A stretch of DNA of 64,000 nt from Acidobacteriota bacterium (GTDB lineage: Bacteria > Acidobacteriota > Vicinamibacteria > Vicinamibacterales > UBA823), in NCBI GenBank assembly GCA_002730525.1, contig PCAK01000040.1:124001-188000 (forward strand). Reading direction: 5' to 3'. The notes beneath the pieces are model-generated. The model did not search any database, was not told the DNA's origin, and saw only the letters and a list, made by a program, of their open reading frames with translations. Made by a program: the position numbers and the translations under genes. Shown here one piece after another: positions 1-64,000 of the stretch (position 1 is its first letter; every line of letters starts with the position of its first letter).

Positions 1-2430
1 CTCTCGGAAGTGTCGGTGTCGGTGTTGTCCGCTTACAAGCAGGGGTACAGCTGGCTCTACGACGCCGTGCGCCCGCGACTGGCCCGGCTGCCCGTAGCCC
101 GTATCGAGATTCGCTTCGCCGAGATCGGTCCGCCCCCGGGCTGGCAGCAGCAGGCGATGTTCACGCCGACACGTTGGCTGCTCGAGCTGCATCCGATCGA
201 CGAGGTCCTCGCGCGCGAACTCGACCTTCCGCTCGAGGCGATCGTGTTCGAGAAGATGCCGATCGGCTCCCCGACCTACGAAGTCATCGCCTGGGACGCG
301 GCCGGCGGCGAGCTGCTCCGGCAGACCTTCGAGCCGGCCGTCGTCGTGCGGTCGTACTTCGACCAGTTTCCGGATTACGAGAAGGTGCGGGTCACGACCG
401 GGTGGCTCGATGCACGGGTTGGTGACCGGCAGGTCGTCGACGCCCGGATCGTCACCGATCCCGAGCGATTCTGGGATCACTTTCAGGGTACGACGCTGCC
501 GGCGATCTACGACTACGTGATGGCGCTCAGCGACGGCAAGCCGCGCGCCGCCGACGCGCCGCACTTTGGCGAGCTGACGGTTGAGGTGACGCTGAGCGAG
601 CCCGACTACCAGATCGGCGTCGATCAGGAACAGATTGCGCCGATGGAGGCGCTGCACGAGGAAATCTACTTCGCGACGCTGCACTTCTTCGACGTACTGG
701 GGCGCTATGCGCGGGGGCAGGCCTTGAACTATCCGGGTCGTGTCATCCCGATCGTGCAGGCGAAGTCGGACGGCACCGCCGGCACGGCCGCCATCCGCTT
801 CACCGGGTTCAACTCCCCGCGCCCAGGCGTCGAGGTGCGTTACCGGGAAGTGGACGGCGGCGAGGGCGAGCGGCGCCTCGACATTCCGAAGGTGGTGCTC
901 GAGCGGCCCGAAGCGCTCGCGGCCTACGTGCGCGCGGGACGCGACGGGCTCGAGCGACTCGATCTGCGCGTGAAGGTCGATTCCGAGCTGGACGAGCGAC
1001 GCGAGCTCGTCAAGCGGACGCGGGCCGAACGTGTCGACGAGCAGATCATGTCGGCCGCTCAGGTCGAGGCGGTCGTCGGCCACGCCGAGCGGCTCCGCGA
1101 GGCCGGGCTCTACCAGTCGGCGCTCGCCTATGCCGATCTCGGTGAACTCCGGGTCGCGGCCGGCTGGGAGCACGACATCGAGGCCGAGACGCAGGTCGTG
1201 GCCACGTTGGTGCGCGGCGGTCGGCCCGACCCGCTTCCCGACGTTCGAGGGCTACTGCGCGGCGCCCCGGCGCGCGACCCGGATGCACCGCTGGTGCAGT
1301 GGGAAACGCCGATTCCCCCGGCGGAGGCCTACGCCATTCTGGCCGTCATGGCCGAGTATCCCGAGGCCACGACCTATCGGGTCGGCGGCAGCTATCTCGG
1401 GAAGGATGTCTGGGCGATGGACCTCATGGCGCCGATCGAGGCGTCGCACTGGTCGCACGCCAAAGCTACGACCTTCAAGCCGACCGTCGTCTACTCGGCA
1501 CGGCAGCACGCGAACGAGGTGTCGTCGACGAGTCACGTCTTGAAGTTGGCCGAGCTTCTGCTGACGGACGATGCATACGCAGCCCACCTCGACAAGGTGA
1601 ACGTCGTCATCCATCCGATCACGAACGCCGACGGCGCGCAGTTGGCCTACGACCTGCAGCTGCGCACGCCCAACCACATGCTGCACGCTGGCTACCTGGG
1701 CTCGCTGGGGGTCGATGTGGGGTCGGGGCAGTGGGACACCGACCCGATCTATCCCGAGTCGACGATCCGTGCCGACCTCTGGCGCACGTGGCTGCCCGAC
1801 ATCTTTCTCAATCCACACGGCTACCCGTCGCACGAATGGGTGCAGCTCTTTTCCGAGTACGCCGGCTGGGTGCGGAACCGCGTGACGCAGTCGCGCGACT
1901 GGTGGGGGATGCGCGGATGGTTCATGCCGGGCTTCAGCTATCTCGACGATCCGCGCTACCCGCGCCACAAGGACGCGGCGTTCGAAATCAGAGACCGGAT
2001 CACCGAGGCCATCAACGCCGCGCCGGACGTGCGCGCGCTGAATGCCCGGGCCTACGCGCGCTACCAGCGGTACGGCTTCGACCACGACGATGAGAACTTC
2101 AAACTCGATTTCTCTGACGATGTCCTGATCTATTCGGCCATCAAGGGATCGCGGCCGAGCGCCGGCAGCCGCAGCTACATGGCGCGCAACCCACGCGTCA
2201 CCATCTGGAGCGGCACGACCGAGGCGCCCGACGAAACCGCGCGCGGGCCGTGGATGGAGCTCGTCGCTACGGCCGGACTGCAGTGGGACAAGGCGATTCT
2301 CGACTATCTCTTCGAGGGTGACCACGAGGTCGAACGTGACGGCAGCGAGTTCTTCGGGGGCGTGCGCCTGAAAATGACCCGGCCGCGGCCGCCGAAGACC
2401 GACGACGATGTCCCCGACGACGAAGGCTAG
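1..2430 (+). CDS. M14-type zinc carboxypeptidase, 5' end outside the window
   Basis: Likely a zinc carboxypeptidase-fold enzyme (peptidase M14) that removes C-terminal residues from peptides or cleaves related amide bonds. The frame is open to base 1, so the protein is probably cut at its N-terminus; the first possible start inside the window is a GTG at 10, and residues are numbered from it. The zinc site is visible: H500 and E503 in RQHANEV and H603 in LNPHGYPSHEW, with an HPITNADG segment between them as in M14 enzymes. A TTEAPDE segment near the C-terminus may hold the catalytic Glu. The first 430 residues are not recognised and are probably an accessory region. The MFS gene follows after 13 nt. 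The family call is good; the substrate is unknown. Confidence 0.85.
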   Translation, partial: LSEVSVSVLSAYKQGYSWLYDAVRPRLARLPVARIEIRFAEIGPPPGWQQQAMFTPTRWLLELHPIDEVLARELDLPLEAIVFEKMPIGSPTYEVIAWDAAGGELLRQTFEPAVVVRSYFDQFPDYEKVRVTTGWLDARVGDRQVVDARIVTDPERFWDHFQGTTLPAIYDYVMALSDGKPRAADAPHFGELTVEVTLSEPDYQIGVDQEQIAPMEALHEEIYFATLHFFDVLGRYARGQALNYPGRVIPIVQAKSDGTAGTAAIRFTGFNSPRPGVEVRYREVDGGEGERRLDIPKVVLERPEALAAYVRAGRDGLERLDLRVKVDSELDERRELVKRTRAERVDEQIMSAAQVEAVVGHAERLREAGLYQSALAYADLGELRVAAGWEHDIEAETQVVATLVRGGRPDPLPDVRGLLRGAPARDPDAPLVQWETPIPPAEAYAILAVMAEYPEATTYRVGGSYLGKDVWAMDLMAPIEASHWSHAKATTFKPTVVYSARQHANEVSSTSHVLKLAELLLTDDAYAAHLDKVNVVIHPITNADGAQLAYDLQLRTPNHMLHAGYLGSLGVDVGSGQWDTDPIYPESTIRADLWRTWLPDIFLNPHGYPSHEWVQLFSEYAGWVRNRVTQSRDWWGMRGWFMPGFSYLDDPRYPRHKDAAFEIRDRITEAINAAPDVRALNARAYARYQRYGFDHDDENFKLDFSDDVLIYSAIKGSRPSAGSRSYMARNPRVTIWSGTTEAPDETARGPWMELVATAGLQWDKAILDYLFEGDHEVERDGSEFFGGVRLKMTRPRPPKTDDDVPDDEG

Positions 2431-2443
2431 CGCCGCCTGAGCC

Positions 2444-3697
2444 GTGCCCGATTCCGCCACTTCCGCACCATCCCTCCTGCACCTCGGCTGGTGGCGCGAC
2501 TCGTCGCCGACCCAGCGCCGCACCCTCTTGGCGGCGTCGATGGGCTGGCTGCTCGACTCGTTCGACGTCATGCTCTACGCGCTGGTGCTGGCCACGCTCA
2601 TGGCCGACCTCGACATGAGTGCGGCGGTGGGCGGCTCGCTGGCCTCGTTGACGCTCGCGGCCTCGGCGGTCGGCGGCGTCCTGTTCGGCGTCTTCGCCGA
2701 CCGCTTCGGGCGGGTCCGCGCACTCGTCTGGAGCGTCCTGATCTACTCGGTTTTCACCGCCGCCTGCGGCCTCGCGCAATCGGTGCGACAGCTCGCCGTC
2801 TTCCGCGTCTTTCTCGGCATCGGCATGGGCGGGGAGTGGGCAAGCGGCGCGGCGCTCGTCTCCGAGACCTGGCCCGCCGAGCATCGCGGCAAGGCCCTCG
2901 GCCTGGTCCAGAGCTCGTGGGCGATCGGCTACGCCGCGGCGGCCGTCGTGACCGCGCTCGTCCTGCCGACGTTCGGATGGCGCGCCGTCTTCTTCGTCGG
3001 CATCCTGCCGGCACTGTTCACCGTCTGGGTCCGGCGCAGCGTGGACGAGCCCGAGGTCTGGCGCGCGCGCGCGCGCGACGGCGCCACGGGCCGCTTCAGC
3101 GAGGTCTTCGCGCCAGGCCGGCGTGGCCTGACGGTCGCCGTGACCCTGATGAACGCCTGCATCATGTTCGCCTGGTGGGGCTTCAACCTCTGGATCCCGG
3201 CCTACCTGTCGCTGCCGGTCGAGCAGGGCGGCATCGGCTTGAGCGCCTACGCGATGTCGGGCCTAGTCATCGCGATGCAGGTCGGCATGTGGTTCGGCTA
3301 CGTCCTGTTCGGCTTCGTGAGCGATCACATCGGCCGGAAGCGGACCTATATCGCCTACGTCCTGACCGCGGCCGTACTGATCCTCGCCTACACCGCCACG
3401 CGGAACCCGATGGCGCTGCTCGTCCTCGGCCCGCTCGTCGCGTTCTTCGGGACCGGATCATTCAGCGGCTTCGGCGCCGTCACCGCCGAGATCTATCCGA
3501 CCGAGATTCGCGCCACGGCCCAGGGCTTTACCTACAACGTTGGCCGTTTGGCGAGCGCTGCGGCCCCGTTCGTCGTCGGCACGCTCGCCCAGACCCAAGG
3601 CTTCGCGGCCGCGCTCTCGATCGCCTCGGTGGCGTTCGTTCTGGCCGCGGTTTGCTGGATCTGGATCCCGGAGACCAAGGGGCGGGAGTTGGCGTAG
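2444..3697 (+). CDS. MFS transporter, metabolite:H+ symporter type
   Basis: A 417-residue inner-membrane carrier of the major facilitator superfamily. About 12 hydrophobic segments are visible. The loop between segments 2 and 3 has the MFS signature (FADRFGRVRALVW) and the second half has a degenerate copy (FVSDHIGRKRTYI). GMGGEWASG and the RGKALGLVQSSW region resemble the metabolite:H+ symporter and aromatic-acid carrier subfamilies. The start is a GTG 13 nt after the M14 stop, so the two genes are probably co-transcribed. A short run of alternating G and C at 3061-3075 encodes Ala-Arg repeats in the central cytoplasmic loop. The substrate cannot be told from sequence; given the neighbours, a peptide breakdown product is possible. 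Confidence 0.88.
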   Translation: MPDSATSAPSLLHLGWWRDSSPTQRRTLLAASMGWLLDSFDVMLYALVLATLMADLDMSAAVGGSLASLTLAASAVGGVLFGVFADRFGRVRALVWSVLIYSVFTAACGLAQSVRQLAVFRVFLGIGMGGEWASGAALVSETWPAEHRGKALGLVQSSWAIGYAAAAVVTALVLPTFGWRAVFFVGILPALFTVWVRRSVDEPEVWRARARDGATGRFSEVFAPGRRGLTVAVTLMNACIMFAWWGFNLWIPAYLSLPVEQGGIGLSAYAMSGLVIAMQVGMWFGYVLFGFVSDHIGRKRTYIAYVLTAAVLILAYTATRNPMALLVLGPLVAFFGTGSFSGFGAVTAEIYPTEIRATAQGFTYNVGRLASAAAPFVVGTLAQTQGFAAALSIASVAFVLAAVCWIWIPETKGRELA

Positions 3698-3754
3698 GAG
3701 GCAGGAGGCTGAATCTACCGCTGATCGTTAAACCCCTCCGGCCTCCTTCTTTGA

Positions 3755-3760
3755 TATCCT
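3755..3760 (+). promoter_or_regulatory. Possible -10 box (TATCCT) for the S9 peptidase gene
   Basis: TATCCT lies in a locally AT-richer stretch (CTTTGATATCCTG) between the MFS and S9 genes. It ends 32 nt before the ATG, which leaves room for a leader with the clear Shine-Dalgarno sequence at 3781-3788. No convincing -35 box is seen. Confidence 0.3.
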
Positions 3761-3792
3761 GCCCGGCACCCCCAATCGAGGGAAGGAGAGCC

Positions 3793-5832
3793 ATGCGCCT
3801 TCGACCGTCCGCTGCCGTCCTGCTCGTCGCCTTGCTCGTTTCCGGTGCGTTGCCGGCCCGGGCCCAGACGCCCTTCGTCAGCGACGATCTGCACCGGCTG
3901 CAGTCGGTCGGCGACGTCCAACTCTCGCCCGACGGGCGGCGGGTCGCCTACAGCGTTCGGAAGAGCGACCGGCCGGCCCGGCCCTACTCAGAGGTCTGGG
4001 TGATGGAGATCGCCTCGGGCGCCATCGTGCGGCTCGGCGGCGAGGATGGCTCGGCCTCGGGGCCGCGTTGGTCGCCCGACGGCCGGGAGATCGCCTACAC
4101 GGGCGTGGCCGAGGGGCAGTCTGGGCTCGTCGTCGCGCGCGCCGACGGCTCGAACGCTGCGTTCCTTGCGCCGATCGCCGGCACGAATCATCCGCTGCCC
4201 TCGGCGGGCGAGCGGATCGCCTGGGCGCCCGATGGCAACCGGATCGCCTTCGTCTCGGCGACCGAGGGGCCTGAGGAGGAGGCCAGCGGCGACCCGGCCG
4301 TCATCACGCGCTACCTCTACAAGCCGACCGCCGCGGAGGGCGGCACGCGGTTCAACGACAACCGCCGGGTACACCTGTTCATGGTCGATCGGTTGACCAA
4401 TCGGGTGCATCAGCTGACGAACGGGATCCACTACGAGCATTCGATTGACTGGTCGCCGGACGGTGACGAGATCCTCTTCGTCTCGAACCGCGGCGCCGAT
4501 CCCGATCGGGTCTTCAACTACGACATCTTCGCGGTACGTGTCGCCGATCAGACGATCCGGCGGCTGACCGACACCGCCAACGCCGAGTACCAGCCGCGCT
4601 GGTCGCCCGACGGAAGCACCATCGCCTATCTCGGGACCCGACGCACGCTGACGTCGTCGGAGACGACGATGGAGGATACCCACGCCTGGCTGATCGATGC
4701 CGACGGCGGCAACCGCCGCGAGATCGGTGACGAGGTGGACAACCGGCAGCGTAGCGTCGGCTGGGCCGCCGACGGCCAGTCGGTCTACTTCACCGTTCAG
4801 GCACGCGGCAACGTGCATCTGTTCAGGCTACCGGTCGCCGGCGGCTCGCCGCAGATGATGGTCATCGACCGCGGGCGCGTCGGCGCCTGGTCGGCGGCCG
4901 CCGACGGCAGCGTCGCCTACGCGTTCAGCGGGCCGGGTGCTCCGGCCGAACTCTACGTGCGTGGTGACGACGGCGCGCGCGCGCTGACGACGCTGAACGA
5001 GGAGTTCCTCGCCGAGCGCCAGGTCGCTGAGGTCGAGGCGTTCACGTTCGACAGCTTCGACGGGCGATCGATCGAGGCATTCCTGACGAAGCCGGTGACG
5101 GTGGACCCGGCGAGCCGGCACCCGCTGGTGGTCGTCATCCACGGCGGGCCGCACGGCCAGCAGGGCGCGACGTTCAACGCGAACGCGCAGGTCTACGCCG
5201 CGCGCGGGTGGGCGACGCTGATGGTCAACTACCGCGGGTCGACCGGCTACGGGCAGGAATTGGCCGACGCGATCTTCAAGGACCAGAACGGCGGCGAGGC
5301 CCAGGATGTCGTGGCCGGCGTCGACGCGGCCCTCGATCGTTACCGCTGGCTCGACGGCGACCGCCTGGCGATCGAGGGCGGCAGCTACGGCGGGCAGCTC
5401 ACGAACTGGATCATCACGCAGACCGACCGGTTCAAGGCGGCGATCCCGCGCGCCAGCATCTCGAACCTCGTCAGCTTCAACTACATGGCCTACTACCACG
5501 ACTACCTCGCCGTCGAGTTCGGCGCCTACCCGCACGAGGACGGCATCATCGATCTGCTCTGGGAGCGCTCGCCGATCCGGTACGCCGGCGACGTCACGAC
5601 GCCGACGATGTTGGCGCACGGCGAAAACGACAACGACGTGCCGATCGCCGAGGCGGAGCAGTTCTACATCGCGTTGAAGGACGTGGGTGTGGAGGCCGTG
5701 ATGCTCCGCTACCCGCGCGAGGGCCACGGGATCCGCGAGACCGCCCACCAGGTCGATCTGCTCGAACGCTCGATCGCCTGGTACGAGCGATACCTCGGCG
5801 GAAACATCACCTCCACGGCCGCTTCCCGCTGA
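3793..5832 (+). CDS. Secreted S9 family prolyl oligopeptidase-type peptidase
   Basis: A 679-residue serine peptidase of the acylaminoacyl-peptidase/DPP type. Residues 1-25 form a signal peptide ending ARAQ, followed by a PD40-type beta-propeller with repeated LSPDGRRVAY and WSPDGREIAY segments. The C-terminal alpha/beta-hydrolase domain carries S531 in GGSYGGQ, D613 in HGENDNDVP and H645 in EGHGIRE, a complete catalytic triad. The start at 3793 is chosen because GGAAGGAG lies 5-12 nt before it and the signal peptide begins there; the frame is open further upstream but only as a shadow of the MFS gene. It is one of three S9 enzymes here, probably degrading oligopeptides outside the cytoplasm. 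Confidence 0.93.
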   Translation: MRLRPSAAVLLVALLVSGALPARAQTPFVSDDLHRLQSVGDVQLSPDGRRVAYSVRKSDRPARPYSEVWVMEIASGAIVRLGGEDGSASGPRWSPDGREIAYTGVAEGQSGLVVARADGSNAAFLAPIAGTNHPLPSAGERIAWAPDGNRIAFVSATEGPEEEASGDPAVITRYLYKPTAAEGGTRFNDNRRVHLFMVDRLTNRVHQLTNGIHYEHSIDWSPDGDEILFVSNRGADPDRVFNYDIFAVRVADQTIRRLTDTANAEYQPRWSPDGSTIAYLGTRRTLTSSETTMEDTHAWLIDADGGNRREIGDEVDNRQRSVGWAADGQSVYFTVQARGNVHLFRLPVAGGSPQMMVIDRGRVGAWSAAADGSVAYAFSGPGAPAELYVRGDDGARALTTLNEEFLAERQVAEVEAFTFDSFDGRSIEAFLTKPVTVDPASRHPLVVVIHGGPHGQQGATFNANAQVYAARGWATLMVNYRGSTGYGQELADAIFKDQNGGEAQDVVAGVDAALDRYRWLDGDRLAIEGGSYGGQLTNWIITQTDRFKAAIPRASISNLVSFNYMAYYHDYLAVEFGAYPHEDGIIDLLWERSPIRYAGDVTTPTMLAHGENDNDVPIAEAEQFYIALKDVGVEAVMLRYPREGHGIRETAHQVDLLERSIAWYERYLGGNITSTAASR

Positions 5833-5845
5833 CCCGCTGGGGCGT

Positions 5846-5891
5846 TTCGAGCGTGCTTGCGCGGCCGGTTCGAGCGTGCTTGCGCGGCCGG
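5846..5891. repeat. Perfect 23-bp direct tandem repeat, two copies
   Basis: Bases 5846-5868 are repeated exactly at 5869-5891, starting 14 nt after the S9 peptidase stop. The unit begins TTCGAGCGTGC and ends GCGGCCGG. The rest of the 290-nt gap up to 6123 holds no gene that I can support; short open frames there show no family features. Confidence 0.9.
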
Positions 5892-6122
5892 AGGCGCCGC
5901 GCTAGACTCGGCGACACCACGTAGGCGTTTCTCTTCATCGGTGTCCGGCGTTCCGTTCCCGGAGGTGGTCATGAGCCCCTCGGCGTTCGGCGGCGCGCGC
6001 GTTCCGCTCGGCTCTCCTGCGGGCTGTGTCCAGCCCGGCCACTCCGGTTTCGCCCTCACGTCGGCTGACGTGACCGTCCGTTCGAGTCTGGATTTCCGGC
6101 AGAGTTTGGGGAGGGTAGGACC

Positions 6123-6512
6123 ATGACGAAAGTACGTGCTCGCATGGCGGTGGCGGCGTTCGCCCTCGGCATCAGCGTTGTCGTCGCAGGGTGCGGGTCG
6201 GGCGTAGCCATGGAGAACATCGGCGGGCCGATCGACATCGAGGTCACACAGCTGTTCATCAACGTGACGAATCGGACCGGCACGGCGATCGCCGATGTGA
6301 AGCTGGAGGTGTTCCCGGTGGGCCGGCAGATGGTCTTCTCGGTGACCCAGTACCGTCTCGAGTCCGAGGCGCTCAAGAAGTTCTCGATGTCGGATCTGCG
6401 AGGGAGCGACGGCACGCCGTTCAACCTCCGGGTCCATCGCCCGCAATCCGTCAAGGTGTCCGCGGAGGGCGTGGACGGCTCGCTCCACGCGATCGAGATT
6501 CCGTGGGAGTGA
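6123..6512 (+). CDS. Small predicted lipoprotein of unknown function
   Basis: A 129-residue protein starting with a basic N-terminus and hydrophobic stretch that ends in a lipobox (VVAGC, Cys about residue 23), so it is predicted to be exported and lipidated. The mature part of about 105 residues looks like a small beta-rich domain (FINVTNRTGTAIADVKLEVFP). This resembles proteins that carry one immunoglobulin-like or transthyretin-like fold, but I recognise no family. A GGGGAGGGTAGGA stretch just upstream provides ribosome binding. It stands alone before the antiporter gene. Confidence 0.7.
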   Translation: MTKVRARMAVAAFALGISVVVAGCGSGVAMENIGGPIDIEVTQLFINVTNRTGTAIADVKLEVFPVGRQMVFSVTQYRLESEALKKFSMSDLRGSDGTPFNLRVHRPQSVKVSAEGVDGSLHAIEIPWE

Positions 6513-6576
6513 TCGCGACGCGGCTCCACGCACGAGCCGCCGACCGACCCGTCTAGCTGTCCGCGCCACCTCACGG

Positions 6577-6582
6577 TAGAGT
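6577..6582 (+). promoter_or_regulatory. TAGAGT box 6 nt before the antiporter start, probably leaderless
   Basis: TAGAGT is followed by GGCGCG and then the ATG at 6589. There is no Shine-Dalgarno sequence. The spacing suits transcription starting at or next to the start codon. It is one of ten such arrangements in the window. Confidence 0.45.
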
Positions 6583-6588
6583 GGCGCG

Positions 6589-7854
6589 ATGGGTATCGAG
6601 TCGGTCCTCAACCTCGCCGCGTTCCTCGTGACGATGGCGGCGGCGTTCGGCTACCTGAACCATCGGTGGCTGAAGCTGCCGCACACCGTCGGCCTGGTCG
6701 TCATCGCGCTGTTCGCGTCCCTTACCGCGCTGCTGATCGACGCTCTGGCCCCGACGCTCGGGTTCGGTCCGGCCGTCCGCGGCGCGCTCACCGACATCGA
6801 CCTGTACGACACTTTGATGAAGGGGATGCTGGGCTTCCTGCTCTTCGCGGGCGCCCTGCACGTCGACCTCGACGATCTGCTGCAGCGGCGCTGGGCGATC
6901 TCGATTCTGGCGACCGTCGGCATCCTCACCTCCACCGCCATCGTCGGGGGCCTGACCTACGCGGGATGGCGCGCGCTCGGGTTCGACGTCGGGTGGCTGC
7001 CCTGCTTGATCTTCGGCGCGCTCATCTCGCCGACCGATCCGATCGCCGTGCTCGGGATCCTGAAGCGGCTGTCCGTGCCGCCGACGCTCGAGGCCAAGAT
7101 CGCCGGCGAGAGCCTGTTCAACGACGGCGTGGGCGTCGTCGTCTTCACCGTGCTGGCGGGGTTGGGGGCTGGCGGTGCGGCGGCGGTCGACGTCTCGCCC
7201 GTTGCGGTGGTCGAACTACTGGTTACCGAAGTGCTGGGTGGCGTCGCCCTTGGCCTCGTCGCCGGATACGTGACATACCGGCTGATGCGTCGGCTGGACG
7301 AGCACAACCTCGAGGTGATGATGACCCTCGCCCTGGTCATGGCCACGACCGCACTCGCAGCCCGATGGCACTTCTCGGGCCCGCTCGCGGTGGTCGTCGC
7401 CGGGCTCTTCATCGGCAACCACGGGGCGCGGTTCGCGATGAGCGCGAACACGCGCGAGCATATCGAGACCTTCTGGTCGTTGCTCGACGAGATCCTGAAC
7501 TCGGTGCTGTTCCTGATCATCGGGTTCGAGGTCGTGGCGTTGTCACTGAGCGGCGCGGTGGTGGCGGCCGTGGCCTTGACGATCCCGGTTGTGCTCGCGG
7601 CCAGATTCGTGAGCGTGGCCGGACCGATCACCCTGCTCCGGCCCTGGCGGACGTTCACGCCGGGTGCGATTCCCGTGCTCACCTGGGGCGGATTGCGCGG
7701 GGGCATCTCCGTGGCACTGGTGTTGTCGCTGCCACCGTCACCGGTAAGGGAACTGCTCCTGGCCGCGACCTACGGGGTGGTGATCTTCTCGATCGTTGTG
7801 CAGGGTCTGACGATCGAGCGCGTCGTTCGTCGGAGCGTCGTGGCCGCGAACTGA
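6589..7854 (+). CDS. Na+(K+)/H+ antiporter, CPA1/NhaP type
   Basis: A 421-residue inner-membrane cation:proton antiporter for pH and salt homeostasis. It has about 12 hydrophobic segments. Segment 5 contains the transport motif SPTDP (D150), and the next segment holds GESLFNDG with N178-D179, the Asn-Asp pair expected of electroneutral CPA1 exchangers. There is no long cytoplasmic C-terminal regulatory domain, so this is the short NhaP form. The gene has its own probable promoter, with TAGAGT only 6 nt upstream of the ATG. The MFS gene on the other strand ends 10 nt downstream. Confidence 0.92.
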
Positions 7855-7864
7855 GTTGGCCGGG

Positions 7865-9070
7865 CTATCTGGGCCGAATCCGGTGCCGGGCGATGACGAG
7901 CACCGGGATGACCGCGAATCCGGCGCCCACGGTGCTCAGTAGCGTGAAGCCACCCTGGCCAAGCAGGACGCCCGAGGCGAGGCTGGCGGCGGCGGCGCTC
8001 AGCCAGGTCAACGAATCGGCCGAACCCTGGGCGCGAACACGGTCGATCTCGGGCACGCTGTCGGTCAGGAGCGCGCTGCCGGCGACGAACCCGAAATTCC
8101 ACCCGAGTCCGAGCAGGAATAGCGCAACGGTCAGACGCGCGGTCTCGTCGCCCGGCGTGTTCGCGGCCAGGAACACCGACCCGATCAGCAGGGCGACGCC
8201 GATCAGGATCACCGGGATGCGTCCGAGGCGGTCGCTGAGGTAGCCGGTCAGCGGCGACAGCGCGTACATGCCTACGGCGTGGGTGCCGATGACCAGACCG
8301 ACCGATCCCAGTCCGTCGCCCGCGCCGCGAATGTGCACCGGCGTCATCGTCATCAGCAGCATCATCACGCCCTGGAAGATGACCAGCGAGACGACGGCGA
8401 TCTGCGTGTCGGGCACCGCGAGCAGGCGACGGACGTCGAGTCGTCGAAGTGGCTGGCCTGTCGCAGGGTGGGACGGGGCGAGCGGCGGCATCCTGGCCCG
8501 CAGCACGCCGGCCGCACTCACCGCCCCGGCGATCGCCACCAGGTAGGCCCCCGATGTGTCGACCGTGCCCAGCCAGTGCGCGAACTGGCGGGCCGGTTCG
8601 AGGAGGGTCGGGCCCACGACGGATCCGATCGTGCCCGCCCAGATGATCCAGCCGATTGCCGAGGCGCGGTGCTGCGATTCGTAGAGGTCGGATGCCGCAT
8701 AGCGCGTCAGACGATTCGCGCTGTGCCCGGCACCCAGCGTGAACATCGCGATCGAGAAGAGCGCGAATGAGGCCACGTTGGTGGCGACGAGCGCCAGCAG
8801 GGCGGCGACCGCGACGACCGAGTACCCCAGGATCAAGCCGCTCCGCCTGCCGCGCTCGGCCATGTGCGTCGCCAGCACCGTCGAGCCGACCGCCATGCCG
8901 ATGACCGTGAAGGCCGACGGCAAGCCGCTCAGCGTCGTGCTGCCAAGCAGATCCTCGGCAATGAGCGGGGCGACGATGATCGCCGCGATGTAGCCGCTCG
9001 ACGACAGACCCACGCTCACGAACAGCGCGGCCATCGCCGCCCGGCGGGTGGCCGGGGGAACCGGTTCCAT
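7865..9070 (-). CDS. MFS transporter, YNFM/drug-efflux-like
   Basis: A 401-residue major facilitator protein with 12 predicted membrane segments. The N-terminal half contains THMAERGRRSGLILGY in the loop 2-3 position, and the second half has SDRLGRIPVILIG, the classical MFS loop motif. FTLGAGHSANRLTRYAASDLYESQHRASAIG resembles the conserved segment-4 region of efflux carriers. Its ATG overlaps the stop of the upstream decarboxylase gene by one base (TAATG), so the two are translationally coupled. Export of a decarboxylation product such as an amine, or exchange with its precursor, is a reasonable inference. Confidence 0.85.
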   Translation of the reverse strand: MEPVPPATRRAAMAALFVSVGLSSSGYIAAIIVAPLIAEDLLGSTTLSGLPSAFTVIGMAVGSTVLATHMAERGRRSGLILGYSVVAVAALLALVATNVASFALFSIAMFTLGAGHSANRLTRYAASDLYESQHRASAIGWIIWAGTIGSVVGPTLLEPARQFAHWLGTVDTSGAYLVAIAGAVSAAGVLRARMPPLAPSHPATGQPLRRLDVRRLLAVPDTQIAVVSLVIFQGVMMLLMTMTPVHIRGAGDGLGSVGLVIGTHAVGMYALSPLTGYLSDRLGRIPVILIGVALLIGSVFLAANTPGDETARLTVALFLLGLGWNFGFVAGSALLTDSVPEIDRVRAQGSADSLTWLSAAAASLASGVLLGQGGFTLLSTVGAGFAVIPVLVIARHRIRPR

Positions 9071-10482
9071 TACGGTGCCGAGCGCGCCGCGTCCTCAAGC
9101 TCGATGGCTCGAAGAATCGCGTCGGCCAAACGATCCATGTCCGCCTCGGTCGTCGACCAGTTCGACACCGAGATGCGCATGACCTTCATGTCGTGCCAGA
9201 CCGCGCCGCTCAGGTAACAGGTGCCGTCGGCCTGAACCCGATCGATGACAGCCTGAGTGAATGCATCGGCGTCGCCACCGCCACGCGGAGTGAACTGCAC
9301 GAGCGCTTGATTGAGCACGATGTCATTCAGGACCGTGATGTCCGGCTCCTGCCCCAGCCGCATGGCGATGCGTGCCGCATGGTCACAGCACCGGTCGACG
9401 AGGGCTGCCACGCCATCCTGGCCGAGCGAGCGAAGCGCGGCATAGATGGCGAACCCGCGGCCGCGTCGGGACGACTCGGGGACCCACCAGTGCGGTTCAC
9501 GTACCGAGGCGCCGGCCTCGACGAGGTAGGAGGCGATCACGGTCATCGCCGCGCGGTGCGCGTCGGGGTGTGCCACGATCGCCAGCCCGGAGTCGTACGG
9601 CACGTTGAGCCACTTGTGCGCGTCGACGGCCCACGAGTCGGCAAATTCCGCCCCGACCACCTGGTCACGGCGCTGGGCGCTTGCGCGTCCCCACAGGCCG
9701 AACGCGCCGTCCACGTGGAGCCATGCGCCATGATCGTGCGCGATCTCGGCGATCTCCTGCAGCGGATCGACCGCGCCGGTGTTCACGTTGCCGGCCTGTG
9801 CGCTGACGATCGTCGGGCCGTCGTATCCGGCGAGGGCCTCGGCGAGCGCGTCCGGACGCATCCGACCCTGCGCGTCAGTGGCAACCTGCACGGCGCGTCG
9901 ACGGCCCAGCCCGAGCATGCTGAGCGCCGCGAAGACGGTCGTGTGAGCTTCGGTGCTCGTCACCACGCGGACGGCTGGCGCGTCGCCAAGGCCGTCGTCC
10001 TCGACGCTCCAGCCGGCACGGCGCAGCACCTCGTGGCGCGCGGCCGCCAGACAGGTGAAGTTGGCCATCTGTCCGCCGGTGACGAAGCCGACGCTCGACG
10101 TTCGGGGGAGATCCAGGAGGTCGAGCAACCAGCCCGACACGATCTCCTCCACGACCGCGGCGGCCGGCGAACAGACATGAATGCCGCAGTTCTGGTCCCA
10201 CGTGGTCGCGAGCCATTCGGCCGCCAGCGCGGCAGGTAGACTCCCGCCGATGACGAATCCGAAGAAGCGCGGTCCGCTCGTGGCGGTCAGGCCTGGTTCC
10301 GCGCCGCGCGCGAACTCGTCGATCACCGTCATCGGCTCGACGCCGGTGTCCGGCAGCGGGCCGCCGAGGGTCCGGCGCAGGTCGTCCGCTGTCGCCGACG
10401 CCCCGACGCGGCGAGATCCGACATCCCGGTTGTAGGCGCGCGCGATCTCGGCGGTGCGCATCAGCAGTTCGTCGGTGTCCAT
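9070..10482 (-). CDS. PLP-dependent group II amino acid decarboxylase family
   Basis: A 470-residue fold-type I PLP enzyme of the group II (aromatic-L-amino-acid/glutamate/tyrosine) decarboxylase family, which makes amines from amino acids in the cytoplasm. The PLP lysine is K290 in VDAHKWLNVPYDSG. HVDGAFGLWG supplies the Asp that pairs with the pyridine nitrogen, and the TGGQMANFTCLAAAR segment forms the phosphate-binding region. The family substrate cannot be read from sequence. The stop codon overlaps the MFS start by one base, and apaG ends 65 nt upstream on the same strand. Confidence 0.88.
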   Translation of the reverse strand: MDTDELLMRTAEIARAYNRDVGSRRVGASATADDLRRTLGGPLPDTGVEPMTVIDEFARGAEPGLTATSGPRFFGFVIGGSLPAALAAEWLATTWDQNCGIHVCSPAAAVVEEIVSGWLLDLLDLPRTSSVGFVTGGQMANFTCLAAARHEVLRRAGWSVEDDGLGDAPAVRVVTSTEAHTTVFAALSMLGLGRRRAVQVATDAQGRMRPDALAEALAGYDGPTIVSAQAGNVNTGAVDPLQEIAEIAHDHGAWLHVDGAFGLWGRASAQRRDQVVGAEFADSWAVDAHKWLNVPYDSGLAIVAHPDAHRAAMTVIASYLVEAGASVREPHWWVPESSRRGRGFAIYAALRSLGQDGVAALVDRCCDHAARIAMRLGQEPDITVLNDIVLNQALVQFTPRGGGDADAFTQAVIDRVQADGTCYLSGAVWHDMKVMRISVSNWSTTEADMDRLADAILRAIELEDAARSAP

Positions 10483-10547
10483 GGCGGTGCTAACCGATTA
10501 GATGGAAGGGGGGCGTGGACGGGCGTCCGGTGGGCGCGAGTGGCCGC

Positions 10548-10937
10548 TCAGTGCACGGTATAGGGCTCGGTGAGTGCGAAGGGCGCGACCTCGACCTCGA
10601 AGTCGTCACCTTCGGTCGTGGCCATCTGGAAGGTACCCTGCATCGTGCCGAATGGCGTGGTCAATGGGCAGCCTGACGTGTACTCGAACGATTCGCCGGG
10701 TGCCAGCACGGGCTGCTTACCGACGACGCCGGGACCGCGCACCTCCTGGGTTTCGTTCTCGGAGTTGGTGATGATCCAGTGGCGGCTGACGAGCTGCACC
10801 GTGTCGGCACTCTCGTTCGAGATCTCGATGGTGTACAGGAAGAACCACTGGCTCTGAGATGGCTGGGAGTGTTCGGCGGAGTACTGCGAGGTCACGTGCA
10901 CTCGGATGCCCCGCGTGACGGCTTCGGACTCGTACAT
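10548..10937 (-). CDS. apaG: ApaG-like protein (DUF525)
   Basis: A 129-residue protein of the ApaG family, a small immunoglobulin-like fold linked to Co2+/Mg2+ resistance in enterobacteria; the same fold occurs in F-box proteins. Family features are the N-terminal TRGIRVHVTSQYS strand, QWFFLYTIEISNESADTVQLVSRHW, and PFGTMQGTFQM towards the C-terminus. The start at 10937 is preferred: the longer frame beginning at 10970 would cross the shared promoter and add residues that the family lacks. No Shine-Dalgarno sequence precedes either start. It is divergent to aat, 31 nt away. Confidence 0.9.
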   Translation of the reverse strand: MYESEAVTRGIRVHVTSQYSAEHSQPSQSQWFFLYTIEISNESADTVQLVSRHWIITNSENETQEVRGPGVVGKQPVLAPGESFEYTSGCPLTTPFGTMQGTFQMATTEGDDFEVEVAPFALTEPYTVH

Positions 10938-10968
10938 CGAAGAACCACTATATATTACAAACCCGATC
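10938..10968. promoter_or_regulatory. Compact divergent promoter for apaG and aat
   Basis: The 31 nt between the two start codons contain a markedly AT-rich core, CTATATATTACAA. On the plus strand TATATT (10951-10956) ends 12 nt before the aat ATG. On the minus strand TATAGT (10952-10947) ends 9 nt before the apaG ATG. The two hexamers overlap by two bases, and neither gene has a Shine-Dalgarno sequence, so both mRNAs would be leaderless or nearly so and the two polymerases would compete. Confidence 0.6.
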
Positions 10969-11547
10969 ATGATTCCGGTGCCGGTCGTGCTGGCGGCCTA
11001 CCGTTCGGGCCTGTTCCCTATGCCAGGGCCGTCGGGTGCGATCGCCTGGTACGCGCCTGACCCCCGCGCGATCATCCCTCTCGATCGTTTTCATGTGTCG
11101 CGCCGCCTGGCGCGCGTGCTTCGCAGCGGACGGTTTACCGTGACCTTCGATCGCGCGTTCGACGACGTCATCGCCGGCTGTGCCTCGCGCGGCGCCGACA
11201 CTGATTGGATCAACGCGGAGATTATCGAGAGCTACTCGGCGCTGCACAGCGCGGGGTTCGCGCACTCGGTGGAGGCCTGGTGCGGCGATCGGCTTGTGGG
11301 CGGTCTGTACGGCGTCGCGCTGCGCGGCGCGTTCTTCGGTGAATCGATGTTTCACCATGTGACCGACGCGTCCAAGGCGGCGCTGGCGGTACTGGTGGAG
11401 CGCCTGCGAGCACGCGACTTTCAGCTGCTCGACATTCAGTGGCTCACGCCACACCTCGCGCGTTTTGGCGGCATCGACGTACCGCGGGATCAGTATCTCG
11501 CGCTGCTCGAGGAGGCGCTGAAGGTCGACACGGGTTTCGGGGGCTGA
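10969..11547 (+). CDS. aat: Leucyl/phenylalanyl-tRNA--protein transferase
   Basis: A 192-residue enzyme that transfers Leu or Phe from aminoacyl-tRNA to proteins with N-terminal Arg or Lys, marking them for ClpS/ClpAP (N-degron pathway). Signature blocks: AYRSGLFPMP at the N-terminus, WYAPDPRAIIPLDRFHVSRRL, the WINAEIIESYSALHSAGFAHSVEAW block, GVALRGAFFGESMFH, and DIQWLTPHLARFGG at the C-terminus. The ATG at 10969 is chosen because the preceding 21 in-frame codons run through the promoter. At 192 residues it is somewhat shorter than the E. coli enzyme but has all core blocks. Confidence 0.95.
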   Translation: MIPVPVVLAAYRSGLFPMPGPSGAIAWYAPDPRAIIPLDRFHVSRRLARVLRSGRFTVTFDRAFDDVIAGCASRGADTDWINAEIIESYSALHSAGFAHSVEAWCGDRLVGGLYGVALRGAFFGESMFHHVTDASKAALAVLVERLRARDFQLLDIQWLTPHLARFGGIDVPRDQYLALLEEALKVDTGFGG

Positions 11548-11568
11548 CGAGCGGCGTGTCTTCGAGCC

Positions 11569-13347
11569 TTACTCGGGTGGGGTGTTCGATACCAGAATGA
11601 AGGTCGTCGTCTGGGCACCGGCGCCGTCGCCGAGCAGGTCGGCGAACCGGATGTTGCGCCGGGGTTGGTCGGCAAGCTGGTACAGCGTGCCGGCATAGCG
11701 GCCAACCACGGCGTCGAGATCATCCGAGCGCAAGACGCACAGCCGCAGCCCGTCCTCTGTCAGGAACGCGACTGCGTCATCGATCGTGTCGAGCCGCTCC
11801 ACGTTCTGCCCCGAGTAGAAGACGAGCCCACGATCGAGATCGCCGACCATGCCGATCCGCCGGCCCGGTCCGCTCTGCGCGGCCGCGATTTGGGCGAGCG
11901 GCCTGCCGGGCTTGAAGCGTTCGAGGTCGCGGGGGACGATGTCCACGGCCAGGAGCCCGTAGCCGAGTGCGAATACCGGCGCGACGACAACGAACGCCCA
12001 AAGGGGCCGTCCAGTTCGCTGAAAGATCGCCAGGAAGACGCCGCCCAGCACCAGTGCCGCCGGCAGCGCCATTGCCAGACTCATGAGCGGCGCCCCGAAG
12101 AGCCGCTGCAGCAACCACCCAACCAGGCCGCCCAGGGCGAGCAGACACAGTGCCGTCAGCCAGTTCGCCAGGCCCGTCCAGGGCCCGGCGTCGTCCCCGA
12201 AGTCCACGGCTCGATCGAAGAGCAGGCCGACGAGGAGCGCGCCGGCCGGATAGGCGGCCAGCAGGTACTCCGGCCGCCGGGCCGACAGCACCGCGCAGGT
12301 GGCCAGGACGACGGCGAACCAGACGACGCACAAACCCGCGCCACGGCGCTGCTCCGTACTTAGCTGACTCCAGCCGAGGAAGACGGAAGCGGCCGCGACG
12401 ACGGCATACACCGTCCACGGCATCGCATCGCCCGGCCACGCCATGAGGGCGAAGACCCCGCTGCCCGCTGACGTTGCGGCGCCGGGCTCGTAGCGTGCCA
12501 TCACGTCCGACAGTACGGCGAGTTCGATGAAACTGCGTCCGTGAGTCCACGCCATGTACAGATACCAAGGCAGCGCGGTTGCCAGCATCAACCAGAGACC
12601 GCTTGCCGCTCGCATCCTTCCGAGTCCGCCGAGTCGCGCGGTCAGAACGAGCCACACGATCCAGATCGCCACCGGCAGGAGGCCGAACAACCCACCCGTC
12701 AGCACGGCCAGCCCGACGGCGATCCAGCCGAGGAGCGCGACCCGGCCGCCAGGCGGGTCGCTTTCGGCGGCCCGGATGAATGCGTAGAGCGCGGCCAGCG
12801 TAAAGAAAAGCAGCGCCGTGTCGGGTACGCCACTCCGCGTCGACACGACGAACCGGAACGTCGTGGCCAGTGCCAGGCCCGCGAGTAGGCCGGCCCGCGC
12901 TGAGAACAACCGAGCCCCGATCAGCGCGACAAGCAGCAGGCAACCAAGTCCGGCGAGCCCGGCCGGCATGCGCGCGGCGTACTCGCTGACGCCGAGCCGA
13001 TCGAACGTCACCGCCTGGAACCAGTAGAACAGGATCGGTTCATCGAAGGCCGGCTCGCCGTTGAAGTACGGCGTCAGGCGATCTCCGCTGGCCAGCATCT
13101 CCCGGGACGCCTCGGCGAATCTGGGCTCATCGGGCTCCCACAGACTGGAGCGGCCGAGGCCGAGGAAGATCGTCGGAACGGCGAAGAGGACGAGGAGCGG
13201 CATCGCCAGGAGGCGCACCGTCCACGTGTTGCCGCCGGCCTCGGCGTCACTCGGCGGGTCGTCGAACGATGCTTCCGGCAGCGCGTCGAGTTCTTCCTCG
13301 GAGCCAGCGTCAGACTCGATCGGATCGTTGCGGTCGTAAATGCTCAT
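11569..13347 (-). CDS. GT83/PMT-like membrane glycosyltransferase (ArnT-like)
   Basis: A 592-residue polytopic membrane protein of the GT-C fold. After a 40-residue acidic cytoplasmic tail and the first membrane segment comes LWEPDEPRFAEASREM, the family motif in which the acidic residues bind metal and the lipid-phosphate sugar donor. About 11-12 hydrophobic segments follow, then a soluble C-terminal domain (about residues 480-592). The family moves a sugar from a polyprenyl-phosphate donor to lipid A, protein or another lipid on the periplasmic face. The acceptor is unknown. It starts 9 nt after the thioredoxin-fold gene on the same strand and is probably co-transcribed with it. Confidence 0.85.
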   Translation of the reverse strand: MSIYDRNDPIESDAGSEEELDALPEASFDDPPSDAEAGGNTWTVRLLAMPLLVLFAVPTIFLGLGRSSLWEPDEPRFAEASREMLASGDRLTPYFNGEPAFDEPILFYWFQAVTFDRLGVSEYAARMPAGLAGLGCLLLVALIGARLFSARAGLLAGLALATTFRFVVSTRSGVPDTALLFFTLAALYAFIRAAESDPPGGRVALLGWIAVGLAVLTGGLFGLLPVAIWIVWLVLTARLGGLGRMRAASGLWLMLATALPWYLYMAWTHGRSFIELAVLSDVMARYEPGAATSAGSGVFALMAWPGDAMPWTVYAVVAAASVFLGWSQLSTEQRRGAGLCVVWFAVVLATCAVLSARRPEYLLAAYPAGALLVGLLFDRAVDFGDDAGPWTGLANWLTALCLLALGGLVGWLLQRLFGAPLMSLAMALPAALVLGGVFLAIFQRTGRPLWAFVVVAPVFALGYGLLAVDIVPRDLERFKPGRPLAQIAAAQSGPGRRIGMVGDLDRGLVFYSGQNVERLDTIDDAVAFLTEDGLRLCVLRSDDLDAVVGRYAGTLYQLADQPRRNIRFADLLGDGAGAQTTTFILVSNTPPE

Positions 13348-13356
13348 CGATCGGCT

Positions 13357-13938
13357 TCATCCGGCGAAGTAGTCGGGCGCGGTGTCCGGCTTCCACTTGA
13401 TGTTGCACCCGAGGCTCGGGATCTGGGGCTCGGCGACCGGGGTCCCGGCGAGTACCGCGTCAACCGCGGCGCGGAGGTCCACCCCGGTCACGGGCACGTC
13501 GTTGCCCGGCCGGCTGGCGTCGAACTGGCCGCGATAGGCGAGTCGGCGGTCGGCATCGAACAGGAAGAAATCGGGCGTACAGGCGGCGCGGTAGGTCTTG
13601 GCCACGTCTTGGGTCCCATCCACCAGATATGGAAATCGGTAGTCGAACGTTGCGACGTCCTCGACCATCCGTTCGGGCGCGTCGTCGGGAAACTCGCTCG
13701 CGTCGTTCGAGTTGATGCCGACCATCGCCACCCGCTTCGGCTGATAGTCGCGCGAGAACGCCCCGAGTGCCGGCTTCAGGTGCTTCACGTACGGACAGTG
13801 ATTGCAGATGAACATGACGACGAGGGCGGGCGCGCCGGCGAATCGCTCCAGGGAAATGATGTCGCCGCGCGGATCGGGCAGGACGAAGTTCGGCGCGGGC
13901 GCGCCGAGCGGCCGCATCGTGGAAACCGTGCGCGCCAT
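13357..13938 (-). CDS. Thioredoxin-fold protein, AhpC/TSA-redoxin type
   Basis: A 193-residue redoxin-like protein. The active-site segment is MFICNHCPYVKHL, a CxxC (CNHC) placed after the first beta-alpha unit as in the thioredoxin-family proteins often annotated AhpC/TSA. Later segments VAMVGINSNDASEFPDD, FPYLVDGTQDVAKTYRAACTPDFFLFD (with the thioredoxin cis-Pro) and YRGQFD are typical of the group. No signal peptide is seen, so it is likely cytoplasmic. The ATG at 13938 has TATCCT 11 nt upstream and no Shine-Dalgarno sequence. The frame extends far upstream but only as an antisense shadow of the next gene. Confidence 0.85.
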   Translation of the reverse strand: MARTVSTMRPLGAPAPNFVLPDPRGDIISLERFAGAPALVVMFICNHCPYVKHLKPALGAFSRDYQPKRVAMVGINSNDASEFPDDAPERMVEDVATFDYRFPYLVDGTQDVAKTYRAACTPDFFLFDADRRLAYRGQFDASRPGNDVPVTGVDLRAAVDAVLAGTPVAEPQIPSLGCNIKWKPDTAPDYFAG

Positions 13939-14019
13939 GGTTACTACTAAGGATACAGGAGTCTCGGTTATCATTGGGTCTTCCGCCGAAGCCGACCTGT
14001 GCCGGAGAGGACAACACCG
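13939..14019. promoter_or_regulatory. Divergent intergenic region with a leaderless-type -10 box
   Basis: This 81-nt gap is AT-rich relative to its surroundings. On the minus strand TATCCT (13955-13950) ends 11 nt before the thioredoxin-fold ATG with no Shine-Dalgarno sequence between. On the plus strand a weaker TTATCAT lies at 13968-13974, and GGAGAGG at 14004-14010 serves the amidohydrolase start. Confidence 0.4.
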
Positions 14020-15711
14020 ATGAATCGACGCGCCTTCCTTGCCCGGGCTGCCGGCGTCGCCGCCCTGGGTGCGCCGACGTGGGCTCGGGAGTCCGTGTGG
14101 GCGCAGGTGCCCGCGCAGCCCGACATCGTCGTACGCGGCGCGGCGGTCTACGACGGCTCCGGGGGCGCGCCGTTCACCGCGGACGTGGCGCTCGGCGGCG
14201 ATCGAATCGCGGCCGTCGGTCCAGCGCTGCCCACGGCCGGTGCCGAAGTCGTCGATGCGCGCGGGTTGGCCGTGGCGCCCGGGTTCATCGACGTGCACTC
14301 CCACACCGACCTCGTGCTGCTCGTGAATCCTAATGCCGAAAGCAAGATCCGGCAGGGTGTTACGACCGAGGTCGTAGGGCAAGACGGTAGCTCGATCGGC
14401 CCCTGGACCGACGGAGAATTCGAGTCGGCGCGCGACCGCTATCGCCGGCTCTACGGCGTGGAGATCGACTTTCGCGACTTGCCCGGGTTCTTCGATCGGC
14501 TCGGGCGTACGCCCGCCTCGGTGAATCTGGCCAGCATGGTCGGCGCCGGGTCGGTGCGTGGGGCGGTGGTCGGGCCGGACGATCGCGGTGCGACCGCCGA
14601 GGAACTGGCGCGCATGGTGGCGCTCGTCCGCGAAGGGCTGGCGGCTGGTGCATGCGGGCTGTCCAGCGGCCTGGAGTACGTGCCCGGCGGCTTCGCCGAT
14701 CTCGACGAACTGGTCGCGCTGGCCGAGCCGCTGCGGGCGCGGCGTTTGCCGTACGCCAGCCACATGCGGAACGAAGACGACCGGCTGATCGCTGCCATCG
14801 AGGAGGCGCTCAACGTCGGGAGGCTCGCTCGCGTGCCGGTTCAGATCGCGCACTTGAAGGCCCAGGGTCAGCGCAACTGGTGGAAGGCGCGCGTCGTGCT
14901 CGACATGCTCGAAGCGGCCCACGCCGATCGCATCGACGTCATGTACGACCGGTATCCCTACGTCGCCTATGCCACCGGCCTGTCCAATCTCTTTCCGATC
15001 TGGTCACGCGACGGCGGCACCGACCCGTTCCTCGAACGGCTGGCCGATTCGAGCCTCGAGGCGCGAATCGAGCAGGCCGTGCGCGCGAAGATCGCGCAAA
15101 TCGGGGACTGGAACTCCGTCCAGATCACGTCGACCCAGTCCGAATCGCTCGCGTGGGCGCGAGGGCGCCGGTTCGGCGATCTCGCGGCCGAACGCGGCGC
15201 CGAGCCGTACCTGCTGTTGAAGCGGATCATGCTCGAGGATCGCAGCGGGACCGGCATGGTCGGATTCGGGATGAGCGAGGAGAACACCGAGCGCTTCCTG
15301 GCCCATCCGTTCGGGATGGTCTGCTCCGATGGCGGCGCGCGCGCGCCGTACGGGCCGCTGTCGGAGGGGTCGCCTCACCCGCGGTCGTACGGCACGTTCC
15401 CCAGAGTCCTGGGCCACTACTGCCGCGATCGCCAGGCGATGCCGGTCGAGACAGCCGTCCACAAGATCACGGCGATGCCGGCCCGTCGCCTCAACTTCCG
15501 CGATCGCGGTGTCATTCGACCGGGTGCGATCGCCGACCTCACCGTGTTCGACCCCGCGACCGTGGCCGATCAGGCGACGTTCGAGAATCCGCACCAGTAT
15601 CCGACCGGTGTGCCCCACGTGATCGTCGGGGGCATGCTGGTGATCAAGGACGGTGAGCACACCGGCGCCGCGCCGGGCCGAGTCGTCAAGCCTGACCCGG
15701 TCGTGGCTTGA
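14020..15711 (+). CDS. D-aminoacylase-like amidohydrolase with Tat signal
   Basis: A 563-residue metal-dependent amidohydrolase of the N-acyl-D-amino-acid deacylase group. It begins MNRRAFLARAAG, a twin-arginine signal, so it is exported folded. H93 and H95 in FIDVHSHTD form the first metal site; later YASHMRNED, VQIAHLKAQG and CSDGGARAP hold the remaining His and Asp ligands. The usual metal-bridging Cys of D-aminoacylases (in an NCG motif after TTEVVG) is replaced by D122 in VVGQDGSS, so the metal centre probably differs. GGAGAGG lies 9 nt upstream of the chosen ATG. It would release D-amino acids or act on a related N-acyl or dipeptide substrate. Confidence 0.85.
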   Translation: MNRRAFLARAAGVAALGAPTWARESVWAQVPAQPDIVVRGAAVYDGSGGAPFTADVALGGDRIAAVGPALPTAGAEVVDARGLAVAPGFIDVHSHTDLVLLVNPNAESKIRQGVTTEVVGQDGSSIGPWTDGEFESARDRYRRLYGVEIDFRDLPGFFDRLGRTPASVNLASMVGAGSVRGAVVGPDDRGATAEELARMVALVREGLAAGACGLSSGLEYVPGGFADLDELVALAEPLRARRLPYASHMRNEDDRLIAAIEEALNVGRLARVPVQIAHLKAQGQRNWWKARVVLDMLEAAHADRIDVMYDRYPYVAYATGLSNLFPIWSRDGGTDPFLERLADSSLEARIEQAVRAKIAQIGDWNSVQITSTQSESLAWARGRRFGDLAAERGAEPYLLLKRIMLEDRSGTGMVGFGMSEENTERFLAHPFGMVCSDGGARAPYGPLSEGSPHPRSYGTFPRVLGHYCRDRQAMPVETAVHKITAMPARRLNFRDRGVIRPGAIADLTVFDPATVADQATFENPHQYPTGVPHVIVGGMLVIKDGEHTGAAPGRVVKPDPVVA

Positions 15712-15801
15712 GCGGCGCGGTGAGAACACGAGGTGACATGGGCTGCCGCAAGGTCGGTCAGATCGTGGCGGTCGAAGACTTTCAGAAGGGCGCTTTCGCG
15801 G

Positions 15802-15807
15802 TAAAAT
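15802..15807 (+). promoter_or_regulatory. Probable promoter (-10 TAAAAT) for the propeller/M28 operon
   Basis: TAAAAT stands in an otherwise GC-rich gap with a weak CTTTCA 17 nt upstream as a possible -35 box. It would give a leader of about 28 nt containing the GGGAAGA ribosome binding site of the next gene. Confidence 0.45.
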
Positions 15808-15841
15808 GAGGGGTTATCGAAAGGTGAAAACGGGAAGAGCC

Positions 15842-16987
15842 ATGGCAAAGATCAGCAGGACACGGTTCCGGGTGCGGGCGGCGGCGATGGCGATGGCGGC
15901 GGTGGTGGGCTGGGCCCCGGCCTCGGTGGGCCAGGACGGCGACGGCTATACCGAAAGCGACTTCCTCTCGCGCGCGCGGCGGCTGACCATCGAAGGGAAG
16001 CGGGCCGGCGAAGGCTACTACCGGCCGGACGGCCGGATGATCGTCTTCCAGAGCGAGCGCGAGCCGGACAATCCGTTCTATCAGATCTACACGCTCGACC
16101 TCGAGACGGGCGATTCCCGTCGGATCTCGCCTGGACACGGCAAGACGACCTGCGCGTTCTTCCAGCCGGGCTCGTCGCTCATCATGTACGGCTCGACACA
16201 GCACGACCCCGAGTCCGAGGCGTTGCAGGCCGAAGAGCTCGCGTTCCGTGAGTCGGGCCAGGAACGGCGCTACGCCTGGGACTACGACCCCGAGATGGAG
16301 ATCTACACGTTCGATCAGGACACGGGTGCGTACGACCGCCTGACGAATGTGCGCGGCTACGACGCCGAGGGCAGTTACTCGCCCGACGGGGAATGGATCG
16401 TCTACACGTCGATGCGCGATGCCTACAATCGCGACCTGTCGGCCGATGAGCTGAAGCAGCTGGAGCTGGATCCCTCGTACTTCGCCGAGATCTACATCAT
16501 GCGCGCCGACGGGTCCGACCAGCGGCGTCTGACCGACGTCGCCGGCTACGACGGCGGGCCGTTCTTCTCGGCCGACGGCACGAAGATCGTCTGGCGCCGC
16601 TTCGACGAAGCTGGCCTGATTGCCGACATCTGGCTGATGAACCCCGACGGCAGCGACCAGACGCAGGTCACCGATTTCAACTCGATGAGCTGGGCGCCCT
16701 ACGTCCATCCGTCGGGCGACTACATCTTCTTCGCCTCGAACAAGCTCGGGTTCACGAATTTTGAGGTCTACATCGTCGACGCCGAAGGAGAGAAGGAGCC
16801 GGTGCAGATCACGCACACGGACGACTTCGATGGACTGCCCGTGCCGTCTCCGGACGGTCAGACACTCTCCTGGACGTCGAACCGCGCCGGCGGCGACGGC
16901 GCCCAGATCTTTCTCGCACGCTGGGATCACGCCAAGGCGCTCGAAGCGCTAGCGGCGGCCCCGCGGCGTGGTGCAGGGAGCGAGTGA
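15842..16987 (+). CDS. Secreted PD40/TolB-like beta-propeller protein
   Basis: A 381-residue exported protein made almost entirely of PD40/WD40-like repeats. A signal peptide (residues 1-32, ending SVGQ) is followed by repeats with the YSPDGEWIVYTS, FSADGTKIVWRR, VHPSGDYIFFAS and PSPDGQTLSWTS pattern, as in TolB and in the propeller of S9 peptidases, but with no hydrolase domain. The start is placed at 15842 because GGGAAGA lies 5 nt upstream and the signal peptide then has normal length. The M28 peptidase starts 4 nt after its stop, so the two are one operon; the propeller may act as a binding partner for substrate. Confidence 0.8.
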   Translation: MAKISRTRFRVRAAAMAMAAVVGWAPASVGQDGDGYTESDFLSRARRLTIEGKRAGEGYYRPDGRMIVFQSEREPDNPFYQIYTLDLETGDSRRISPGHGKTTCAFFQPGSSLIMYGSTQHDPESEALQAEELAFRESGQERRYAWDYDPEMEIYTFDQDTGAYDRLTNVRGYDAEGSYSPDGEWIVYTSMRDAYNRDLSADELKQLELDPSYFAEIYIMRADGSDQRRLTDVAGYDGGPFFSADGTKIVWRRFDEAGLIADIWLMNPDGSDQTQVTDFNSMSWAPYVHPSGDYIFFASNKLGFTNFEVYIVDAEGEKEPVQITHTDDFDGLPVPSPDGQTLSWTSNRAGGDGAQIFLARWDHAKALEALAAAPRRGAGSE

Positions 16988-16991
16988 CGAC

Positions 16992-18815
16992 ATGACCAGA
17001 TCAGAAGCGATTCGGCGTTCGGCGGTGGCGCTAGTGGCAGTGCTGACGATGGTGGTCATGCTACCGGCCGGCGCCATCGGGCAGCAATCGCCGGCACAGC
17101 CGCATGTCGAGGCGCTGGCCGCCGATGCGCTGGACGGACGGCTGACCGGTTCGGCCGGAGCACGGGGCGCGGCCGACTACATCGTTTCGCAGCTGCGTGC
17201 GATCGGGGCCGCTCCGTTGCCGGGGCGCTCCGACTTCCGTCTGCCGTTTGAGTTCACGGCCGGCGTCAACGATGCGGGAACGTCGATCGCGATCGGCGAG
17301 GCCTCCTGGAGCGCGACGGACGATGTGCAGGCGCTGTCGTTCTCCGACTCGGCCCAGGTCGAGGGTGAGATAGTGTTCGCTGGCTACGGGCTCGTCGTGC
17401 CCGAGTCGCAGGATTTCGGCTACGACAGCTACGCGACGCTCGACGTCACCGACAAGATCGTCGTCGTGCTGCGGTACTTCCCCGGGGATGTCGACCAGGA
17501 GCTGCGGGGCATCCTCTCGCGCTACTCGGGGCTTCGCTACAAGGCGATGGCCGCCCGGCAGCGCGGCGCAAAGGCCCTCGTGGTGCTGACCGGTCCGCAG
17601 TCGCCGAACGCTGGCCTGACGGTGCCGATGACCTTCGACACGGCGATCTCCGGGTCGGGCATCGCCGCGGCCAGCATCAGCGGCGCCGTCGGCGACGCGC
17701 TCTTCGAGCACGTGCCCGACCGGACGGTCGAGGAGATGCAGGCGGAACTCGACAGTGGCAATCCCCACGTCGCCGGCTTCGCGATCGACGGCGTGAACCT
17801 GTCCCTTGAGGTCGCCGTAACGCGGGAGCAGCATACCGGCTTCAATGTTGCCGGGTATCTGCCGCCGACCGCGGCGGCCGTGGCGTCTGACGCCAAGCCC
17901 TACGTGTTGCTGGGGGCCCACTACGACCACCTGGGCCATGGGATGCAGGGCAACTCGCTGGCGCGCGAGAGTGAACGCGGCGAAGTTCACAACGGCGCCG
18001 ACGACAACGCGTCTGGCGTCGCGGCGGTGCTCGAGGCCGGCCGTGCGCTGGTCGACGTCGAACGCGGACGCGGCGTGATCCTGGCGTTCTGGTCGGGCGA
18101 GGAGCTGGGCCTGCTCGGGTCGGCGAGCTTCGTCGAGACCGAACCGGTGCCGATGGCGGAGATCTCGGCCTACCTGAACTTCGACATGGTGGGGCGCGCG
18201 CGCGACAACCGGCTCGCCCTGCAGGCCGTGGGTTCCAGCCCGAGCTGGGAAGGATTGATCGAGCGGGCGAACGTGCCCGTGGGCTTCAACGTCCAGATCC
18301 AGTCGGATCCGTACCTGCCGACCGATGTGATGAGCTTCAACGGCGCCGAGGTGCCCAGCTTGAACTTCTTCACCGGCAGCCACGAGGACTACCACCGACC
18401 CAGTGACGACACGACCGGCATCAACTACGAGGATCTGGACCGGGTGGTGCGGCTCGGCGCAATCATCGCCCGCAACGTGGCCAATCAGGACTCGCCCCTG
18501 GAGTTCGTGCGGGTCGAGCAGGTCGAGCAGCAGGGGCAGCGCGAGAGCCTGCGCGCTTTCACCGGGACGATTCCCGACTACACCTCCGAAGTCGAAGGTC
18601 TGCTGCTGAGCGGCGTGATCGAGGGTGGTCCGGCGGCCGAAGCCGGACTGCTGGAGGGCGACGTCATCGTCGAGTTCGCCGGACAGACGGTCACGAACAT
18701 CTACGACTACATGTATGCGCTCGACGCCATCAAGATCGACGAGCCGATCACCGTGGTCTTCATGCGTAACGGCGAGAAGCGCGAGATCGTCATGACGCCG
18801 ACCGCGAGAAGGTAG
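16992..18815 (+). CDS. Secreted M28 aminopeptidase with PA and PDZ domains
   Basis: A 607-residue zinc aminopeptidase. Order: signal peptide (about 1-32), a PA-type insert (about residues 105-260), the M28 catalytic domain, and a C-terminal PDZ domain (about 525-600, GGPAAEAGLLEGDVIVEFAG). Zinc and catalytic residues are visible: H310 in GAHYDHLGHG, the D337-D338 pair in HNGADDNASG, the Glu pair in WSGEELGLLG, Asp in YLNFDMVGR and His in GSHEDYHRPSDD. Together these make a complete di-zinc site. It lies 4 nt after the propeller protein gene. It is expected to trim N-terminal residues from peptides in the periplasm or outside. Confidence 0.93.
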   Translation: MTRSEAIRRSAVALVAVLTMVVMLPAGAIGQQSPAQPHVEALAADALDGRLTGSAGARGAADYIVSQLRAIGAAPLPGRSDFRLPFEFTAGVNDAGTSIAIGEASWSATDDVQALSFSDSAQVEGEIVFAGYGLVVPESQDFGYDSYATLDVTDKIVVVLRYFPGDVDQELRGILSRYSGLRYKAMAARQRGAKALVVLTGPQSPNAGLTVPMTFDTAISGSGIAAASISGAVGDALFEHVPDRTVEEMQAELDSGNPHVAGFAIDGVNLSLEVAVTREQHTGFNVAGYLPPTAAAVASDAKPYVLLGAHYDHLGHGMQGNSLARESERGEVHNGADDNASGVAAVLEAGRALVDVERGRGVILAFWSGEELGLLGSASFVETEPVPMAEISAYLNFDMVGRARDNRLALQAVGSSPSWEGLIERANVPVGFNVQIQSDPYLPTDVMSFNGAEVPSLNFFTGSHEDYHRPSDDTTGINYEDLDRVVRLGAIIARNVANQDSPLEFVRVEQVEQQGQRESLRAFTGTIPDYTSEVEGLLLSGVIEGGPAAEAGLLEGDVIVEFAGQTVTNIYDYMYALDAIKIDEPITVVFMRNGEKREIVMTPTARR

Positions 18816-18848
18816 ACGCGGACACAAGACGGTTCACGCCGCTCGTCC

Positions 18849-18867
18849 GGATCCCTCACGGGGATCC
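18849..18867. repeat. Inverted repeat between the M28 and NAT genes
   Basis: GGATCCC and GGGATCC form a 7-bp stem around a 5-nt loop. It sits 34 nt after the M28 stop and 12 nt before the NAT start. There is no T-run, so it is at best a weak terminator or an mRNA structure near the NAT start. Confidence 0.45.
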
Positions 18868-18878
18868 TGCCCACCTGC

Positions 18879-19625
18879 ATGGACCTCGACCGCGCGCTCG
18901 CACGAATCGGCTACGACGGTGATCGCGTGCCGACGCTCGGCGCGCTCGCGGCGCTGCAGCGCGCCTTCCTGCTCAGCGTCCCGTTCGAGAATCTCGACAT
19001 CCATCTCGGCCGGCCGATCACGGTGGCGGGAGACCACGCCTTCACGAAGATCGTCGGCGCCGGCCGAGGCGGGTTCTGCTACGAATGCAACGGGCTGTTC
19101 GCCGACATGCTGACAGCGATCGGATTCACGGTGACGATGCTGTCGGCACGCATGGTGGCGGGCGACCGCGTCGGTGTCCCGTTCGACCATATGGTGCTCC
19201 GGGTCGATCTCGACCGCCCGTATCTGGTCGATGTCGGCAACGGCGAGTCATGCCGCGAACCACTGCCGCTCGATGACTCGACCGAGAGCCGCGCGGAAGG
19301 GCGGACGTACCGGGCCGGTGTGCACGAGGACGCGCTAGCGTTGTGGTTCCGGGACGGCCACGATGAGTGGGCCCCACGCTTCCTCTTCGACCTCGCGCCG
19401 CGGCACCGCGAGGAGTTCGCGGAGCGATGCCACCACCATCAGACATCGCCCGAATCGCACTTCACTCAGAAACGGTTGGCTACGTTGGCGACCGCGGGCG
19501 GTCGGCTGACGCTCGTCGAACGTCAGTTCACGGTGCGCGACGGTGACCGGTGCGACGTCCTGGACCTGGTGTCGGATGACGAGTGGCATCGGTGCCTGCA
19601 CGATCGCTTCGGCATCGTCCTTTAG
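18879..19625 (+). CDS. Arylamine N-acetyltransferase (NAT) family protein
   Basis: A 248-residue acyltransferase that moves an acetyl or other acyl group from CoA to arylamines, hydrazines or a biosynthetic amine. The cysteine-protease-like triad is complete: C67 in RGGFCYECN, H104 in VPFDHMVLRV and D118 in YLVDVGNG, spaced as in known NATs. SVPFENLDIHLGR is the usual N-terminal block. No Shine-Dalgarno sequence precedes the ATG, and a 7-bp inverted repeat sits just upstream. The natural substrate is unknown; in bacteria NATs may detoxify or take part in secondary metabolism. Confidence 0.92.
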   Translation: MDLDRALARIGYDGDRVPTLGALAALQRAFLLSVPFENLDIHLGRPITVAGDHAFTKIVGAGRGGFCYECNGLFADMLTAIGFTVTMLSARMVAGDRVGVPFDHMVLRVDLDRPYLVDVGNGESCREPLPLDDSTESRAEGRTYRAGVHEDALALWFRDGHDEWAPRFLFDLAPRHREEFAERCHHHQTSPESHFTQKRLATLATAGGRLTLVERQFTVRDGDRCDVLDLVSDDEWHRCLHDRFGIVL

Positions 19626-19627
19626 AT

Positions 19628-19718
19628 GGGGCGCCTTGCGCCCCAAGCCCCACGCGGCCCCTGCGCGGGGACCCCGCAACGCCCCGTTCCGGGGCCGCGA
19701 GGCGCGCCGTGCGCGCCT
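19628..19718. repeat. Cluster of consecutive GC-rich hairpins
   Basis: Immediately after the NAT stop lie several inverted repeats in a row: GGGGCG/CGCCCC (19628-19644), a CCCC/GGGG pair around 19668-19680, GCCCCG/CGGGGC with a 3-nt loop, and AGGCGCGC/GCGCGCCT with a 3-nt loop at its right end. Together they fill most of the 141-nt gap. Possible roles are a terminator without U-tract, an mRNA-stabilising structure, or a REP-like repeat. Compare the cluster at 55537-55616. Confidence 0.6.
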
Positions 19719-19752
19719 AGGACCTCTCACGTCGATGCATCCGGCGGCGGTG

Positions 19753-19758
19753 TAAGAT
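19753..19758 (+). promoter_or_regulatory. TAAGAT box 8 nt before the ALDH start, probably leaderless
   Basis: TAAGAT is followed by CTCTTCCC and the ATG at 19767, with no Shine-Dalgarno sequence. It belongs to the group of short-spaced -10-like boxes seen at ten genes in this window. Confidence 0.45.
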
Positions 19759-19766
19759 CTCTTCCC

Positions 19767-21323
19767 ATGTCTGACCTGCTCAAGAGTCTCGGTATCACGA
19801 CGATCAACCCTGGAGGGTTCGCGGGCGAGTGGCTCGGTTCAGGGCCCGAGATCGAGGTGCGCACGCCGATCGACGGTTCGCCGATCGCCTCGGTCAAGAC
19901 GGTCACCGAGGACGAGTACGAACAGATCGTCGAGAGAGCGCAGCGCGCCTTCTACGCCTGGCGCGCGGTGCCGGCGCCCCGGCGCGGCGAGGTCGTGCGT
20001 CAACTTGGTGACCGCCTTCGCGCGGCCAAGCAGGCGCTCGGCGCGCTTGTGACTTTCGAGATGGGCAAGATCGCGGCGGAGGGGCAAGGCGAAGTTCAGG
20101 AGATGATCGACATCTGTGACTTCGCGTGCGGCCTGTCGCGGCAGCTGTACGGTCTGACGATGCCGTCCGAGCGCCCCGACCACCGGATGTTCGAACAGTG
20201 GCATCCACTCGGCGTGATTGGCGTCGTCAGCGCGTTCAACTTCCCGGTTGCGGTGTGGAGTTGGAACGCCGCCATCGGTGCGGTCTGCGGGAACAGTACG
20301 GTCTGGAAGCCGGCGAGCCGGACGCCACTGACCGCGATCGCGGTGACCCGCATCGCCGAGGCGGTCTGTCGCGCCAACGACGTCGATCCGGCGACCTTCG
20401 CGTTGACCATCGGCGGTGGGTCGACGATCGGTGAGCGCTTGCTGCACGACCGCCGGGTCGGGCTGATCTCGGCGACCGGGAGTTGCGAGGTCGGCCATCG
20501 GGTGGCCGAGGTCGTCAGTGGGCGGCTCGGCCGCACCATCCTGGAACTCGGCGGCAACAACGCGATCATCGTCACGGCCCATGCCAATCTCGACCTGGCG
20601 CTCCCGGCCATCGTGTTCGGGGCGGTCGGCACGGCCGGCCAGCGGTGCACCAGCACGCGCCGGGTCATCTACCACCGTTCGATCCGGGACGAACTGATAA
20701 CCCGGCTGAAGCGCGCCTACGGCGGCGTGCGGATCGGCGATCCGCGCCAGCCGGAAACCCTGATGGGGCCGCTGGTGAGCCGCGACGCGGTCGATGACCT
20801 CATGAGGGCCGTGGCGCGCGTGAAGACCGAGGGTGGGGAGATTCTCTGGGGCGGCGAGTGCCTCGATGATGCCGACCACCCCGGTGGGCACTACGTCACG
20901 CCGTGCGTGGCGACGTCGCAGAACGACTTCAGCATCGTGCAGGAGGAGACGTTCGGGCCGATCCTCTACCTCATCGACTACGGCGCGGCCGACGCGACGC
21001 CAGCGCAGGCCGTCGACGAGATCGACCAGGCCGTGGCGCTGCAGAACGGCGTGCCCCAGGGCCTGTCATCGGCAATCTTCACCGAGCACCTGCGGGAGGC
21101 CGAGCATTTCCTGTCGGCGCGTGGCAGCGACTGCGGCATCGCCAACGTGAACATCGGCACCAGCGGTGCGGAAATCGGCGGCGCGTTCGGCGGGGAGAAG
21201 GAGACGGGCGGCGGGCGCGAATCGGGCAGCGACGCCTGGCGGGCCTACATGCGCCGCCAGACCAACACCGTCAACTGGGGCACCGAGCTGCCGCTGGCGC
21301 AGGGCATCAAGTTTGGTGACTGA
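19767..21323 (+). CDS. ALDH7-type aldehyde dehydrogenase (AASA dehydrogenase-like)
   Basis: A 518-residue NAD(P)-dependent aldehyde dehydrogenase of the ALDH7 (antiquitin/AmaB) group, which oxidises alpha-aminoadipic semialdehyde in lysine breakdown. The catalytic residues are E260 in LELGGNN and C294 in TAGQRCTSTRR, the motif typical of ALDH7. VVSAFNFPVAVWSWNAA is the cofactor-binding block and GGGRESGSDAWRAYMRR the usual C-terminus. The frame is open back to the NAT stop, but those 47 codons read the hairpin cluster; the ATG at 19767 matches the family N-terminus. Lysine or related amino-acid catabolism fits the peptide-degrading neighbours. Confidence 0.92.
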   Translation: MSDLLKSLGITTINPGGFAGEWLGSGPEIEVRTPIDGSPIASVKTVTEDEYEQIVERAQRAFYAWRAVPAPRRGEVVRQLGDRLRAAKQALGALVTFEMGKIAAEGQGEVQEMIDICDFACGLSRQLYGLTMPSERPDHRMFEQWHPLGVIGVVSAFNFPVAVWSWNAAIGAVCGNSTVWKPASRTPLTAIAVTRIAEAVCRANDVDPATFALTIGGGSTIGERLLHDRRVGLISATGSCEVGHRVAEVVSGRLGRTILELGGNNAIIVTAHANLDLALPAIVFGAVGTAGQRCTSTRRVIYHRSIRDELITRLKRAYGGVRIGDPRQPETLMGPLVSRDAVDDLMRAVARVKTEGGEILWGGECLDDADHPGGHYVTPCVATSQNDFSIVQEETFGPILYLIDYGAADATPAQAVDEIDQAVALQNGVPQGLSSAIFTEHLREAEHFLSARGSDCGIANVNIGTSGAEIGGAFGGEKETGGGRESGSDAWRAYMRRQTNTVNWGTELPLAQGIKFGD

Positions 21324-21368
21324 CGAGCGGCGGACCTGTCGCCCGCCCCGCGTCAGCTAACCGATCCG

Positions 21369-22610
21369 CTACAGTCCGCCCACCGCCGCCTGCAGCAACA
21401 CGTTCGCGCCGTTGACACAGTCGTCCCACTCGGTGAACTCGCGCGCCGAGTGGCTGAAGCCGCCGGCCGAAGGGACGAAGATCATTCCCGCGGGGCAGAT
21501 CCGCGCCATCGCCTGGGCATCGTGGCCGGCGCCCGACGGCATGGCTATCTGCTTGAGGCCGATCCGAGTGGCGGCGCCGGCGAGCGCGCCCTGGGCTCGC
21601 TGGTCCAGTTGCACCGGCTGGATGCCGTCGACCTCCTCGACTTCAGCTTCGAGATTCCGGCTCTTCGCCTCTGCGCGTACGAGAGACTTCAGCACGACGC
21701 CTAGGCGCTCGAGGTCCTCCGCCACAGGCGCGCGGAACTCGAGCGTGAGACATGCGCGTTCGGGCACGACATTCATTGCGCCGGGTTCGAACGCGATGAC
21801 GCCGATGTTGACGACGCTGTCGGGGAAGGCGGTCATCACCATGCCGCGCGCCGCCAGCATGAGTCCAGCCGCGCCCTGACCGGCGTCGAGTCGGTCCGTC
21901 ATGGAGATCGTCCCGGCGTGGTCGGCTCGACCGATGTAGGTGACCTTCTGGCGTCGCAGCCCGACGATTCCGGTGACCACCCCGATATCGGCGACGGCCG
22001 CGTTCAACCGGTTGCCCTGTTCGATGTGGAGTTCCAGATAGCCGGCGATCGTCTTGGGGTCCCGCGCCGCGCTGAGAATCGACGTGTCCGTCAACTCGGC
22101 CCCGGCGAGCGCCGCTTGAAAGACCTCCACGCCGCTGCCCGGCCGACCGAGTTCGTCCGCGGTGAGCGCGCCGGTCACTGCCAGGCTGCCGAGGAAGCCC
22201 AGATGGGTTCCTTCCTCATCGGTGAAGTCGATCGCTTCGAGGTTGGTGTCGAGTTCGAGGCCAGCCTCTTTCACGACCTGCAACGCCTCGAGCGCCGCCA
22301 GGACGCCGAGGGCGCCGTCGAACCGACCGCCATGCCGCACCGAATCGAGGTGCGAGCCAAGGAGCAGCGCCGGCGCGCCTGCCTGGCCGCAGGCCAGCGT
22401 CGCTGAATGGTTGCCGGCGCCGTCCACATGGGTGTCGAGGCCGATGGCGCGCCCCTCGTCTAGGAACCACTGTCGCGCGCGTAGGTGATCCTGACCGAGC
22501 GCCGGCCGGTGCACGCCGCCGTCACCAGTCGCGCCGATGGCGGCCAGCGCGTCGAACCTGGCGCGCAACCGCTCGGCGTCGACCCGCAGCGCCGCTGTCG
22601 TGTCGTTCAT
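21369..22610 (-). CDS. M20-family amidohydrolase, N-carbamoylase/allantoate amidase type
   Basis: A 413-residue di-metal hydrolase of the hydantoinase/carbamoylase branch of family M20. Metal-site motifs are present: GSHLDSVRHGGRFDGALG (His and Asp ligands), the DFTDEEGTHLGFLGS block with catalytic and metal Glu, LELHIEQGNRL (His) in the lid region, and MPSGAGHDAQAMA near the C-terminus. It would cleave N-carbamoyl-L-amino acids or a ureido acid to the amino acid, CO2 and ammonia. A purine-rich Shine-Dalgarno sequence (GAGGGAGG) precedes the ATG. It is divergent from the GNAT gene and convergent with ALDH7. Confidence 0.9.
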   Translation of the reverse strand: MNDTTAALRVDAERLRARFDALAAIGATGDGGVHRPALGQDHLRARQWFLDEGRAIGLDTHVDGAGNHSATLACGQAGAPALLLGSHLDSVRHGGRFDGALGVLAALEALQVVKEAGLELDTNLEAIDFTDEEGTHLGFLGSLAVTGALTADELGRPGSGVEVFQAALAGAELTDTSILSAARDPKTIAGYLELHIEQGNRLNAAVADIGVVTGIVGLRRQKVTYIGRADHAGTISMTDRLDAGQGAAGLMLAARGMVMTAFPDSVVNIGVIAFEPGAMNVVPERACLTLEFRAPVAEDLERLGVVLKSLVRAEAKSRNLEAEVEEVDGIQPVQLDQRAQGALAGAATRIGLKQIAMPSGAGHDAQAMARICPAGMIFVPSAGGFSHSAREFTEWDDCVNGANVLLQAAVGGL

Positions 22611-22658
22611 CCCGCCTCCCTCGTGCTCGGGCCAGTCGTCGGTCTGCCGAGCCGCTAG

Positions 22659-22666
22659 ATTATAAT
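22659..22666. promoter_or_regulatory. Symmetrical ATTATAAT element, probable bidirectional promoter core
   Basis: ATTATAAT is its own reverse complement, so a consensus TATAAT reads on both strands. On the plus strand it ends 17 nt before the GNAT ATG. On the minus strand it gives a leader of roughly 40 nt with a Shine-Dalgarno sequence for the M20 gene. No clear -35 boxes are seen. It is the best consensus -10 box in the window. Confidence 0.6.
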
Positions 22667-22683
22667 CGGCGGCGCGAGAGGCG

Positions 22684-23166
22684 ATGCTGATACGGCTGGC
22701 CGAGGTGAGGGACCGCGACGACGTCTGGACGATCTTTCACGAGGTCGTCGCGGCGGGTGAGACCTACCCGTTCGCGCCGGACACCTCGCGCGACGACGCG
22801 ATGGGCCTCCTGTTCGACCTGCCGAAGGCGACCTACGTGGCCGAGACCAACGGTGAGGTCGTCGGCCTCTACTATCTCAAGGACAACTACCCCGGCCTCG
22901 GGTCGCACGTCTGTAACGCCGGCTACATGGTCCGCGCGTCCGCGCGGCGGGGCGGCGTGGGACGTGCGATGTGCGAACATTCGTTCGATGCCGCGCGGCA
23001 ACTCGGCTATCTGGCGATGCAGTACAACCTGGTGGTGGCCGCGAACGTGGGTGCCGTCGCGCTGTGGCGACAGATGGGCTTCGAGATCGTCGGCACGTTA
23101 CCGAAGGCATTCCGCCACGCGCGCCTCGGACTGACCGACGCACTGGTGATGTATCGATGGCTCTGA
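22684..23166 (+). CDS. GNAT family N-acetyltransferase
   Basis: A 160-residue acetyl-CoA-dependent acetyltransferase. The fold is recognisable from the N-terminal [19 protein letters not shown] strand-helix, [15 protein letters not shown], the acetyl-CoA pyrophosphate loop [17 protein letters not shown] (R-x-x-G-x-G/A) and [17 protein letters not shown] at the C-terminus. The substrate is unknown. Its stop overlaps the start of the enolase-superfamily gene by 10 nt, so the two are translationally coupled, hinting that it may modify an amino-acid-like compound handled by that enzyme. Confidence 0.88.
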
Positions 23167-24266
23167 AGATCGCCCGCATCGGCGCCTTCCAGGTCGACCT
23201 GCCGCTGCGCGAAGGCAGCTACCGCTGGTCCGGCGGCAAGTCGGTCGAACTGTTCGACAGCACCATTGTCCGGGTCGAGACCGACACAGGCGTCATCGGG
23301 CACGGAGAAGTCTGTCCGCTGGGGCCGGCCTACCTGCCCGCCTACGCCGCCGGAGTGCGCGCCGGGATCGCCGAAATCGGTCCGCATCTCCTCGGCGAGG
23401 ATCCGACCCAGCTGGTGCGCCTGAACCGTCGCATAGACGCGGCGTTGAAGGGCCACCCGTACGTCAAATCGGCGATCGACATCGCGTGCTGGGACATCCT
23501 CGGACAGGTCGCCCAGCAGCCAATCTGCACACTGCTCGGCGGCCGCTACGGCGACGACTTTCCGCTGTACCGCGCGATCTCCCAGGAGGCGCCCGAGGCG
23601 ATGGCCGAACAGGTCGCACAGTATCGATCCGAGGGCTACCGGAAGTTTCAGCTCAAGGTCGGGGCGGATCCAGACACGGACGTGCAACGGATCCGCCAGG
23701 TCGCCGATGTGCTGGACGACACCGACGTGCTCATTGCCGACGCCAACACCGGTTGGCTCATGAAGGACGCCGCGCGCGTCGTCCGCGCCGTGCGCGATGT
23801 CGATGTCTTCATCGAGCAGCCCTGCGCCACCTACGAGGAATGCCTGGCGATCCGACGGCGGACCGATCATCCGTTCGTGCTCGACGAGTCGATCGACAGC
23901 CTCGGCGCCCTGCTGCGCGGGCACGCGGACGGCGCGATGGACGCTGTCAACCTGAAGATCAGCAAGCTGGGCGGTCTGTCGGCTGTGCGCCTCGTGCGCG
24001 ATCTCTGCGTCGAGCTGGGCATCGCCGTGACCATCGAGGACAGCTGGGGCAGCGACGTCACGACCGCGGCGATCGCGCACCTGGCGCACAGCACGCCGCC
24101 CGGGCTGCTGCTCTCGGCGACCGATTTCAACAGCTACGTCTCGGTGCGCACGGCCGACGGCGCACCGGAGCGGCGTGACGGCCGGCTGGCTGCGAGCCGC
24201 GAGCCGGGGCTCGGTATCCGGCCGCGTATGGAAATCCTGGGAGCGCCGGTGCTGGATCTGGCATGA
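23157..24266 (+). CDS. Enolase-superfamily dehydratase/racemase (MLE-like), possibly for hydroxyproline
   Basis: A 369-residue (beta/alpha)7-beta barrel enzyme of the mandelate racemase/muconate lactonizing group. Visible residues: K167 in FQLKVG on the second barrel strand, the first metal Asp D195 in LIADANTG, later metal ligands in FIEQPC and VLDESID, and the opposite base K267 in NLKISKLGG. The N-terminal [12 protein letters not shown] and [20 protein letters not shown] blocks resemble cis-3-hydroxy-L-proline dehydratases and proline-betaine or hydroxyproline-betaine epimerases. The exact reaction is an inference. The start overlaps the GNAT stop by 10 nt. Confidence 0.85.
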
Positions 24267-24305
24267 TCGACGTCTCGATCCGACTCAGAACTGGAGCGTG
24301 TGACG

Positions 24306-25313
24306 ATGCGACGAACGACGAGTGGAGTGATCGGCCTGGCCGGCGTATGTCTGGGCGCGATGATCCTCGCCGGGTGTGGGGGACAACCGGCGCCCGAACC
24401 TGAACCCGCCATGGCCGAAGCTGCGCTCGCGACGACGAACCCGTATCGCGAGTTCGGCATCACCGCGAACAACGCCTTCTTCTATTACGACGACGTTGAA
24501 CGGGCGGCCGAGTTCTATACCGACACGCTGGGCGTCGACCTGGTCGCCGACTACGACTTCGCGAAAATTCTCCGGCTGGCCGGCACGTCGTACCTGATCC
24601 TCGTCGACGCCGAGATGGGGATGCACTCCACCGACGAGCCAAAGTCGGTTGCGCTGGCGCTGCTGACCGACGAACTGGAGGCTTGGCACGAGTATCTCCA
24701 GGGGCAGGACGTCGAGTTTCGATCCGAGCTCAGCGTGAATCCGGACGGCCCGCACGACGGTTTCGTCGTCCTCGACCCGGAAGGCTACCTGCTCGAGTTC
24801 GAGCGCTTCAACGACCATCCGGAGAACGTCGACCTGACGCCGCAGCTCGCGCAGCTGGATTCGCTCTACCCGCCGGCCGATCGGGGCGCGACGGCACCGT
24901 CGGACCTGGGGATCAAGGCGACGGTCCTCTGGCTCTACTACGCCGACATGGACAGCATCCAGGCCTTCTACGAGGAGAAGTTCGGACTCGATCTGACGGT
25001 CGACCAGGGGTGGGCCAAGATCTACCAGACGTCGCCCGCCGGCTACATCGGCCTAGTGGACGGCGAGCGCGGAATGCGGGATGCGACCGAAACCAAGGCG
25101 GTCACCGTGTCGTTCTTCACCGATGACATCCGGGGCTGGTTCGACTACACCCGCGACGAGCAGGCGTTCGAGCTACGCTCGGAAGCGGTCAGCGAGGCCG
25201 ACGACCGGTTCCTGGCCTTCGTCGGCTACGACCCCGAGGGCTACTTCCTGGAGTTCGACACATTCCTCGAGCACGAGGCGAACACCGAGCTACTGGAGGC
25301 GATGAGTCAGTAG
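24306..25313 (+). CDS. Lipoprotein with two VOC (glyoxalase-fold) domains
   Basis: A 335-residue exported lipoprotein: N-terminal hydrophobic stretch ending LAGC, a short Pro/Glu-rich linker, then two glyoxalase/bleomycin-resistance-fold domains (about residues 50-165 and 195-320). Each runs from a YYDDVERAAEFYTDTLG-type helix to a DPEGYLLEFE-type final strand. The C-terminal Glu metal-ligand position is kept in both, but I do not see the usual first-strand His, so metal binding is uncertain. The ATG at 24306 is preferred over the GTG at 24300 because GGAG at 24292 is better spaced. VOC proteins are usually cytoplasmic; a membrane-anchored one suggests binding or sensing of a small molecule. 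Confidence 0.8.
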   Translation: MRRTTSGVIGLAGVCLGAMILAGCGGQPAPEPEPAMAEAALATTNPYREFGITANNAFFYYDDVERAAEFYTDTLGVDLVADYDFAKILRLAGTSYLILVDAEMGMHSTDEPKSVALALLTDELEAWHEYLQGQDVEFRSELSVNPDGPHDGFVVLDPEGYLLEFERFNDHPENVDLTPQLAQLDSLYPPADRGATAPSDLGIKATVLWLYYADMDSIQAFYEEKFGLDLTVDQGWAKIYQTSPAGYIGLVDGERGMRDATETKAVTVSFFTDDIRGWFDYTRDEQAFELRSEAVSEADDRFLAFVGYDPEGYFLEFDTFLEHEANTELLEAMSQ

Positions 25314-25360
25314 CGCGCCACGAACGCGGCAGGCAGGAGGGACCCGCCAGCCGCGCGGAG

Positions 25361-25390
25361 CCCTGATAGAATGGCCTTCCCCAATCAGGG
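25361..25390. repeat. Inverted repeat in the leader of the frameshifted secreted-protein gene
   Basis: CCCTGAT (25361-25367) pairs with ATCAGGG (25384-25390) across a 16-nt loop, and the right arm overlaps the ribosome binding site AGGGAAAG. A TAGAAT box (25367-25372) overlaps the left arm. The structure, if transcribed, could mask ribosome binding; if the box is the promoter, only the right part is in the mRNA. Confidence 0.35.
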
Positions 25391-25396
25391 AAAGCC

Positions 25397-26403
25397 ATGA
25401 GACTCGCCCAGGGCGCCCGCCCCGGCTGGCTCGCCCCTTTCGGAGCGGGCCTCGTGGCGCTCTGTGCCGTCGGCACCCACGACACCGCGGCGCCTTCAGC
25501 GACCACGAGGCCCAGACGACGCTCACGGCCGTTCTGCGCCGCGCTGGCGCCTACGTCAGCGTCTACAAGCACGAGCTCGGCAGCGTCATCGCCGACGAGC
25601 GCTACGTCCAGCGGATCAACGAGCCCGACCTGTCGAAGTTCACGAATCGGGTCGTGGCCGGGGCCAACAGCCGGATCCTCAGCTGGAAGCGCCAGGACAT
25701 GCTGTCCGAGCTGTTGCTCTTCGTCCAGCCCGGCAACGACGAGCCCTGGATCGCCTTCCGGGACGTCTTCGAGGTCGACGGCACGCCCGTCGAGGGTCGG
25801 CAGGAGCGGCTGGTCGATCTCTTTCGGCGAACGCCGGAGGTCGACACCGCGCTCTGGGAGCGTCTGGTCGCCGAGAGCGCCCGCTTCAACATCGGCAAGG
25901 TCTACCGGAACGTCAACGTGCCGACGATGGCGCTTCAGTTGCTGACCTGGGCCGACCAGAATCGGGTACGGTTCGAGAAGGACGGTGAGGATCGTATCGA
26001 CGACATCGACACGTGGCGGATCGATTTCGAGGAGTTCGCGCCGCCGGCGCTGATCATCGGCGAGGGCGGCGTGCCGATCTACGCCTCGGGGCAGCTCTGG
26101 ATCGAGCCGGGCACCGGCCGGGTCCTGAGAACGGAGATCCAGACCGACGATCCGACGATCGACCTCGAAACCGAGGTCACCGTGCACTACGAGTCCGATC
26201 CGCGGCTTGGGCTCCTGGTCCCTGCGAGGATGAGCGAGCGCTACAGGTACGTGGAGATCGTGGGGCAGCGGACCCGCTGGGGAACCGAGAGCATCAACGT
26301 GCGCCGACGCGACGGTGAGATCTGGGGCGAAGCGACCTACTCAAATTTCCGCCGGTTCGAGACGGAGGTCAGCTTCACCGTTCCCGAGGTTGGCATCCGC
26401 TGA
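25397..26403 (+). pseudogene. Secreted protein of unknown family, broken by a -1 frameshift
   Basis: The first about 33 codons from the ATG at 25397 encode a plausible signal peptide (MRLAQGARPGWLAPF and on to AAP). The homologous protein continues in another frame from 25495 (FSDHEAQTTLTAVLRRAG, then YVQRINEPDLSKF) to the stop at 26401-26403. Adding one T in the CCTTC at about 25493-25496 joins the two frames exactly. The rest of the protein is intact, about 300 codons, with beta-rich sequence ending VSFTVPEVGIR. I do not recognise the family. A sequencing error is as likely as a true mutation. The downstream part alone could start at 25654. Confidence 0.7.
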
Positions 26404-26473
26404 CGCCGGCTACGACACTGGGCCCTCTCTCCGCCGGACCGCCTTCCATCCGTTCATGGTTCCCTCTTTGACG

Positions 26474-26479
26474 TATACT
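26474..26479 (+). promoter_or_regulatory. TATACT box 13 nt before the interrupted GNAT gene
   Basis: TATACT within CTTTGACGTATACTACGG is followed by 13 nt without a Shine-Dalgarno sequence before the ATG at 26493. A leaderless or very short-leader transcript is likely. Confidence 0.45.
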
Positions 26480-26492
26480 ACGGCGCTCGACG

Positions 26493-27026
26493 ATGGAAAT
26501 TCGCTCCGCTGCCGCTTCAGATGCCCTGGCCATCGCCGCGACGCAGGTCGAGGCCTGGCAGACCGCCTACCGCGAGGTCGTTGCCGACGCCTATTTGGAC
26601 ACGATGTCGATCGAGTCCCGTGGGTCGTCGTGGGAGTACCGGCTGGGCGGTCGCATCGCGATCAAGCCGGCGACGTTTATCGTCGAGTCCGACACCGAGG
26701 GTGTGGTGGGCTTCGTGTCGGGCGGCCAGAATCGTGGCGAGCTCCCCGACTACGACGCCGAAATCTATTCCATCTCGGTCCGCCCGCCGCGCTAGCGGCA
26801 GGGGCTCGGCCGGCGCCTGCTGTTCGAGTGTGCGGCGGCGCTCGAGGACCAGGGCTTCGAACGGCTGGTGCTCTGGGAGTTGGAGGCCAGCCCGGTTCGG
26901 GGCTTTTTCGAATCGGTAGGCGGGCGCGTCGTCGGCGAGAGGCCGATCAGGCTCGGCGATGCCGAGTACCCGGGTGTCGGCTACGGGTGGGACGATCTGG
27001 GTGTCCTGGCCAGTCAGGCCGACTGA
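26493..27026 (+). pseudogene. GNAT acetyltransferase interrupted by an in-frame TAG
   Basis: A GNAT-family gene of 177 codons plus stop, split by an amber codon at 26793-26795. The first part (MEIRSAAASDALAIAATQVEAWQ and on to YSISVRPPR) ends at the core strand that leads into the acetyl-CoA loop. The frame then resumes directly with RQGLGRRLLFECAAALEDQGF, which is that loop, and continues through FFESVGGRVVGERP to a TGA at 27024. A C-to-T change in CAG would create the TAG, giving HPxxQRQGxG-like order in the parent. Either a recent pseudogene, a sequencing error or, less likely, readthrough. Confidence 0.75.
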
Positions 27027-27036
27027 ACCACGACCA

Positions 27037-27495
27037 TCACGCGGGGTCGAGTGCTCGCGGGTCCTCGGCGTGCATCCGGCCGCCGCTCGCGTCGGCGATC
27101 CGATCGAACGCCCGCCGCGACAGGGTGAGCTTCACGTCGGGCCCGCGCGCGAACGCTAGCTGGACCACGGTGAAACCGAAGCGCTTACCGAGCGTCGCCC
27201 GCAAGTCCTCCCAGGGCACGAAGATCGGCGCGTGACTCAGCTCGAGGATGAAGGTCAGGGAGAGTCCGAGACCGATCGGGTTGACCGTGATGGTCACGCA
27301 GCCGTTGTAGGAGAGCCACCGGCGAAACTCCACGTACTGAAACCTGAACCGTCGGCCGTCGAGCGGTCCGGGCGCCGGGTAGAGACCCGCCAGCGTGTCC
27401 CATCGGCTGAACCGCGCGATCAGCCAGAACATCAGACGGGCCGCGACGAAGACGAGGACGACGGTCCAGAGGACCACGGTCAGGCGGGAATCCAT
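27037..27495 (-). CDS. Small protein with one N-terminal membrane segment, unknown function
   Basis: A 152-residue protein. Residues about 5-27 (TVVLWTVVLVFVAARLMFWLI) form a membrane anchor; the remaining 120 residues are soluble and beta-rich (FQYVEFRRWLSYNGCVTITVNPIGLGLS, then PIFVPWEDLRATLGKRFGF). I recognise no family; the layout resembles single-pass proteins with a PH-like domain. It is convergent with the interrupted GNAT gene and divergent from the beta-barrel gene. Confidence 0.6.
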   Translation of the reverse strand: MDSRLTVVLWTVVLVFVAARLMFWLIARFSRWDTLAGLYPAPGPLDGRRFRFQYVEFRRWLSYNGCVTITVNPIGLGLSLTFILELSHAPIFVPWEDLRATLGKRFGFTVVQLAFARGPDVKLTLSRRAFDRIADASGGRMHAEDPRALDPA

Positions 27496-27532
27496 GCTGG
27501 TTCCGGGGGTTGCGCCCTGCTAGCTTACCGGC

Positions 27533-27563
27533 GCCGGAGCCCCGACGCACGGTGGGCTCCGGC
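27533..27563. repeat. 10-bp inverted repeat upstream of the divergent pair at 27.5/27.7 kb
   Basis: GCCGGAGCCC and GGGCTCCGGC form a perfect 10-bp stem around an 11-nt loop, 38 nt upstream of the minus-strand membrane protein and 156 nt upstream of the beta-barrel gene. It may be an operator or transcribed hairpin. The rest of this 223-nt gap holds a possible TATGCT box at 27671-27676 for the beta-barrel gene. Confidence 0.5.
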
Positions 27564-27718
27564 CGGTCGGTGTCCCCGGGACGGTCCGCTGAGGTGGACA
27601 GTCCTGTCGGCTCGGGTGGCTTCTGCCGCCGAAAAACCCCAGAAAGCAGCCTCGAGGAGTCGGCACACTTTATGCTGATTCCGTTGGCGTCGGAAGGGAA
27701 GATCTGGGAGGGGCCGCC

Positions 27719-28519
27719 ATGAAGCTGAACAGACAGACACGGATGGTGCTCGTGGGCGCGGTGCTGAGTCTGGCGTGTGTGCTGGGGTCGACGCCGCAGG
27801 TGATCGCCCAGCCTGCCGGCGAGCCGGGTAGGCCGCAGGCCGGCCGGCCCTCAGGCCCAGACTTCCGGTTCGGCCCGCCGGCCGGCTGGGTCGGCGTGCG
27901 GCTCTCCAAGTTGTTCGTGCGGGGTGAGAGCGAGCTCTTCGATTTCGTGCGGGACGACTTGACGATCGGCGAGCGCGATTTCGATGGCCCGGCCATAAGC
28001 TTCGAGGTTGGCGCGCCGATCGCACCACGGGCCGACCTGGTGTTCGACGTCGGCTACAGCCGTGCGTCGGCCGACTCGGAGTTCCGGGAATTCGTCGACG
28101 AGTTCGATCTGCCGATCGTCCAGACGACCCGCCTCACCCAGGTGCCGCTCGGCGTGAACTTCCGGTTCCTGCTGATGCCGCGTGGGCGCGAGGTCGGGCG
28201 GTTTGCCTGGGTCGCCAACAGCTTCACCCCCTACGTCGGTGCCGGCGTCGGCGGGCTCTGGTACCGTTTCGAGCAGCAAGGCGACTTCGTCGACTTCGTC
28301 GATCTCGCGATCTTCGACGACTACTTCGAATCGTCCGGATGGGGCTTCAGTTCACACCTGTTCGGTGGCGGCTCGATCAAGATCAACCGGGGGCTGGCGC
28401 TTGCGATGGAAGCGCGGTATATCTGGTCCAGCGCCGAACTGGGGCGGGACTTCGTTGGCTTCGATCAGCTGGATCTCGCCGGCTTCAAGATCACGACCGG
28501 GCTGGAGTTCAAGTTCTGA
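27719..28519 (+). CDS. Outer-membrane beta-barrel protein
   Basis: A 266-residue exported protein with a signal peptide (about 1-31, ending VIAQ), a Pro/Gly-rich linker and alternating amphipathic strands. The last strand ends ...GLEFKF, with the C-terminal Phe that directs barrels to the BAM complex. VANSFTPYVGAGVGGLWYRFEQ, SSHLFGGGSIKINRGLALAMEARY and similar segments resemble 8-stranded OmpA/OmpW-type porin-like barrels. GGGAGGGG just upstream of the ATG is a strong ribosome binding site. Function is probably structural or in small-molecule passage. The next gene begins 17 nt downstream. Confidence 0.8.
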   Translation: MKLNRQTRMVLVGAVLSLACVLGSTPQVIAQPAGEPGRPQAGRPSGPDFRFGPPAGWVGVRLSKLFVRGESELFDFVRDDLTIGERDFDGPAISFEVGAPIAPRADLVFDVGYSRASADSEFREFVDEFDLPIVQTTRLTQVPLGVNFRFLLMPRGREVGRFAWVANSFTPYVGAGVGGLWYRFEQQGDFVDFVDLAIFDDYFESSGWGFSSHLFGGGSIKINRGLALAMEARYIWSSAELGRDFVGFDQLDLAGFKITTGLEFKF

Positions 28520-28536
28520 CACGAAAGGATGAACCG

Positions 28537-29982
28537 ATGCGCATCCGACCCTCGAGTGACGCGCGTGGCGGACGCTGGGGCCTGACCCTCGGTGCGAGCG
28601 TTCTGGCGTTCGGTGTCGTACTGGCCGTTTCGGCGACTGGCCAGGTCGGTCCGACGGCGACTGGCGGCGAACTCGATCCGCACTGGCTGCCTTGGATGGG
28701 GTGCTGGCAGTTGGACACGGCCGTTGACCCGCTCGGTGAGGCCGACACCGGGGGGCGCTCGGTCGTGACCTGCCTCCGACCCGCGGAAGACGGTGCCGTC
28801 GAGATGGCGGCGTTCGCGGCGGGCACCCAGGCGTTCTCGCGGGCGATCCGTGCGGACGCCTACCGCTATCCGATCGAGGAGCCGTCGTGTCGCGGCTGGC
28901 ACGTCTATCGGTGGGCCTCGGCCGCGCCGCGGCTCTACTCGCGCGCCGAGCTGCGCTGTGAGGATGGCGCGTCGCGGGCGATCTCGGGCATGAGCGTGAT
29001 GGCGCCCGACGGTGGGTGGGTCGACATCCAGTTCGTCGATGTGGGCGAGCCGTCGGCGCTCACGATTCGGCGGTATCGACGGGCCAGCGATCTGGCGGCC
29101 GCCGCGGCGGGTGCGCCGAGCCTGCCCCCGGACCTGGCAGCCCGTACTCTCGCGGCGGCGGCGCAGCCGGCGACCTGGACGGTCGAGGACGTCATCGAGG
29201 CCAGCACGTTCGTCGAGGGACCGGTCGTCGAGGCGGCGATCTACGAGACCGGCGACGAGTTCGACCTGGATGCCGACGCACTGGTCGCGCTCGACGACGC
29301 CGGCGTGTCGGACGACGTCATCGATCTGATGGTCGCGCTGACGTATCCCGACCGCTTCGACCTCGAACGCGAGCCGGCCCGGGACGTCAGCCGCGACTAC
29401 AGCATCGCCGAGTCGCAATACCAGTCGGATCGGTTCGGTCGGGTCGAGCTGTACAGCCACTACGCGGCGCCGTTCGGGCACTACTACGCCTGGACGCCGT
29501 ACGATCATCTCTACCTGTGGGGGCCGGTGCCGTACGGCTATTCCTCGATTCATGTCTCGTACGGGTGGGGACCGCGCTGGCGGTATGGATACGGTGGCTA
29601 TTACGGTGGCTACTACGGCAACCGGCCGTACTGGGGCAGCCGTCCCGGTGTCGGTCCGCGCCCCGGTCGGGGGAACGCGTCGGTAGTCAGCCCGCGCGGC
29701 TACACCCGGCGGCCGGCGGTGCCCGTGACCCGACCCGGGGACGGCACGCCGAGTGGGCGCTCGCGAAGCGCGGCCAGCCCGTCGTCGCCGTCACGCGGCG
29801 GGACCAGCAGCGGCGTTCGTCGCGCGAAGCCGCGCAACCCGCCCTCGGGCTCGACCTCGTCGGCTTCGCGCCCGTCGTCGGGCGGTAGCCGCAGCGGCGC
29901 GTCGAGCGGCGGCAGCCGCAGCGGTTCGCCATTGCGCGGCGTGAGTCGGCAGGGCTACCGGCGTCGCCCGCCCTCGCGCTAG
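28537..29982 (+). CDS. Exported protein with Gly/Tyr-rich and Ser/Arg-rich C-terminus, unknown function
   Basis: A 481-residue protein. A signal-like hydrophobic segment (about 13-32) is followed by a globular region starting LDPHWLPWMGCWQLD (about 45-185), a region of LDADALVALDDAGVSDDVIDLM type (about 240-270), then low-complexity sequence. Residues about 345-370 are rich in Gly and Tyr (RYGYGGYYGGYYGN), and from 370 to the end Ser, Arg, Gly and Pro dominate with repeated SGGSRSG units. The start at 28537 follows CGAAAGGA. I do not recognise the family; the tail suggests surface adhesion, nucleic-acid or polyanion binding, or self-assembly. It is probably co-transcribed with the barrel gene. 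Confidence 0.65.
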   Translation: MRIRPSSDARGGRWGLTLGASVLAFGVVLAVSATGQVGPTATGGELDPHWLPWMGCWQLDTAVDPLGEADTGGRSVVTCLRPAEDGAVEMAAFAAGTQAFSRAIRADAYRYPIEEPSCRGWHVYRWASAAPRLYSRAELRCEDGASRAISGMSVMAPDGGWVDIQFVDVGEPSALTIRRYRRASDLAAAAAGAPSLPPDLAARTLAAAAQPATWTVEDVIEASTFVEGPVVEAAIYETGDEFDLDADALVALDDAGVSDDVIDLMVALTYPDRFDLEREPARDVSRDYSIAESQYQSDRFGRVELYSHYAAPFGHYYAWTPYDHLYLWGPVPYGYSSIHVSYGWGPRWRYGYGGYYGGYYGNRPYWGSRPGVGPRPGRGNASVVSPRGYTRRPAVPVTRPGDGTPSGRSRSAASPSSPSRGGTSSGVRRAKPRNPPSGSTSSASRPSSGGSRSGASSGGSRSGSPLRGVSRQGYRRRPPSR

Positions 29983-30020
29983 TCAGTGGTCGCGCCGGCT
30001 GGCGGCCAGCCCGAGCCTGA

Positions 30021-30026
30021 TATCGT
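30021..30026 (+). promoter_or_regulatory. TATCGT box 10 nt before the TamA-like gene
   Basis: TATCGT in CCTGATATCGTCTG is followed by 10 nt with no Shine-Dalgarno sequence and then the ATG at 30037. It is a candidate leaderless promoter, weaker than the other cases because only the TANNNT core matches. Confidence 0.35.
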
Positions 30027-30036
30027 CTGATCGGGC

Positions 30037-31953
30037 ATGCGGGTGATGGCGCTGACGCGCGGTGGGCTGATCGGTCTGGTGATCCTCGGCATCGCCGGAC
30101 CGAGTGCCGGCCAGACCGATCCGCCGTTGCGGGTCCGTCACCTGACGTTCGAAGGCGTCACCTCCATCGACGAGTCAGACCTCCGACGCACCCTGGAGAC
30201 CCGCGCGTGGCCCCGATTCTTCTGGGGCGACAAGGATCCCTTCGACGAAGCCACGTTTCAGGACGATCTCGTGCGGATCGTCCAGTACTACGGCGAGCGC
30301 GGCTATCCCGAGGCGCGGATTACCGATGCGGACATCCGGCGCCTCGATCCCGATCGGGTCGATCTGACAGTCGTCGTCGATGAAGGTCGTCCCCGCGTCG
30401 TCGAATCGCTCGAACTGGAGGGGTTCGATCCGCTGTCACCCGCCGAGCTCGGGGCCCTGGCGGAGCAGTTGCCACTCCAGCCTGGCGCGCCGCTGGATGC
30501 CGCTCTGCTGGAGGCGTCGGGGCAGCGGGCGCTGTTTGCGCTCGGCGATCGGGGCTACGCCCATGCGGTGCTCGGCTCCACCAACCGCACGGGCGCGACC
30601 TTTCGCGACCGGCGGATCACGCTGGTCGCAGAGCCTGGCCTGCCGACGCTGTTCGGCCCGATCGACATCGTTGGCAATGCCGGGCTGGGCGACAGCCTGA
30701 TCCGAGAGGATCTGGTCTACCGTCCCGGAGAACTGTTTCGAGCCAGCCGGCTCCTCGAGAGCGAGGCACGACTCGCCGCACGCGACCTGATCGATACGGC
30801 CACGATCGAGGTTCTCCCGCAGGCGGGCGAGCCGGGGGACGTCTTCACGCGTGTTCGCATCGAGGAGGCCGACCACCGGCAGTACTCGCTGAGCGGCGGC
30901 TACGGATCGGAAGGCCAGCTCGACCTCACCGGGGACCTGCGCCACATCAATTTCTTCGGCGGCGGACGCTCGGCGGGCGTGTCGGGCCGCTGGTCGTCGC
31001 TCGACCGCGGCGTCCTGGTCGATTTCGTCGAGCCGCGTTTTCTCGATTCCCGGTACACGCTTCGGGTGGCCGGCGAGATACAAGTCGTGGACGAGCCGAC
31101 GTTCTATACCGAGCGGGCCGGCGGCGTACTGTTGTTGACCCGTCGGTTCGGCGCCACCTGGCCGCCCACCGCGCCGCGAACGACGGCCTCGGTGTCCTAC
31201 ACGAACTCCTACGACGAGTTCGAAACGTCGGACGACTTCGAGTTCGATCTTGGCGACTTCGACGACCTGCTCGAGCTCGGCCTCAATCCTTTCACCGGGC
31301 TCGGCGCGGGGCGACTCTCGGCGCTGGCGTTCGACTTCACCCGGGACACGACCAACGGGTCGCTGAACTCCAGCCGGGGCTATGCCGCCACGCTCCGGTT
31401 CGAGCAGGCCGGCCGCTGGCTCGGCGGTCGGTTCACCTACAACGAGATTCGTGCCGACGGCAGGCACTTTCTGTCGCTCTCGGACCGCGTCGTGCTCGCC
31501 AACCGCCTCCTGACCGGGACGATCGATGCGCCATCGGACTCGACCGTGCTGGACGATTTCGTCGGGCCACCACTCTACAAGCGGTACTTTCTGGGCGGCG
31601 CCGAGACGCTGCGGGGATGGGGCCGATACGAGATTGGACCGCGCACCGAGTCTGGCCTGCCACTGGGTGGGCTGTCCCACATCAACCTGCAGTCCGAGCT
31701 GCGGTGGTTGCTGCCCAAAGGGATCGGCGCCGTCGCCTTCGTCGACGCCGGCAACGCCTGGGACCAGTCGTGGCGGATCGACCTCGGCAACCTGCGCTCG
31801 GCCGTGGGCGTCGGACTGCGACTCCCGACACCGCTGGGATTGGCGCGCATCGACTATGGCTACCAGTTGACGCCGATCGACGGGTTGCTCGTCGAAGGTC
31901 TGCCGGAGACGCGCCACTGGCGGGTGCACTTTCGGATCGGCCAGTCGTTCTGA
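30037..31953 (+). CDS. BamA/TamA-family outer-membrane assembly protein
   Basis: A 638-residue Omp85-superfamily protein. After a signal peptide (to about residue 26, PSAGQ) come about three POTRA domains (residues about 30-275), each with the beta-alpha-alpha-beta-beta pattern such as RHLTFEGVTSIDESDLRRTL. The C-terminal half is a 16-stranded-type barrel containing YFLGGAETLRGWGRYEIGP, the conserved RGW/RGF loop motif, and ends ...HFRIGQSF with the terminal Phe. With only about three POTRA domains and no neighbouring skp/ompH, it resembles TamA more than the essential BamA. It would insert barrel proteins into the outer membrane. Confidence 0.88.
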   Translation: MRVMALTRGGLIGLVILGIAGPSAGQTDPPLRVRHLTFEGVTSIDESDLRRTLETRAWPRFFWGDKDPFDEATFQDDLVRIVQYYGERGYPEARITDADIRRLDPDRVDLTVVVDEGRPRVVESLELEGFDPLSPAELGALAEQLPLQPGAPLDAALLEASGQRALFALGDRGYAHAVLGSTNRTGATFRDRRITLVAEPGLPTLFGPIDIVGNAGLGDSLIREDLVYRPGELFRASRLLESEARLAARDLIDTATIEVLPQAGEPGDVFTRVRIEEADHRQYSLSGGYGSEGQLDLTGDLRHINFFGGGRSAGVSGRWSSLDRGVLVDFVEPRFLDSRYTLRVAGEIQVVDEPTFYTERAGGVLLLTRRFGATWPPTAPRTTASVSYTNSYDEFETSDDFEFDLGDFDDLLELGLNPFTGLGAGRLSALAFDFTRDTTNGSLNSSRGYAATLRFEQAGRWLGGRFTYNEIRADGRHFLSLSDRVVLANRLLTGTIDAPSDSTVLDDFVGPPLYKRYFLGGAETLRGWGRYEIGPRTESGLPLGGLSHINLQSELRWLLPKGIGAVAFVDAGNAWDQSWRIDLGNLRSAVGVGLRLPTPLGLARIDYGYQLTPIDGLLVEGLPETRHWRVHFRIGQSF

Positions 31954-31970
31954 CACCCGACAGCTCACCG

Positions 31971-32115
31971 ATGACCCCACATCTGCTGTTCGACCTCGAC
32001 GGGACGCTGACCGATCCACGCGAAGGGATTACCCGCTGCCTCCAGCACGTCCTCGGTCGACTCGGGCGTCCCGCCTGGTCCGCCTCGGCGCGCGGCCTCA
32101 GTGCTGAATCCCGAC
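31971..32115 (+). pseudogene. Remnant of a HAD-family phosphatase gene (N-terminus only)
   Basis: The ATG at 31971 begins MTPHLLFDLDGTLTDPREG, the start of a phosphoglycolate-phosphatase-like HAD enzyme with the catalytic DxD (D8, D10). Similarity stops after LQHVLGRLGRP, about 35 codons in. What follows (SASARGLSAESRRG) looks like random translation. A full enzyme would need about 210 codons, so most of the gene is missing. By chance the frame stays open into the next gene at 32202. A short piece in another frame at 32101-32145 (LNPDEALESFGLP then stop) may be the old C-terminus of this or another gene. Confidence 0.6.
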
Positions 32116-32201
32116 GAGGCGCTGGAGAGCTTCGGCCTGCCCTGAGATCGGTTCGCGGTCGATTCTGGATAGGCTGGCGGTCATTCCCTAGAAGGCTCCT
32201 G

Positions 32202-33365
32202 ATGCGTCGACCGATTCTTACGCTCTTGCCGGCGATCGTCGTTGCCGCGCTCGCGGTAACCCCGGCTGCCGGTCAGGATCTCCGAGACGCCGTCGAATTC
32301 GAGCAGCGGCTCGGCGGCGGCGGCGCGGGCGTGGCCAACTCCGTTATCGAACTGGCCGGAGGTGGGTACGCCGTGGTTGGCTACACCGACACCGACGAGA
32401 ACGGGATCGACGTCTACGTGGCGAAGCTCGAACCGGCGGGCCTGGTCGTCTGGGCGAATGCCTACGGGCAACCGGGTGACGACTACGGCTGGGATCTGAC
32501 CGAGAACCAGTTGGGCGAGATCGTCGTCGTCGGCTACACGACCTCGACCGAAGCTGGCGACGAGGACGTATTGCTACTCGGCATCGGCCCGATGGGCATG
32601 CTGAGGTGGCGGCGCAGATTCGGCGGCGATCGGAACGAGCGGGCCTGGAGTCTCGAGCCGACGCCCGACGGTGGGATGGCGATCGCCGGTGAGACCCAGA
32701 GCGTCGGCGACCCCGACTGGGACGCCTACATGCTCCGTCTGACTCCGGCCGGGAACCAGATGTGGGCGCAGGTGCTCGGCGCCGACGGTGTCGATCGGGC
32801 GTTCGACGTCGCGCTCGCTGAGGACGGCGGGTTCGTCTTCGTCGGCACGACGACGTCCGAGCTCGACGCGCCACGCGACCTCTACTTCATCCGTGTCGAT
32901 CCGTCCGGAAAGCCCGTCTGGCAGCGCGCCTTCGGTGGCGATGCCGACGACGTCGCCCACGGTATCGTGTCGGTCGGCGACGGCGGGTTCGTGGTGACCG
33001 GTTACGGCAGCTCGTTCGGCGCCGGCGGCAACGACGCCTATCTCATCTACCTCGCCGATGATGGTGTCATCGAGTGGAGGAATGAGATCGGCGGCGCTGG
33101 CGACGACCGGGCGATGATGAGTGTCCCCAAGGCCGGTGGAGGCTTCCTCACGATCGGATCGACCGACAGCGACGGCGACTGGAATCTCCTGCTGCTCGAG
33201 ACCGACGCCAGGGGCGACCGCGTCGCCGAACGGACGCTCCAGGCGCCGGGGATGGATCGCGGGGTCCGGATGCTTCTGGCCTCCGACGGTGGGTATCTGC
33301 TGACCGGCGCATTCGGCGGTGACGATGCATCGTCGCAGTTCGGCATCCTCAAGGTGAATCCGTGA
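32202..33365 (+). CDS. Secreted repeat protein, beta-propeller-like
   Basis: A 387-residue exported protein. A signal peptide (about 1-24, ending PAAGQ) is followed by seven degenerate repeats of 45-50 residues, each built around a DGGFVVxGxT-like core: AGGGYAVVGYT, LGEIVVVGYT, DGGMAIAGET, DGGFVFVGTT, DGGFVVTGYG, GGGFLTIGST and DGGYLLTGAF, with VxWxRxFGG between them. This pattern is typical of seven-bladed propellers of unknown function. The start at 32202 gives a proper signal peptide; the upstream open frame is the HAD remnant. Its stop overlaps the next start (GTGA), so the following membrane protein is coupled to it. Confidence 0.75.
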   Translation: MRRPILTLLPAIVVAALAVTPAAGQDLRDAVEFEQRLGGGGAGVANSVIELAGGGYAVVGYTDTDENGIDVYVAKLEPAGLVVWANAYGQPGDDYGWDLTENQLGEIVVVGYTTSTEAGDEDVLLLGIGPMGMLRWRRRFGGDRNERAWSLEPTPDGGMAIAGETQSVGDPDWDAYMLRLTPAGNQMWAQVLGADGVDRAFDVALAEDGGFVFVGTTTSELDAPRDLYFIRVDPSGKPVWQRAFGGDADDVAHGIVSVGDGGFVVTGYGSSFGAGGNDAYLIYLADDGVIEWRNEIGGAGDDRAMMSVPKAGGGFLTIGSTDSDGDWNLLLLETDARGDRVAERTLQAPGMDRGVRMLLASDGGYLLTGAFGGDDASSQFGILKVNP

Positions 33366-34005
33366 CTGACTTCCCGACCGGCGTGACCGCTGGCTTGTTC
33401 CTGGCCGGGGCGACGATGACCTGGCTCGGGTGGGTGCTGCTGCCGTTCCGGATAGGCACGTTCTTCGTGCCCGGCGACTTCGCGAAGGTGCACGCCAGGT
33501 TGCGCCCGTGGATCTGGCTCTTCCGGATCCATCTCTTAGGCACGTCGTCACGGTGATGGCGCTGGTGGCGTTCGGAGCTCTGGCCGCCGAGACCGCAGTC
33601 CGGGTCGTTGCCTGGCCGGCGATCGCGATTTGCACCGCGGGGCTGCTCGTGTCGGCGCTCGCCTCGGCGTTCTACTACCACTTCGGCGCCTGGGGCGCCC
33701 TCGACAACGCAGGGAAGTCGGACGACGAGCTCGCCGCCTTCGTCGACTCGTTGCGGGTCAGCACCGAGTACGTCACCTGCCTCGTCCGGTTCGGCCGAGT
33801 CTTCTTCGGTTTCGGCCAGCTGGCGCTCGCGTTTGCCCTCGTCCAGCTGGGCGTGACGCCGGTCGGCGTGCTCGGCGCGGTCTTCGGCCTGGCCGCGATG
33901 GCGGTGACGATGGGTCTGCCGGACGACCTCGAGTACTACGCCCCGATCTTTCACCTGAACGCACTCTGGCTGGCCGCGATCGGCCTGGCGGCGCTGATAG
34001 GGTAG
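33362..34005 (+). pseudogene. Small polytopic membrane protein, broken by a -1 frameshift
   Basis: The GTG at 33362 overlaps the previous stop by 4 nt. The first 60 codons (MTDFPTGVTAGLFLAGATMTW, then RPWIWLFRIHLLG) carry one membrane segment. The coding then continues in a different frame from 33541 (HVVTVMALVAFGALAAETAV) through three or four more membrane segments to the stop at 34003. A single missing C at 33541 (GGC-CAC reduced to GGCAC) would restore one protein of about 214 residues. Family not recognised. It may be a sequencing error, because the second half shows no other damage. Confidence 0.7.
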
Positions 34006-34029
34006 TGATGCCGGTGAAGACGGTGCGAG

Positions 34030-35094
34030 CTATCGCGCGCCGTCGGACGTGTTCGACCAGGTGAGGCGCGCCAGCACCTCGCCCTTGTCGCGCGTGAGCT
34101 TCAGGCGGATCCGGTGATCGCCGGGTCCGAGATCGGGTTTCTCCAGAAATAGGACGTAATGGCCGGCCAGCGCACCTTCGAGCTGGTTCAGGGCCCGCTC
34201 GGTGAAGATGTGCGTCCGCGCGAAGAACCCGCCGGTTTCGTCCGATACGGTCTGGAGTCCCACCTCCAGCGCATGACCGTCGGCGTTCGTGAGGTCCAGC
34301 GAGAAGACCGACGCCCGCGCCGCCTGCAGCGCCAGGCTCGTTTCCCGAAAGCGGTTGTTCAGGATCACGTTGAAGTTCCGGGTCATGTAGCCGAACCCAT
34401 GTCCGACGAGGACGATCGACTTCGAGCCCGGCAGCGGTTCGAGCGCGTCGCCGACCAGCCGCAGCGCTTTCTCGATGGCGTAGGTCTGTCGCGCCTCGGC
34501 TGGGTCGAGATGCGCCAGCAGCGACGGCGCCGAGGTCGCCTGCACCGGGCCAGGGCTTCGGAACAGCACGTCCTGCTCGAGGACGGTGTCGATGTCGTCG
34601 AAGTCGTTCGTGAAGTCCCTCCAGATCTTGAGGTAGGTGTCGAACGACAGCACGGCGACGCGGTCGTCGGGCGTGAAGGTATCCAGGAAGCCGCGGACCT
34701 CGGCGAGCATCCGGATCAGGCCTCGGATTCGGCCCCGCTCCATGTCCTTCTGGAACAACAGTACGACGAGGCGGCCCTGCGGCAGAGGAGTGGCCGCCGT
34801 CGAGGCGGCTGTGAGGAGTTCGTCGTCGGAGATCCGGACCCCGGAGACCCACGCGGCGGAATCGACGGGCGCCGGCTCACCGCCGATTTCGACGTCGAAA
34901 TCGGCGGCCTCGAGGCCGAGCACGGGCTGGCCGGCGTCATCGACCACCCGGGCATCGATCAGGATCCGTGCGACATCTGCCCGATCGGTGAACTGCGGTT
35001 GCGACGGCTGTAGCCCCGCGGCCACGCCCAGCAACAGCGGCGCGACAGACGCCGCCGCGAAGATCCGGCGAACGACGCTCCGGTATGGACGCAT
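34030..35094 (-). CDS. VWFA-related protein of the acidobacterial type
   Basis: A 354-residue exported protein with a von Willebrand factor A-like domain. After a signal peptide (to about residue 28) comes VARILIDARVVDDAGQPVLGLEAADFDVEIGGEPAPV, the leading strand and DxxG-type linker common to the VWFA-related group found in large numbers in Acidobacteria. It is followed by a Rossmann-like core (RLVVLLFQKDMERGRI, DDRVAVLSFDTYLKIW, SKSIVLVGHGFG) and a beta-sandwich end. The metal-ion-dependent adhesion DxSxS motif is not intact. Function unknown; the family is presumed to bind proteins at the cell surface. It is the strongest taxonomic hint in the window. Confidence 0.8.
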   Translation of the reverse strand: MRPYRSVVRRIFAAASVAPLLLGVAAGLQPSQPQFTDRADVARILIDARVVDDAGQPVLGLEAADFDVEIGGEPAPVDSAAWVSGVRISDDELLTAASTAATPLPQGRLVVLLFQKDMERGRIRGLIRMLAEVRGFLDTFTPDDRVAVLSFDTYLKIWRDFTNDFDDIDTVLEQDVLFRSPGPVQATSAPSLLAHLDPAEARQTYAIEKALRLVGDALEPLPGSKSIVLVGHGFGYMTRNFNVILNNRFRETSLALQAARASVFSLDLTNADGHALEVGLQTVSDETGGFFARTHIFTERALNQLEGALAGHYVLFLEKPDLGPGDHRIRLKLTRDKGEVLARLTWSNTSDGAR

Positions 35095-35131
35095 CGCGTG
35101 AGGCCGCGGCGGAGTGCGCGGGCCGCTCGAG

Positions 35132-36145
35132 CTACGGCTGACCCTGTTCTTCCGTGTACGGAATCGGGTCGGACTTCAGGAATGGGACCAGTTCGGCGTG
35201 GAACCGATCGGCCGCCTCGAGATGCGGCAGGTGCCCCACGTTGTCGATCAGGATCAGTTGGCCGTTCGGGACGGTATCAGCCACGTTCTTTGCCAGGCCG
35301 GCGTACTCGGGCCCGTCCTCCCGGCCGCCGATGACCAGCGTCTTGGCCTTGATGTGCGGCCAGTCGTAGACGACCGGGTCGGCGTAGAGGAGCCCCGACG
35401 TCAGGCTGCGCATCGCTGCGTATTGCGGATAGGCGCCGCTCTGGGTCCAGCCCCAGTGCAGCTTGATGAAGTACTCGTAGTCGTCCGACCAGGTGACGAA
35501 GTACCGCTCGAAGCCGCGACGGATCGACTCGTAGGTGCGGGTCTCGTTACCCCGATACGGATCCTCGGGATTACTCCAGCGGCGCTGAAGGCGCGCGTCG
35601 GTCAGGCCGATCTGGTTCACCATCACAGCGTGCGTCGTCATCTCCGGATACTGGGAGGCGAAGCGCGACGTTACCATGCCGCCCATCGAGTGGCCGACGA
35701 TCGCCGCCTCGGCGATTCCCTTCTCGTCGAGCAGCATCTTCACGTGCAGCGCCTGGTCGTTGAGCGTGTACGGGACGATCGGCTTCGACGATCGGCCCCA
35801 GCCGATCCTGTCGGTGGCGAGTACCCGGAAGCCCTCGTTCCGCAGCACTTCGATCGTGCCCTTCCAGTACTCGGCGAAGAAGTTCCCGCCGTGGAGCAAG
35901 ACGACACTGCGGCCGTTCGCGACGCCAATCGGCGCGACGTCCATGTAGGCCATCCTGACGTCCTGGCCGTACAGCGTGAACTCGAGGTACGACACCGGAT
36001 GTGGATAGGGCAGGTCTTCCAGGTTGATGCTTCGGGGGCCATAGTCGGCGGGCGCCTGGCGCTGCGCCAGCGCCGGCGCGGCGGTGACAGCCAGGATCAC
36101 CAGAACCGCGAGAAGCTGGATGTGCGAGCGTTTGATGAAGCTCAT
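35132..36145 (-). CDS. Secreted alpha/beta hydrolase
   Basis: A 337-residue exported alpha/beta-hydrolase-fold enzyme. The signal peptide (to about residue 28, APALAQ) supports the start at 36145, which has GGGAGGGAC upstream. VVLLHGGNF is the oxyanion strand, S153 in VGHSMGG the nucleophile, with Asp in GGREDG and His in VGHLPHLE completing the triad. It resembles epoxide hydrolase/haloperoxidase-like esterases; the substrate is unknown. The rifampicin-phosphotransferase-like gene ends 22 nt upstream on the same strand and the VWFA gene begins 37 nt downstream, so the three may be one transcript. Confidence 0.85.
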   Translation of the reverse strand: MSFIKRSHIQLLAVLVILAVTAAPALAQRQAPADYGPRSINLEDLPYPHPVSYLEFTLYGQDVRMAYMDVAPIGVANGRSVVLLHGGNFFAEYWKGTIEVLRNEGFRVLATDRIGWGRSSKPIVPYTLNDQALHVKMLLDEKGIAEAAIVGHSMGGMVTSRFASQYPEMTTHAVMVNQIGLTDARLQRRWSNPEDPYRGNETRTYESIRRGFERYFVTWSDDYEYFIKLHWGWTQSGAYPQYAAMRSLTSGLLYADPVVYDWPHIKAKTLVIGGREDGPEYAGLAKNVADTVPNGQLILIDNVGHLPHLEAADRFHAELVPFLKSDPIPYTEEQGQP

Positions 36146-36167
36146 CTGTCCCTCCCGGAGACCGCCA

Positions 36168-38864
36168 TCATACGTCAGGATCGGCTGGCGGCGACTTGGG
36201 TGACTGCGCCTCCAGAACAACGCGCCCGCTCGATCCGTCCACGCGCACGCGCTGGCCGGTCGTGAGTCGCGTCGTGGCCTCGTGAACGCCGACGACGGCG
36301 GGTATGCCGTACTCCCGCGCCACGACCGCGCCGTGGGTCATGAGACCGCCAACCTCCATGATCAGCCCGCCGGCGGCCAGAAAGAGCGGCGTCCAGCCTG
36401 GGTCAGTCGCTCGGCAGACCAGGATCTCGCCGGGTGCCAGATCGGCGTGGTGTGGATCGAGGACCACCCTGACAGTGCCCTCGACGACGCCGGGCGAGAC
36501 CGGGCTGCCGACGAATGCGCCGTCATCGTCCGGGGCGCGGAGGCCGTCGTAGATCGCCCGCCCGTCACCGAACATCAGGCGCGGGATCTGCTTCCGATGC
36601 CGCTCTCGGTCGTAGGCTGCCCGCCGCGCGGCGACGAGCACTTGCCAGTCGCGGCCGTCGCCCGCGGCCAGCGCCCGTAGCTCGGCCGGATCCAGGAAGA
36701 AGACGTCGTCGGCGTGCCGGAGGCGGCCGCCGTCCACCAGATCCCGCCCGCTGGCGAGCAGCGCTTCCCGCAGCAGGCCGAAGATCCGGATCACGTAAAA
36801 CTTCGGGCTCTCGCGCAGGCCGGCCAGGGCCCGCACGCGCCGGCCGAGCCACCGCACAAGGCGGCGTTTGAGCCAGCCCCCGCGTGACGCGCCGGCGGCA
36901 TCGGCGAGGCGGGCGAGCGCGTCCCTCGCCGCCGACGCGCCGCGGGCGAAGACTTGCTCGGGCGCCTGCGCCGGGTCCTTGATCGCTAGGTAGCTGCGGA
37001 GCACCTGCATGATCGCTGTCGGATCCTCGCGCCACCGCGCGCGCCCCAGGTCGATCTCCCCCACGCCGCGCATCCCGTAACGATCGAGGAAATCGCCGAT
37101 TACACGCTGGGCGCCCGGCGGCAACGTGCCTGCTCGATAGTCGGATGCGAGCGTGGACGCGGCGGCGCCGGCGAAGCGAGTCGCGGTTCCCGGTTCATTC
37201 TTGAGCGTGCAGGCGGTCTGCCACAGCTCGAGGTCCATCTCGGTCGTCACGTTGTGGGGCAGGCCGCGGGTCACTTCGAGAGCATCCGGCGCGTCGGGTA
37301 GCCCGGCGGCCAGGATCCGCATCGCGTTCAGCGACCCGAGGCCGGTGGAGACGCGTGGCCCGAACGTCGTGATGACGCAGGGGGGGAGCGTAGCCAGCGT
37401 CGCCTCGAGCAACGTCGCCCGCTCGACCGTGGTGGCTGCGGCGGCGACTCGCTGTCGAACTTCCTGGAGCGACCGGTCGACCTCCCGATGCAACCTCGCT
37501 CGGCTGGCCTCCGGTCGCAGCAGGGTCCAGACGATGCGCGGCACGACCCGGAGCCCCAACCGCGCGAACCGCGGCGCCGCGCGCCACGGCGTGGCGGTTC
37601 GGGGTGGCGGCTGGGCGCGCGCGTGCGCGGCTTCGAGAGCCTGAGCGGTGGCCGGTTCGATGATCTCCAGCACTCGCGGGAATAGACGCGCGCCCACGGG
37701 GTGGGCCAGGAGCGGCGAGACGTCGATGAACAGTCGTTCGCCGGCCGTCCGCACCGCCGGCTGCGTGTCCGGTGTGTAGGTGAACCCGAAGAGCGCCGCC
37801 GCGCCCGCCGCCAGACCCTGGATCGCGTAGCGACCGAGGGGCGTCATCGGATCGAGCATCCCCTGGACCGCGCCGAACGAGAACAGCACCCGCGTCGGGT
37901 CGGGCGGCAGGCCGTCGGGCAGCGGAAACAGCGACGTGATTGGCCTCGACTGCACGATGAAGAGTTGCTTGCCATCCCACGCCCACTCGATGTCCTGTGG
38001 TTCCCCGAACGAGGCGGCCACCCGCCTGCCCAGCGTCGCCACCCGCTCGATGACGGCGTCCGGAATCGCTTGTCGGCCCGACTGGTCCGCCTCGCGCGTC
38101 TCGGTGCCCCCGCCGGCGCGGGCCCGGATCGAAACCGCCTTGGCGCCGAGCGTCTTGTCGATCCCGCCGTCCGCGGTGACGACGTAGTGGTCGGGTTCGA
38201 TCTGTCCCGAGACGAGCGCCTCGCCCAGGCCCAGTCCGGCGTCGATCGTGACCTCGGTCCGAGCGCCGGAGAGTGGGTTCGCCGTGAACAGGACCCCGGC
38301 GGCCTCGGCGTCGACCATGCGCTGGACGACGACGGCGATCGACACGGCGTCCGACGCGATTCCGTGGCGCGCGCGATAGCTGATCGCCCGGGCGGTCCAG
38401 AGACTGCTCCAGCAGTTGACGACCGCCTCGTGAAGGGCATCGGTGCCGACGACGTTCAGGTAGCTCTCCTGCTGACCTGCGAACGACATCCCCGGCAGGT
38501 CTTCCGCGGTCGCTGACGATCGAACCGCCACCGGTGGCGTGCCGAGCCGCGCGTAGGCGGCGTCCAGTGAGGTGACGGTCGCTTCGGGCATGGCGCAAGC
38601 GCCGAAGCGGCGGCGGATGGTGGCGGATGCCTCAGCCAGAGCTTCGAGATCATCAGCGGCGACGCCGTCGGTGGCCCCGGCAATGACGTGCGCCAGGTCG
38701 TTTCGATCGGTGACGTCGGTATAGGCCGTCGTCGTGAGGACGAAGCCCGGCGGTACCGCGAACCCGGCCCGCGCGAGCCGCGCCAGATTGGCACCCTTTC
38801 CGCCGGAGTCTGCGAGGGTACCGGCGGCGTCGAGTGGCAGGACGAGTGACGGCGTGGCGCCCAT
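36168..38864 (-). CDS. PEP-synthase-like dikinase of the rifampicin phosphotransferase type
   Basis: An 898-residue cytoplasmic protein. Domain order: ATP-grasp (PPDK/PEP-synthase N-terminal) domain, residues about 1-310 (GGKGANLARLARAGFAVPPG, VRSSATAEDLPGMSFAGQQESYLNV, QDIEWAW then LFIVQSRPI); a long helical middle region (about 320-770); and a swivelling phosphohistidine domain with H844 in GGLMTHGAVVAREYGIP. The PEP/pyruvate-binding barrel that ends true PEP synthases is absent, and length and order match rifampicin phosphotransferases (ATP, RIF-binding and His domains). It would use ATP to phosphorylate a small molecule, with beta-phosphate transfer through His. Rifamycin is one possibility only. 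TAGACT ends 6 nt before the ATG. Confidence 0.8.
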   Translation of the reverse strand: MGATPSLVLPLDAAGTLADSGGKGANLARLARAGFAVPPGFVLTTTAYTDVTDRNDLAHVIAGATDGVAADDLEALAEASATIRRRFGACAMPEATVTSLDAAYARLGTPPVAVRSSATAEDLPGMSFAGQQESYLNVVGTDALHEAVVNCWSSLWTARAISYRARHGIASDAVSIAVVVQRMVDAEAAGVLFTANPLSGARTEVTIDAGLGLGEALVSGQIEPDHYVVTADGGIDKTLGAKAVSIRARAGGGTETREADQSGRQAIPDAVIERVATLGRRVAASFGEPQDIEWAWDGKQLFIVQSRPITSLFPLPDGLPPDPTRVLFSFGAVQGMLDPMTPLGRYAIQGLAAGAAALFGFTYTPDTQPAVRTAGERLFIDVSPLLAHPVGARLFPRVLEIIEPATAQALEAAHARAQPPPRTATPWRAAPRFARLGLRVVPRIVWTLLRPEASRARLHREVDRSLQEVRQRVAAAATTVERATLLEATLATLPPCVITTFGPRVSTGLGSLNAMRILAAGLPDAPDALEVTRGLPHNVTTEMDLELWQTACTLKNEPGTATRFAGAAASTLASDYRAGTLPPGAQRVIGDFLDRYGMRGVGEIDLGRARWREDPTAIMQVLRSYLAIKDPAQAPEQVFARGASAARDALARLADAAGASRGGWLKRRLVRWLGRRVRALAGLRESPKFYVIRIFGLLREALLASGRDLVDGGRLRHADDVFFLDPAELRALAAGDGRDWQVLVAARRAAYDRERHRKQIPRLMFGDGRAIYDGLRAPDDDGAFVGSPVSPGVVEGTVRVVLDPHHADLAPGEILVCRATDPGWTPLFLAAGGLIMEVGGLMTHGAVVAREYGIPAVVGVHEATTRLTTGQRVRVDGSSGRVVLEAQSPKSPPADPDV

Positions 38865-38914
38865 AGAGAGAGTCTAGCTGATACCCACGTCCGGGTTTAC
38901 ACTGGTACCCCACG
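38865..38914. promoter_or_regulatory. Divergent promoter region with two leaderless-type boxes
   Basis: On the minus strand TAGACT (38876-38871) is followed by CTCTCT and the ATG of the dikinase-like gene. On the plus strand TACACT (38898-38903) ends 11 nt before the M48 ATG. Neither gene has a Shine-Dalgarno sequence. The arrangement mirrors the apaG/aat region. Confidence 0.5.
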
Positions 38915-40261
38915 ATGCGTCATCGACCGTTGATGCTCACCGCCGTCCTGCTGGCCGTTCCCGGCTTGGCGACGGCGCAGACCGTCATCGAGCCGCCCGA
39001 GACCAAGTACTCGATCGAAGAGGACGTCGCGATCGGCGAGGAGGCAGCCGAGCAGGTTCGGCAGCAGCTGCCTGCGTTCGAGAACGACGCGGTCGAGTAC
39101 TACGTGACCCGACTCGGCGAGCGCCTCGTGGAGGCCATCCCCTCCGAGTTCATGCATCCGGAGTTCGCCTACACCTTCGAGGTCGTCGACGAGGACGGGA
39201 TCAACGCGTTCGCGCTGCCGGGTGGTCCGATGTTCCTGCATCGGGGGATGCTCGAGGCGGCGCTGACCGAGGGCGGCATCGCGGGCGTGATGGCACACGA
39301 GATCAGCCATGTGGCGCTCAGGCACGGCACGGCGCAGGCGACGCGGGGGGAGAAATTCCAGTGGGGCGCACTCGCGGGTACGATCGCCGGCGCCGTCATC
39401 GGTGGTACTGCCGGGCGGGCGGTCATGGAAGGGACGAGCTTCGGTCTGGGCGCGTTCTTTCTGAAGTACGGCCGTGAGTTCGAGAAGCAGGCCGACCTGC
39501 TCGGCGCGCGGGTCATGGCCAGCGCCGGCTACGACCCGCGCGAACTGGCGACGATGTTCGAACTGATCGAGCAGCAGAACCGGAGCGGTGCGCCCGAGTG
39601 GCTCAGCTCGCACCCGAACCCGGGCAACCGGTCGGAGTACATCGCGGTCGAAGCCGAGCTGCTGACGATCGACGATCCGGTCACCGACACCCGCGAGTTC
39701 GAGCGGATCCAGGCGTCGCTCAACGGCGAGGCGGTACCGATCACGGCGGAAGGTGCCGTAAGCGGCACGCGCCCGGAGCGGCCCGACACCGACACGCAGT
39801 ACTACGAGGTGGCAGGTGTGTACGCGGTCGACGTTCCGAAGAACTGGATCGAGCTTCCCGGCGCGGAGGCGATCACATTCTCGCCAGAGGATGGGCACAT
39901 TCGGACGCGGAACCAGAGTTCGTTCAGCCACGGCGTGCAGATCGGGATGGCCGAGCGCGCCGGCGGTAACCTCGCGCAGGTCCATGCGGCGTTCAGCGAG
40001 TCGCTGACGGCGGGGAATCCCCAGATGCAGGCCACCGGCGGCGCGGCGCAGCAGTACCTCGCCGGGCGCCGCGCCTACCTCACGATCTTCACAAACTTCT
40101 CGGAGGCCACGGGCTGGCAGGAGACCGTCATGATCTCGACGACGATTCTGCCCGACGGCCGCTTGCTCTACCTGATCGCCGTGTCACCCGAAGACGAGTA
40201 CGCCGACTACGCCCAGACCTTCGGCGAGCTCACCCGCTCCGTGCGGCTGCTGCCTAAGTGA
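38915..40261 (+). CDS. M48-family zinc metalloprotease, BepA/LoiP-like
   Basis: A 448-residue exported metalloprotease. Signal peptide to about residue 22 (LATAQ); catalytic H128-E129-x-x-H132 in MAHEISHVALRHG; third ligand Glu in REFEKQADLLGARVM. WLSSHPNPGNRSEYI is the segment seen in periplasmic M48 proteins that check outer-membrane assembly. A C-terminal domain of about 140 residues (YYEVAGVYAVDVPKNWIELPG onward) follows. No repeats of the TPR type are apparent, unlike BepA. It likely degrades misfolded envelope proteins. It is divergent from the dikinase-like gene. Confidence 0.9.
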   Translation: MRHRPLMLTAVLLAVPGLATAQTVIEPPETKYSIEEDVAIGEEAAEQVRQQLPAFENDAVEYYVTRLGERLVEAIPSEFMHPEFAYTFEVVDEDGINAFALPGGPMFLHRGMLEAALTEGGIAGVMAHEISHVALRHGTAQATRGEKFQWGALAGTIAGAVIGGTAGRAVMEGTSFGLGAFFLKYGREFEKQADLLGARVMASAGYDPRELATMFELIEQQNRSGAPEWLSSHPNPGNRSEYIAVEAELLTIDDPVTDTREFERIQASLNGEAVPITAEGAVSGTRPERPDTDTQYYEVAGVYAVDVPKNWIELPGAEAITFSPEDGHIRTRNQSSFSHGVQIGMAERAGGNLAQVHAAFSESLTAGNPQMQATGGAAQQYLAGRRAYLTIFTNFSEATGWQETVMISTTILPDGRLLYLIAVSPEDEYADYAQTFGELTRSVRLLPK

Positions 40262-40292
40262 TTTCAGGTCCACCTTGCCCTGGAGGTACGCA

Positions 40293-41962
40293 ATGCGTCG
40301 ATGGCGCTCACACCCAACTCTCGTGATCGCGATACTCACGCTCACCGCGTGTTCATCGGAACGTGACGCCTCGACGTCCTTGGCGCCCGAGGCGGAGATT
40401 CTCGGCAGTGCGAGCTACGACGACCTCACGGCGCTCTTCGACGACTGGCGCGCGTTGGCGGCGCCGGCACTGGCCGACGGCGTGCCGAACTACTCGGCCG
40501 AGGCCATGGCGGCGCAGCACGCCGATCTGGCGATCTATCAGGAACGCCTTGGGACGATCGACCCGAGCGGCTGGCCGGTCGAGCAGCAGGTCGACCACGT
40601 GCTGGTGCGCGCCGAGATGAACGGCCTCGACTTCGACCACCGCGTCCGCCAGCCGTGGGCTCGCGATCCGGGCTTCTACGCGACAGTCTTCGCTTCCCAG
40701 AGCGACGTGCCCGCACACGAGGGGCCGGTCGCCGACGGCTGGATCGACCTGTGGACCTTCGACTATCCGCTGGATGCCGGTGACGCGGCACGGCTCTCCG
40801 CCCGGCTCAGGACGGTCGCGCCGCTCCTGCAGCAAGCGCAATCGAACCTGGTCGGTAACGCGCGCGACCTCTGGATCGGCGGGATCCGCTCGATGCAGGG
40901 GCAGGTGTCGACGCTCGAGACGCTCGCCGAGCGTGTGGCGGGCACGAGCGACGGTCTCGATGACGCGATCGGCCAAGCCCGTGAAGCGACGGTGCAGTTC
41001 GGCTTCTGGCTCGACCGCGAACTGGCGTCCAAGCGTGGGCCGTCCGGGGTCGGGAAGGACGAGTACACCTGGTACCTGCAAAACGTCCACCTCGTGCCGT
41101 ACACCTGGGCCGATGAAGTGGCGATCATGCGTCACGAGCTGACGCGGTCGCACGCCACGCTGCGGCTGTTGGAGCACCGGAATCGCGACCTGCCGCCCTT
41201 GCCGGTCATCGCCTCGGTCGGCGAGTACGACCGGCGAGTCAACGCCTCGGTCGACGAGTTCGTCGGGTTCCTCGACGAGGAGGAGATCATTACGGTCCGC
41301 GGCTACATGGCGCCCGCACTGCGCGCGAAGATCGGCAGCTTCTCGCCCGCGCCGGCCGAGGGCCCCCGCGGCTTCTTCAGCGAGGTCTCGTACCGCGATC
41401 CGGTGGCGATGCGGACGCACAGCTTCCACTGGGCCGAGCTGGCCCGGATGGAGCTTGAGCCGCACCCGAGCCCGATCCGTCGCGTGCCGTCGCTCTTCAA
41501 CATCTTCGATCAGCGGTCCGAGGGCCTGGCTACCGGGATGGAAGAGTGGACGATGCATGCGGGCCTGTTCGACGCGCGACCGCGCGGCCGGGAAATCATC
41601 CAGATCATGCTGGCGCAGCGCGCGGCGCGCGCGCTCGGCGGCTTGATGATGCACGGTCTGGAGTACTCGATCGAGGAGGCTGCGGAGTTCGCCTCCCGAT
41701 GGACGCCGCGTGGCTGGATGCCGGCCGACAGCAACACCGTCATGGGCGAACAGCATCTCTATCTGTCGCAACCCGGCTACGGCACCAGCTACATCATGGG
41801 GAAGATCGAGATCGAGAAACTGCTGGCCGAGCGCGCCCTCGACCTGGGCGACGAGTTCTCGATCCGCGGCTTCATGGACGAGCTGAGTGCGGCCGGCGTG
41901 ATCCCGGTGTCGTTGCTTCGGTGGCAGTTGACCGGCGACGACGGCGAGATCCGCCGGATGCT

Positions 41963-41984
<22 letters not shown>
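40293..41984 (+). CDS. DUF885-family lipoprotein
   Basis: A 563-residue predicted lipoprotein (lipobox LTLTAC) of the DUF885 family, whose members are suspected zinc-dependent peptidases or hydrolases with a largely helical fold. Family features include LWTFDYPLD, DEYTWYLQNVHLVPYTWADEVAIM and the C-terminal YLSQPGYGTSYIMGKIEIEKL helix. The start follows GGAGG at 40282 and has proper spacing. No classical HExxH is present. Its last 22 nt overlap the end of the sulfatase gene on the other strand. Located 32 nt after the M48 protease, it may share its transcript. Confidence 0.8.
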
Positions 41985-43381
<1,397 letters not shown>

Positions 43382-43418
43382 TCCCACCTCGACGACGTGA
43401 GAGTGTTTCGTGAACGAT

Positions 43419-43433
43419 CCGCCGCTGCGGCGG
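43419..43433. repeat. Short hairpin between the MacAB-like operon and the sulfatase
   Basis: CCGCCG and CGGCGG form a perfect 6-bp stem with a CTG loop. It lies downstream of the last permease gene and upstream of the sulfatase on the same strand. It could end the ABC operon, though no U-tract follows. Confidence 0.35.
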
Positions 43434-43445
43434 AGGGAGTTCGAA

Positions 43446-44636
43446 CTACAGTTCCCGCAGCGCGGTCACGACCGGTAGGCGCGCCGCCCGGAACGCGGGC
43501 AACAGCCCGCCGAGCAGCCCCATCACCAGCGCGTACGTGATCCCCTGGATCAGGAGCGATGGGGTGACGGCGAACGCGAAGGCAACCTGGCTGAAGGTCT
43601 GCCAGTTCATCGTCGCGGTCTGGTAGCCGTTGAACCCAACGTAGGCGAGCACGCCGCCGATCGCGCCGCCGGCCAGGCTGAGCAGAGCGGCCTCGGCCAT
43701 TACCGAGATCAGCACCGGTCCGCGGCTGAACCCCAGCGCCCGAAGTGTGGCGATCTCGCGCGTCCTTCCCGCGACGGCCGTGTACATCGTGTTGATGGCG
43801 CCGAAGACAGCACCGATGCCCATCAGGCCCGCGATCCCGAAGCCGATCGTCGTGATGATCGCGTTGAGCGTCCGCGACTGTGCGGCGTAGTACTCGTCCT
43901 GACGGATCACGTCGACGTTCAGGCGCGGGTCGGTCGTCAGCGCGTCCTTGAACGTGTCGAAGGCCTCCTCCGATTCGAGTCGAGCGTAGACCGCCTGAAA
44001 ACTGCTTCCGCGGCGGTAGGCCGGCTGCAGGACGCCCGCATCACACCAGATCTCCGATTCGGCGATCGTGCCGTCGGCCTCGAAGATGCCGACGACGGTC
44101 CAGGTGTTGTCGCCCCAACGCATCTCGGTGCCGACCTCGAGCCCCGCGAACTGGCCGGCCGCGCTGCGACCCGCGATGATCTCGTTCCGGCCCCACTCGA
44201 ACGTCCGGCCCTCGACGATCTGGACGTTCTCTCGGACGCCGAACGCGGCCTCCTGCACGCCGCGCAGCGGCACGTTGGCGTCGGTGCCGGTCGTCCGCTT
44301 CGGGATGTTGATGATGACGAACAGCTCGGCCGACGCCAGCGCCGCGCCGTTCTGACGCCTAACTCCTGGAGCGTCGGCGATGATCCGCGTCTGGTCGAGT
44401 GAGAGGCCGCTCGTCATCTCGCTGTCGCTGCCCGCGCGCATCACGAGCGCGGTTTCGGGCGACCCCGCGTCGGTCAGGACCGCACGGAACCCCGCCGCGA
44501 TCGACAGGACGGCGACGAAGACGATCACGACACCGGCAATGCCGACGACCGCGACAGCCGACGACCCGGCCCGTGCGCCGATGTTGCGCAGGTTCAGCGC
44601 GGTCACCGCACCGATCTGGATGAACCAGTTCAGCAT
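43446..44636 (-). CDS. ABC transporter permease, MacB/FtsX type (second permease)
   Basis: A 396-residue inner-membrane permease. One N-terminal membrane segment, a periplasmic MacB-type domain of about 220 residues, then three C-terminal membrane segments in the FtsX arrangement, including MYTAVAGRTREIATLRALGFSR, the coupling-helix region that contacts the ATPase. It ends LPVVTALREL, a typical tail for this family. It lies 12 nt downstream of the first permease, with which it probably forms a heterodimer. The machine drives substrates through the adaptor rather than pumping across the inner membrane. Confidence 0.88.
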   Translation of the reverse strand: MLNWFIQIGAVTALNLRNIGARAGSSAVAVVGIAGVVIVFVAVLSIAAGFRAVLTDAGSPETALVMRAGSDSEMTSGLSLDQTRIIADAPGVRRQNGAALASAELFVIINIPKRTTGTDANVPLRGVQEAAFGVRENVQIVEGRTFEWGRNEIIAGRSAAGQFAGLEVGTEMRWGDNTWTVVGIFEADGTIAESEIWCDAGVLQPAYRRGSSFQAVYARLESEEAFDTFKDALTTDPRLNVDVIRQDEYYAAQSRTLNAIITTIGFGIAGLMGIGAVFGAINTMYTAVAGRTREIATLRALGFSRGPVLISVMAEAALLSLAGGAIGGVLAYVGFNGYQTATMNWQTFSQVAFAFAVTPSLLIQGITYALVMGLLGGLLPAFRAARLPVVTALREL

Positions 44637-44648
44637 CGAAGGGTCGCC

Positions 44649-45803
44649 CTACACCTTTCTCAACGCGTCGACGATCCGAAGTCGCATCGCTTGCAGGCCG
44701 GGGAGCGTCCCGGTCGCCAGGCCGAGTGCCACGATCAGCAGGCCGCCCAGCGCCAGATCTCGGGCGGGCAGGAAGAACGCCGGCAGCATCCCGTTGGTCG
44801 GGTCGCCGCCCAGGGTGATCGCCCAGGCGAGCGTCAGCCCCACCGCGCCGCCGATTCCGGCGATGGCGCACGACTCGGCCAGCACCAGCACCAGCACCCG
44901 AGTGTTCGAGAAGCCCAGCGTCTTCAGGACGGCGAGCTCGCTGGTCCGCTCGCGGATCGACTGGGCCATCGTGTTGCCGGCGACCAGCAGAATCGTGAAC
45001 AGCACCGCGACGGAGATCGCCGTCATGATCGACCCGATGTCGCCGATCTGGCTGGCGAACGCCTGGACGAACGCCTTCTCGGTCGCGGTCTTGGTTTCGG
45101 CCGGCGAGTTCGCGAACCGGCCGTCGATCGCCTCGGCGATCTGGGGCGCGCGATCGGGCTCGTCGATTCGCGCAACGTACCAGCCGACCAGTCCGAATGG
45201 CCGGTCGCCGAACGCTTCGGCCAGGTAATCGCGGTGGAAGAAGAACTGTGAGGTATCGACGCCCGGTTCGGCGCCGTCGTAGAGGCCGACGATGTTGAAC
45301 TCCCAGGCGCCGCCGCCCTGCGGGCGGAAGATCGTGCCCTGCAGCGGCACCCGGTCCCCGACCGACCAGTCGAAGCGCTCGGCCAGGCCGCGTCCGACGA
45401 GCGCGCCGGTGCGGTCGGCGAGCCAGGCGGCCTTCACCTCGTCGGTCACGACGTATTCCGGATACATCGCCAGCCAGTCCTCGGGCTCGACGGCCATCTG
45501 CGCGAAGAAGTTGACTGGATCCTGGTAGACGCCGCCGAACCACGTGGCGTGAGTGGCCTCGCTAACGCCCGGTACGGCGCGGATCCGCTCGAGATAGCTT
45601 TCCGGCAGCAGCTGGATGATCGAGACGTTGTGGATCGTCGTCAATCGATCGGCGCCGATGACATCGACGCCGAGCGTGAACGCGACACGGATGACCGACA
45701 GGACGCCGAACAGCACGAACGCCACGATGATCGACAGCAGCGTGAAGGCCGTCCGCGTCTTGCGCCGCATCAGGCCGCGCCAGACGAGTGGCAGGAACTT
45801 CAT
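44649..45803 (-). CDS. ABC transporter permease, MacB/FtsX type (first permease)
   Basis: A 384-residue permease of the same family as its downstream partner: [24 protein letters not shown] at the N-terminus, a periplasmic domain (about residues 45-255) and three membrane segments with [26 protein letters not shown] as the ATPase-contact motif. The ATG at 45803 overlaps the ATPase stop by 4 nt (ATGA); a longer open frame upstream lies inside the ATPase gene and is rejected. Having two separate permeases with a separate ATPase differs from E. coli MacB, where the domains are fused, and is like LolCDE or DevBCA. Confidence 0.88.
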
Positions 45804-46507
45804 GCCGGCTCTCCTTCCAGGAGGACGCCTTTCTCCAGGTGTAGTGTCCGCGAGGCCCGTTCGGCCGCGCGCGGATCGTGGGTGACCATCACGATCGTCT
45901 TGCCATGGTCGCGGTTGAGCGCGGAGAGCAGCTCGAGGATCTCGTCGCCCGCCTTGCGGTCGAGGTCGCCGGTCGGCTCGTCGCACAGCAGGACGGTCGG
46001 ATCGGTGACGATCGCCCGCGCAATGCCGACGCGCTGTTCCTGGCCGCCGGAGAGCTGTCGCGGATAGTGCCGGGCCCGGTTGGTCAGGCCGACGACCTCG
46101 AGGGCGGCGGCCACGTGCTCCCGCCGCTCCCGGCGCGACAGCTTGGTGAGGAGCAGCGGCAACTCGACGTTGCGCGCGGCCGTCAGGACCGGCAGCAGGT
46201 TGTACAGCTGGAAGACGAAACCGATATGGCGTGCCCGCCAGCGCGCGAGCTTGCCACCGGCCATCCGGTCGATCCGGTCGCCGGCCACGCTGACCGAGCC
46301 CTTGGTCGGCGTATCGAGGCCGCCCACCAGATTGAGCAGCGTCGTCTTGCCGGAGCCCGACGGGCCCATCAGAGCCAGGAAATCGCCACGTGGAATGTCC
46401 AGATTGACGCCTTGCAGGACGTCGATTCGCTCGCTGCCGCGCCGAAAGACCTTGTGCAGATCGCGCACCTCGACGAGCGTGCCGTTGGCGCCGTCCGACG
46501 TCGTCAT
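45800..46507 (-). CDS. ABC transporter ATP-binding protein, MacB/LolD type
   Basis: A 235-residue ATPase. All nucleotide-binding motifs are intact: Walker [13 protein letters not shown]-loop FQLYNLLP, signature [15 protein letters not shown], Walker [13 protein letters not shown] and the H-loop [31 protein letters not shown] is characteristic of the MacB/LolD/FtsE group. The start overlaps the adaptor stop by 4 nt and the stop overlaps the first permease start by 4 nt, so subunits are made in fixed proportion. It powers the mechanotransmission-type permeases next to it. Confidence 0.95.
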
Positions 46508-47733
46508 GGGAGCTCCACCCGGTCGCCGTCGGTCAGCGTCTTGGGCCCATCGACGACGATCTGCTCGCCGTCCCGCAGGCCGGACACGATCTCCACTCGG
46601 TCGCCGTCGCTCGAGCCGAGCGCTACGGCGCGGCGCTCGACCCGGTCGTCGCGGATGACGAAGACGACCGACTGCTCGCCGTCGGTCCTCACCGCCGCCG
46701 CGGGCACGATGAGGCGCGACCGCTCCGGATCGGGACGGGTTTCCTCGCCGAGGAACGCCACCTTGACCCCCATGTCCGGCAGCAGCCGATCGTCAAGTTC
46801 GTCGAATGCGATTCTGACCAGGACCGTTGCTCGCTGACGGTCGGCGGCCGGCACGGTGGTGATGACCGAGGCCGGAATCCGCCAGTCGGGGTAGGCGTCG
46901 AGCACGGCCTCGACTGCTTGATCGGGCCGGACGCGGTTGATGTAGCTCTCGTTGACGTCCACCTCGATCTCGAGCGAACTCATATCGACAATCGTCGAGA
47001 TCCCGGTGCGCGTGAACCCGCCGCCCGCCGAGACCGGCGAGACCATCTCGCCCGGCTGGGCATCCTTCGAGATCGCTACACCGTCGAATGGCGCCCGGAT
47101 GACCGTGTCGCGCAGTTCGGTCTCCCTGATCGCGACCAGGCTCTGGGCCACCTCGACTTGCTCGCGCGCCAGTTCGATCCGAGCCCGCAGGGAATCGGCC
47201 TCCGCCTGCGCCGCGTCGAGATCGGCGACACCGACGACGCCCTCGTCGACGAGCTGCCGCCGCCGGTCGAGCGTCAGTTCCGCTTCTCTGAGGCGAACTT
47301 CGCTCTCGGTCACCTGGCGACGCGACGCCTCGTGCTGGGCGCGCGCGTAGTTCAGGTTGGCTCGGACCGTCGAGTCATCGAGTCGTGCCAGCACTTGGCC
47401 CTCGCGCACCTGCATCCCTTCCTCGACGAGCACCTCGGTGACCTTGCCGGTGATCTTCGATGAGACGGTGGAGCGCCGGCGGGCGGTCACGTACCCGGAG
47501 GCGTTGAGCACCGCGTCGGCTGCCGCGGCGTCGGCGGCGGACTCCAAGCGGACGGTGGCCGTGGTGACCGGCGCGGTCTGTACCACCAACCCGCCGGTGG
47601 TCCACCAGAGACCGCCGCCGATCACGGCCAGAACGATCAGCACGAGGCTCACCCAGAACCACCAGCCGGGCCGGCTGGTGCGGGCGTCATGGTCGATTCG
47701 CAGCGATTCCAGATTCTGTTTCAGTTCGTTCAC
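46504..47733 (-). CDS. Periplasmic adaptor protein, MacA/HlyD type
   Basis: A 409-residue membrane-fusion protein. A cytoplasmic start (GTG at 47733, with GGAG 9 nt upstream) is followed by a membrane anchor (WWFWVSLVLIVLAVIGGGLWW), a lipoyl half-motif, a long alpha-helical coiled-coil hairpin (about residues 125-205, ARAQHEASRRQVTESEVRLR), the second lipoyl half (RAPFDGVAISKDAQPGEMV) and a beta-barrel domain. It would link the ABC permeases to an outer-membrane exit duct of the TolC type, which is not in the window. It leads a four-gene operon with 4-nt overlaps. Confidence 0.9.
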   Translation of the reverse strand: MNELKQNLESLRIDHDARTSRPGWWFWVSLVLIVLAVIGGGLWWTTGGLVVQTAPVTTATVRLESAADAAAADAVLNASGYVTARRRSTVSSKITGKVTEVLVEEGMQVREGQVLARLDDSTVRANLNYARAQHEASRRQVTESEVRLREAELTLDRRRQLVDEGVVGVADLDAAQAEADSLRARIELAREQVEVAQSLVAIRETELRDTVIRAPFDGVAISKDAQPGEMVSPVSAGGGFTRTGISTIVDMSSLEIEVDVNESYINRVRPDQAVEAVLDAYPDWRIPASVITTVPAADRQRATVLVRIAFDELDDRLLPDMGVKVAFLGEETRPDPERSRLIVPAAAVRTDGEQSVVFVIRDDRVERRAVALGSSDGDRVEIVSGLRDGEQIVVDGPKTLTDGDRVELP

Positions 47734-47872
47734 GAATGCTCCGAGAAAGCCAGGCCGACACCGCCCAGGTGAGTCGGGCGTGAGGCGCACCGCTAAGTAT
47801 AGATGGGGAAGGGGGTAGTGGCGAGAGGTCCGGGCCGCGCGCGGCGGTCGACGCACCGTCGCCGGGTGGCGC

Positions 47873-47878
47873 TAGAAT
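47873..47878 (+). promoter_or_regulatory. TAGAAT box 9 nt before the NmrA-type gene
   Basis: TAGAAT in GCGCTAGAATAGG is followed by 9 nt without a Shine-Dalgarno sequence before the ATG at 47888. It is a good candidate for a leaderless promoter. Confidence 0.5.
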
Positions 47879-47887
47879 AGGCCTCGC

Positions 47888-48753
47888 ATGGCGATGGGCA
47901 TTATGGGTGCGACCGGGGAGTTGGGCCACAGGACGGTCGAGGCGATCCTCGCCCGGGGCACGGCAGCCGAGCAGGTGATCGCGGCCGTCCGCACCCCGTC
48001 GTCGGCCGCCGACCTGCTCGCCAGGGATGTCGAGGTACGCGCCGCCGACTACGACGATCCGGACTCTCTGAAGACCGCTTTCGCCTGCGACCGCGTCTTG
48101 CTCATACCGACGTCCGCGCCATCCTCGCTGCGGGCGCGCCAGTACGACAATGCTATCGCCGCGGCCAGCGCCGCCGCCGTCCGCCATCTGGTGCATTACG
48201 GTTTCGTGCCGACGATGGTCGAGTCGCCGTTTCAGATCACGCCGTTCTTGCTGTCCGCCGAGTCGGCGCTCAGGATGAGCGGGCTGGCCTGGACCGTCCT
48301 CAGGAACAGTGTATTCATGGACCCGATCGTCGACTGGGTACCGGCGATCGTGAAGATGAAGACCATTCCGCTCCCGACTGGGAACGGCCGCTGCGCCTAC
48401 ATCACGCGCGACGACATCGCACGGGCCGCCGCCGTCGTCATGACGACCAGCGGCCATGAAGAGAAGGTGTACAACCTGACCGGTCCGAAAGCCCTGACGA
48501 CAGCGCAACTGTGTGGCGTTGTGGCGAAGGTGACGGGCAAACCGGTGAAGCCGAAACCGGCGAGTGGCTTCGACTACGTCGAAGCGTGTCGGGCATCGGG
48601 CGTATCGACCGAGGCAACCAGGTGCGCCTGTCTATGTACCGGACGATCCGCGAGGGGCACCTGGATGTCGTGAGCAAGGACCTCAACACGCTGACCGGCC
48701 AGTCGGCCGAGGGCTTCACCAGCTACCTCACCAGGCGGCTCGAGGAATTCTAG
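47888..48753 (+). pseudogene. NmrA/QOR2-like NAD(P)-binding oxidoreductase, -1 frameshift near the C-terminus
   Basis: An atypical short-chain dehydrogenase of the NmrA/quinone-oxidoreductase-2 type, about 289 residues. MGIMGATGELGHRTVEAIL is the Rossmann loop (GxxGxxG). The first frame runs well to YVEACRASG at 48601 and then becomes unrelated sequence. The true C-terminus, GNQVRLSMYRTIREGHLDVVSKDL and on to SYLTRRLEEF, is read in a second frame from about 48607 to the stop at 48751. One missing base near 48602-48607 explains the break. The first 240 residues, including the cofactor site, are intact. It may reduce quinones or sense the NADPH/NADP ratio. Confidence 0.8.
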
Positions 48754-48792
48754 TCCGCCAATCCGACATCGAACGACTCTGCGGAGGGACAG

Positions 48793-50388
48793 ATGACAGT
48801 TTCCAGGCGACGGTTTCTTGGCACGGTCGCGAGTGGGTCGCTCGCGCTGGCGGCGCCCGGCAGTGCATCCGCGCTGACACAGGATTCTCGCGACGTGTTC
48901 ACGCACGGTGTCGCCAGCGGTGATCCCCTCGACGATCGGGTGATTCTGTGGACGCGGGTCTCGGGCGGGCGTGGAGACGTCGAGGTGAACTGGTGGCTCG
49001 CGAGCGATGCTGGAATGCAGTCGGTCGTGGCGCGCGGCTCGATCGTGACGAACGCCGACCGGGACTTCTCGGTGAAGGCGGATCCACCGGGGCTTCGCCC
49101 GGGGACGACCTACTACTATCAGTTTGCGGCGATGGGCGCCTCGTCGCCGATCGGCCGAACCAAGACCTTGCCGGTAGGCGACATCGATCGGGTGCGCCTC
49201 GCGGTGGTGTCGTGCTCCAATTTGCCCTTCGGGTACTTCAACGTCTATCGGTGCATCGCCGAGCGCCCCGACCTCGATGCCGTCCTGCATCTGGGTGACT
49301 ACCTGTACGAATATCGTAACGGCGAGTACGGCGATGGCACGGCGCTCGGCCGCGCACCACTGCCCGACAAGGAGGTGGTCACGCTCGAGGACTACCGGAT
49401 CCGCCACGCCCAGTACAAGATGGACATCGATTCACAGGCGATGCTCCAGCAGCATCCGCTGATTGCGGTCTGGGACGACCACGAGAGCTCGAACAATTCC
49501 TGGATGGATGGCGCCGAGAACCACGATCCGGACGAGAGCGAGGGGAGTTGGGCCGAGCGCATGGCAGCGTCGGTGCGGGTCTACTACGAGTGGATGCCGA
49601 TCCGTGAGAACCGGTCGGCACGCCAACTCCAGATTTATCGCAGCTTCCGGTACGGCAACCTCGTCGACCTCGTCATGCTCGACACGCGGCTGACCGGGCG
49701 TGATGAGCAGGTCGATCGAGAAGACGACGCCGCTGTAAACGACCCCGAACGGTCGCTGCTGGGGGCATCGCAGGAAGCGTGGTTGTTCGCTGAACTGGAG
49801 GAGTCGGTCGGCGACGGCACACGCTGGCGCGTGCTGGGCCAGCAGGTCTTCTTCGGTGCCCAGGCGCCGAGCGACGCGATCCGGAACTCCGATGTGTGGG
49901 ACGGCTATCAGGCCGGCCGGAACCGGATCTTTGATTTTCTCGAGACCAACTCCGTCGACAACGTCGTCGTCCTCACGGGCGACATCCATAGCTCGTGGGC
50001 ACTCGACGTCCCGCGCGATCCCTGGAACGGCTACGATCCGGCGACCGGCCGCGGTTCGCTCGCGGTGGAGTACGTGACACCAGCCATCTCGTCGCCGAGC
50101 CAGTTCACCGACACGCCCGAGGAAGCCGACGCCGCGCACGAGGCGCGACTGGCGGCGAGCCCGCATCTGAAGTTCGTCGATCAGGTGCACAGGGGCTACT
50201 TCATCCTGGACATCACGCCCGAGCGGGCCCAGGCTGACTGGTTCTTCGTTGAGACGATCGCCGAGCGGTCGAATCGAGAGCGGTTCGTCAGAGGCTTCTA
50301 CTCGCGCGACGGTGATAACCACCTGACCGAGGCCAGTAGGCCGGTCGCGGCGCGAAGCGGCCCGCCGGAACTCGCACCCTGGGCATAG
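48793..50388 (+). CDS. phoD: PhoD-family alkaline phosphatase/phosphodiesterase with Tat signal
   Basis: A 531-residue metallophosphoesterase. The N-terminus SRRRFLGTVASG is a twin-arginine signal, as is usual for PhoD enzymes, which are exported with Fe and Ca bound. An N-terminal PhoD_N domain (HGVASGDPLDDRVILWTRVS, about 36-120) precedes the catalytic domain: AVVSCSNLPFGYFNVY, HLGDYLYEY (metal Asp), AVWDDHESSNNSWMDG, VVVLTGDIHSSWAL (His). It would release phosphate from monoesters and diesters outside the cytoplasm. It heads a plus-strand run of six closely spaced genes. Confidence 0.93.
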   Translation: MTVSRRRFLGTVASGSLALAAPGSASALTQDSRDVFTHGVASGDPLDDRVILWTRVSGGRGDVEVNWWLASDAGMQSVVARGSIVTNADRDFSVKADPPGLRPGTTYYYQFAAMGASSPIGRTKTLPVGDIDRVRLAVVSCSNLPFGYFNVYRCIAERPDLDAVLHLGDYLYEYRNGEYGDGTALGRAPLPDKEVVTLEDYRIRHAQYKMDIDSQAMLQQHPLIAVWDDHESSNNSWMDGAENHDPDESEGSWAERMAASVRVYYEWMPIRENRSARQLQIYRSFRYGNLVDLVMLDTRLTGRDEQVDREDDAAVNDPERSLLGASQEAWLFAELEESVGDGTRWRVLGQQVFFGAQAPSDAIRNSDVWDGYQAGRNRIFDFLETNSVDNVVVLTGDIHSSWALDVPRDPWNGYDPATGRGSLAVEYVTPAISSPSQFTDTPEEADAAHEARLAASPHLKFVDQVHRGYFILDITPERAQADWFFVETIAERSNRERFVRGFYSRDGDNHLTEASRPVAARSGPPELAPWA

Positions 50389-50394
50389 GCGCCG

Positions 50395-51009
50395 ATGACT
50401 GATACACCGTGGTGGGCCAAGGGCCTGCTGTTCGAGAACTGCAGCTGCCAGTTGATCTGTCCCGCCCACGTGTCGTTCAAGCAGTACTGCCAGAACGACC
50501 GGTGTCGCGGCCACTGGTCGATGCACATCACGGGGGGTCGGTACGGTGAGGCGCCGCTCGACGGTCTTAATATCGTCGTCGTGTTCGATTCGCCGGTGCG
50601 GATGTACTCCGGGAACTGGACGCAGGTCTTCTACGTCGACGAACGGGCCGACCCCGCGCAACGGCAGGCGCTCGAGACGATCTTCCGGGGCCAGGCCGGC
50701 GGACCCTGGCAGACGCTGGCCGGCTTCGTCGCGGAGCAGCTCGACACCCAGTTCGTGCCGATGACCTTCGAGGACGCCGGACGGGTGAAGCGGCTGACGA
50801 TCCCCGACGTCTTCGACACGACGATCCAGGCGATCCGGGGCAGTGACAGCCAATCCGAAGCGGTGCTGTCGAACTTGCACAACGTCATCCACGGGCCGGT
50901 GCACGTGCTGGCGCGCGGGACGACGGACCACACGGACGGTCGGCTCGACATTCACAACGAGAAGACCCACGGGCTGTACTCGGACTTCTCGTGGGACAAC
51001 GCCGCGTGA
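50395..51009 (+). CDS. DUF1326 protein with N-terminal Cys motif
   Basis: A 204-residue cytoplasmic protein of the DUF1326 family. The N-terminus has WWAKGLLFENCSCQLICPAHVSFKQYC, with several Cys that could bind a metal or metal-sulfur centre, then MYSGNWTQVFYVDERADPAQRQALETIFRGQAGG, the other hallmark of the family. It starts 6 nt after PhoD and overlaps the DUF2182 start by 4 nt (GTGA). DUF1326 and DUF2182 genes often occur side by side, which suggests a shared function; the function is unknown. Confidence 0.85.
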   Translation: MTDTPWWAKGLLFENCSCQLICPAHVSFKQYCQNDRCRGHWSMHITGGRYGEAPLDGLNIVVVFDSPVRMYSGNWTQVFYVDERADPAQRQALETIFRGQAGGPWQTLAGFVAEQLDTQFVPMTFEDAGRVKRLTIPDVFDTTIQAIRGSDSQSEAVLSNLHNVIHGPVHVLARGTTDHTDGRLDIHNEKTHGLYSDFSWDNAA

Positions 51010-51698
51010 TTTCGTTCGTCATCGTCTGTGCTCTGGCCTGGGTCGTCCTCGTCGCGGGTACGCCTGGCCTAATGCCCATGGCCCATCGCGCGGCTATGCC
51101 ATGGGGCGGCGCCCAGCTGGCGATGGCCGCGTCGCTGTGGATCGTGATGATGGTGACGATGATGCTGCCGACGGTCGCGCCCTGGGTCGCCGCGCTCTCG
51201 ACGATGGGGCGACGCACCGGCCGCGGTCTGCCTGCCGGCGAGTTCGTGGCCGGCTACCTGCTCGTCTGGAGTGGCTTCGGTGTCGCGGCGGCATCGGTGC
51301 AATGGGGGCTGCACGAGGTCGGCTGGCTATCGACAGCGTCGTCGCTTGGCCCGCAGGCGGCGGGTGGACTACTGATCGTGGCCGGCGTCTACCAGTGGAC
51401 GCCGGCGAAGCAGGCCTGTCTGAAGCACTGTCGGTCGCCGCTTGGCTTCTTCCTGACGTCGTGGCGATCGGGGCGCTGGGGGCCGGTGCGGATGGGGCTG
51501 CGACATGGCGCGTTCTGCGTCGCCTGCTGCTGGGCGCTCATGGCGCTCTCGTTCGTCGCGGGTGTGATGAACCTCATCTGGATGGCGCTGGTGGCGCTGT
51601 TCGTGCTCGTGGATCACGCCGTGGCGCGCGGTCCGTGGCTTGGCCGCGCCGCCGGGGCGGCTCTGGTCGCCTGGGGCGTGCGCCTCGTCGCGTCATGA
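51006..51698 (+). CDS. DUF2182 integral membrane protein
   Basis: A 230-residue polytopic membrane protein with about five to six hydrophobic segments. WIVMMVTMMLPTVAPWV is the Met-rich core segment of the DUF2182 family, followed by VYQWTPAKQACLKHCRSPLGFF and GAFCVACCWALM, with conserved Cys and His that led to its description as a predicted metal-binding membrane protein. The start is a GTG overlapping the DUF1326 stop, and its stop overlaps the FAD oxidoreductase ATG by 4 nt. A role in metal handling together with DUF1326 is an inference from the conserved Cys, Met and His residues. Confidence 0.85.
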   Translation: MISFVIVCALAWVVLVAGTPGLMPMAHRAAMPWGGAQLAMAASLWIVMMVTMMLPTVAPWVAALSTMGRRTGRGLPAGEFVAGYLLVWSGFGVAAASVQWGLHEVGWLSTASSLGPQAAGGLLIVAGVYQWTPAKQACLKHCRSPLGFFLTSWRSGRWGPVRMGLRHGAFCVACCWALMALSFVAGVMNLIWMALVALFVLVDHAVARGPWLGRAAGAALVAWGVRLVAS

Positions 51699-52942
51699 GC
51701 CGTCCGCGGGTCGTCGTCGTCGGCGGCGGTGTGATCGGCGTCTGCTGCGCCTACTACCTCGCGAATCGCGGGGCCGACGTCGTCCTCCTCGAACGGGACG
51801 CCATCGGCCACGGCGCATCCTTCGGCAACGCCGGTGTCATCGCCGCGGGCCATCCGCCGATGAACAAGCCCGATCGCGTGAAGCATGCACTGACGCAGAT
51901 TCTCGATCCGACGACACCGCTCTACATCGCGCCCCGGTTCGACCCCACGCTCGCCGCCTGGCTGTGGCGGTTCAGCGCCAACTGCACCGAGCGGAAGCTC
52001 GAGGCCAACATGGGCGTGCTCGGCCCGCTGGGGCACTCGACACTCGATCTGTTCAACTCGCTGGTGGCGGAGGAGGACCTCGACTGTGGCTACCAGGCGT
52101 CGGGCTACTACGAGGTCTGCCGCACCGAGCAGGGGGCCGAGCATGCGCGTCGCGACGTGGCGCTCATGCGGTCCCACGGCTTTGATGCCGAGGCGCTCAA
52201 CGGTGAGGAGATTGCGCGGCGGGTGCCGTCGGTCAAAGACGGCATGCCGGGCGGCGCCTACTTCCGTGACGCGGCCACGTGCGACCCGCACCGCTTCGTG
52301 ATGGCGCTTGCGGATCGAATTCGTCGCGGCGGCGTCCGGCTCGAGGCCGGGCAGGCCGTGACGCGCGTCACCGGCGGTCCGCAGCCCGCGGTCTCGACCG
52401 CCGGCGGCGACCGGATCGAGGCCGACGCGGTCGTCCTGTCGACCGGCGCTTACAGCCTTCACCTCGCGCGGGACCTCGGGTGCCGGCTGCCGATTCAGCC
52501 GGGCAAGGGCTACCACCGCGATCTGACGGAGGGCCGGGAAGACGGACCGCGTCTGGGGGCGGCCTGCGTCCTGAGCGAGACGTCGGTTTTCTGCACGCCG
52601 ATGTCGGGCCGGCTGCGCCTCGCGGGAACGATGGAGTTCTCGGGGCTCAATCACCGGATGCGGCCGTCGCGACTGGCGCAACTCACGACCGCCGCCGGCC
52701 GCTACCTCCACGGCATCGACGCGGAGCGTACCAACTCCGAATGGTGCGGCCTCAGGCCCTGCACCTCCGATGGCCTGCCGGTCGTCGGCCGGCTGCCGGG
52801 GCAGCCCAAGGTCTTCGCCGCGACCGGACATGCGATGTCCGGGCTGACACTCGGGCCGGCCACCGGCACGCTGATCGCGGATCTGGTGACCGGGGTGACA
52901 CCGGTCGTCGACGCCGCGCCGCTCTCGCCCGGGCGCTTCTGA
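51695..52942 (+). CDS. FAD-dependent oxidoreductase, D-amino-acid dehydrogenase-like
   Basis: A 415-residue flavoenzyme of the DAO/DadA family. The Rossmann motif VVVVGGGVIGVCCAYYLANRGADVVLLER binds FAD; ASFGNAGVI is the DadA-type loop close to the flavin; the C-terminus CTSDGLPVVGRLPGQPKVFAATGHAMSGLTLGP closes the FAD site. It would oxidise D-amino acids, or a similar amine such as proline or hydroxyproline, to imino acids. This agrees with the D-aminoacylase-like enzyme and the hydroxyproline-type enolase family enzyme elsewhere in the window. It is coupled to DUF2182 by a 4-nt overlap. Confidence 0.88.
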   Translation: MSRPRVVVVGGGVIGVCCAYYLANRGADVVLLERDAIGHGASFGNAGVIAAGHPPMNKPDRVKHALTQILDPTTPLYIAPRFDPTLAAWLWRFSANCTERKLEANMGVLGPLGHSTLDLFNSLVAEEDLDCGYQASGYYEVCRTEQGAEHARRDVALMRSHGFDAEALNGEEIARRVPSVKDGMPGGAYFRDAATCDPHRFVMALADRIRRGGVRLEAGQAVTRVTGGPQPAVSTAGGDRIEADAVVLSTGAYSLHLARDLGCRLPIQPGKGYHRDLTEGREDGPRLGAACVLSETSVFCTPMSGRLRLAGTMEFSGLNHRMRPSRLAQLTTAAGRYLHGIDAERTNSEWCGLRPCTSDGLPVVGRLPGQPKVFAATGHAMSGLTLGPATGTLIADLVTGVTPVVDAAPLSPGRF

Positions 52943-52946
52943 GGAG

Positions 52947-53486
52947 ATGATGGAACGACTCCCGATCGTCGCCGTGCTGGGGTCGGGCGTGGACGAGTAC
53001 GACGATCTCGCGCGACCGCTCGGCCGCTGGCTGGGCGGGCTGGGCGTGCACCTGCTGACAGGTGGTGGAGGTGGCGTCATGGCCGCGGTCAGCCGCGCGT
53101 TCCACGCCGTGCCGGGGCGCCGCGGCCTCGTCATCGGAGTGCTGCCGGGCGAGGCGGGCAACACGCTGCAGGGGTATCCGAATCCCTGGGTCGAGATTCC
53201 GATCGCGACGCACCTGCCGCTGTCCGGCGCGCAGGGGACCGACGCAAAGTCCCGGAACCATATCAACGTGCTGAGCGCCGACGTCGTCGTCGTCATGCCC
53301 GGACGCGCCGGCACATCGAGCGAAGCGCACCTTGCCATCGTCTACCGGAAGCCGATTGCGGCGTACGTCCACAACTCGACCGATATCCCTGATCTAGCCC
53401 AGGAGGTGCCCATCTGCACCACCCTCGACGCGGTCAAGGCGTTCGTCATGAACGTCTTGAAGCCCGGCCCGCGGCCGGTCGCGTAG
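52947..53486 (+). CDS. LOG-family/TIGR00725-like nucleotide-binding protein
   Basis: A 179-residue Rossmann-like protein related to LOG (lonely guy) phosphoribohydrolases and the TIGR00725 group, also called molybdenum-cofactor carrier-like. IVAVLGSGVDEYDDLARPLG and LLTGGGGGVMAAVSRAF correspond to the nucleotide-binding loops. The LOG catalytic PGGxGTxxE motif appears as PGRAGTSSE: Glu is kept but one Gly is replaced by Arg. It starts 4 nt after the FAD enzyme. Cleavage of nucleoside monophosphates or nucleotide binding is likely; the substrate is unknown. Confidence 0.75.
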   Translation: MMERLPIVAVLGSGVDEYDDLARPLGRWLGGLGVHLLTGGGGGVMAAVSRAFHAVPGRRGLVIGVLPGEAGNTLQGYPNPWVEIPIATHLPLSGAQGTDAKSRNHINVLSADVVVVMPGRAGTSSEAHLAIVYRKPIAAYVHNSTDIPDLAQEVPICTTLDAVKAFVMNVLKPGPRPVA

Positions 53487-53511
53487 CCTTCCCGTTGACA
53501 CGAGGTATGCC

Positions 53512-55536
53512 ATGACCAACTTCCTTCGGATGATGGCGTTCAGTATCGCCTTGCCGCTACTCGCGGTGTCGCCCATCGCGGCGCAGGACCGCCGACCGAT
53601 GGAGATCGAGGATCTCCTCGCCCTCGCCTCCGTGTCAGGCCCCAGGATCAGCCCCGACGGCCGGTTCGTCGCCTACGTTGTCACGACGATGGACTTCGAA
53701 GAAGACGCGAACGACTCGGAACTCTGGGTCGTGGCGACGGGCGGTGGCGCGCCCGTGCGGTTGACCCAGCGGGCCGGGCGGGACAACGGGCCGCGCTGGT
53801 CGCCGGAAGGCTGGCTCGCCTTTCTCTCCGACCGCGGGGAGGAGACGCAGGTCTACGGGATCCGGCCGGACGGCGGCGAGGCCTGGGAAGTGACCGACTG
53901 GCCGACCGGCACGCAGTCGTTCCGGCTCTCACCTGACGGTGGGCGGATTGCGTTCGTTGCGACCGCTGAGAAGACCGAAGATCAGGAGAGCTTCGAGAGG
54001 GAACGCGGCCGGCCTGAGGTCTGGGGCGAGTTCTACCAGGACGAGTGGTCTCACCTCTGGGTCGCGCCGCTCACCGATGGCCACGCCGGCGAGGCCGAGC
54101 GCTATTCACCCGACGGCGCGTTCGTGACGACCGTCGTCTGGGAGCCAGATTCGTCGCGGCTCGCCTATGCCGCGCGACCAGCGCCCGATCTGCGCACGAA
54201 CCGAGAGGCGAACGTCTACGTCGTCGCCGGACCCGGCGAGACGCCAAGTCAGGTCACCGACCTGCCGGGTGGCGAGAGTCCAGTGGCCTGGACCGCTTCG
54301 CGCGGCCTGATCGTCGCGGGCTCCGGACAGGCGCTCGGGACGTACAATCGCCGGCTCTTCAGCGTGCCTGATGACGGCGGCGCGCTCGTGCCGCTGTCCG
54401 ACGGCCTCGACGAGAACGCCGGGTACGTGGCTCTCACAGACGACGACCTGCTCTACGTCGAAGCCGCGGAACGGACCGGCCGCGGCCTGTTCCGGATCGC
54501 GCTGCCCGACGGCGAACCCGAGCGCATGACCGACGATGCCATGTTCCGCCGGAGTTTCACGGTGACGGACGACGGATCGCTGGTCGCGTTTCTCGCCGAG
54601 TCCGGCACGGCGCCCGCCGACGTCCATGTACTGGAGGTCGCGGACGTCTCGGGCGGGTCAGCTCGCAGGCTGAGCGACCACAACTCCAAGCTGAGTTCCT
54701 TCCGGCTCGGCGAGCAGCGCGTCGTCACCTGGCCGTCGCGCGCCGACGGCGAGGAGATCGAAGGGGTGCTCACGCTGCCGGTCGGCTACGCCGAGGGCGA
54801 CCGCGTCCCGCTGCTGCTGGTCATTCACGGCGGACCGTCGGGGGTATCGGCCGCCCGGTTCGTCGCGCGGTCCGGTGCGTATCCGATCGCGGTCTTCGCC
54901 GGGCGCGACTACGCCGTCCTGCAGCCGAACTACCGTGGGTCCACCGGCTACGGCGAGACGTTCCGCGGGCTCAACCGGGGTGACATCTCCGGGCGCGACT
55001 GGGTCGACATCGACTCGGGCGTCGATGCGCTGATCGAGGCTGGCATCGCCGACCCCGATCGCCTTGGCGTGATGGGCTGGAGTTTCGGTGGTCACCACAC
55101 CTTCTGGGGGATCACCCAGACCGATCGCTACCGCGCGGCGAGCGCGGGCGCCGGGGCGAACGATCTGATCTCGATGTACTCGCAGACCGATCTGCCCGAG
55201 TTCTACCAGACCTACCTCGGCCCGAAGCCGTGGGAGGACTTCGAGCTCTACGAGGAACGCTCGGCCTATCGGTTCGTGGAGCGCGTTGTCACGCCGCTGC
55301 TGATCCAGGTGGGCGAGCGCGACGAGCGCGTGCCAGCCGAGCAGAGCATCCAGTTCTACGAGGCGGTCCGGGCGATCGGCAAGGCCGAGACGTCGCTCGT
55401 CATCTACCCGGGCCAGCCCCACGGGGTAAGAGCGCCGCGGCTCGTGCGCGACCTGCTCACGCGCAACCTCGACTGGTTCACGCGCTTGATCCCGGCGGGG
55501 GCAGACGAGACGACGGCTAGCGGCGCCGAACGGTAG
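53512..55536 (+). CDS. Secreted S9 family peptidase
   Basis: A 674-residue serine peptidase with signal peptide (about 1-24, PIAAQ), a PD40 propeller (repeats such as ISPDGRFVAYVV, WSPEGWLAFLSD, LSPDGGRIAFVA) and a C-terminal alpha/beta-hydrolase domain. Triad: S524 in GWSFGGH, D604 in GERDERVP, H637 in GQPHGVR. VIHGGPSG and NYRGSTGYG form the oxyanion region. It ends the PhoD-led gene run, 25 nt after the LOG-like gene. It acts on oligopeptides, probably as an acylaminoacyl- or dipeptidyl-peptidase. Confidence 0.93.
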   Translation: MTNFLRMMAFSIALPLLAVSPIAAQDRRPMEIEDLLALASVSGPRISPDGRFVAYVVTTMDFEEDANDSELWVVATGGGAPVRLTQRAGRDNGPRWSPEGWLAFLSDRGEETQVYGIRPDGGEAWEVTDWPTGTQSFRLSPDGGRIAFVATAEKTEDQESFERERGRPEVWGEFYQDEWSHLWVAPLTDGHAGEAERYSPDGAFVTTVVWEPDSSRLAYAARPAPDLRTNREANVYVVAGPGETPSQVTDLPGGESPVAWTASRGLIVAGSGQALGTYNRRLFSVPDDGGALVPLSDGLDENAGYVALTDDDLLYVEAAERTGRGLFRIALPDGEPERMTDDAMFRRSFTVTDDGSLVAFLAESGTAPADVHVLEVADVSGGSARRLSDHNSKLSSFRLGEQRVVTWPSRADGEEIEGVLTLPVGYAEGDRVPLLLVIHGGPSGVSAARFVARSGAYPIAVFAGRDYAVLQPNYRGSTGYGETFRGLNRGDISGRDWVDIDSGVDALIEAGIADPDRLGVMGWSFGGHHTFWGITQTDRYRAASAGAGANDLISMYSQTDLPEFYQTYLGPKPWEDFELYEERSAYRFVERVVTPLLIQVGERDERVPAEQSIQFYEAVRAIGKAETSLVIYPGQPHGVRAPRLVRDLLTRNLDWFTRLIPAGADETTASGAER

Positions 55537-55616
55537 CGCGGCCCTTAAGGGCCGCGAGTCCAACTTCAGGAGGGCTTCGCCCTTCGGGCTCGCCCAGGCA
55601 GGACTAAAGTCCTGCC
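55537..55616. repeat. Cluster of three palindromes between convergent genes
   Basis: Directly after the S9 stop lies a perfect 20-bp palindrome centred on TTAA (55537-55556). It is followed by AGGGC/GCCCT with a TTC loop (55571-55583) and a 9-bp stem GGCAGGACT/AGTCCTGCC with an AA loop (55597-55616). It ends 4 nt before the stop codon of the converging metalloprotease. The order and symmetry suit a bidirectional terminator or a mobile REP-like element. Confidence 0.75.
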
Positions 55617-55620
55617 CTAC

Positions 55621-58119
55621 TCATTGTTCAATCCACCAGACCGAGCAGGTCGGATCCGGCATCAGGTAGTCCATGCCCGTGTCGCCGATCGGTGCGCCCG
55701 GCGGCTCCGGCGGGGGCGCCGGCTGGCCGAACGCCTCGGCGGGCCGCTCGAGGAACCGCGTGATGTCGCGCGCGAGCAAGGAGGCGTGCGCGCGCTCGCC
55801 GTTGCTGCCGCTTCGTGATTCGCGCCCGAGGCGCGCGGCGAGTTCCTCCAGTTCGAGGGACGCCACCGCGCGCACCTGCGGCATCGCAGCGCTGTCCGCC
55901 AGGCGCGTGATCCGGTCGACGACGACGTGCTCGACGGCTCGGCCGATCTCCGCTTCGTAGTCGTTTACCGGCGCGACATCGAAAGTCCCGGCGATGATGG
56001 TGTCGAGCACCTCATCGAGGCCAGGCAGGCCCGGTGTCACGGCGTGTTGGGTCACCATCCGCGCGGCGCGGTCGCCGCGAAGGATCATCGCCACGGTGTG
56101 ATCGGCGGCGACGACGGCCGGTGAGATCGGATCGAACATCAGCCCGGTGTACCGCGGAAACAGTTCTCGATGACGCCCGAATCCCGCCGGCCGCGGCGGC
56201 AACCGGTCGATGACGTCGTCAGGAACGGCCAGTTCGCCCGGACTGATCGCCCGCATCAGTGCATCTAGTGCGGCACGCTGTTCAGCGGCCGGGACCCCGA
56301 CGACCGGCTCGCGCCCGTCGCCGCGCATCGCGTAGATGTAGTGCATCCCCCCGATCGCCGAGGCCGCCGCGTCGATCTGGAACCGGTGGTGGAGGTAGAG
56401 CGGCACGAAGACCTCTTCCATCGTCGCCAGCGGCATGTCGCGGCGGATCGCCGCCTCCCCGAAGTCGGTCATGGCCGTGCGCCGGACCTCCAGCATCCGA
56501 TTCAATTCCGTCGCTGGATCGACGCCGTTGGCCCACTGATGCACCCGCGGGTTGGCGTCGAGGTCCTGGTTCGTCAGGTAGATCAGGTCCTGGTTCCACG
56601 CGTCATCGAGAATCTGCTGCAGCGCCGTCGGTTCGTCGACGCCCTGCGGGTAATCCCGGTAGCCGTAGTTGATGGCCACCTTGTCCCAGTCGCCGATGCC
56701 GACGTCGTAGGCGTCGGACACGTCGATCGTCCCGTCGTCGTCGAGCGTGATGAGCGGGTGCGGATAGTCGAGCACCGAGATGCGGCCTTGCGTACTCGCG
56801 TAGTAGTTGTGCCCGAGGCCGAGCGTGTGGCCGACCTCGTGCGCCGAGAGTTGCCGGATCCGGGCCAGCGCCATCTCCGACAGCTCGGACGGCATCTCGT
56901 CACCGCCCTCGTACGGCGATAGCAGCCCTTCGGCGATCAGGAAGTCCTGCCGCACCCTGAGCGAGCCCAGCGTGACGACGCCCTTGATGATCTCGCCAGT
57001 CCGCGGGTCGGTGACGCCGCCGCCGCCGCTCCAGCCACGGGTCGACCGGTGCACCCAGTTGATGACGTTGTAGCGGATGTCGAAGCTGTCGGCGCCCTCC
57101 GGCAGCAGTTCGACGCGGAACGCGTCGCGGTAGCCCGCGGCTTCGAACGCCTGGTTCCACCACTGTGCGCCCTCGAGGAGTGCCGAGCGCACCGGTTCCG
57201 GCGTGCCGCGGTCGAGGTAGTAGACGATCGGCTCGACAGCGTCGCTGACCGCGGCCATCGGGTCGACCTTCTCGAGCCGATGCCGCCTGATGAGTCGCTT
57301 GACCATCGAGTCGCCGAGCGGCGTCGAGTAGTCCTGCCACGACACGCTCCCGAACCCCGACCGCGGATCGCAGGTGCGCGCCTCGTAGCCCGGTCCGGGC
57401 AGCTGGACGAACGAGTGATGCTGGCGCAGCGTGACGGCCTCGGCCGCCGGCGTGACGTCGGCAACACCGTGCCGCCGTTCGTTGCGCGGCCCGAACCCTC
57501 GGCGGCCCTGCGGCTGACTCGTGAAGGTCACCGTGACGTCGATCTCCGAGTTCTGCGGGAAGCCCTTCGTCCGGTCGAGATGGATGGCGCTGCGCGATGG
57601 GTCGACGCGGTACTGGCCGTCCTGGCTCAGCCGCGGCACGATGCCGTGCGTGTCACGTAGCAGAAAGTCGGTCGTGTCGACCAGAACGCGGCCATCGGTC
57701 TCGGCGCCGACCGTGAAGCCCCAGAGGATCGATCGGGCGAACGCGTCCTCAACGGCCTGCCGCTCGTCCGGATCGTCGGTGCTGGCCCGGAACTGGTAGT
57801 TCCGCTGCACCATGAGAATCTTCGGGCCGATGCGTTCGAAGACCACCAGCCGCGATCGGGTCTGGCCACGGTCGAGGCCGATGTCGTTCGATCCCAGCCC
57901 CGCCGAGAGCCCCGACAGGTAGAGCTCCTCGCTGTCGAAGCGGGAGATCTCCAGCCAGAGCGTTCCGGCAGCGTCGTCCCAGTACATTGGGAAGTAGCCG
58001 GCGATCGTCTGCATGCCAGCCGTCTTGTCGGCGATGGTCGGCATCTCCTGCGCGACGGCGCCGGTTGGCGCTACGATGGACGCGGCGAAGATGGCGAGGC
58101 CGAGGGTGCGTTTGAACAC
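55621..58119 (-). CDS. Secreted zinc metalloprotease, DUF5117 type
   Basis: An 832-residue exported metallopeptidase of the DUF5117/DUF5118-containing group, common in Acidobacteria and Bacteroidetes. The metzincin-like zinc site is H427-EVG-H431-TLGLG-H437 in SAHEVGHTLGLGHNYY. A GTG start at 58119 is chosen because GGAGGT precedes it and a signal peptide (FKRTLGLAIFAASIVAPTGAVAQ) begins there; an ATG at 58152 has no ribosome binding site. WNQAFEAAGYRDAFRVELLPEGAD is another family block. It probably degrades proteins outside the cell. The S9 peptidase upstream ends 41 nt away on the same strand. Confidence 0.9.
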   Translation of the reverse strand: MFKRTLGLAIFAASIVAPTGAVAQEMPTIADKTAGMQTIAGYFPMYWDDAAGTLWLEISRFDSEELYLSGLSAGLGSNDIGLDRGQTRSRLVVFERIGPKILMVQRNYQFRASTDDPDERQAVEDAFARSILWGFTVGAETDGRVLVDTTDFLLRDTHGIVPRLSQDGQYRVDPSRSAIHLDRTKGFPQNSEIDVTVTFTSQPQGRRGFGPRNERRHGVADVTPAAEAVTLRQHHSFVQLPGPGYEARTCDPRSGFGSVSWQDYSTPLGDSMVKRLIRRHRLEKVDPMAAVSDAVEPIVYYLDRGTPEPVRSALLEGAQWWNQAFEAAGYRDAFRVELLPEGADSFDIRYNVINWVHRSTRGWSGGGGVTDPRTGEIIKGVVTLGSLRVRQDFLIAEGLLSPYEGGDEMPSELSEMALARIRQLSAHEVGHTLGLGHNYYASTQGRISVLDYPHPLITLDDDGTIDVSDAYDVGIGDWDKVAINYGYRDYPQGVDEPTALQQILDDAWNQDLIYLTNQDLDANPRVHQWANGVDPATELNRMLEVRRTAMTDFGEAAIRRDMPLATMEEVFVPLYLHHRFQIDAAASAIGGMHYIYAMRGDGREPVVGVPAAEQRAALDALMRAISPGELAVPDDVIDRLPPRPAGFGRHRELFPRYTGLMFDPISPAVVAADHTVAMILRGDRAARMVTQHAVTPGLPGLDEVLDTIIAGTFDVAPVNDYEAEIGRAVEHVVVDRITRLADSAAMPQVRAVASLELEELAARLGRESRSGSNGERAHASLLARDITRFLERPAEAFGQPAPPPEPPGAPIGDTGMDYLMPDPTCSVWWIEQ

Positions 58120-58160
58120 TGATACCTCCGGGGTTGTCTGCTGACGAAACATTCGCTGGA

Positions 58161-60191
58161 CTACTGGCCGGCGTCGGTCATCCGATCGCCCGTCGTCCCG
58201 TACTTCTCGAACCACTGACGCAGGTAGAGCTGCGTCCGCATGAAGTTCGACGGTCGCGACCCGGTGCCGTGCGACTGGTTGTTGTAGCGCAGGAGCGCCG
58301 TCGGCACCTTCCGGAACTTCAGCGCGCGATAAAACTGCTCGGCCTGCGTGATCGGCGTCCGCAGATCGTCCTCACCGGTGATGAGCATCGTCGGCGTCGT
58401 GACGCTGCCGACGTGGAAGATCGACGAATGCGCGATCCATAGCGTCGGGTCCTCCCACGGCAGCTGCGGGAACCGGTAGTACGGCAAGATGTCGGTCGTG
58501 CCGCTCGTGCTCATCCAGTCGACGATCGTGCAGTTCGACGACGCGGCCGCGAAGCGATCAGTCTTCGTGACGATCCACGCCGTTAGGATGCCGCCGCCGC
58601 TGCAGCCGGTGACGAACAGGTTCTCGGGATCGACGAAGCCCGTCTCGAGCATCGTGTCGACGCCGGCCATCAGGTCCTGGTAGTCGGGACCGGGGTAGGC
58701 GTCGGCGATCATGTTGCCGAACGCGCTGCCGTATCCGGTGCTGCCACGCGGATTGGTGAACAAGACCACGTAGTCGTTCGCCACGTGCTCCTGAAAGCCG
58801 TAGTTGAAGCGCGCGCCGTACATGCTGTGCGGACCGCCGTGGATGTGGAGTTGCAGCGGGTAGCTCCGGTCCGAATCGAAATCGGGCGGCGTCAGATACC
58901 AGCCCTGGACGCGCACGCCGTCAGGCGCGGTGTACCAGACTTCGGTCGTCTCTCCCAGCGCGACGCCGTCGAGGATGTCGTCGTTGACGTGCGTCAACTG
59001 ATCTCGCTCGGCCGGTGAGGCGAGATCGAAGGCGACGATGTCGGTCGGTCGGTCGAAGTCGGTCAAGACCCCGACTGCCTGGCCCGCCTCGTTGATGTCG
59101 GTCACGGTCAGCGTGTGGACGCCTTCGGTCACCGGCGTGACCGGGCCGCCACTCGCCGCGATGCGATAGAGGTTCTGTGTTCCCTCGTTCTGTGCCGAGA
59201 AGTAGAGGGTGCCGCCATCGGCGCTCCACCTGACGTTGCGTGGCGAGCGATCCCAGTCACCCGAGATCAGGCGGGCGTTCGAGCCGTCGACGTTCACCAC
59301 ATACAGCTTGCTGTCGATCCAGGAATCTCGCGTCCAGTCGTAGCCGGTGTAGGCGATCCGGGTACCGTCGGGCGACACCTTCGGCTGCTGGTCGGGGCCC
59401 TCTCGGTCGGTCAACTGGGTCACGTCGCCGCTCGCCACGGCGACCGAGTAGATCTCCGACTCCCGGAAATGGTACTCGGCATCGTCGAGGCGCAGGCCGC
59501 TGAAGACGATCGCGCGGCCGTTCGGTGTCCATTCGACGTTGGTGTGGTTGTAGCCGCCGTCGGTAATCTGCCGAGCCGTGCCGCCGTCGGCGGGTACGAC
59601 GAAGATATGCCGCCAGCCCTCGTCGATGTAGCCGACGCCGTCCTGCCGATACCGGAGCCGTTCGACGATCTTCGGCGCTCCGGTCCACGTGGCGCCCTCC
59701 GGACGGCTCGGTAGGTCGATCGACCAGTTCGTCTTGTCGTCCACCATCATCGTGAAGGCGATGCGCGACCCGTCGGGGGACCAGGCGATGTTGGACGGGC
59801 CATTGTCGATGCGCGTGACCTGCGTGACGGCGCCCTCATCGTCCATCCAGCGGACGAAGACCTGCCGGCCATCCGGATCGCCCGATGCAATGAAGGCGAT
59901 GCGATCGCCGCTGGGCGACCACCGCGGGCTCGAGCCGTCGACGAGGAACCGGTTGCGGCTTCCGTCGCGGTTGACGATCCAGAGCGACGACTCGCGCCGG
60001 TCGTTCATCTTGTCGAACCACTGCCGCGTGTAGACGACCTGGCGTCCGTCCGGTGAGAGCCGCGGGTCGGTCACTGATTCGAAATCGAGATACGTCGCCA
60101 GATCGAGCTTGCGCGTCTCGAGCTGGGCCTGCGCGGCAGCCGGCCAGAGGACGGCGCCTGCGAGCACGAGCGACAGCACACGGTTGATCAT
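58161..60191 (-). CDS. Secreted S9 family peptidase
   Basis: A 676-residue exported serine peptidase. The signal peptide ends AAAQAQ (about residue 22); PD40 repeats (LSPDGRQVVYTRQW, WSPSGDRIAFIA, VSPDGTRIAYTG) form the propeller; the hydrolase domain holds S531 in TGCSGGG, D609 in TGEDDLRTP and H641 in NQSHGTG. The nucleophile elbow GCSGGG differs from the more usual GGSYGG. The start at 60191 follows a purine-rich Shine-Dalgarno sequence; the frame is open far upstream only as an antisense shadow. It may be co-transcribed with the metalloprotease, giving a protease plus oligopeptidase pair. Confidence 0.92.
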   Translation of the reverse strand: MINRVLSLVLAGAVLWPAAAQAQLETRKLDLATYLDFESVTDPRLSPDGRQVVYTRQWFDKMNDRRESSLWIVNRDGSRNRFLVDGSSPRWSPSGDRIAFIASGDPDGRQVFVRWMDDEGAVTQVTRIDNGPSNIAWSPDGSRIAFTMMVDDKTNWSIDLPSRPEGATWTGAPKIVERLRYRQDGVGYIDEGWRHIFVVPADGGTARQITDGGYNHTNVEWTPNGRAIVFSGLRLDDAEYHFRESEIYSVAVASGDVTQLTDREGPDQQPKVSPDGTRIAYTGYDWTRDSWIDSKLYVVNVDGSNARLISGDWDRSPRNVRWSADGGTLYFSAQNEGTQNLYRIAASGGPVTPVTEGVHTLTVTDINEAGQAVGVLTDFDRPTDIVAFDLASPAERDQLTHVNDDILDGVALGETTEVWYTAPDGVRVQGWYLTPPDFDSDRSYPLQLHIHGGPHSMYGARFNYGFQEHVANDYVVLFTNPRGSTGYGSAFGNMIADAYPGPDYQDLMAGVDTMLETGFVDPENLFVTGCSGGGILTAWIVTKTDRFAAASSNCTIVDWMSTSGTTDILPYYRFPQLPWEDPTLWIAHSSIFHVGSVTTPTMLITGEDDLRTPITQAEQFYRALKFRKVPTALLRYNNQSHGTGSRPSNFMRTQLYLRQWFEKYGTTGDRMTDAGQ

Positions 60192-60308
60192 GGTTCCCCC
60201 TCCTGGAAGCCCCCTTTTTATCACCTTCGCCTGGTCCGTGCGGTATAACCAGTCTTCGCGCCGGCCAGGGTGCCGTCGTCGGAAGGTCATTCGATCGAAG
60301 GACGAACC
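60192..60308. promoter_or_regulatory. Divergent region between the S9 gene and the chimeric gene
   Basis: This 117-nt gap contains a TATAAC box at 60244-60249 on the plus strand, 59 nt before the chimeric gene, and a CCCCCTTTTTATCACC stretch at about 60212-60227 that would be A-rich on the minus strand. GAAGGA at 60297-60302 serves the chimeric gene. Both genes therefore have leaders with Shine-Dalgarno sequences. Confidence 0.3.
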
Positions 60309-61334
60309 ATGCCGCATCTGCACCGCTGTTTCGCGCTTTTCGCGCCGCTGCTGCTCGTCTGGATGTCCGCGTTGGCCGAAGCGCAGACGTTCGACCTCGT
60401 CATCCTGAACGGCCACGTCGTCGACGGCTCGGGCAGCCCAGAGTTCCGAGCCGATGTGGCGATCCGTGGTGACACGATCGAGGTGGTCGGCCGGCTCGAC
60501 AGCGTCTCGGCCCGTCGGGTCATCGATGCGACCGGACGGCTCGTGGTACCGGGCTTCATCGACATGCACTCGCACGCCGACCGAGCGCTCTCGTCGAACG
60601 ACCGGCGGTCGCGTGAAGTCTACAATCTTGTGGCCCAGGGGATTACGACGGTCGTCTTCGGGCCCGACGACCGAAATCCCATCTGGCCGATCGAGGACGA
60701 GATCGCCGCGTATCGTCGTGGCGGGACCGCGCTGAACGTCGTGCCGATGGTCGGCCACGGCACGGTGCGCGGCGAGGTGATGTTGCCGCTCGCCGACCGG
60801 CTCGTAGCGCTGAAGCGCGAGGTCGAACAGCGAACGACCGGACTCCCCATCGAACCCGCGGCGGCACGGCACTCGATCCTGATGCTGGGCGGTCGCGTCG
60901 AGGGAGGCAGCAACTTCAACCTGGTGCCGGGGGAGTGCACGTTCACCGTCGACCGCCGGCTCAATCCCGATGAGGATCTGGACACCGAGCGTCGGAGACT
61001 CTTCGACGTGCTCGACCAGGCGCGAGACGCGGGCGCCGGCCTCGATGTCGAGGTGATTCAGGAGGGCCGGTCGTCGGAGACGTCCGCGGAGGACCCGCTG
61101 GCGCGGTCGCTGGCGTCCAACATCGAGGCCGTGAACGGCCAGCCCGCCCGGTTCGAGATGTGTCCCGGACTCCTGGAGATCAGGTTCTACGCGGAGCGCG
61201 GCATTCCCGCGCTGGCCTACGGGTCGGGCCTGCTCTCGGTGTCGCATGGACCGAACGAATTCGTGAAGTTGGACGACGTGAATCGCGCCGCGGCGGTGTA
61301 CGCGCTGACGGTCGCCGAGTTGTTACGAACGTGA
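60309..61334 (+). CDS. Chimera: N-terminal half of D-aminoacylase-like amidohydrolase fused to C-terminal half of an M20 peptidase
   Basis: A 341-residue open frame. Residues 1-25 form a signal peptide. Residues about 27-157 match the start of a D-aminoacylase-like amidohydrolase: DLVILNGHVVDGSGSPEFRADVAIRGDTI, then FIDMHSHADRAL with the HxH metal site, ending at MVGHGTVRGEVM. From about residue 159 (60780 onward) the sequence is instead the end of an M20 peptidase: GGRVEGGSNFNLVPGECTFTVDRRL (dimer/lid domain) and GLLSVSHGPNEFVKLDD with the last zinc His. Each enzyme lacks half of its metal site, so activity is doubtful. It looks like a deletion that joined two neighbouring genes in frame, or an assembly error. 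Confidence 0.8.
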   Translation: MPHLHRCFALFAPLLLVWMSALAEAQTFDLVILNGHVVDGSGSPEFRADVAIRGDTIEVVGRLDSVSARRVIDATGRLVVPGFIDMHSHADRALSSNDRRSREVYNLVAQGITTVVFGPDDRNPIWPIEDEIAAYRRGGTALNVVPMVGHGTVRGEVMLPLADRLVALKREVEQRTTGLPIEPAAARHSILMLGGRVEGGSNFNLVPGECTFTVDRRLNPDEDLDTERRRLFDVLDQARDAGAGLDVEVIQEGRSSETSAEDPLARSLASNIEAVNGQPARFEMCPGLLEIRFYAERGIPALAYGSGLLSVSHGPNEFVKLDDVNRAAAVYALTVAELLRT

Positions 61335-61357
61335 CGAGGGTACAGGAAGGAGTCCCC

Positions 61358-62209
61358 ATGACCATCTTAGGTGCGCTCGTTGCTTTGACGGTGATGACCG
61401 CGGCGACCGCCGATGCCCAGATCGTCGAACGCCAGACGACGGTCTACGATTTCGATATCCACTATTCCGAGGTCGGCACTGGTCCACCGATTGTCGTGCT
61501 CCACGGCCTGTGGGGTGGCCGGAACGAATGGGAGCCGGTCATCGAGCCAATCGGAAGTGATCACCGGGTGCTGATCCCTGACTTGCCCGGCTTCGGAGAT
61601 TCGGACAAACCGCTGGCCAATTTTCACAACGCGCTTCTCGCGCAGTTCGTCATAGGCTTCATGGATGCGCTTGATCTTCGCCGGGTGACCCTGGCGGGAC
61701 ACGCAATGGGTGCGAATCTCGCCACCTTCATGGCCGCCCACCATGGCGACCGCGTCGAACGCCTGATCCTCGTGGATGGCGCCGGCTATCAGCGTGACGA
61801 GCCACGCCGTGGCCCGCTGCCGACTCCGTTCGTCCGCACCGTGACCGGCTCGACGATTGCCGCGACGAAGACGTTCCTCAGGCGACGCGTCGAGAACGAC
61901 GCCCTCGTGACCGATGCCTGGGCGGAGGAGGCGTTCGTCCGCTGGCTGAAATCGGCCGATGCCATCGAACAGATGCTGGAGGTGGGGGGAGAAGTGACCG
62001 CGGAGGAGATGCGCGGCATCCAGGTGCCGACGCTGATCGTCTGGGGGCGCGAGGACGGCGTCAGCAACGTCGCCACCGCGGACCGTGTCCATGCCGACAT
62101 CGTCGGATCGCAGCTCGTCATCCTCGATGGCTCCGGGCACTTGCCTCAATTGGAGAAGACCGAGGAATTTCTGTCGGCGGTGCAGAGCTTTCTGGGAGTG
62201 GCTCGATAG
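61358..62209 (+). CDS. Secreted alpha/beta-hydrolase fold protein lacking the nucleophile serine
   Basis: A 283-residue exported protein with a signal peptide ending ATADAQ and the full alpha/beta-hydrolase layout: IVVLHGLWGGRNEW (oxyanion strand), DLPGFGDSDKP, the nucleophile elbow, WGREDG (D233) and DGSGHLPQ (H261). At the elbow, where GHSMG is expected, the sequence is AGHAMGAN: residue 116 is Ala (codon GCA). Asp and His remain. The start follows AGGAAGG. Either it has lost hydrolase activity and binds a ligand, or it uses another mechanism, or the base is wrong (TCA would be Ser). It may be co-transcribed with the chimeric gene 24 nt upstream. Confidence 0.85.
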   Translation: MTILGALVALTVMTAATADAQIVERQTTVYDFDIHYSEVGTGPPIVVLHGLWGGRNEWEPVIEPIGSDHRVLIPDLPGFGDSDKPLANFHNALLAQFVIGFMDALDLRRVTLAGHAMGANLATFMAAHHGDRVERLILVDGAGYQRDEPRRGPLPTPFVRTVTGSTIAATKTFLRRRVENDALVTDAWAEEAFVRWLKSADAIEQMLEVGGEVTAEEMRGIQVPTLIVWGREDGVSNVATADRVHADIVGSQLVILDGSGHLPQLEKTEEFLSAVQSFLGVAR

Positions 62210-62269
62210 CTCCGCGGGTTCCTCACTGATCGGAGCGGAGGAGACCGTCCTCGAAGCGTCGGGCTACCA

Positions 62270-63964
62270 TTACCGCCAGCTGCTGACATCCGCGCCGGCC
62301 GGCGCGGTGCTCAGGATCCGCTCCCGCATCCGCGGCAGCACCCGCTGGTACGACGTCTGGCCGGGAAACTCCGGCGTGCCCGAGTAGCAGTGCGGCTGAC
62401 GCGCGCCCCAGTCGAACGACCCGTCGTAGTACGGGGCGGTTGTCCCCTCCAAGAACTCCTCCATGAGGCGGGTCGCCTCTTCCAGGAAGTACGTGTCCAT
62501 GTCGCCCATGTAGAAGTGGAGCTTACCGACGAGCTTCGGCCCGAGCGTGGCCCAGTCGCGCTCGAGGATGTGCCGGAGGTCGTAGTTCTCGCGCCAGTGC
62601 TCGGCGACGCTCCTGTCGATCTCGCCGGTCCACTTGTCGTAGAGGAGCTTCGGGTAGCCGTCGTCGCCGACCGGGCCGTAGACGCTCATGAAGATGTCCA
62701 TCTGGTCGCCGGAACGCCCGCGCGAGCCGAGCACCGCCTCGAGGTGGCTGGCGTCGCGCTGGTTGAACCGGACCTGATCGTCCGTGCCGCGCTGCCATGG
62801 CCGAACGGCGCTGGTCTTCCAGGCAGAGTTCGGGTAGAAGGCGTTGTCGTCCTCGTAGATGTTCACCATCTGGAAGTACCGGAAGTCGACCGGGTCGGGG
62901 CAGAACGTCCAGACGCCGTTGAACATGTCGGGGTAGAAGACCTGCCAGGCGAGCGACTCCCAGCCGCCGGTCGAGCCGCCCGAGAGTGTGCGCGCCCAGG
63001 GTTCGCCGATCGCTCGAAACTGTTCCTCCACGCGCGGCATCAGTTCCTGGGTCAGCGCGTCGCCGTACGGCCCGTTGTTCGCCGAATTGACGGCGTAGGA
63101 ATCGTCGTAGAACGGCGTCGGGTGCTGCATCTGGACGATCAAGAACCGGCCCAGATCGCCCGAGACCCAGTCCTGGAAGAACCGGTAGCGCCCCTCGGCC
63201 CGCTCGCGCGCGGCGCCGGTGAGCGAGGGGTCCGATGGCTCCTCCTGGAAGCCGGTGAACGTTCGAGGGAAATGGCCGTGCCAGTAGACGATCGGATAGC
63301 GCGCCTCGGGGTGCTCGTCGAATCCTTCCGGCAGTACGACGACCGCGCCGAGATCGATGTCGCGGCCCCACCAGTCGCTGAGGAGGTCGCTCCGGAATTT
63401 GATATGTTTGACGTACTTCGTGTCGGCGGGCGGGTCGATCGGTGGGACCTCCTCGGTCAGGGCGATCGACACCACGCCGCCCGACGCCTGATCGACCGTC
63501 ACCAGTTCGACCGGGCTGTACAGATTGCCTGGTGACCGGTTCCAGTGCTGGCCTTCCCATTGATCCATGTGGGCCTTGATGGTGTGGCCGTCGGCACGGT
63601 CGAACGTCGTGTAGATATTCAGCACCGCCTGCACGAAGTACTCGCCTGTCGGGATCGCGGTGACCGATTCCAGCGGGAAGCCGCGCGCGTCGGTGTCGAC
63701 GACCGCCGGCTGTCCCGGCAGAAATCCCTCGACGTCGACGCCGAAGATGAGCGGCGTGTCGAGGCTGCGCAGCCGCTGAAACCTCGGCTCGGGATCATCG
63801 GAATGTGAGACCAGCAGCAGAATCCGCCCATCGACCGGGCCGTCGCTCATGCCGTCCGGGATCGTGACTTCGAACCGGAGCTCCTGCGCGGCCGCACCGA
63901 CGCTCAGCGATCCGACCGCCACCACCGCGAGTAGTCCACTCAGTCTCAAGTGACGCATCGTCAT
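62270..63964 (-). CDS. Secreted esterase-type alpha/beta hydrolase with N-terminal accessory domain
   Basis: A 564-residue exported protein. Signal peptide (about 1-26, GAAAQ), then an N-terminal beta-sandwich-like domain (about 27-190), then a putative-esterase-family domain: VVVLPEGF then YPIVYWHGHFPRT, the nucleophile S331 in LSGGSTGGWES, and GKLHFYMGDMDTYFLE with later His residues (ARQPHCYSG). AGGAGGG lies 5-6 nt before the ATG at 63964. It resembles the Fes/esterase-D type group; possible substrates are carbohydrate or phenolic esters. It converges on the alpha/beta hydrolase gene, with a 60-nt gap that contains nothing else I recognise. Confidence 0.8.
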   Translation of the reverse strand: MTMRHLRLSGLLAVVAVGSLSVGAAAQELRFEVTIPDGMSDGPVDGRILLLVSHSDDPEPRFQRLRSLDTPLIFGVDVEGFLPGQPAVVDTDARGFPLESVTAIPTGEYFVQAVLNIYTTFDRADGHTIKAHMDQWEGQHWNRSPGNLYSPVELVTVDQASGGVVSIALTEEVPPIDPPADTKYVKHIKFRSDLLSDWWGRDIDLGAVVVLPEGFDEHPEARYPIVYWHGHFPRTFTGFQEEPSDPSLTGAARERAEGRYRFFQDWVSGDLGRFLIVQMQHPTPFYDDSYAVNSANNGPYGDALTQELMPRVEEQFRAIGEPWARTLSGGSTGGWESLAWQVFYPDMFNGVWTFCPDPVDFRYFQMVNIYEDDNAFYPNSAWKTSAVRPWQRGTDDQVRFNQRDASHLEAVLGSRGRSGDQMDIFMSVYGPVGDDGYPKLLYDKWTGEIDRSVAEHWRENYDLRHILERDWATLGPKLVGKLHFYMGDMDTYFLEEATRLMEEFLEGTTAPYYDGSFDWGARQPHCYSGTPEFPGQTSYQRVLPRMRERILSTAPAGADVSSWR

Positions 63965-64000
63965 CGAACCCTCCTAGCAGCCCCTGGCGAAAGTGCCACG

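Follow-up and report, generated by a model that had tools for sequence, protein, structure and literature searches.

The window, the whole 64,000-nucleotide stretch of contig PCAK01000040.1 that was analysed, contains an open reading frame on the plus strand at 60,309–61,334 (341 codons, no internal stops), flanked by a divergent S9 peptidase gene and an alpha/beta hydrolase gene. The original prediction described this ORF as an in-frame chimera of an amidohydrolase N-terminal half and an M20 peptidase C-terminal half, and the open 341-aa frame together with Pfam and PDB matches on both sides confirmed that reading. The N part (60,309–60,782, plus strand, residues 1–158) is the start of a D-aminoacylase-type amidohydrolase including its signal peptide. 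The C part (60,783–61,331, plus strand, residues 159–341) comprises the end of the lid domain and the C-terminal catalytic part of an ArgE/DapE-type M20 peptidase. The two parts meet in frame at M158 (60,780–60,782). The signal peptide and the ribosome binding site of the fused ORF were read by eye.

Domain searches placed the Pfam family Amidohydro_3 at residues 70–115 and Peptidase_M20 at residues 145–336, the latter covering only profile positions 112–205 of 206. M20_dimer matched residues 195–238, covering only profile positions 59–102 of 107. Because the M20 profile is entered only at position 112 and the dimerisation (lid) profile only at position 59, the M20 part begins inside the lid domain. 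A PDB search with the fused ORF matched D-aminoacylase (1v4y/1m7j) over residues 24–118, with a weaker second stretch at 129–164. A full-span match to a plasmid M20 protein at 24% identity was set aside as a usual M20 match whose alignment had been extended over the N part.

The metal ligands that each enzyme would need were then located in the hybrid. The HxH motif predicted for the D-aminoacylase-like front is present as H87/H89 and aligns to the D-aminoacylase of known structure; this pair and the Asp of a GPD motif (D120) are the only remnants of the amidohydrolase site. The remaining ligands, two His and an Asp from later strands, are absent, and so is a complete barrel, the alignment stopping at residue 158–164. 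In the full-length aminoacylase of the related genome G001, aligned to 1m7j, the later metal-ligand segments fall beyond residue 158; in 1m7j we take these ligands to be His220, His250, and Asp366. The M20 site retains one His, H313 in SVSHGPNE, which is aligned in M20 homologues. The prediction of an M20 lid domain followed by the C-terminal zinc-ligand region from about residue 159 therefore held for the C-terminal His and only partly for the lid, which is incomplete, its first part with the GKPAHVG His being gone. The N-terminal M20 ligands (HxD, bridging Asp, DEE) are missing from the hybrid, whose homology to the intact M20 protein of locus L058 starts at residue 219 of that protein; its HxD, ADMK, and DEE motifs all lie before this residue. 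The DapE ligand segments in the lost stretch are AGHTDVVP, ADMKG, and DEE, and the ligand roles of the HxD, ADMK, and DEE motifs are presumably those generally known for DapE. Since most metal ligands of both enzymes sit in the missing segment, neither amidohydrolase nor M20 activity would be expected of the hybrid, in keeping with the predicted loss of both.

The source of the two parts was evident in G001, the only other genome of the same genus that was compared, whose locus L052 carries both genes. On a single contig, the N part matched a long frame of 688 codons between stops; about 1.8 kb further along the same strand lay the match to the C part. Counted from its first ATG, the G001 aminoacylase ORF has 623 aa, or 577 aa from the start equivalent to that of the window; it matches D-aminoacylase 1m7j, and the M20 gene is next on the same strand. 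Amino acid identity to the G001 genes was 76.6% for the N part, over the matching part of the full-length aminoacylase, and 77.6% for the C part. In DNA alignments, window positions 55,733–60,782 matched positions 1–5063 of reversed L052 at 87%, and 60,773–61,324 matched positions 6897–7448 at 75% without gaps. These two colinear blocks are offset by 1843 bp of L052, and this segment is absent from the window exactly at the join. The original prediction had raised a deletion between adjacent genes and had proposed looking for a D-aminoacylase gene followed by an M20 gene at the same site in related genomes; G001 supplied that pair, as separate neighbouring genes in a close relative, with a clean gap at the join.

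The junction itself (60,774–60,782, plus strand) reads GAGGTGATG in the window and is a short homology of the break sites. To the left of the join, G001 has GACGTGATG and G004 has GAGGTGATG; to the right, G001 has GAGGCGATG, GATG being common to all. Comparing the left side of L054 with the right side of G001, GAGGTGATG and GAGGCGATG agree at eight of nine bases, and at the join the two parent genes each have an ATG, in the same reading frame.

The hybrid is a real sequence feature, and its origin is an ordinary deletion fusion. We consider it probable (roughly 0.84) that neighbouring D-aminoacylase and M20 genes were fused by the loss of about 1.84 kb and that the product is dead or near-dead. 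The ancestor of the genus, judged from G001, would have carried a gene for a secreted D-aminoacylase-type amidohydrolase followed by an M20 peptidase gene on the same strand. In the lineage of the window, about 1.84 kb (relative to G001) would then have been deleted, with the ends in the short similar sequences GAGGTGATG and GAGGCGATG and their shared in-frame ATG, possibly by slippage or microhomology-mediated joining. This would have taken away roughly the last two thirds of the aminoacylase gene, the spacer between the genes, and the front half of the M20 gene. What remained would have stayed in frame by chance (one in three), giving a single 341-aa ORF that would since have been under little or no selection. 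Elsewhere in the genome, amidohydrolase paralogues are about 31–45% identical to the N part and may make the loss tolerable.

The same gap could be produced by an assembly error, with some 1.84 kb passed over during assembly or a minority strain merged into the contig where the parts meet. Three points would allow such an error: the genome is a draft in 45 contigs, the sister species has the intact pair, and a second assembly of the species did not turn up. However, the break sites resemble each other over at most nine bases with a mismatch, fewer than an ordinary overlap in an assembly graph would need; no other contig carries the missing segment, and the 283 kb contig is colinear with G001 on both sides of the join. 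We therefore regard an assembly error as unlikely. Relocation of the missing segment within the genome was rejected, as the segment was not found elsewhere in its own genome at the DNA level; at the protein level, its paralogues there are only 35–42% identical.

Other genomes bear on the direction of the change. A full-length aminoacylase lies at the same syntenic place in G002, G004, and G007, all of the same family, which supports a deletion as the direction we infer. In G004 and G007 the aminoacylase is followed by the same next gene, and the approximately 1.27 kb from the join point to this next shared gene is taken up by the remainder of the aminoacylase, so these genomes have no M20 gene there. 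Their lack of it suggests that the M20 gene was gained (or was lost in the others) before the deletion occurred in the lineage of the window. The reverse order, in which the fusion came first or belongs to an established family and the two genes became separate later, has a negligible chance of being right: no point in its favour was found, and it is contradicted by the full-length aminoacylases that G001, G002, G004, and G007 carry in matching synteny and by full-length M20 homologues in other places. Among the matches listed, no protein with both halves in one frame was found in a whole-protein search of 100 relatives, in a search with the M20 part of 162 genomes of the order, or in 80 GTDB loci, searches that a weak, distant fusion could escape. 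An established aminoacylase–M20 fusion family was accordingly rejected, with no second genome among the matches listed having both halves in one frame, and literature searches turned up nothing specific to such a case.

The N part was also closer to aminoacylases of Gemmatimonadota MAGs (59–67%) than to most of those of its own order outside the family (mostly <51%, among the matches listed). From sequence similarity, this likeness may reflect horizontal transfer of the aminoacylase.

The state of the hybrid was compared with that expected of a dead remnant. It showed no visible decay and no stops, a point against that explanation. At positions conserved among homologues, the N part departed at 0 of 25 and the C part at 5 of 46, two of the latter being common to G001. 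Relative-rate tests were mostly not significant: the N part had 8–10 changes in the window against 3–5 in G001 (chi2 about 2), and the C part was mixed, pointing both ways, so decay on the branch of the window was rejected. Pairwise dN/dS between the window and G001 was 0.17 for the N part and 0.14 for the C part. In simulations, about half of neutral ORFs stayed open at 0.05 substitutions per site and only about 6% at 0.2. With the conserved positions mostly intact and the ORF open, either the deletion is young or there is some constraint on the hybrid.

Constraint would be expected if the fusion had become a new working protein that selection maintains, whether through a metal site formed anew or in a binding role. 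The open, in-frame ORF with its mostly intact conserved positions, the low pairwise dN/dS, and the small share of neutral ORFs that stay open at the higher divergence all agree with such a protein. Against this, it occurs in one genome only among the matches listed, both catalytic domains are cut internally and not at domain borders, and most of the window–G001 divergence behind the pairwise rates probably predates the deletion; a recent deletion explains the missing decay equally well. We consider a functional fusion very unlikely, and the specific case of an expressed and selected protein with a mixed metal site (H87/H89/D120 plus H313) or a non-catalytic role slightly less likely still. The deletion is probably young, which is the simpler reading, and the fused ORF is most likely an inactive leftover, not a new kind of protein.

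The dS values of the two parts against G001 (0.86 and 1.11) were about twice those of the flanking S9 peptidase and esterase genes (0.48 and 0.42), whose products are 93% and 92% identical to those of G001. Expression-linked codon constraint or recombination may account for the raised dS in the fused ORF.

The locus has also changed in other ways. The M20 gene of G001 (L052:5538–6640, minus strand) appears broken by a frame change and the loss of the stretch around the DEE motif. Compared with the intact L058 protein, residues 20–141 lie in one frame and those from about 174 onward in another; what should join them, DEE motif included, is either absent or in the wrong frame. Judged from its sequence, this gene too looks broken, through a change of another kind (unless the sequencing is at fault), and its breakage in the sister species as well suggests that the M20 gene is dispensable in the genus. 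Directly after the fused ORF, the alpha/beta hydrolase gene (Abhydrolase_1; 61,358–62,206, plus strand) is absent from the G001 site, where the alignment ends at 61,324 and resumes at 62,268. With this absence and a best G001 match of only 25% identity, the gene was either gained here or lost in G001.

The locus illustrates clearly, through synteny, how a deletion that joins adjacent genes can yield an in-frame chimera, one that automated annotation might take for a novel domain architecture. Little is learnt about new enzyme function unless the hybrid proves to be kept. Compared with D-aminoacylase (PDB 1m7j; amidohydrolase superfamily, Amidohydro_3), the N part is alike, including HxH, and is about 42–77% identical to the full-length homologues of relatives, whereas the aminoacylase sequence breaks off in the hybrid at residue 158 of about 577, without most of the barrel and the later ligands. 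The C part resembles M20 enzymes of the ArgE/DapE type (DapE 3ic1; 5-nitroanthranilic acid aminohydrolase 5k8p), including the SHGPNE His, and is 64% identical to the intact 422-aa M20 ORF in L058, whereas roughly 218 residues are missing from its front, and with them HxD, the bridging Asp, DEE, the Glu that follows, and the beginning of the lid domain. The closest comparison is the D-aminoacylase and M20 gene pair of G001, with the same neighbours, order, and orientation and with both halves aligning without rearrangement; unlike the window, G001 retains the 1843-bp middle, and its own M20 gene is frameshifted and without the DEE segment.
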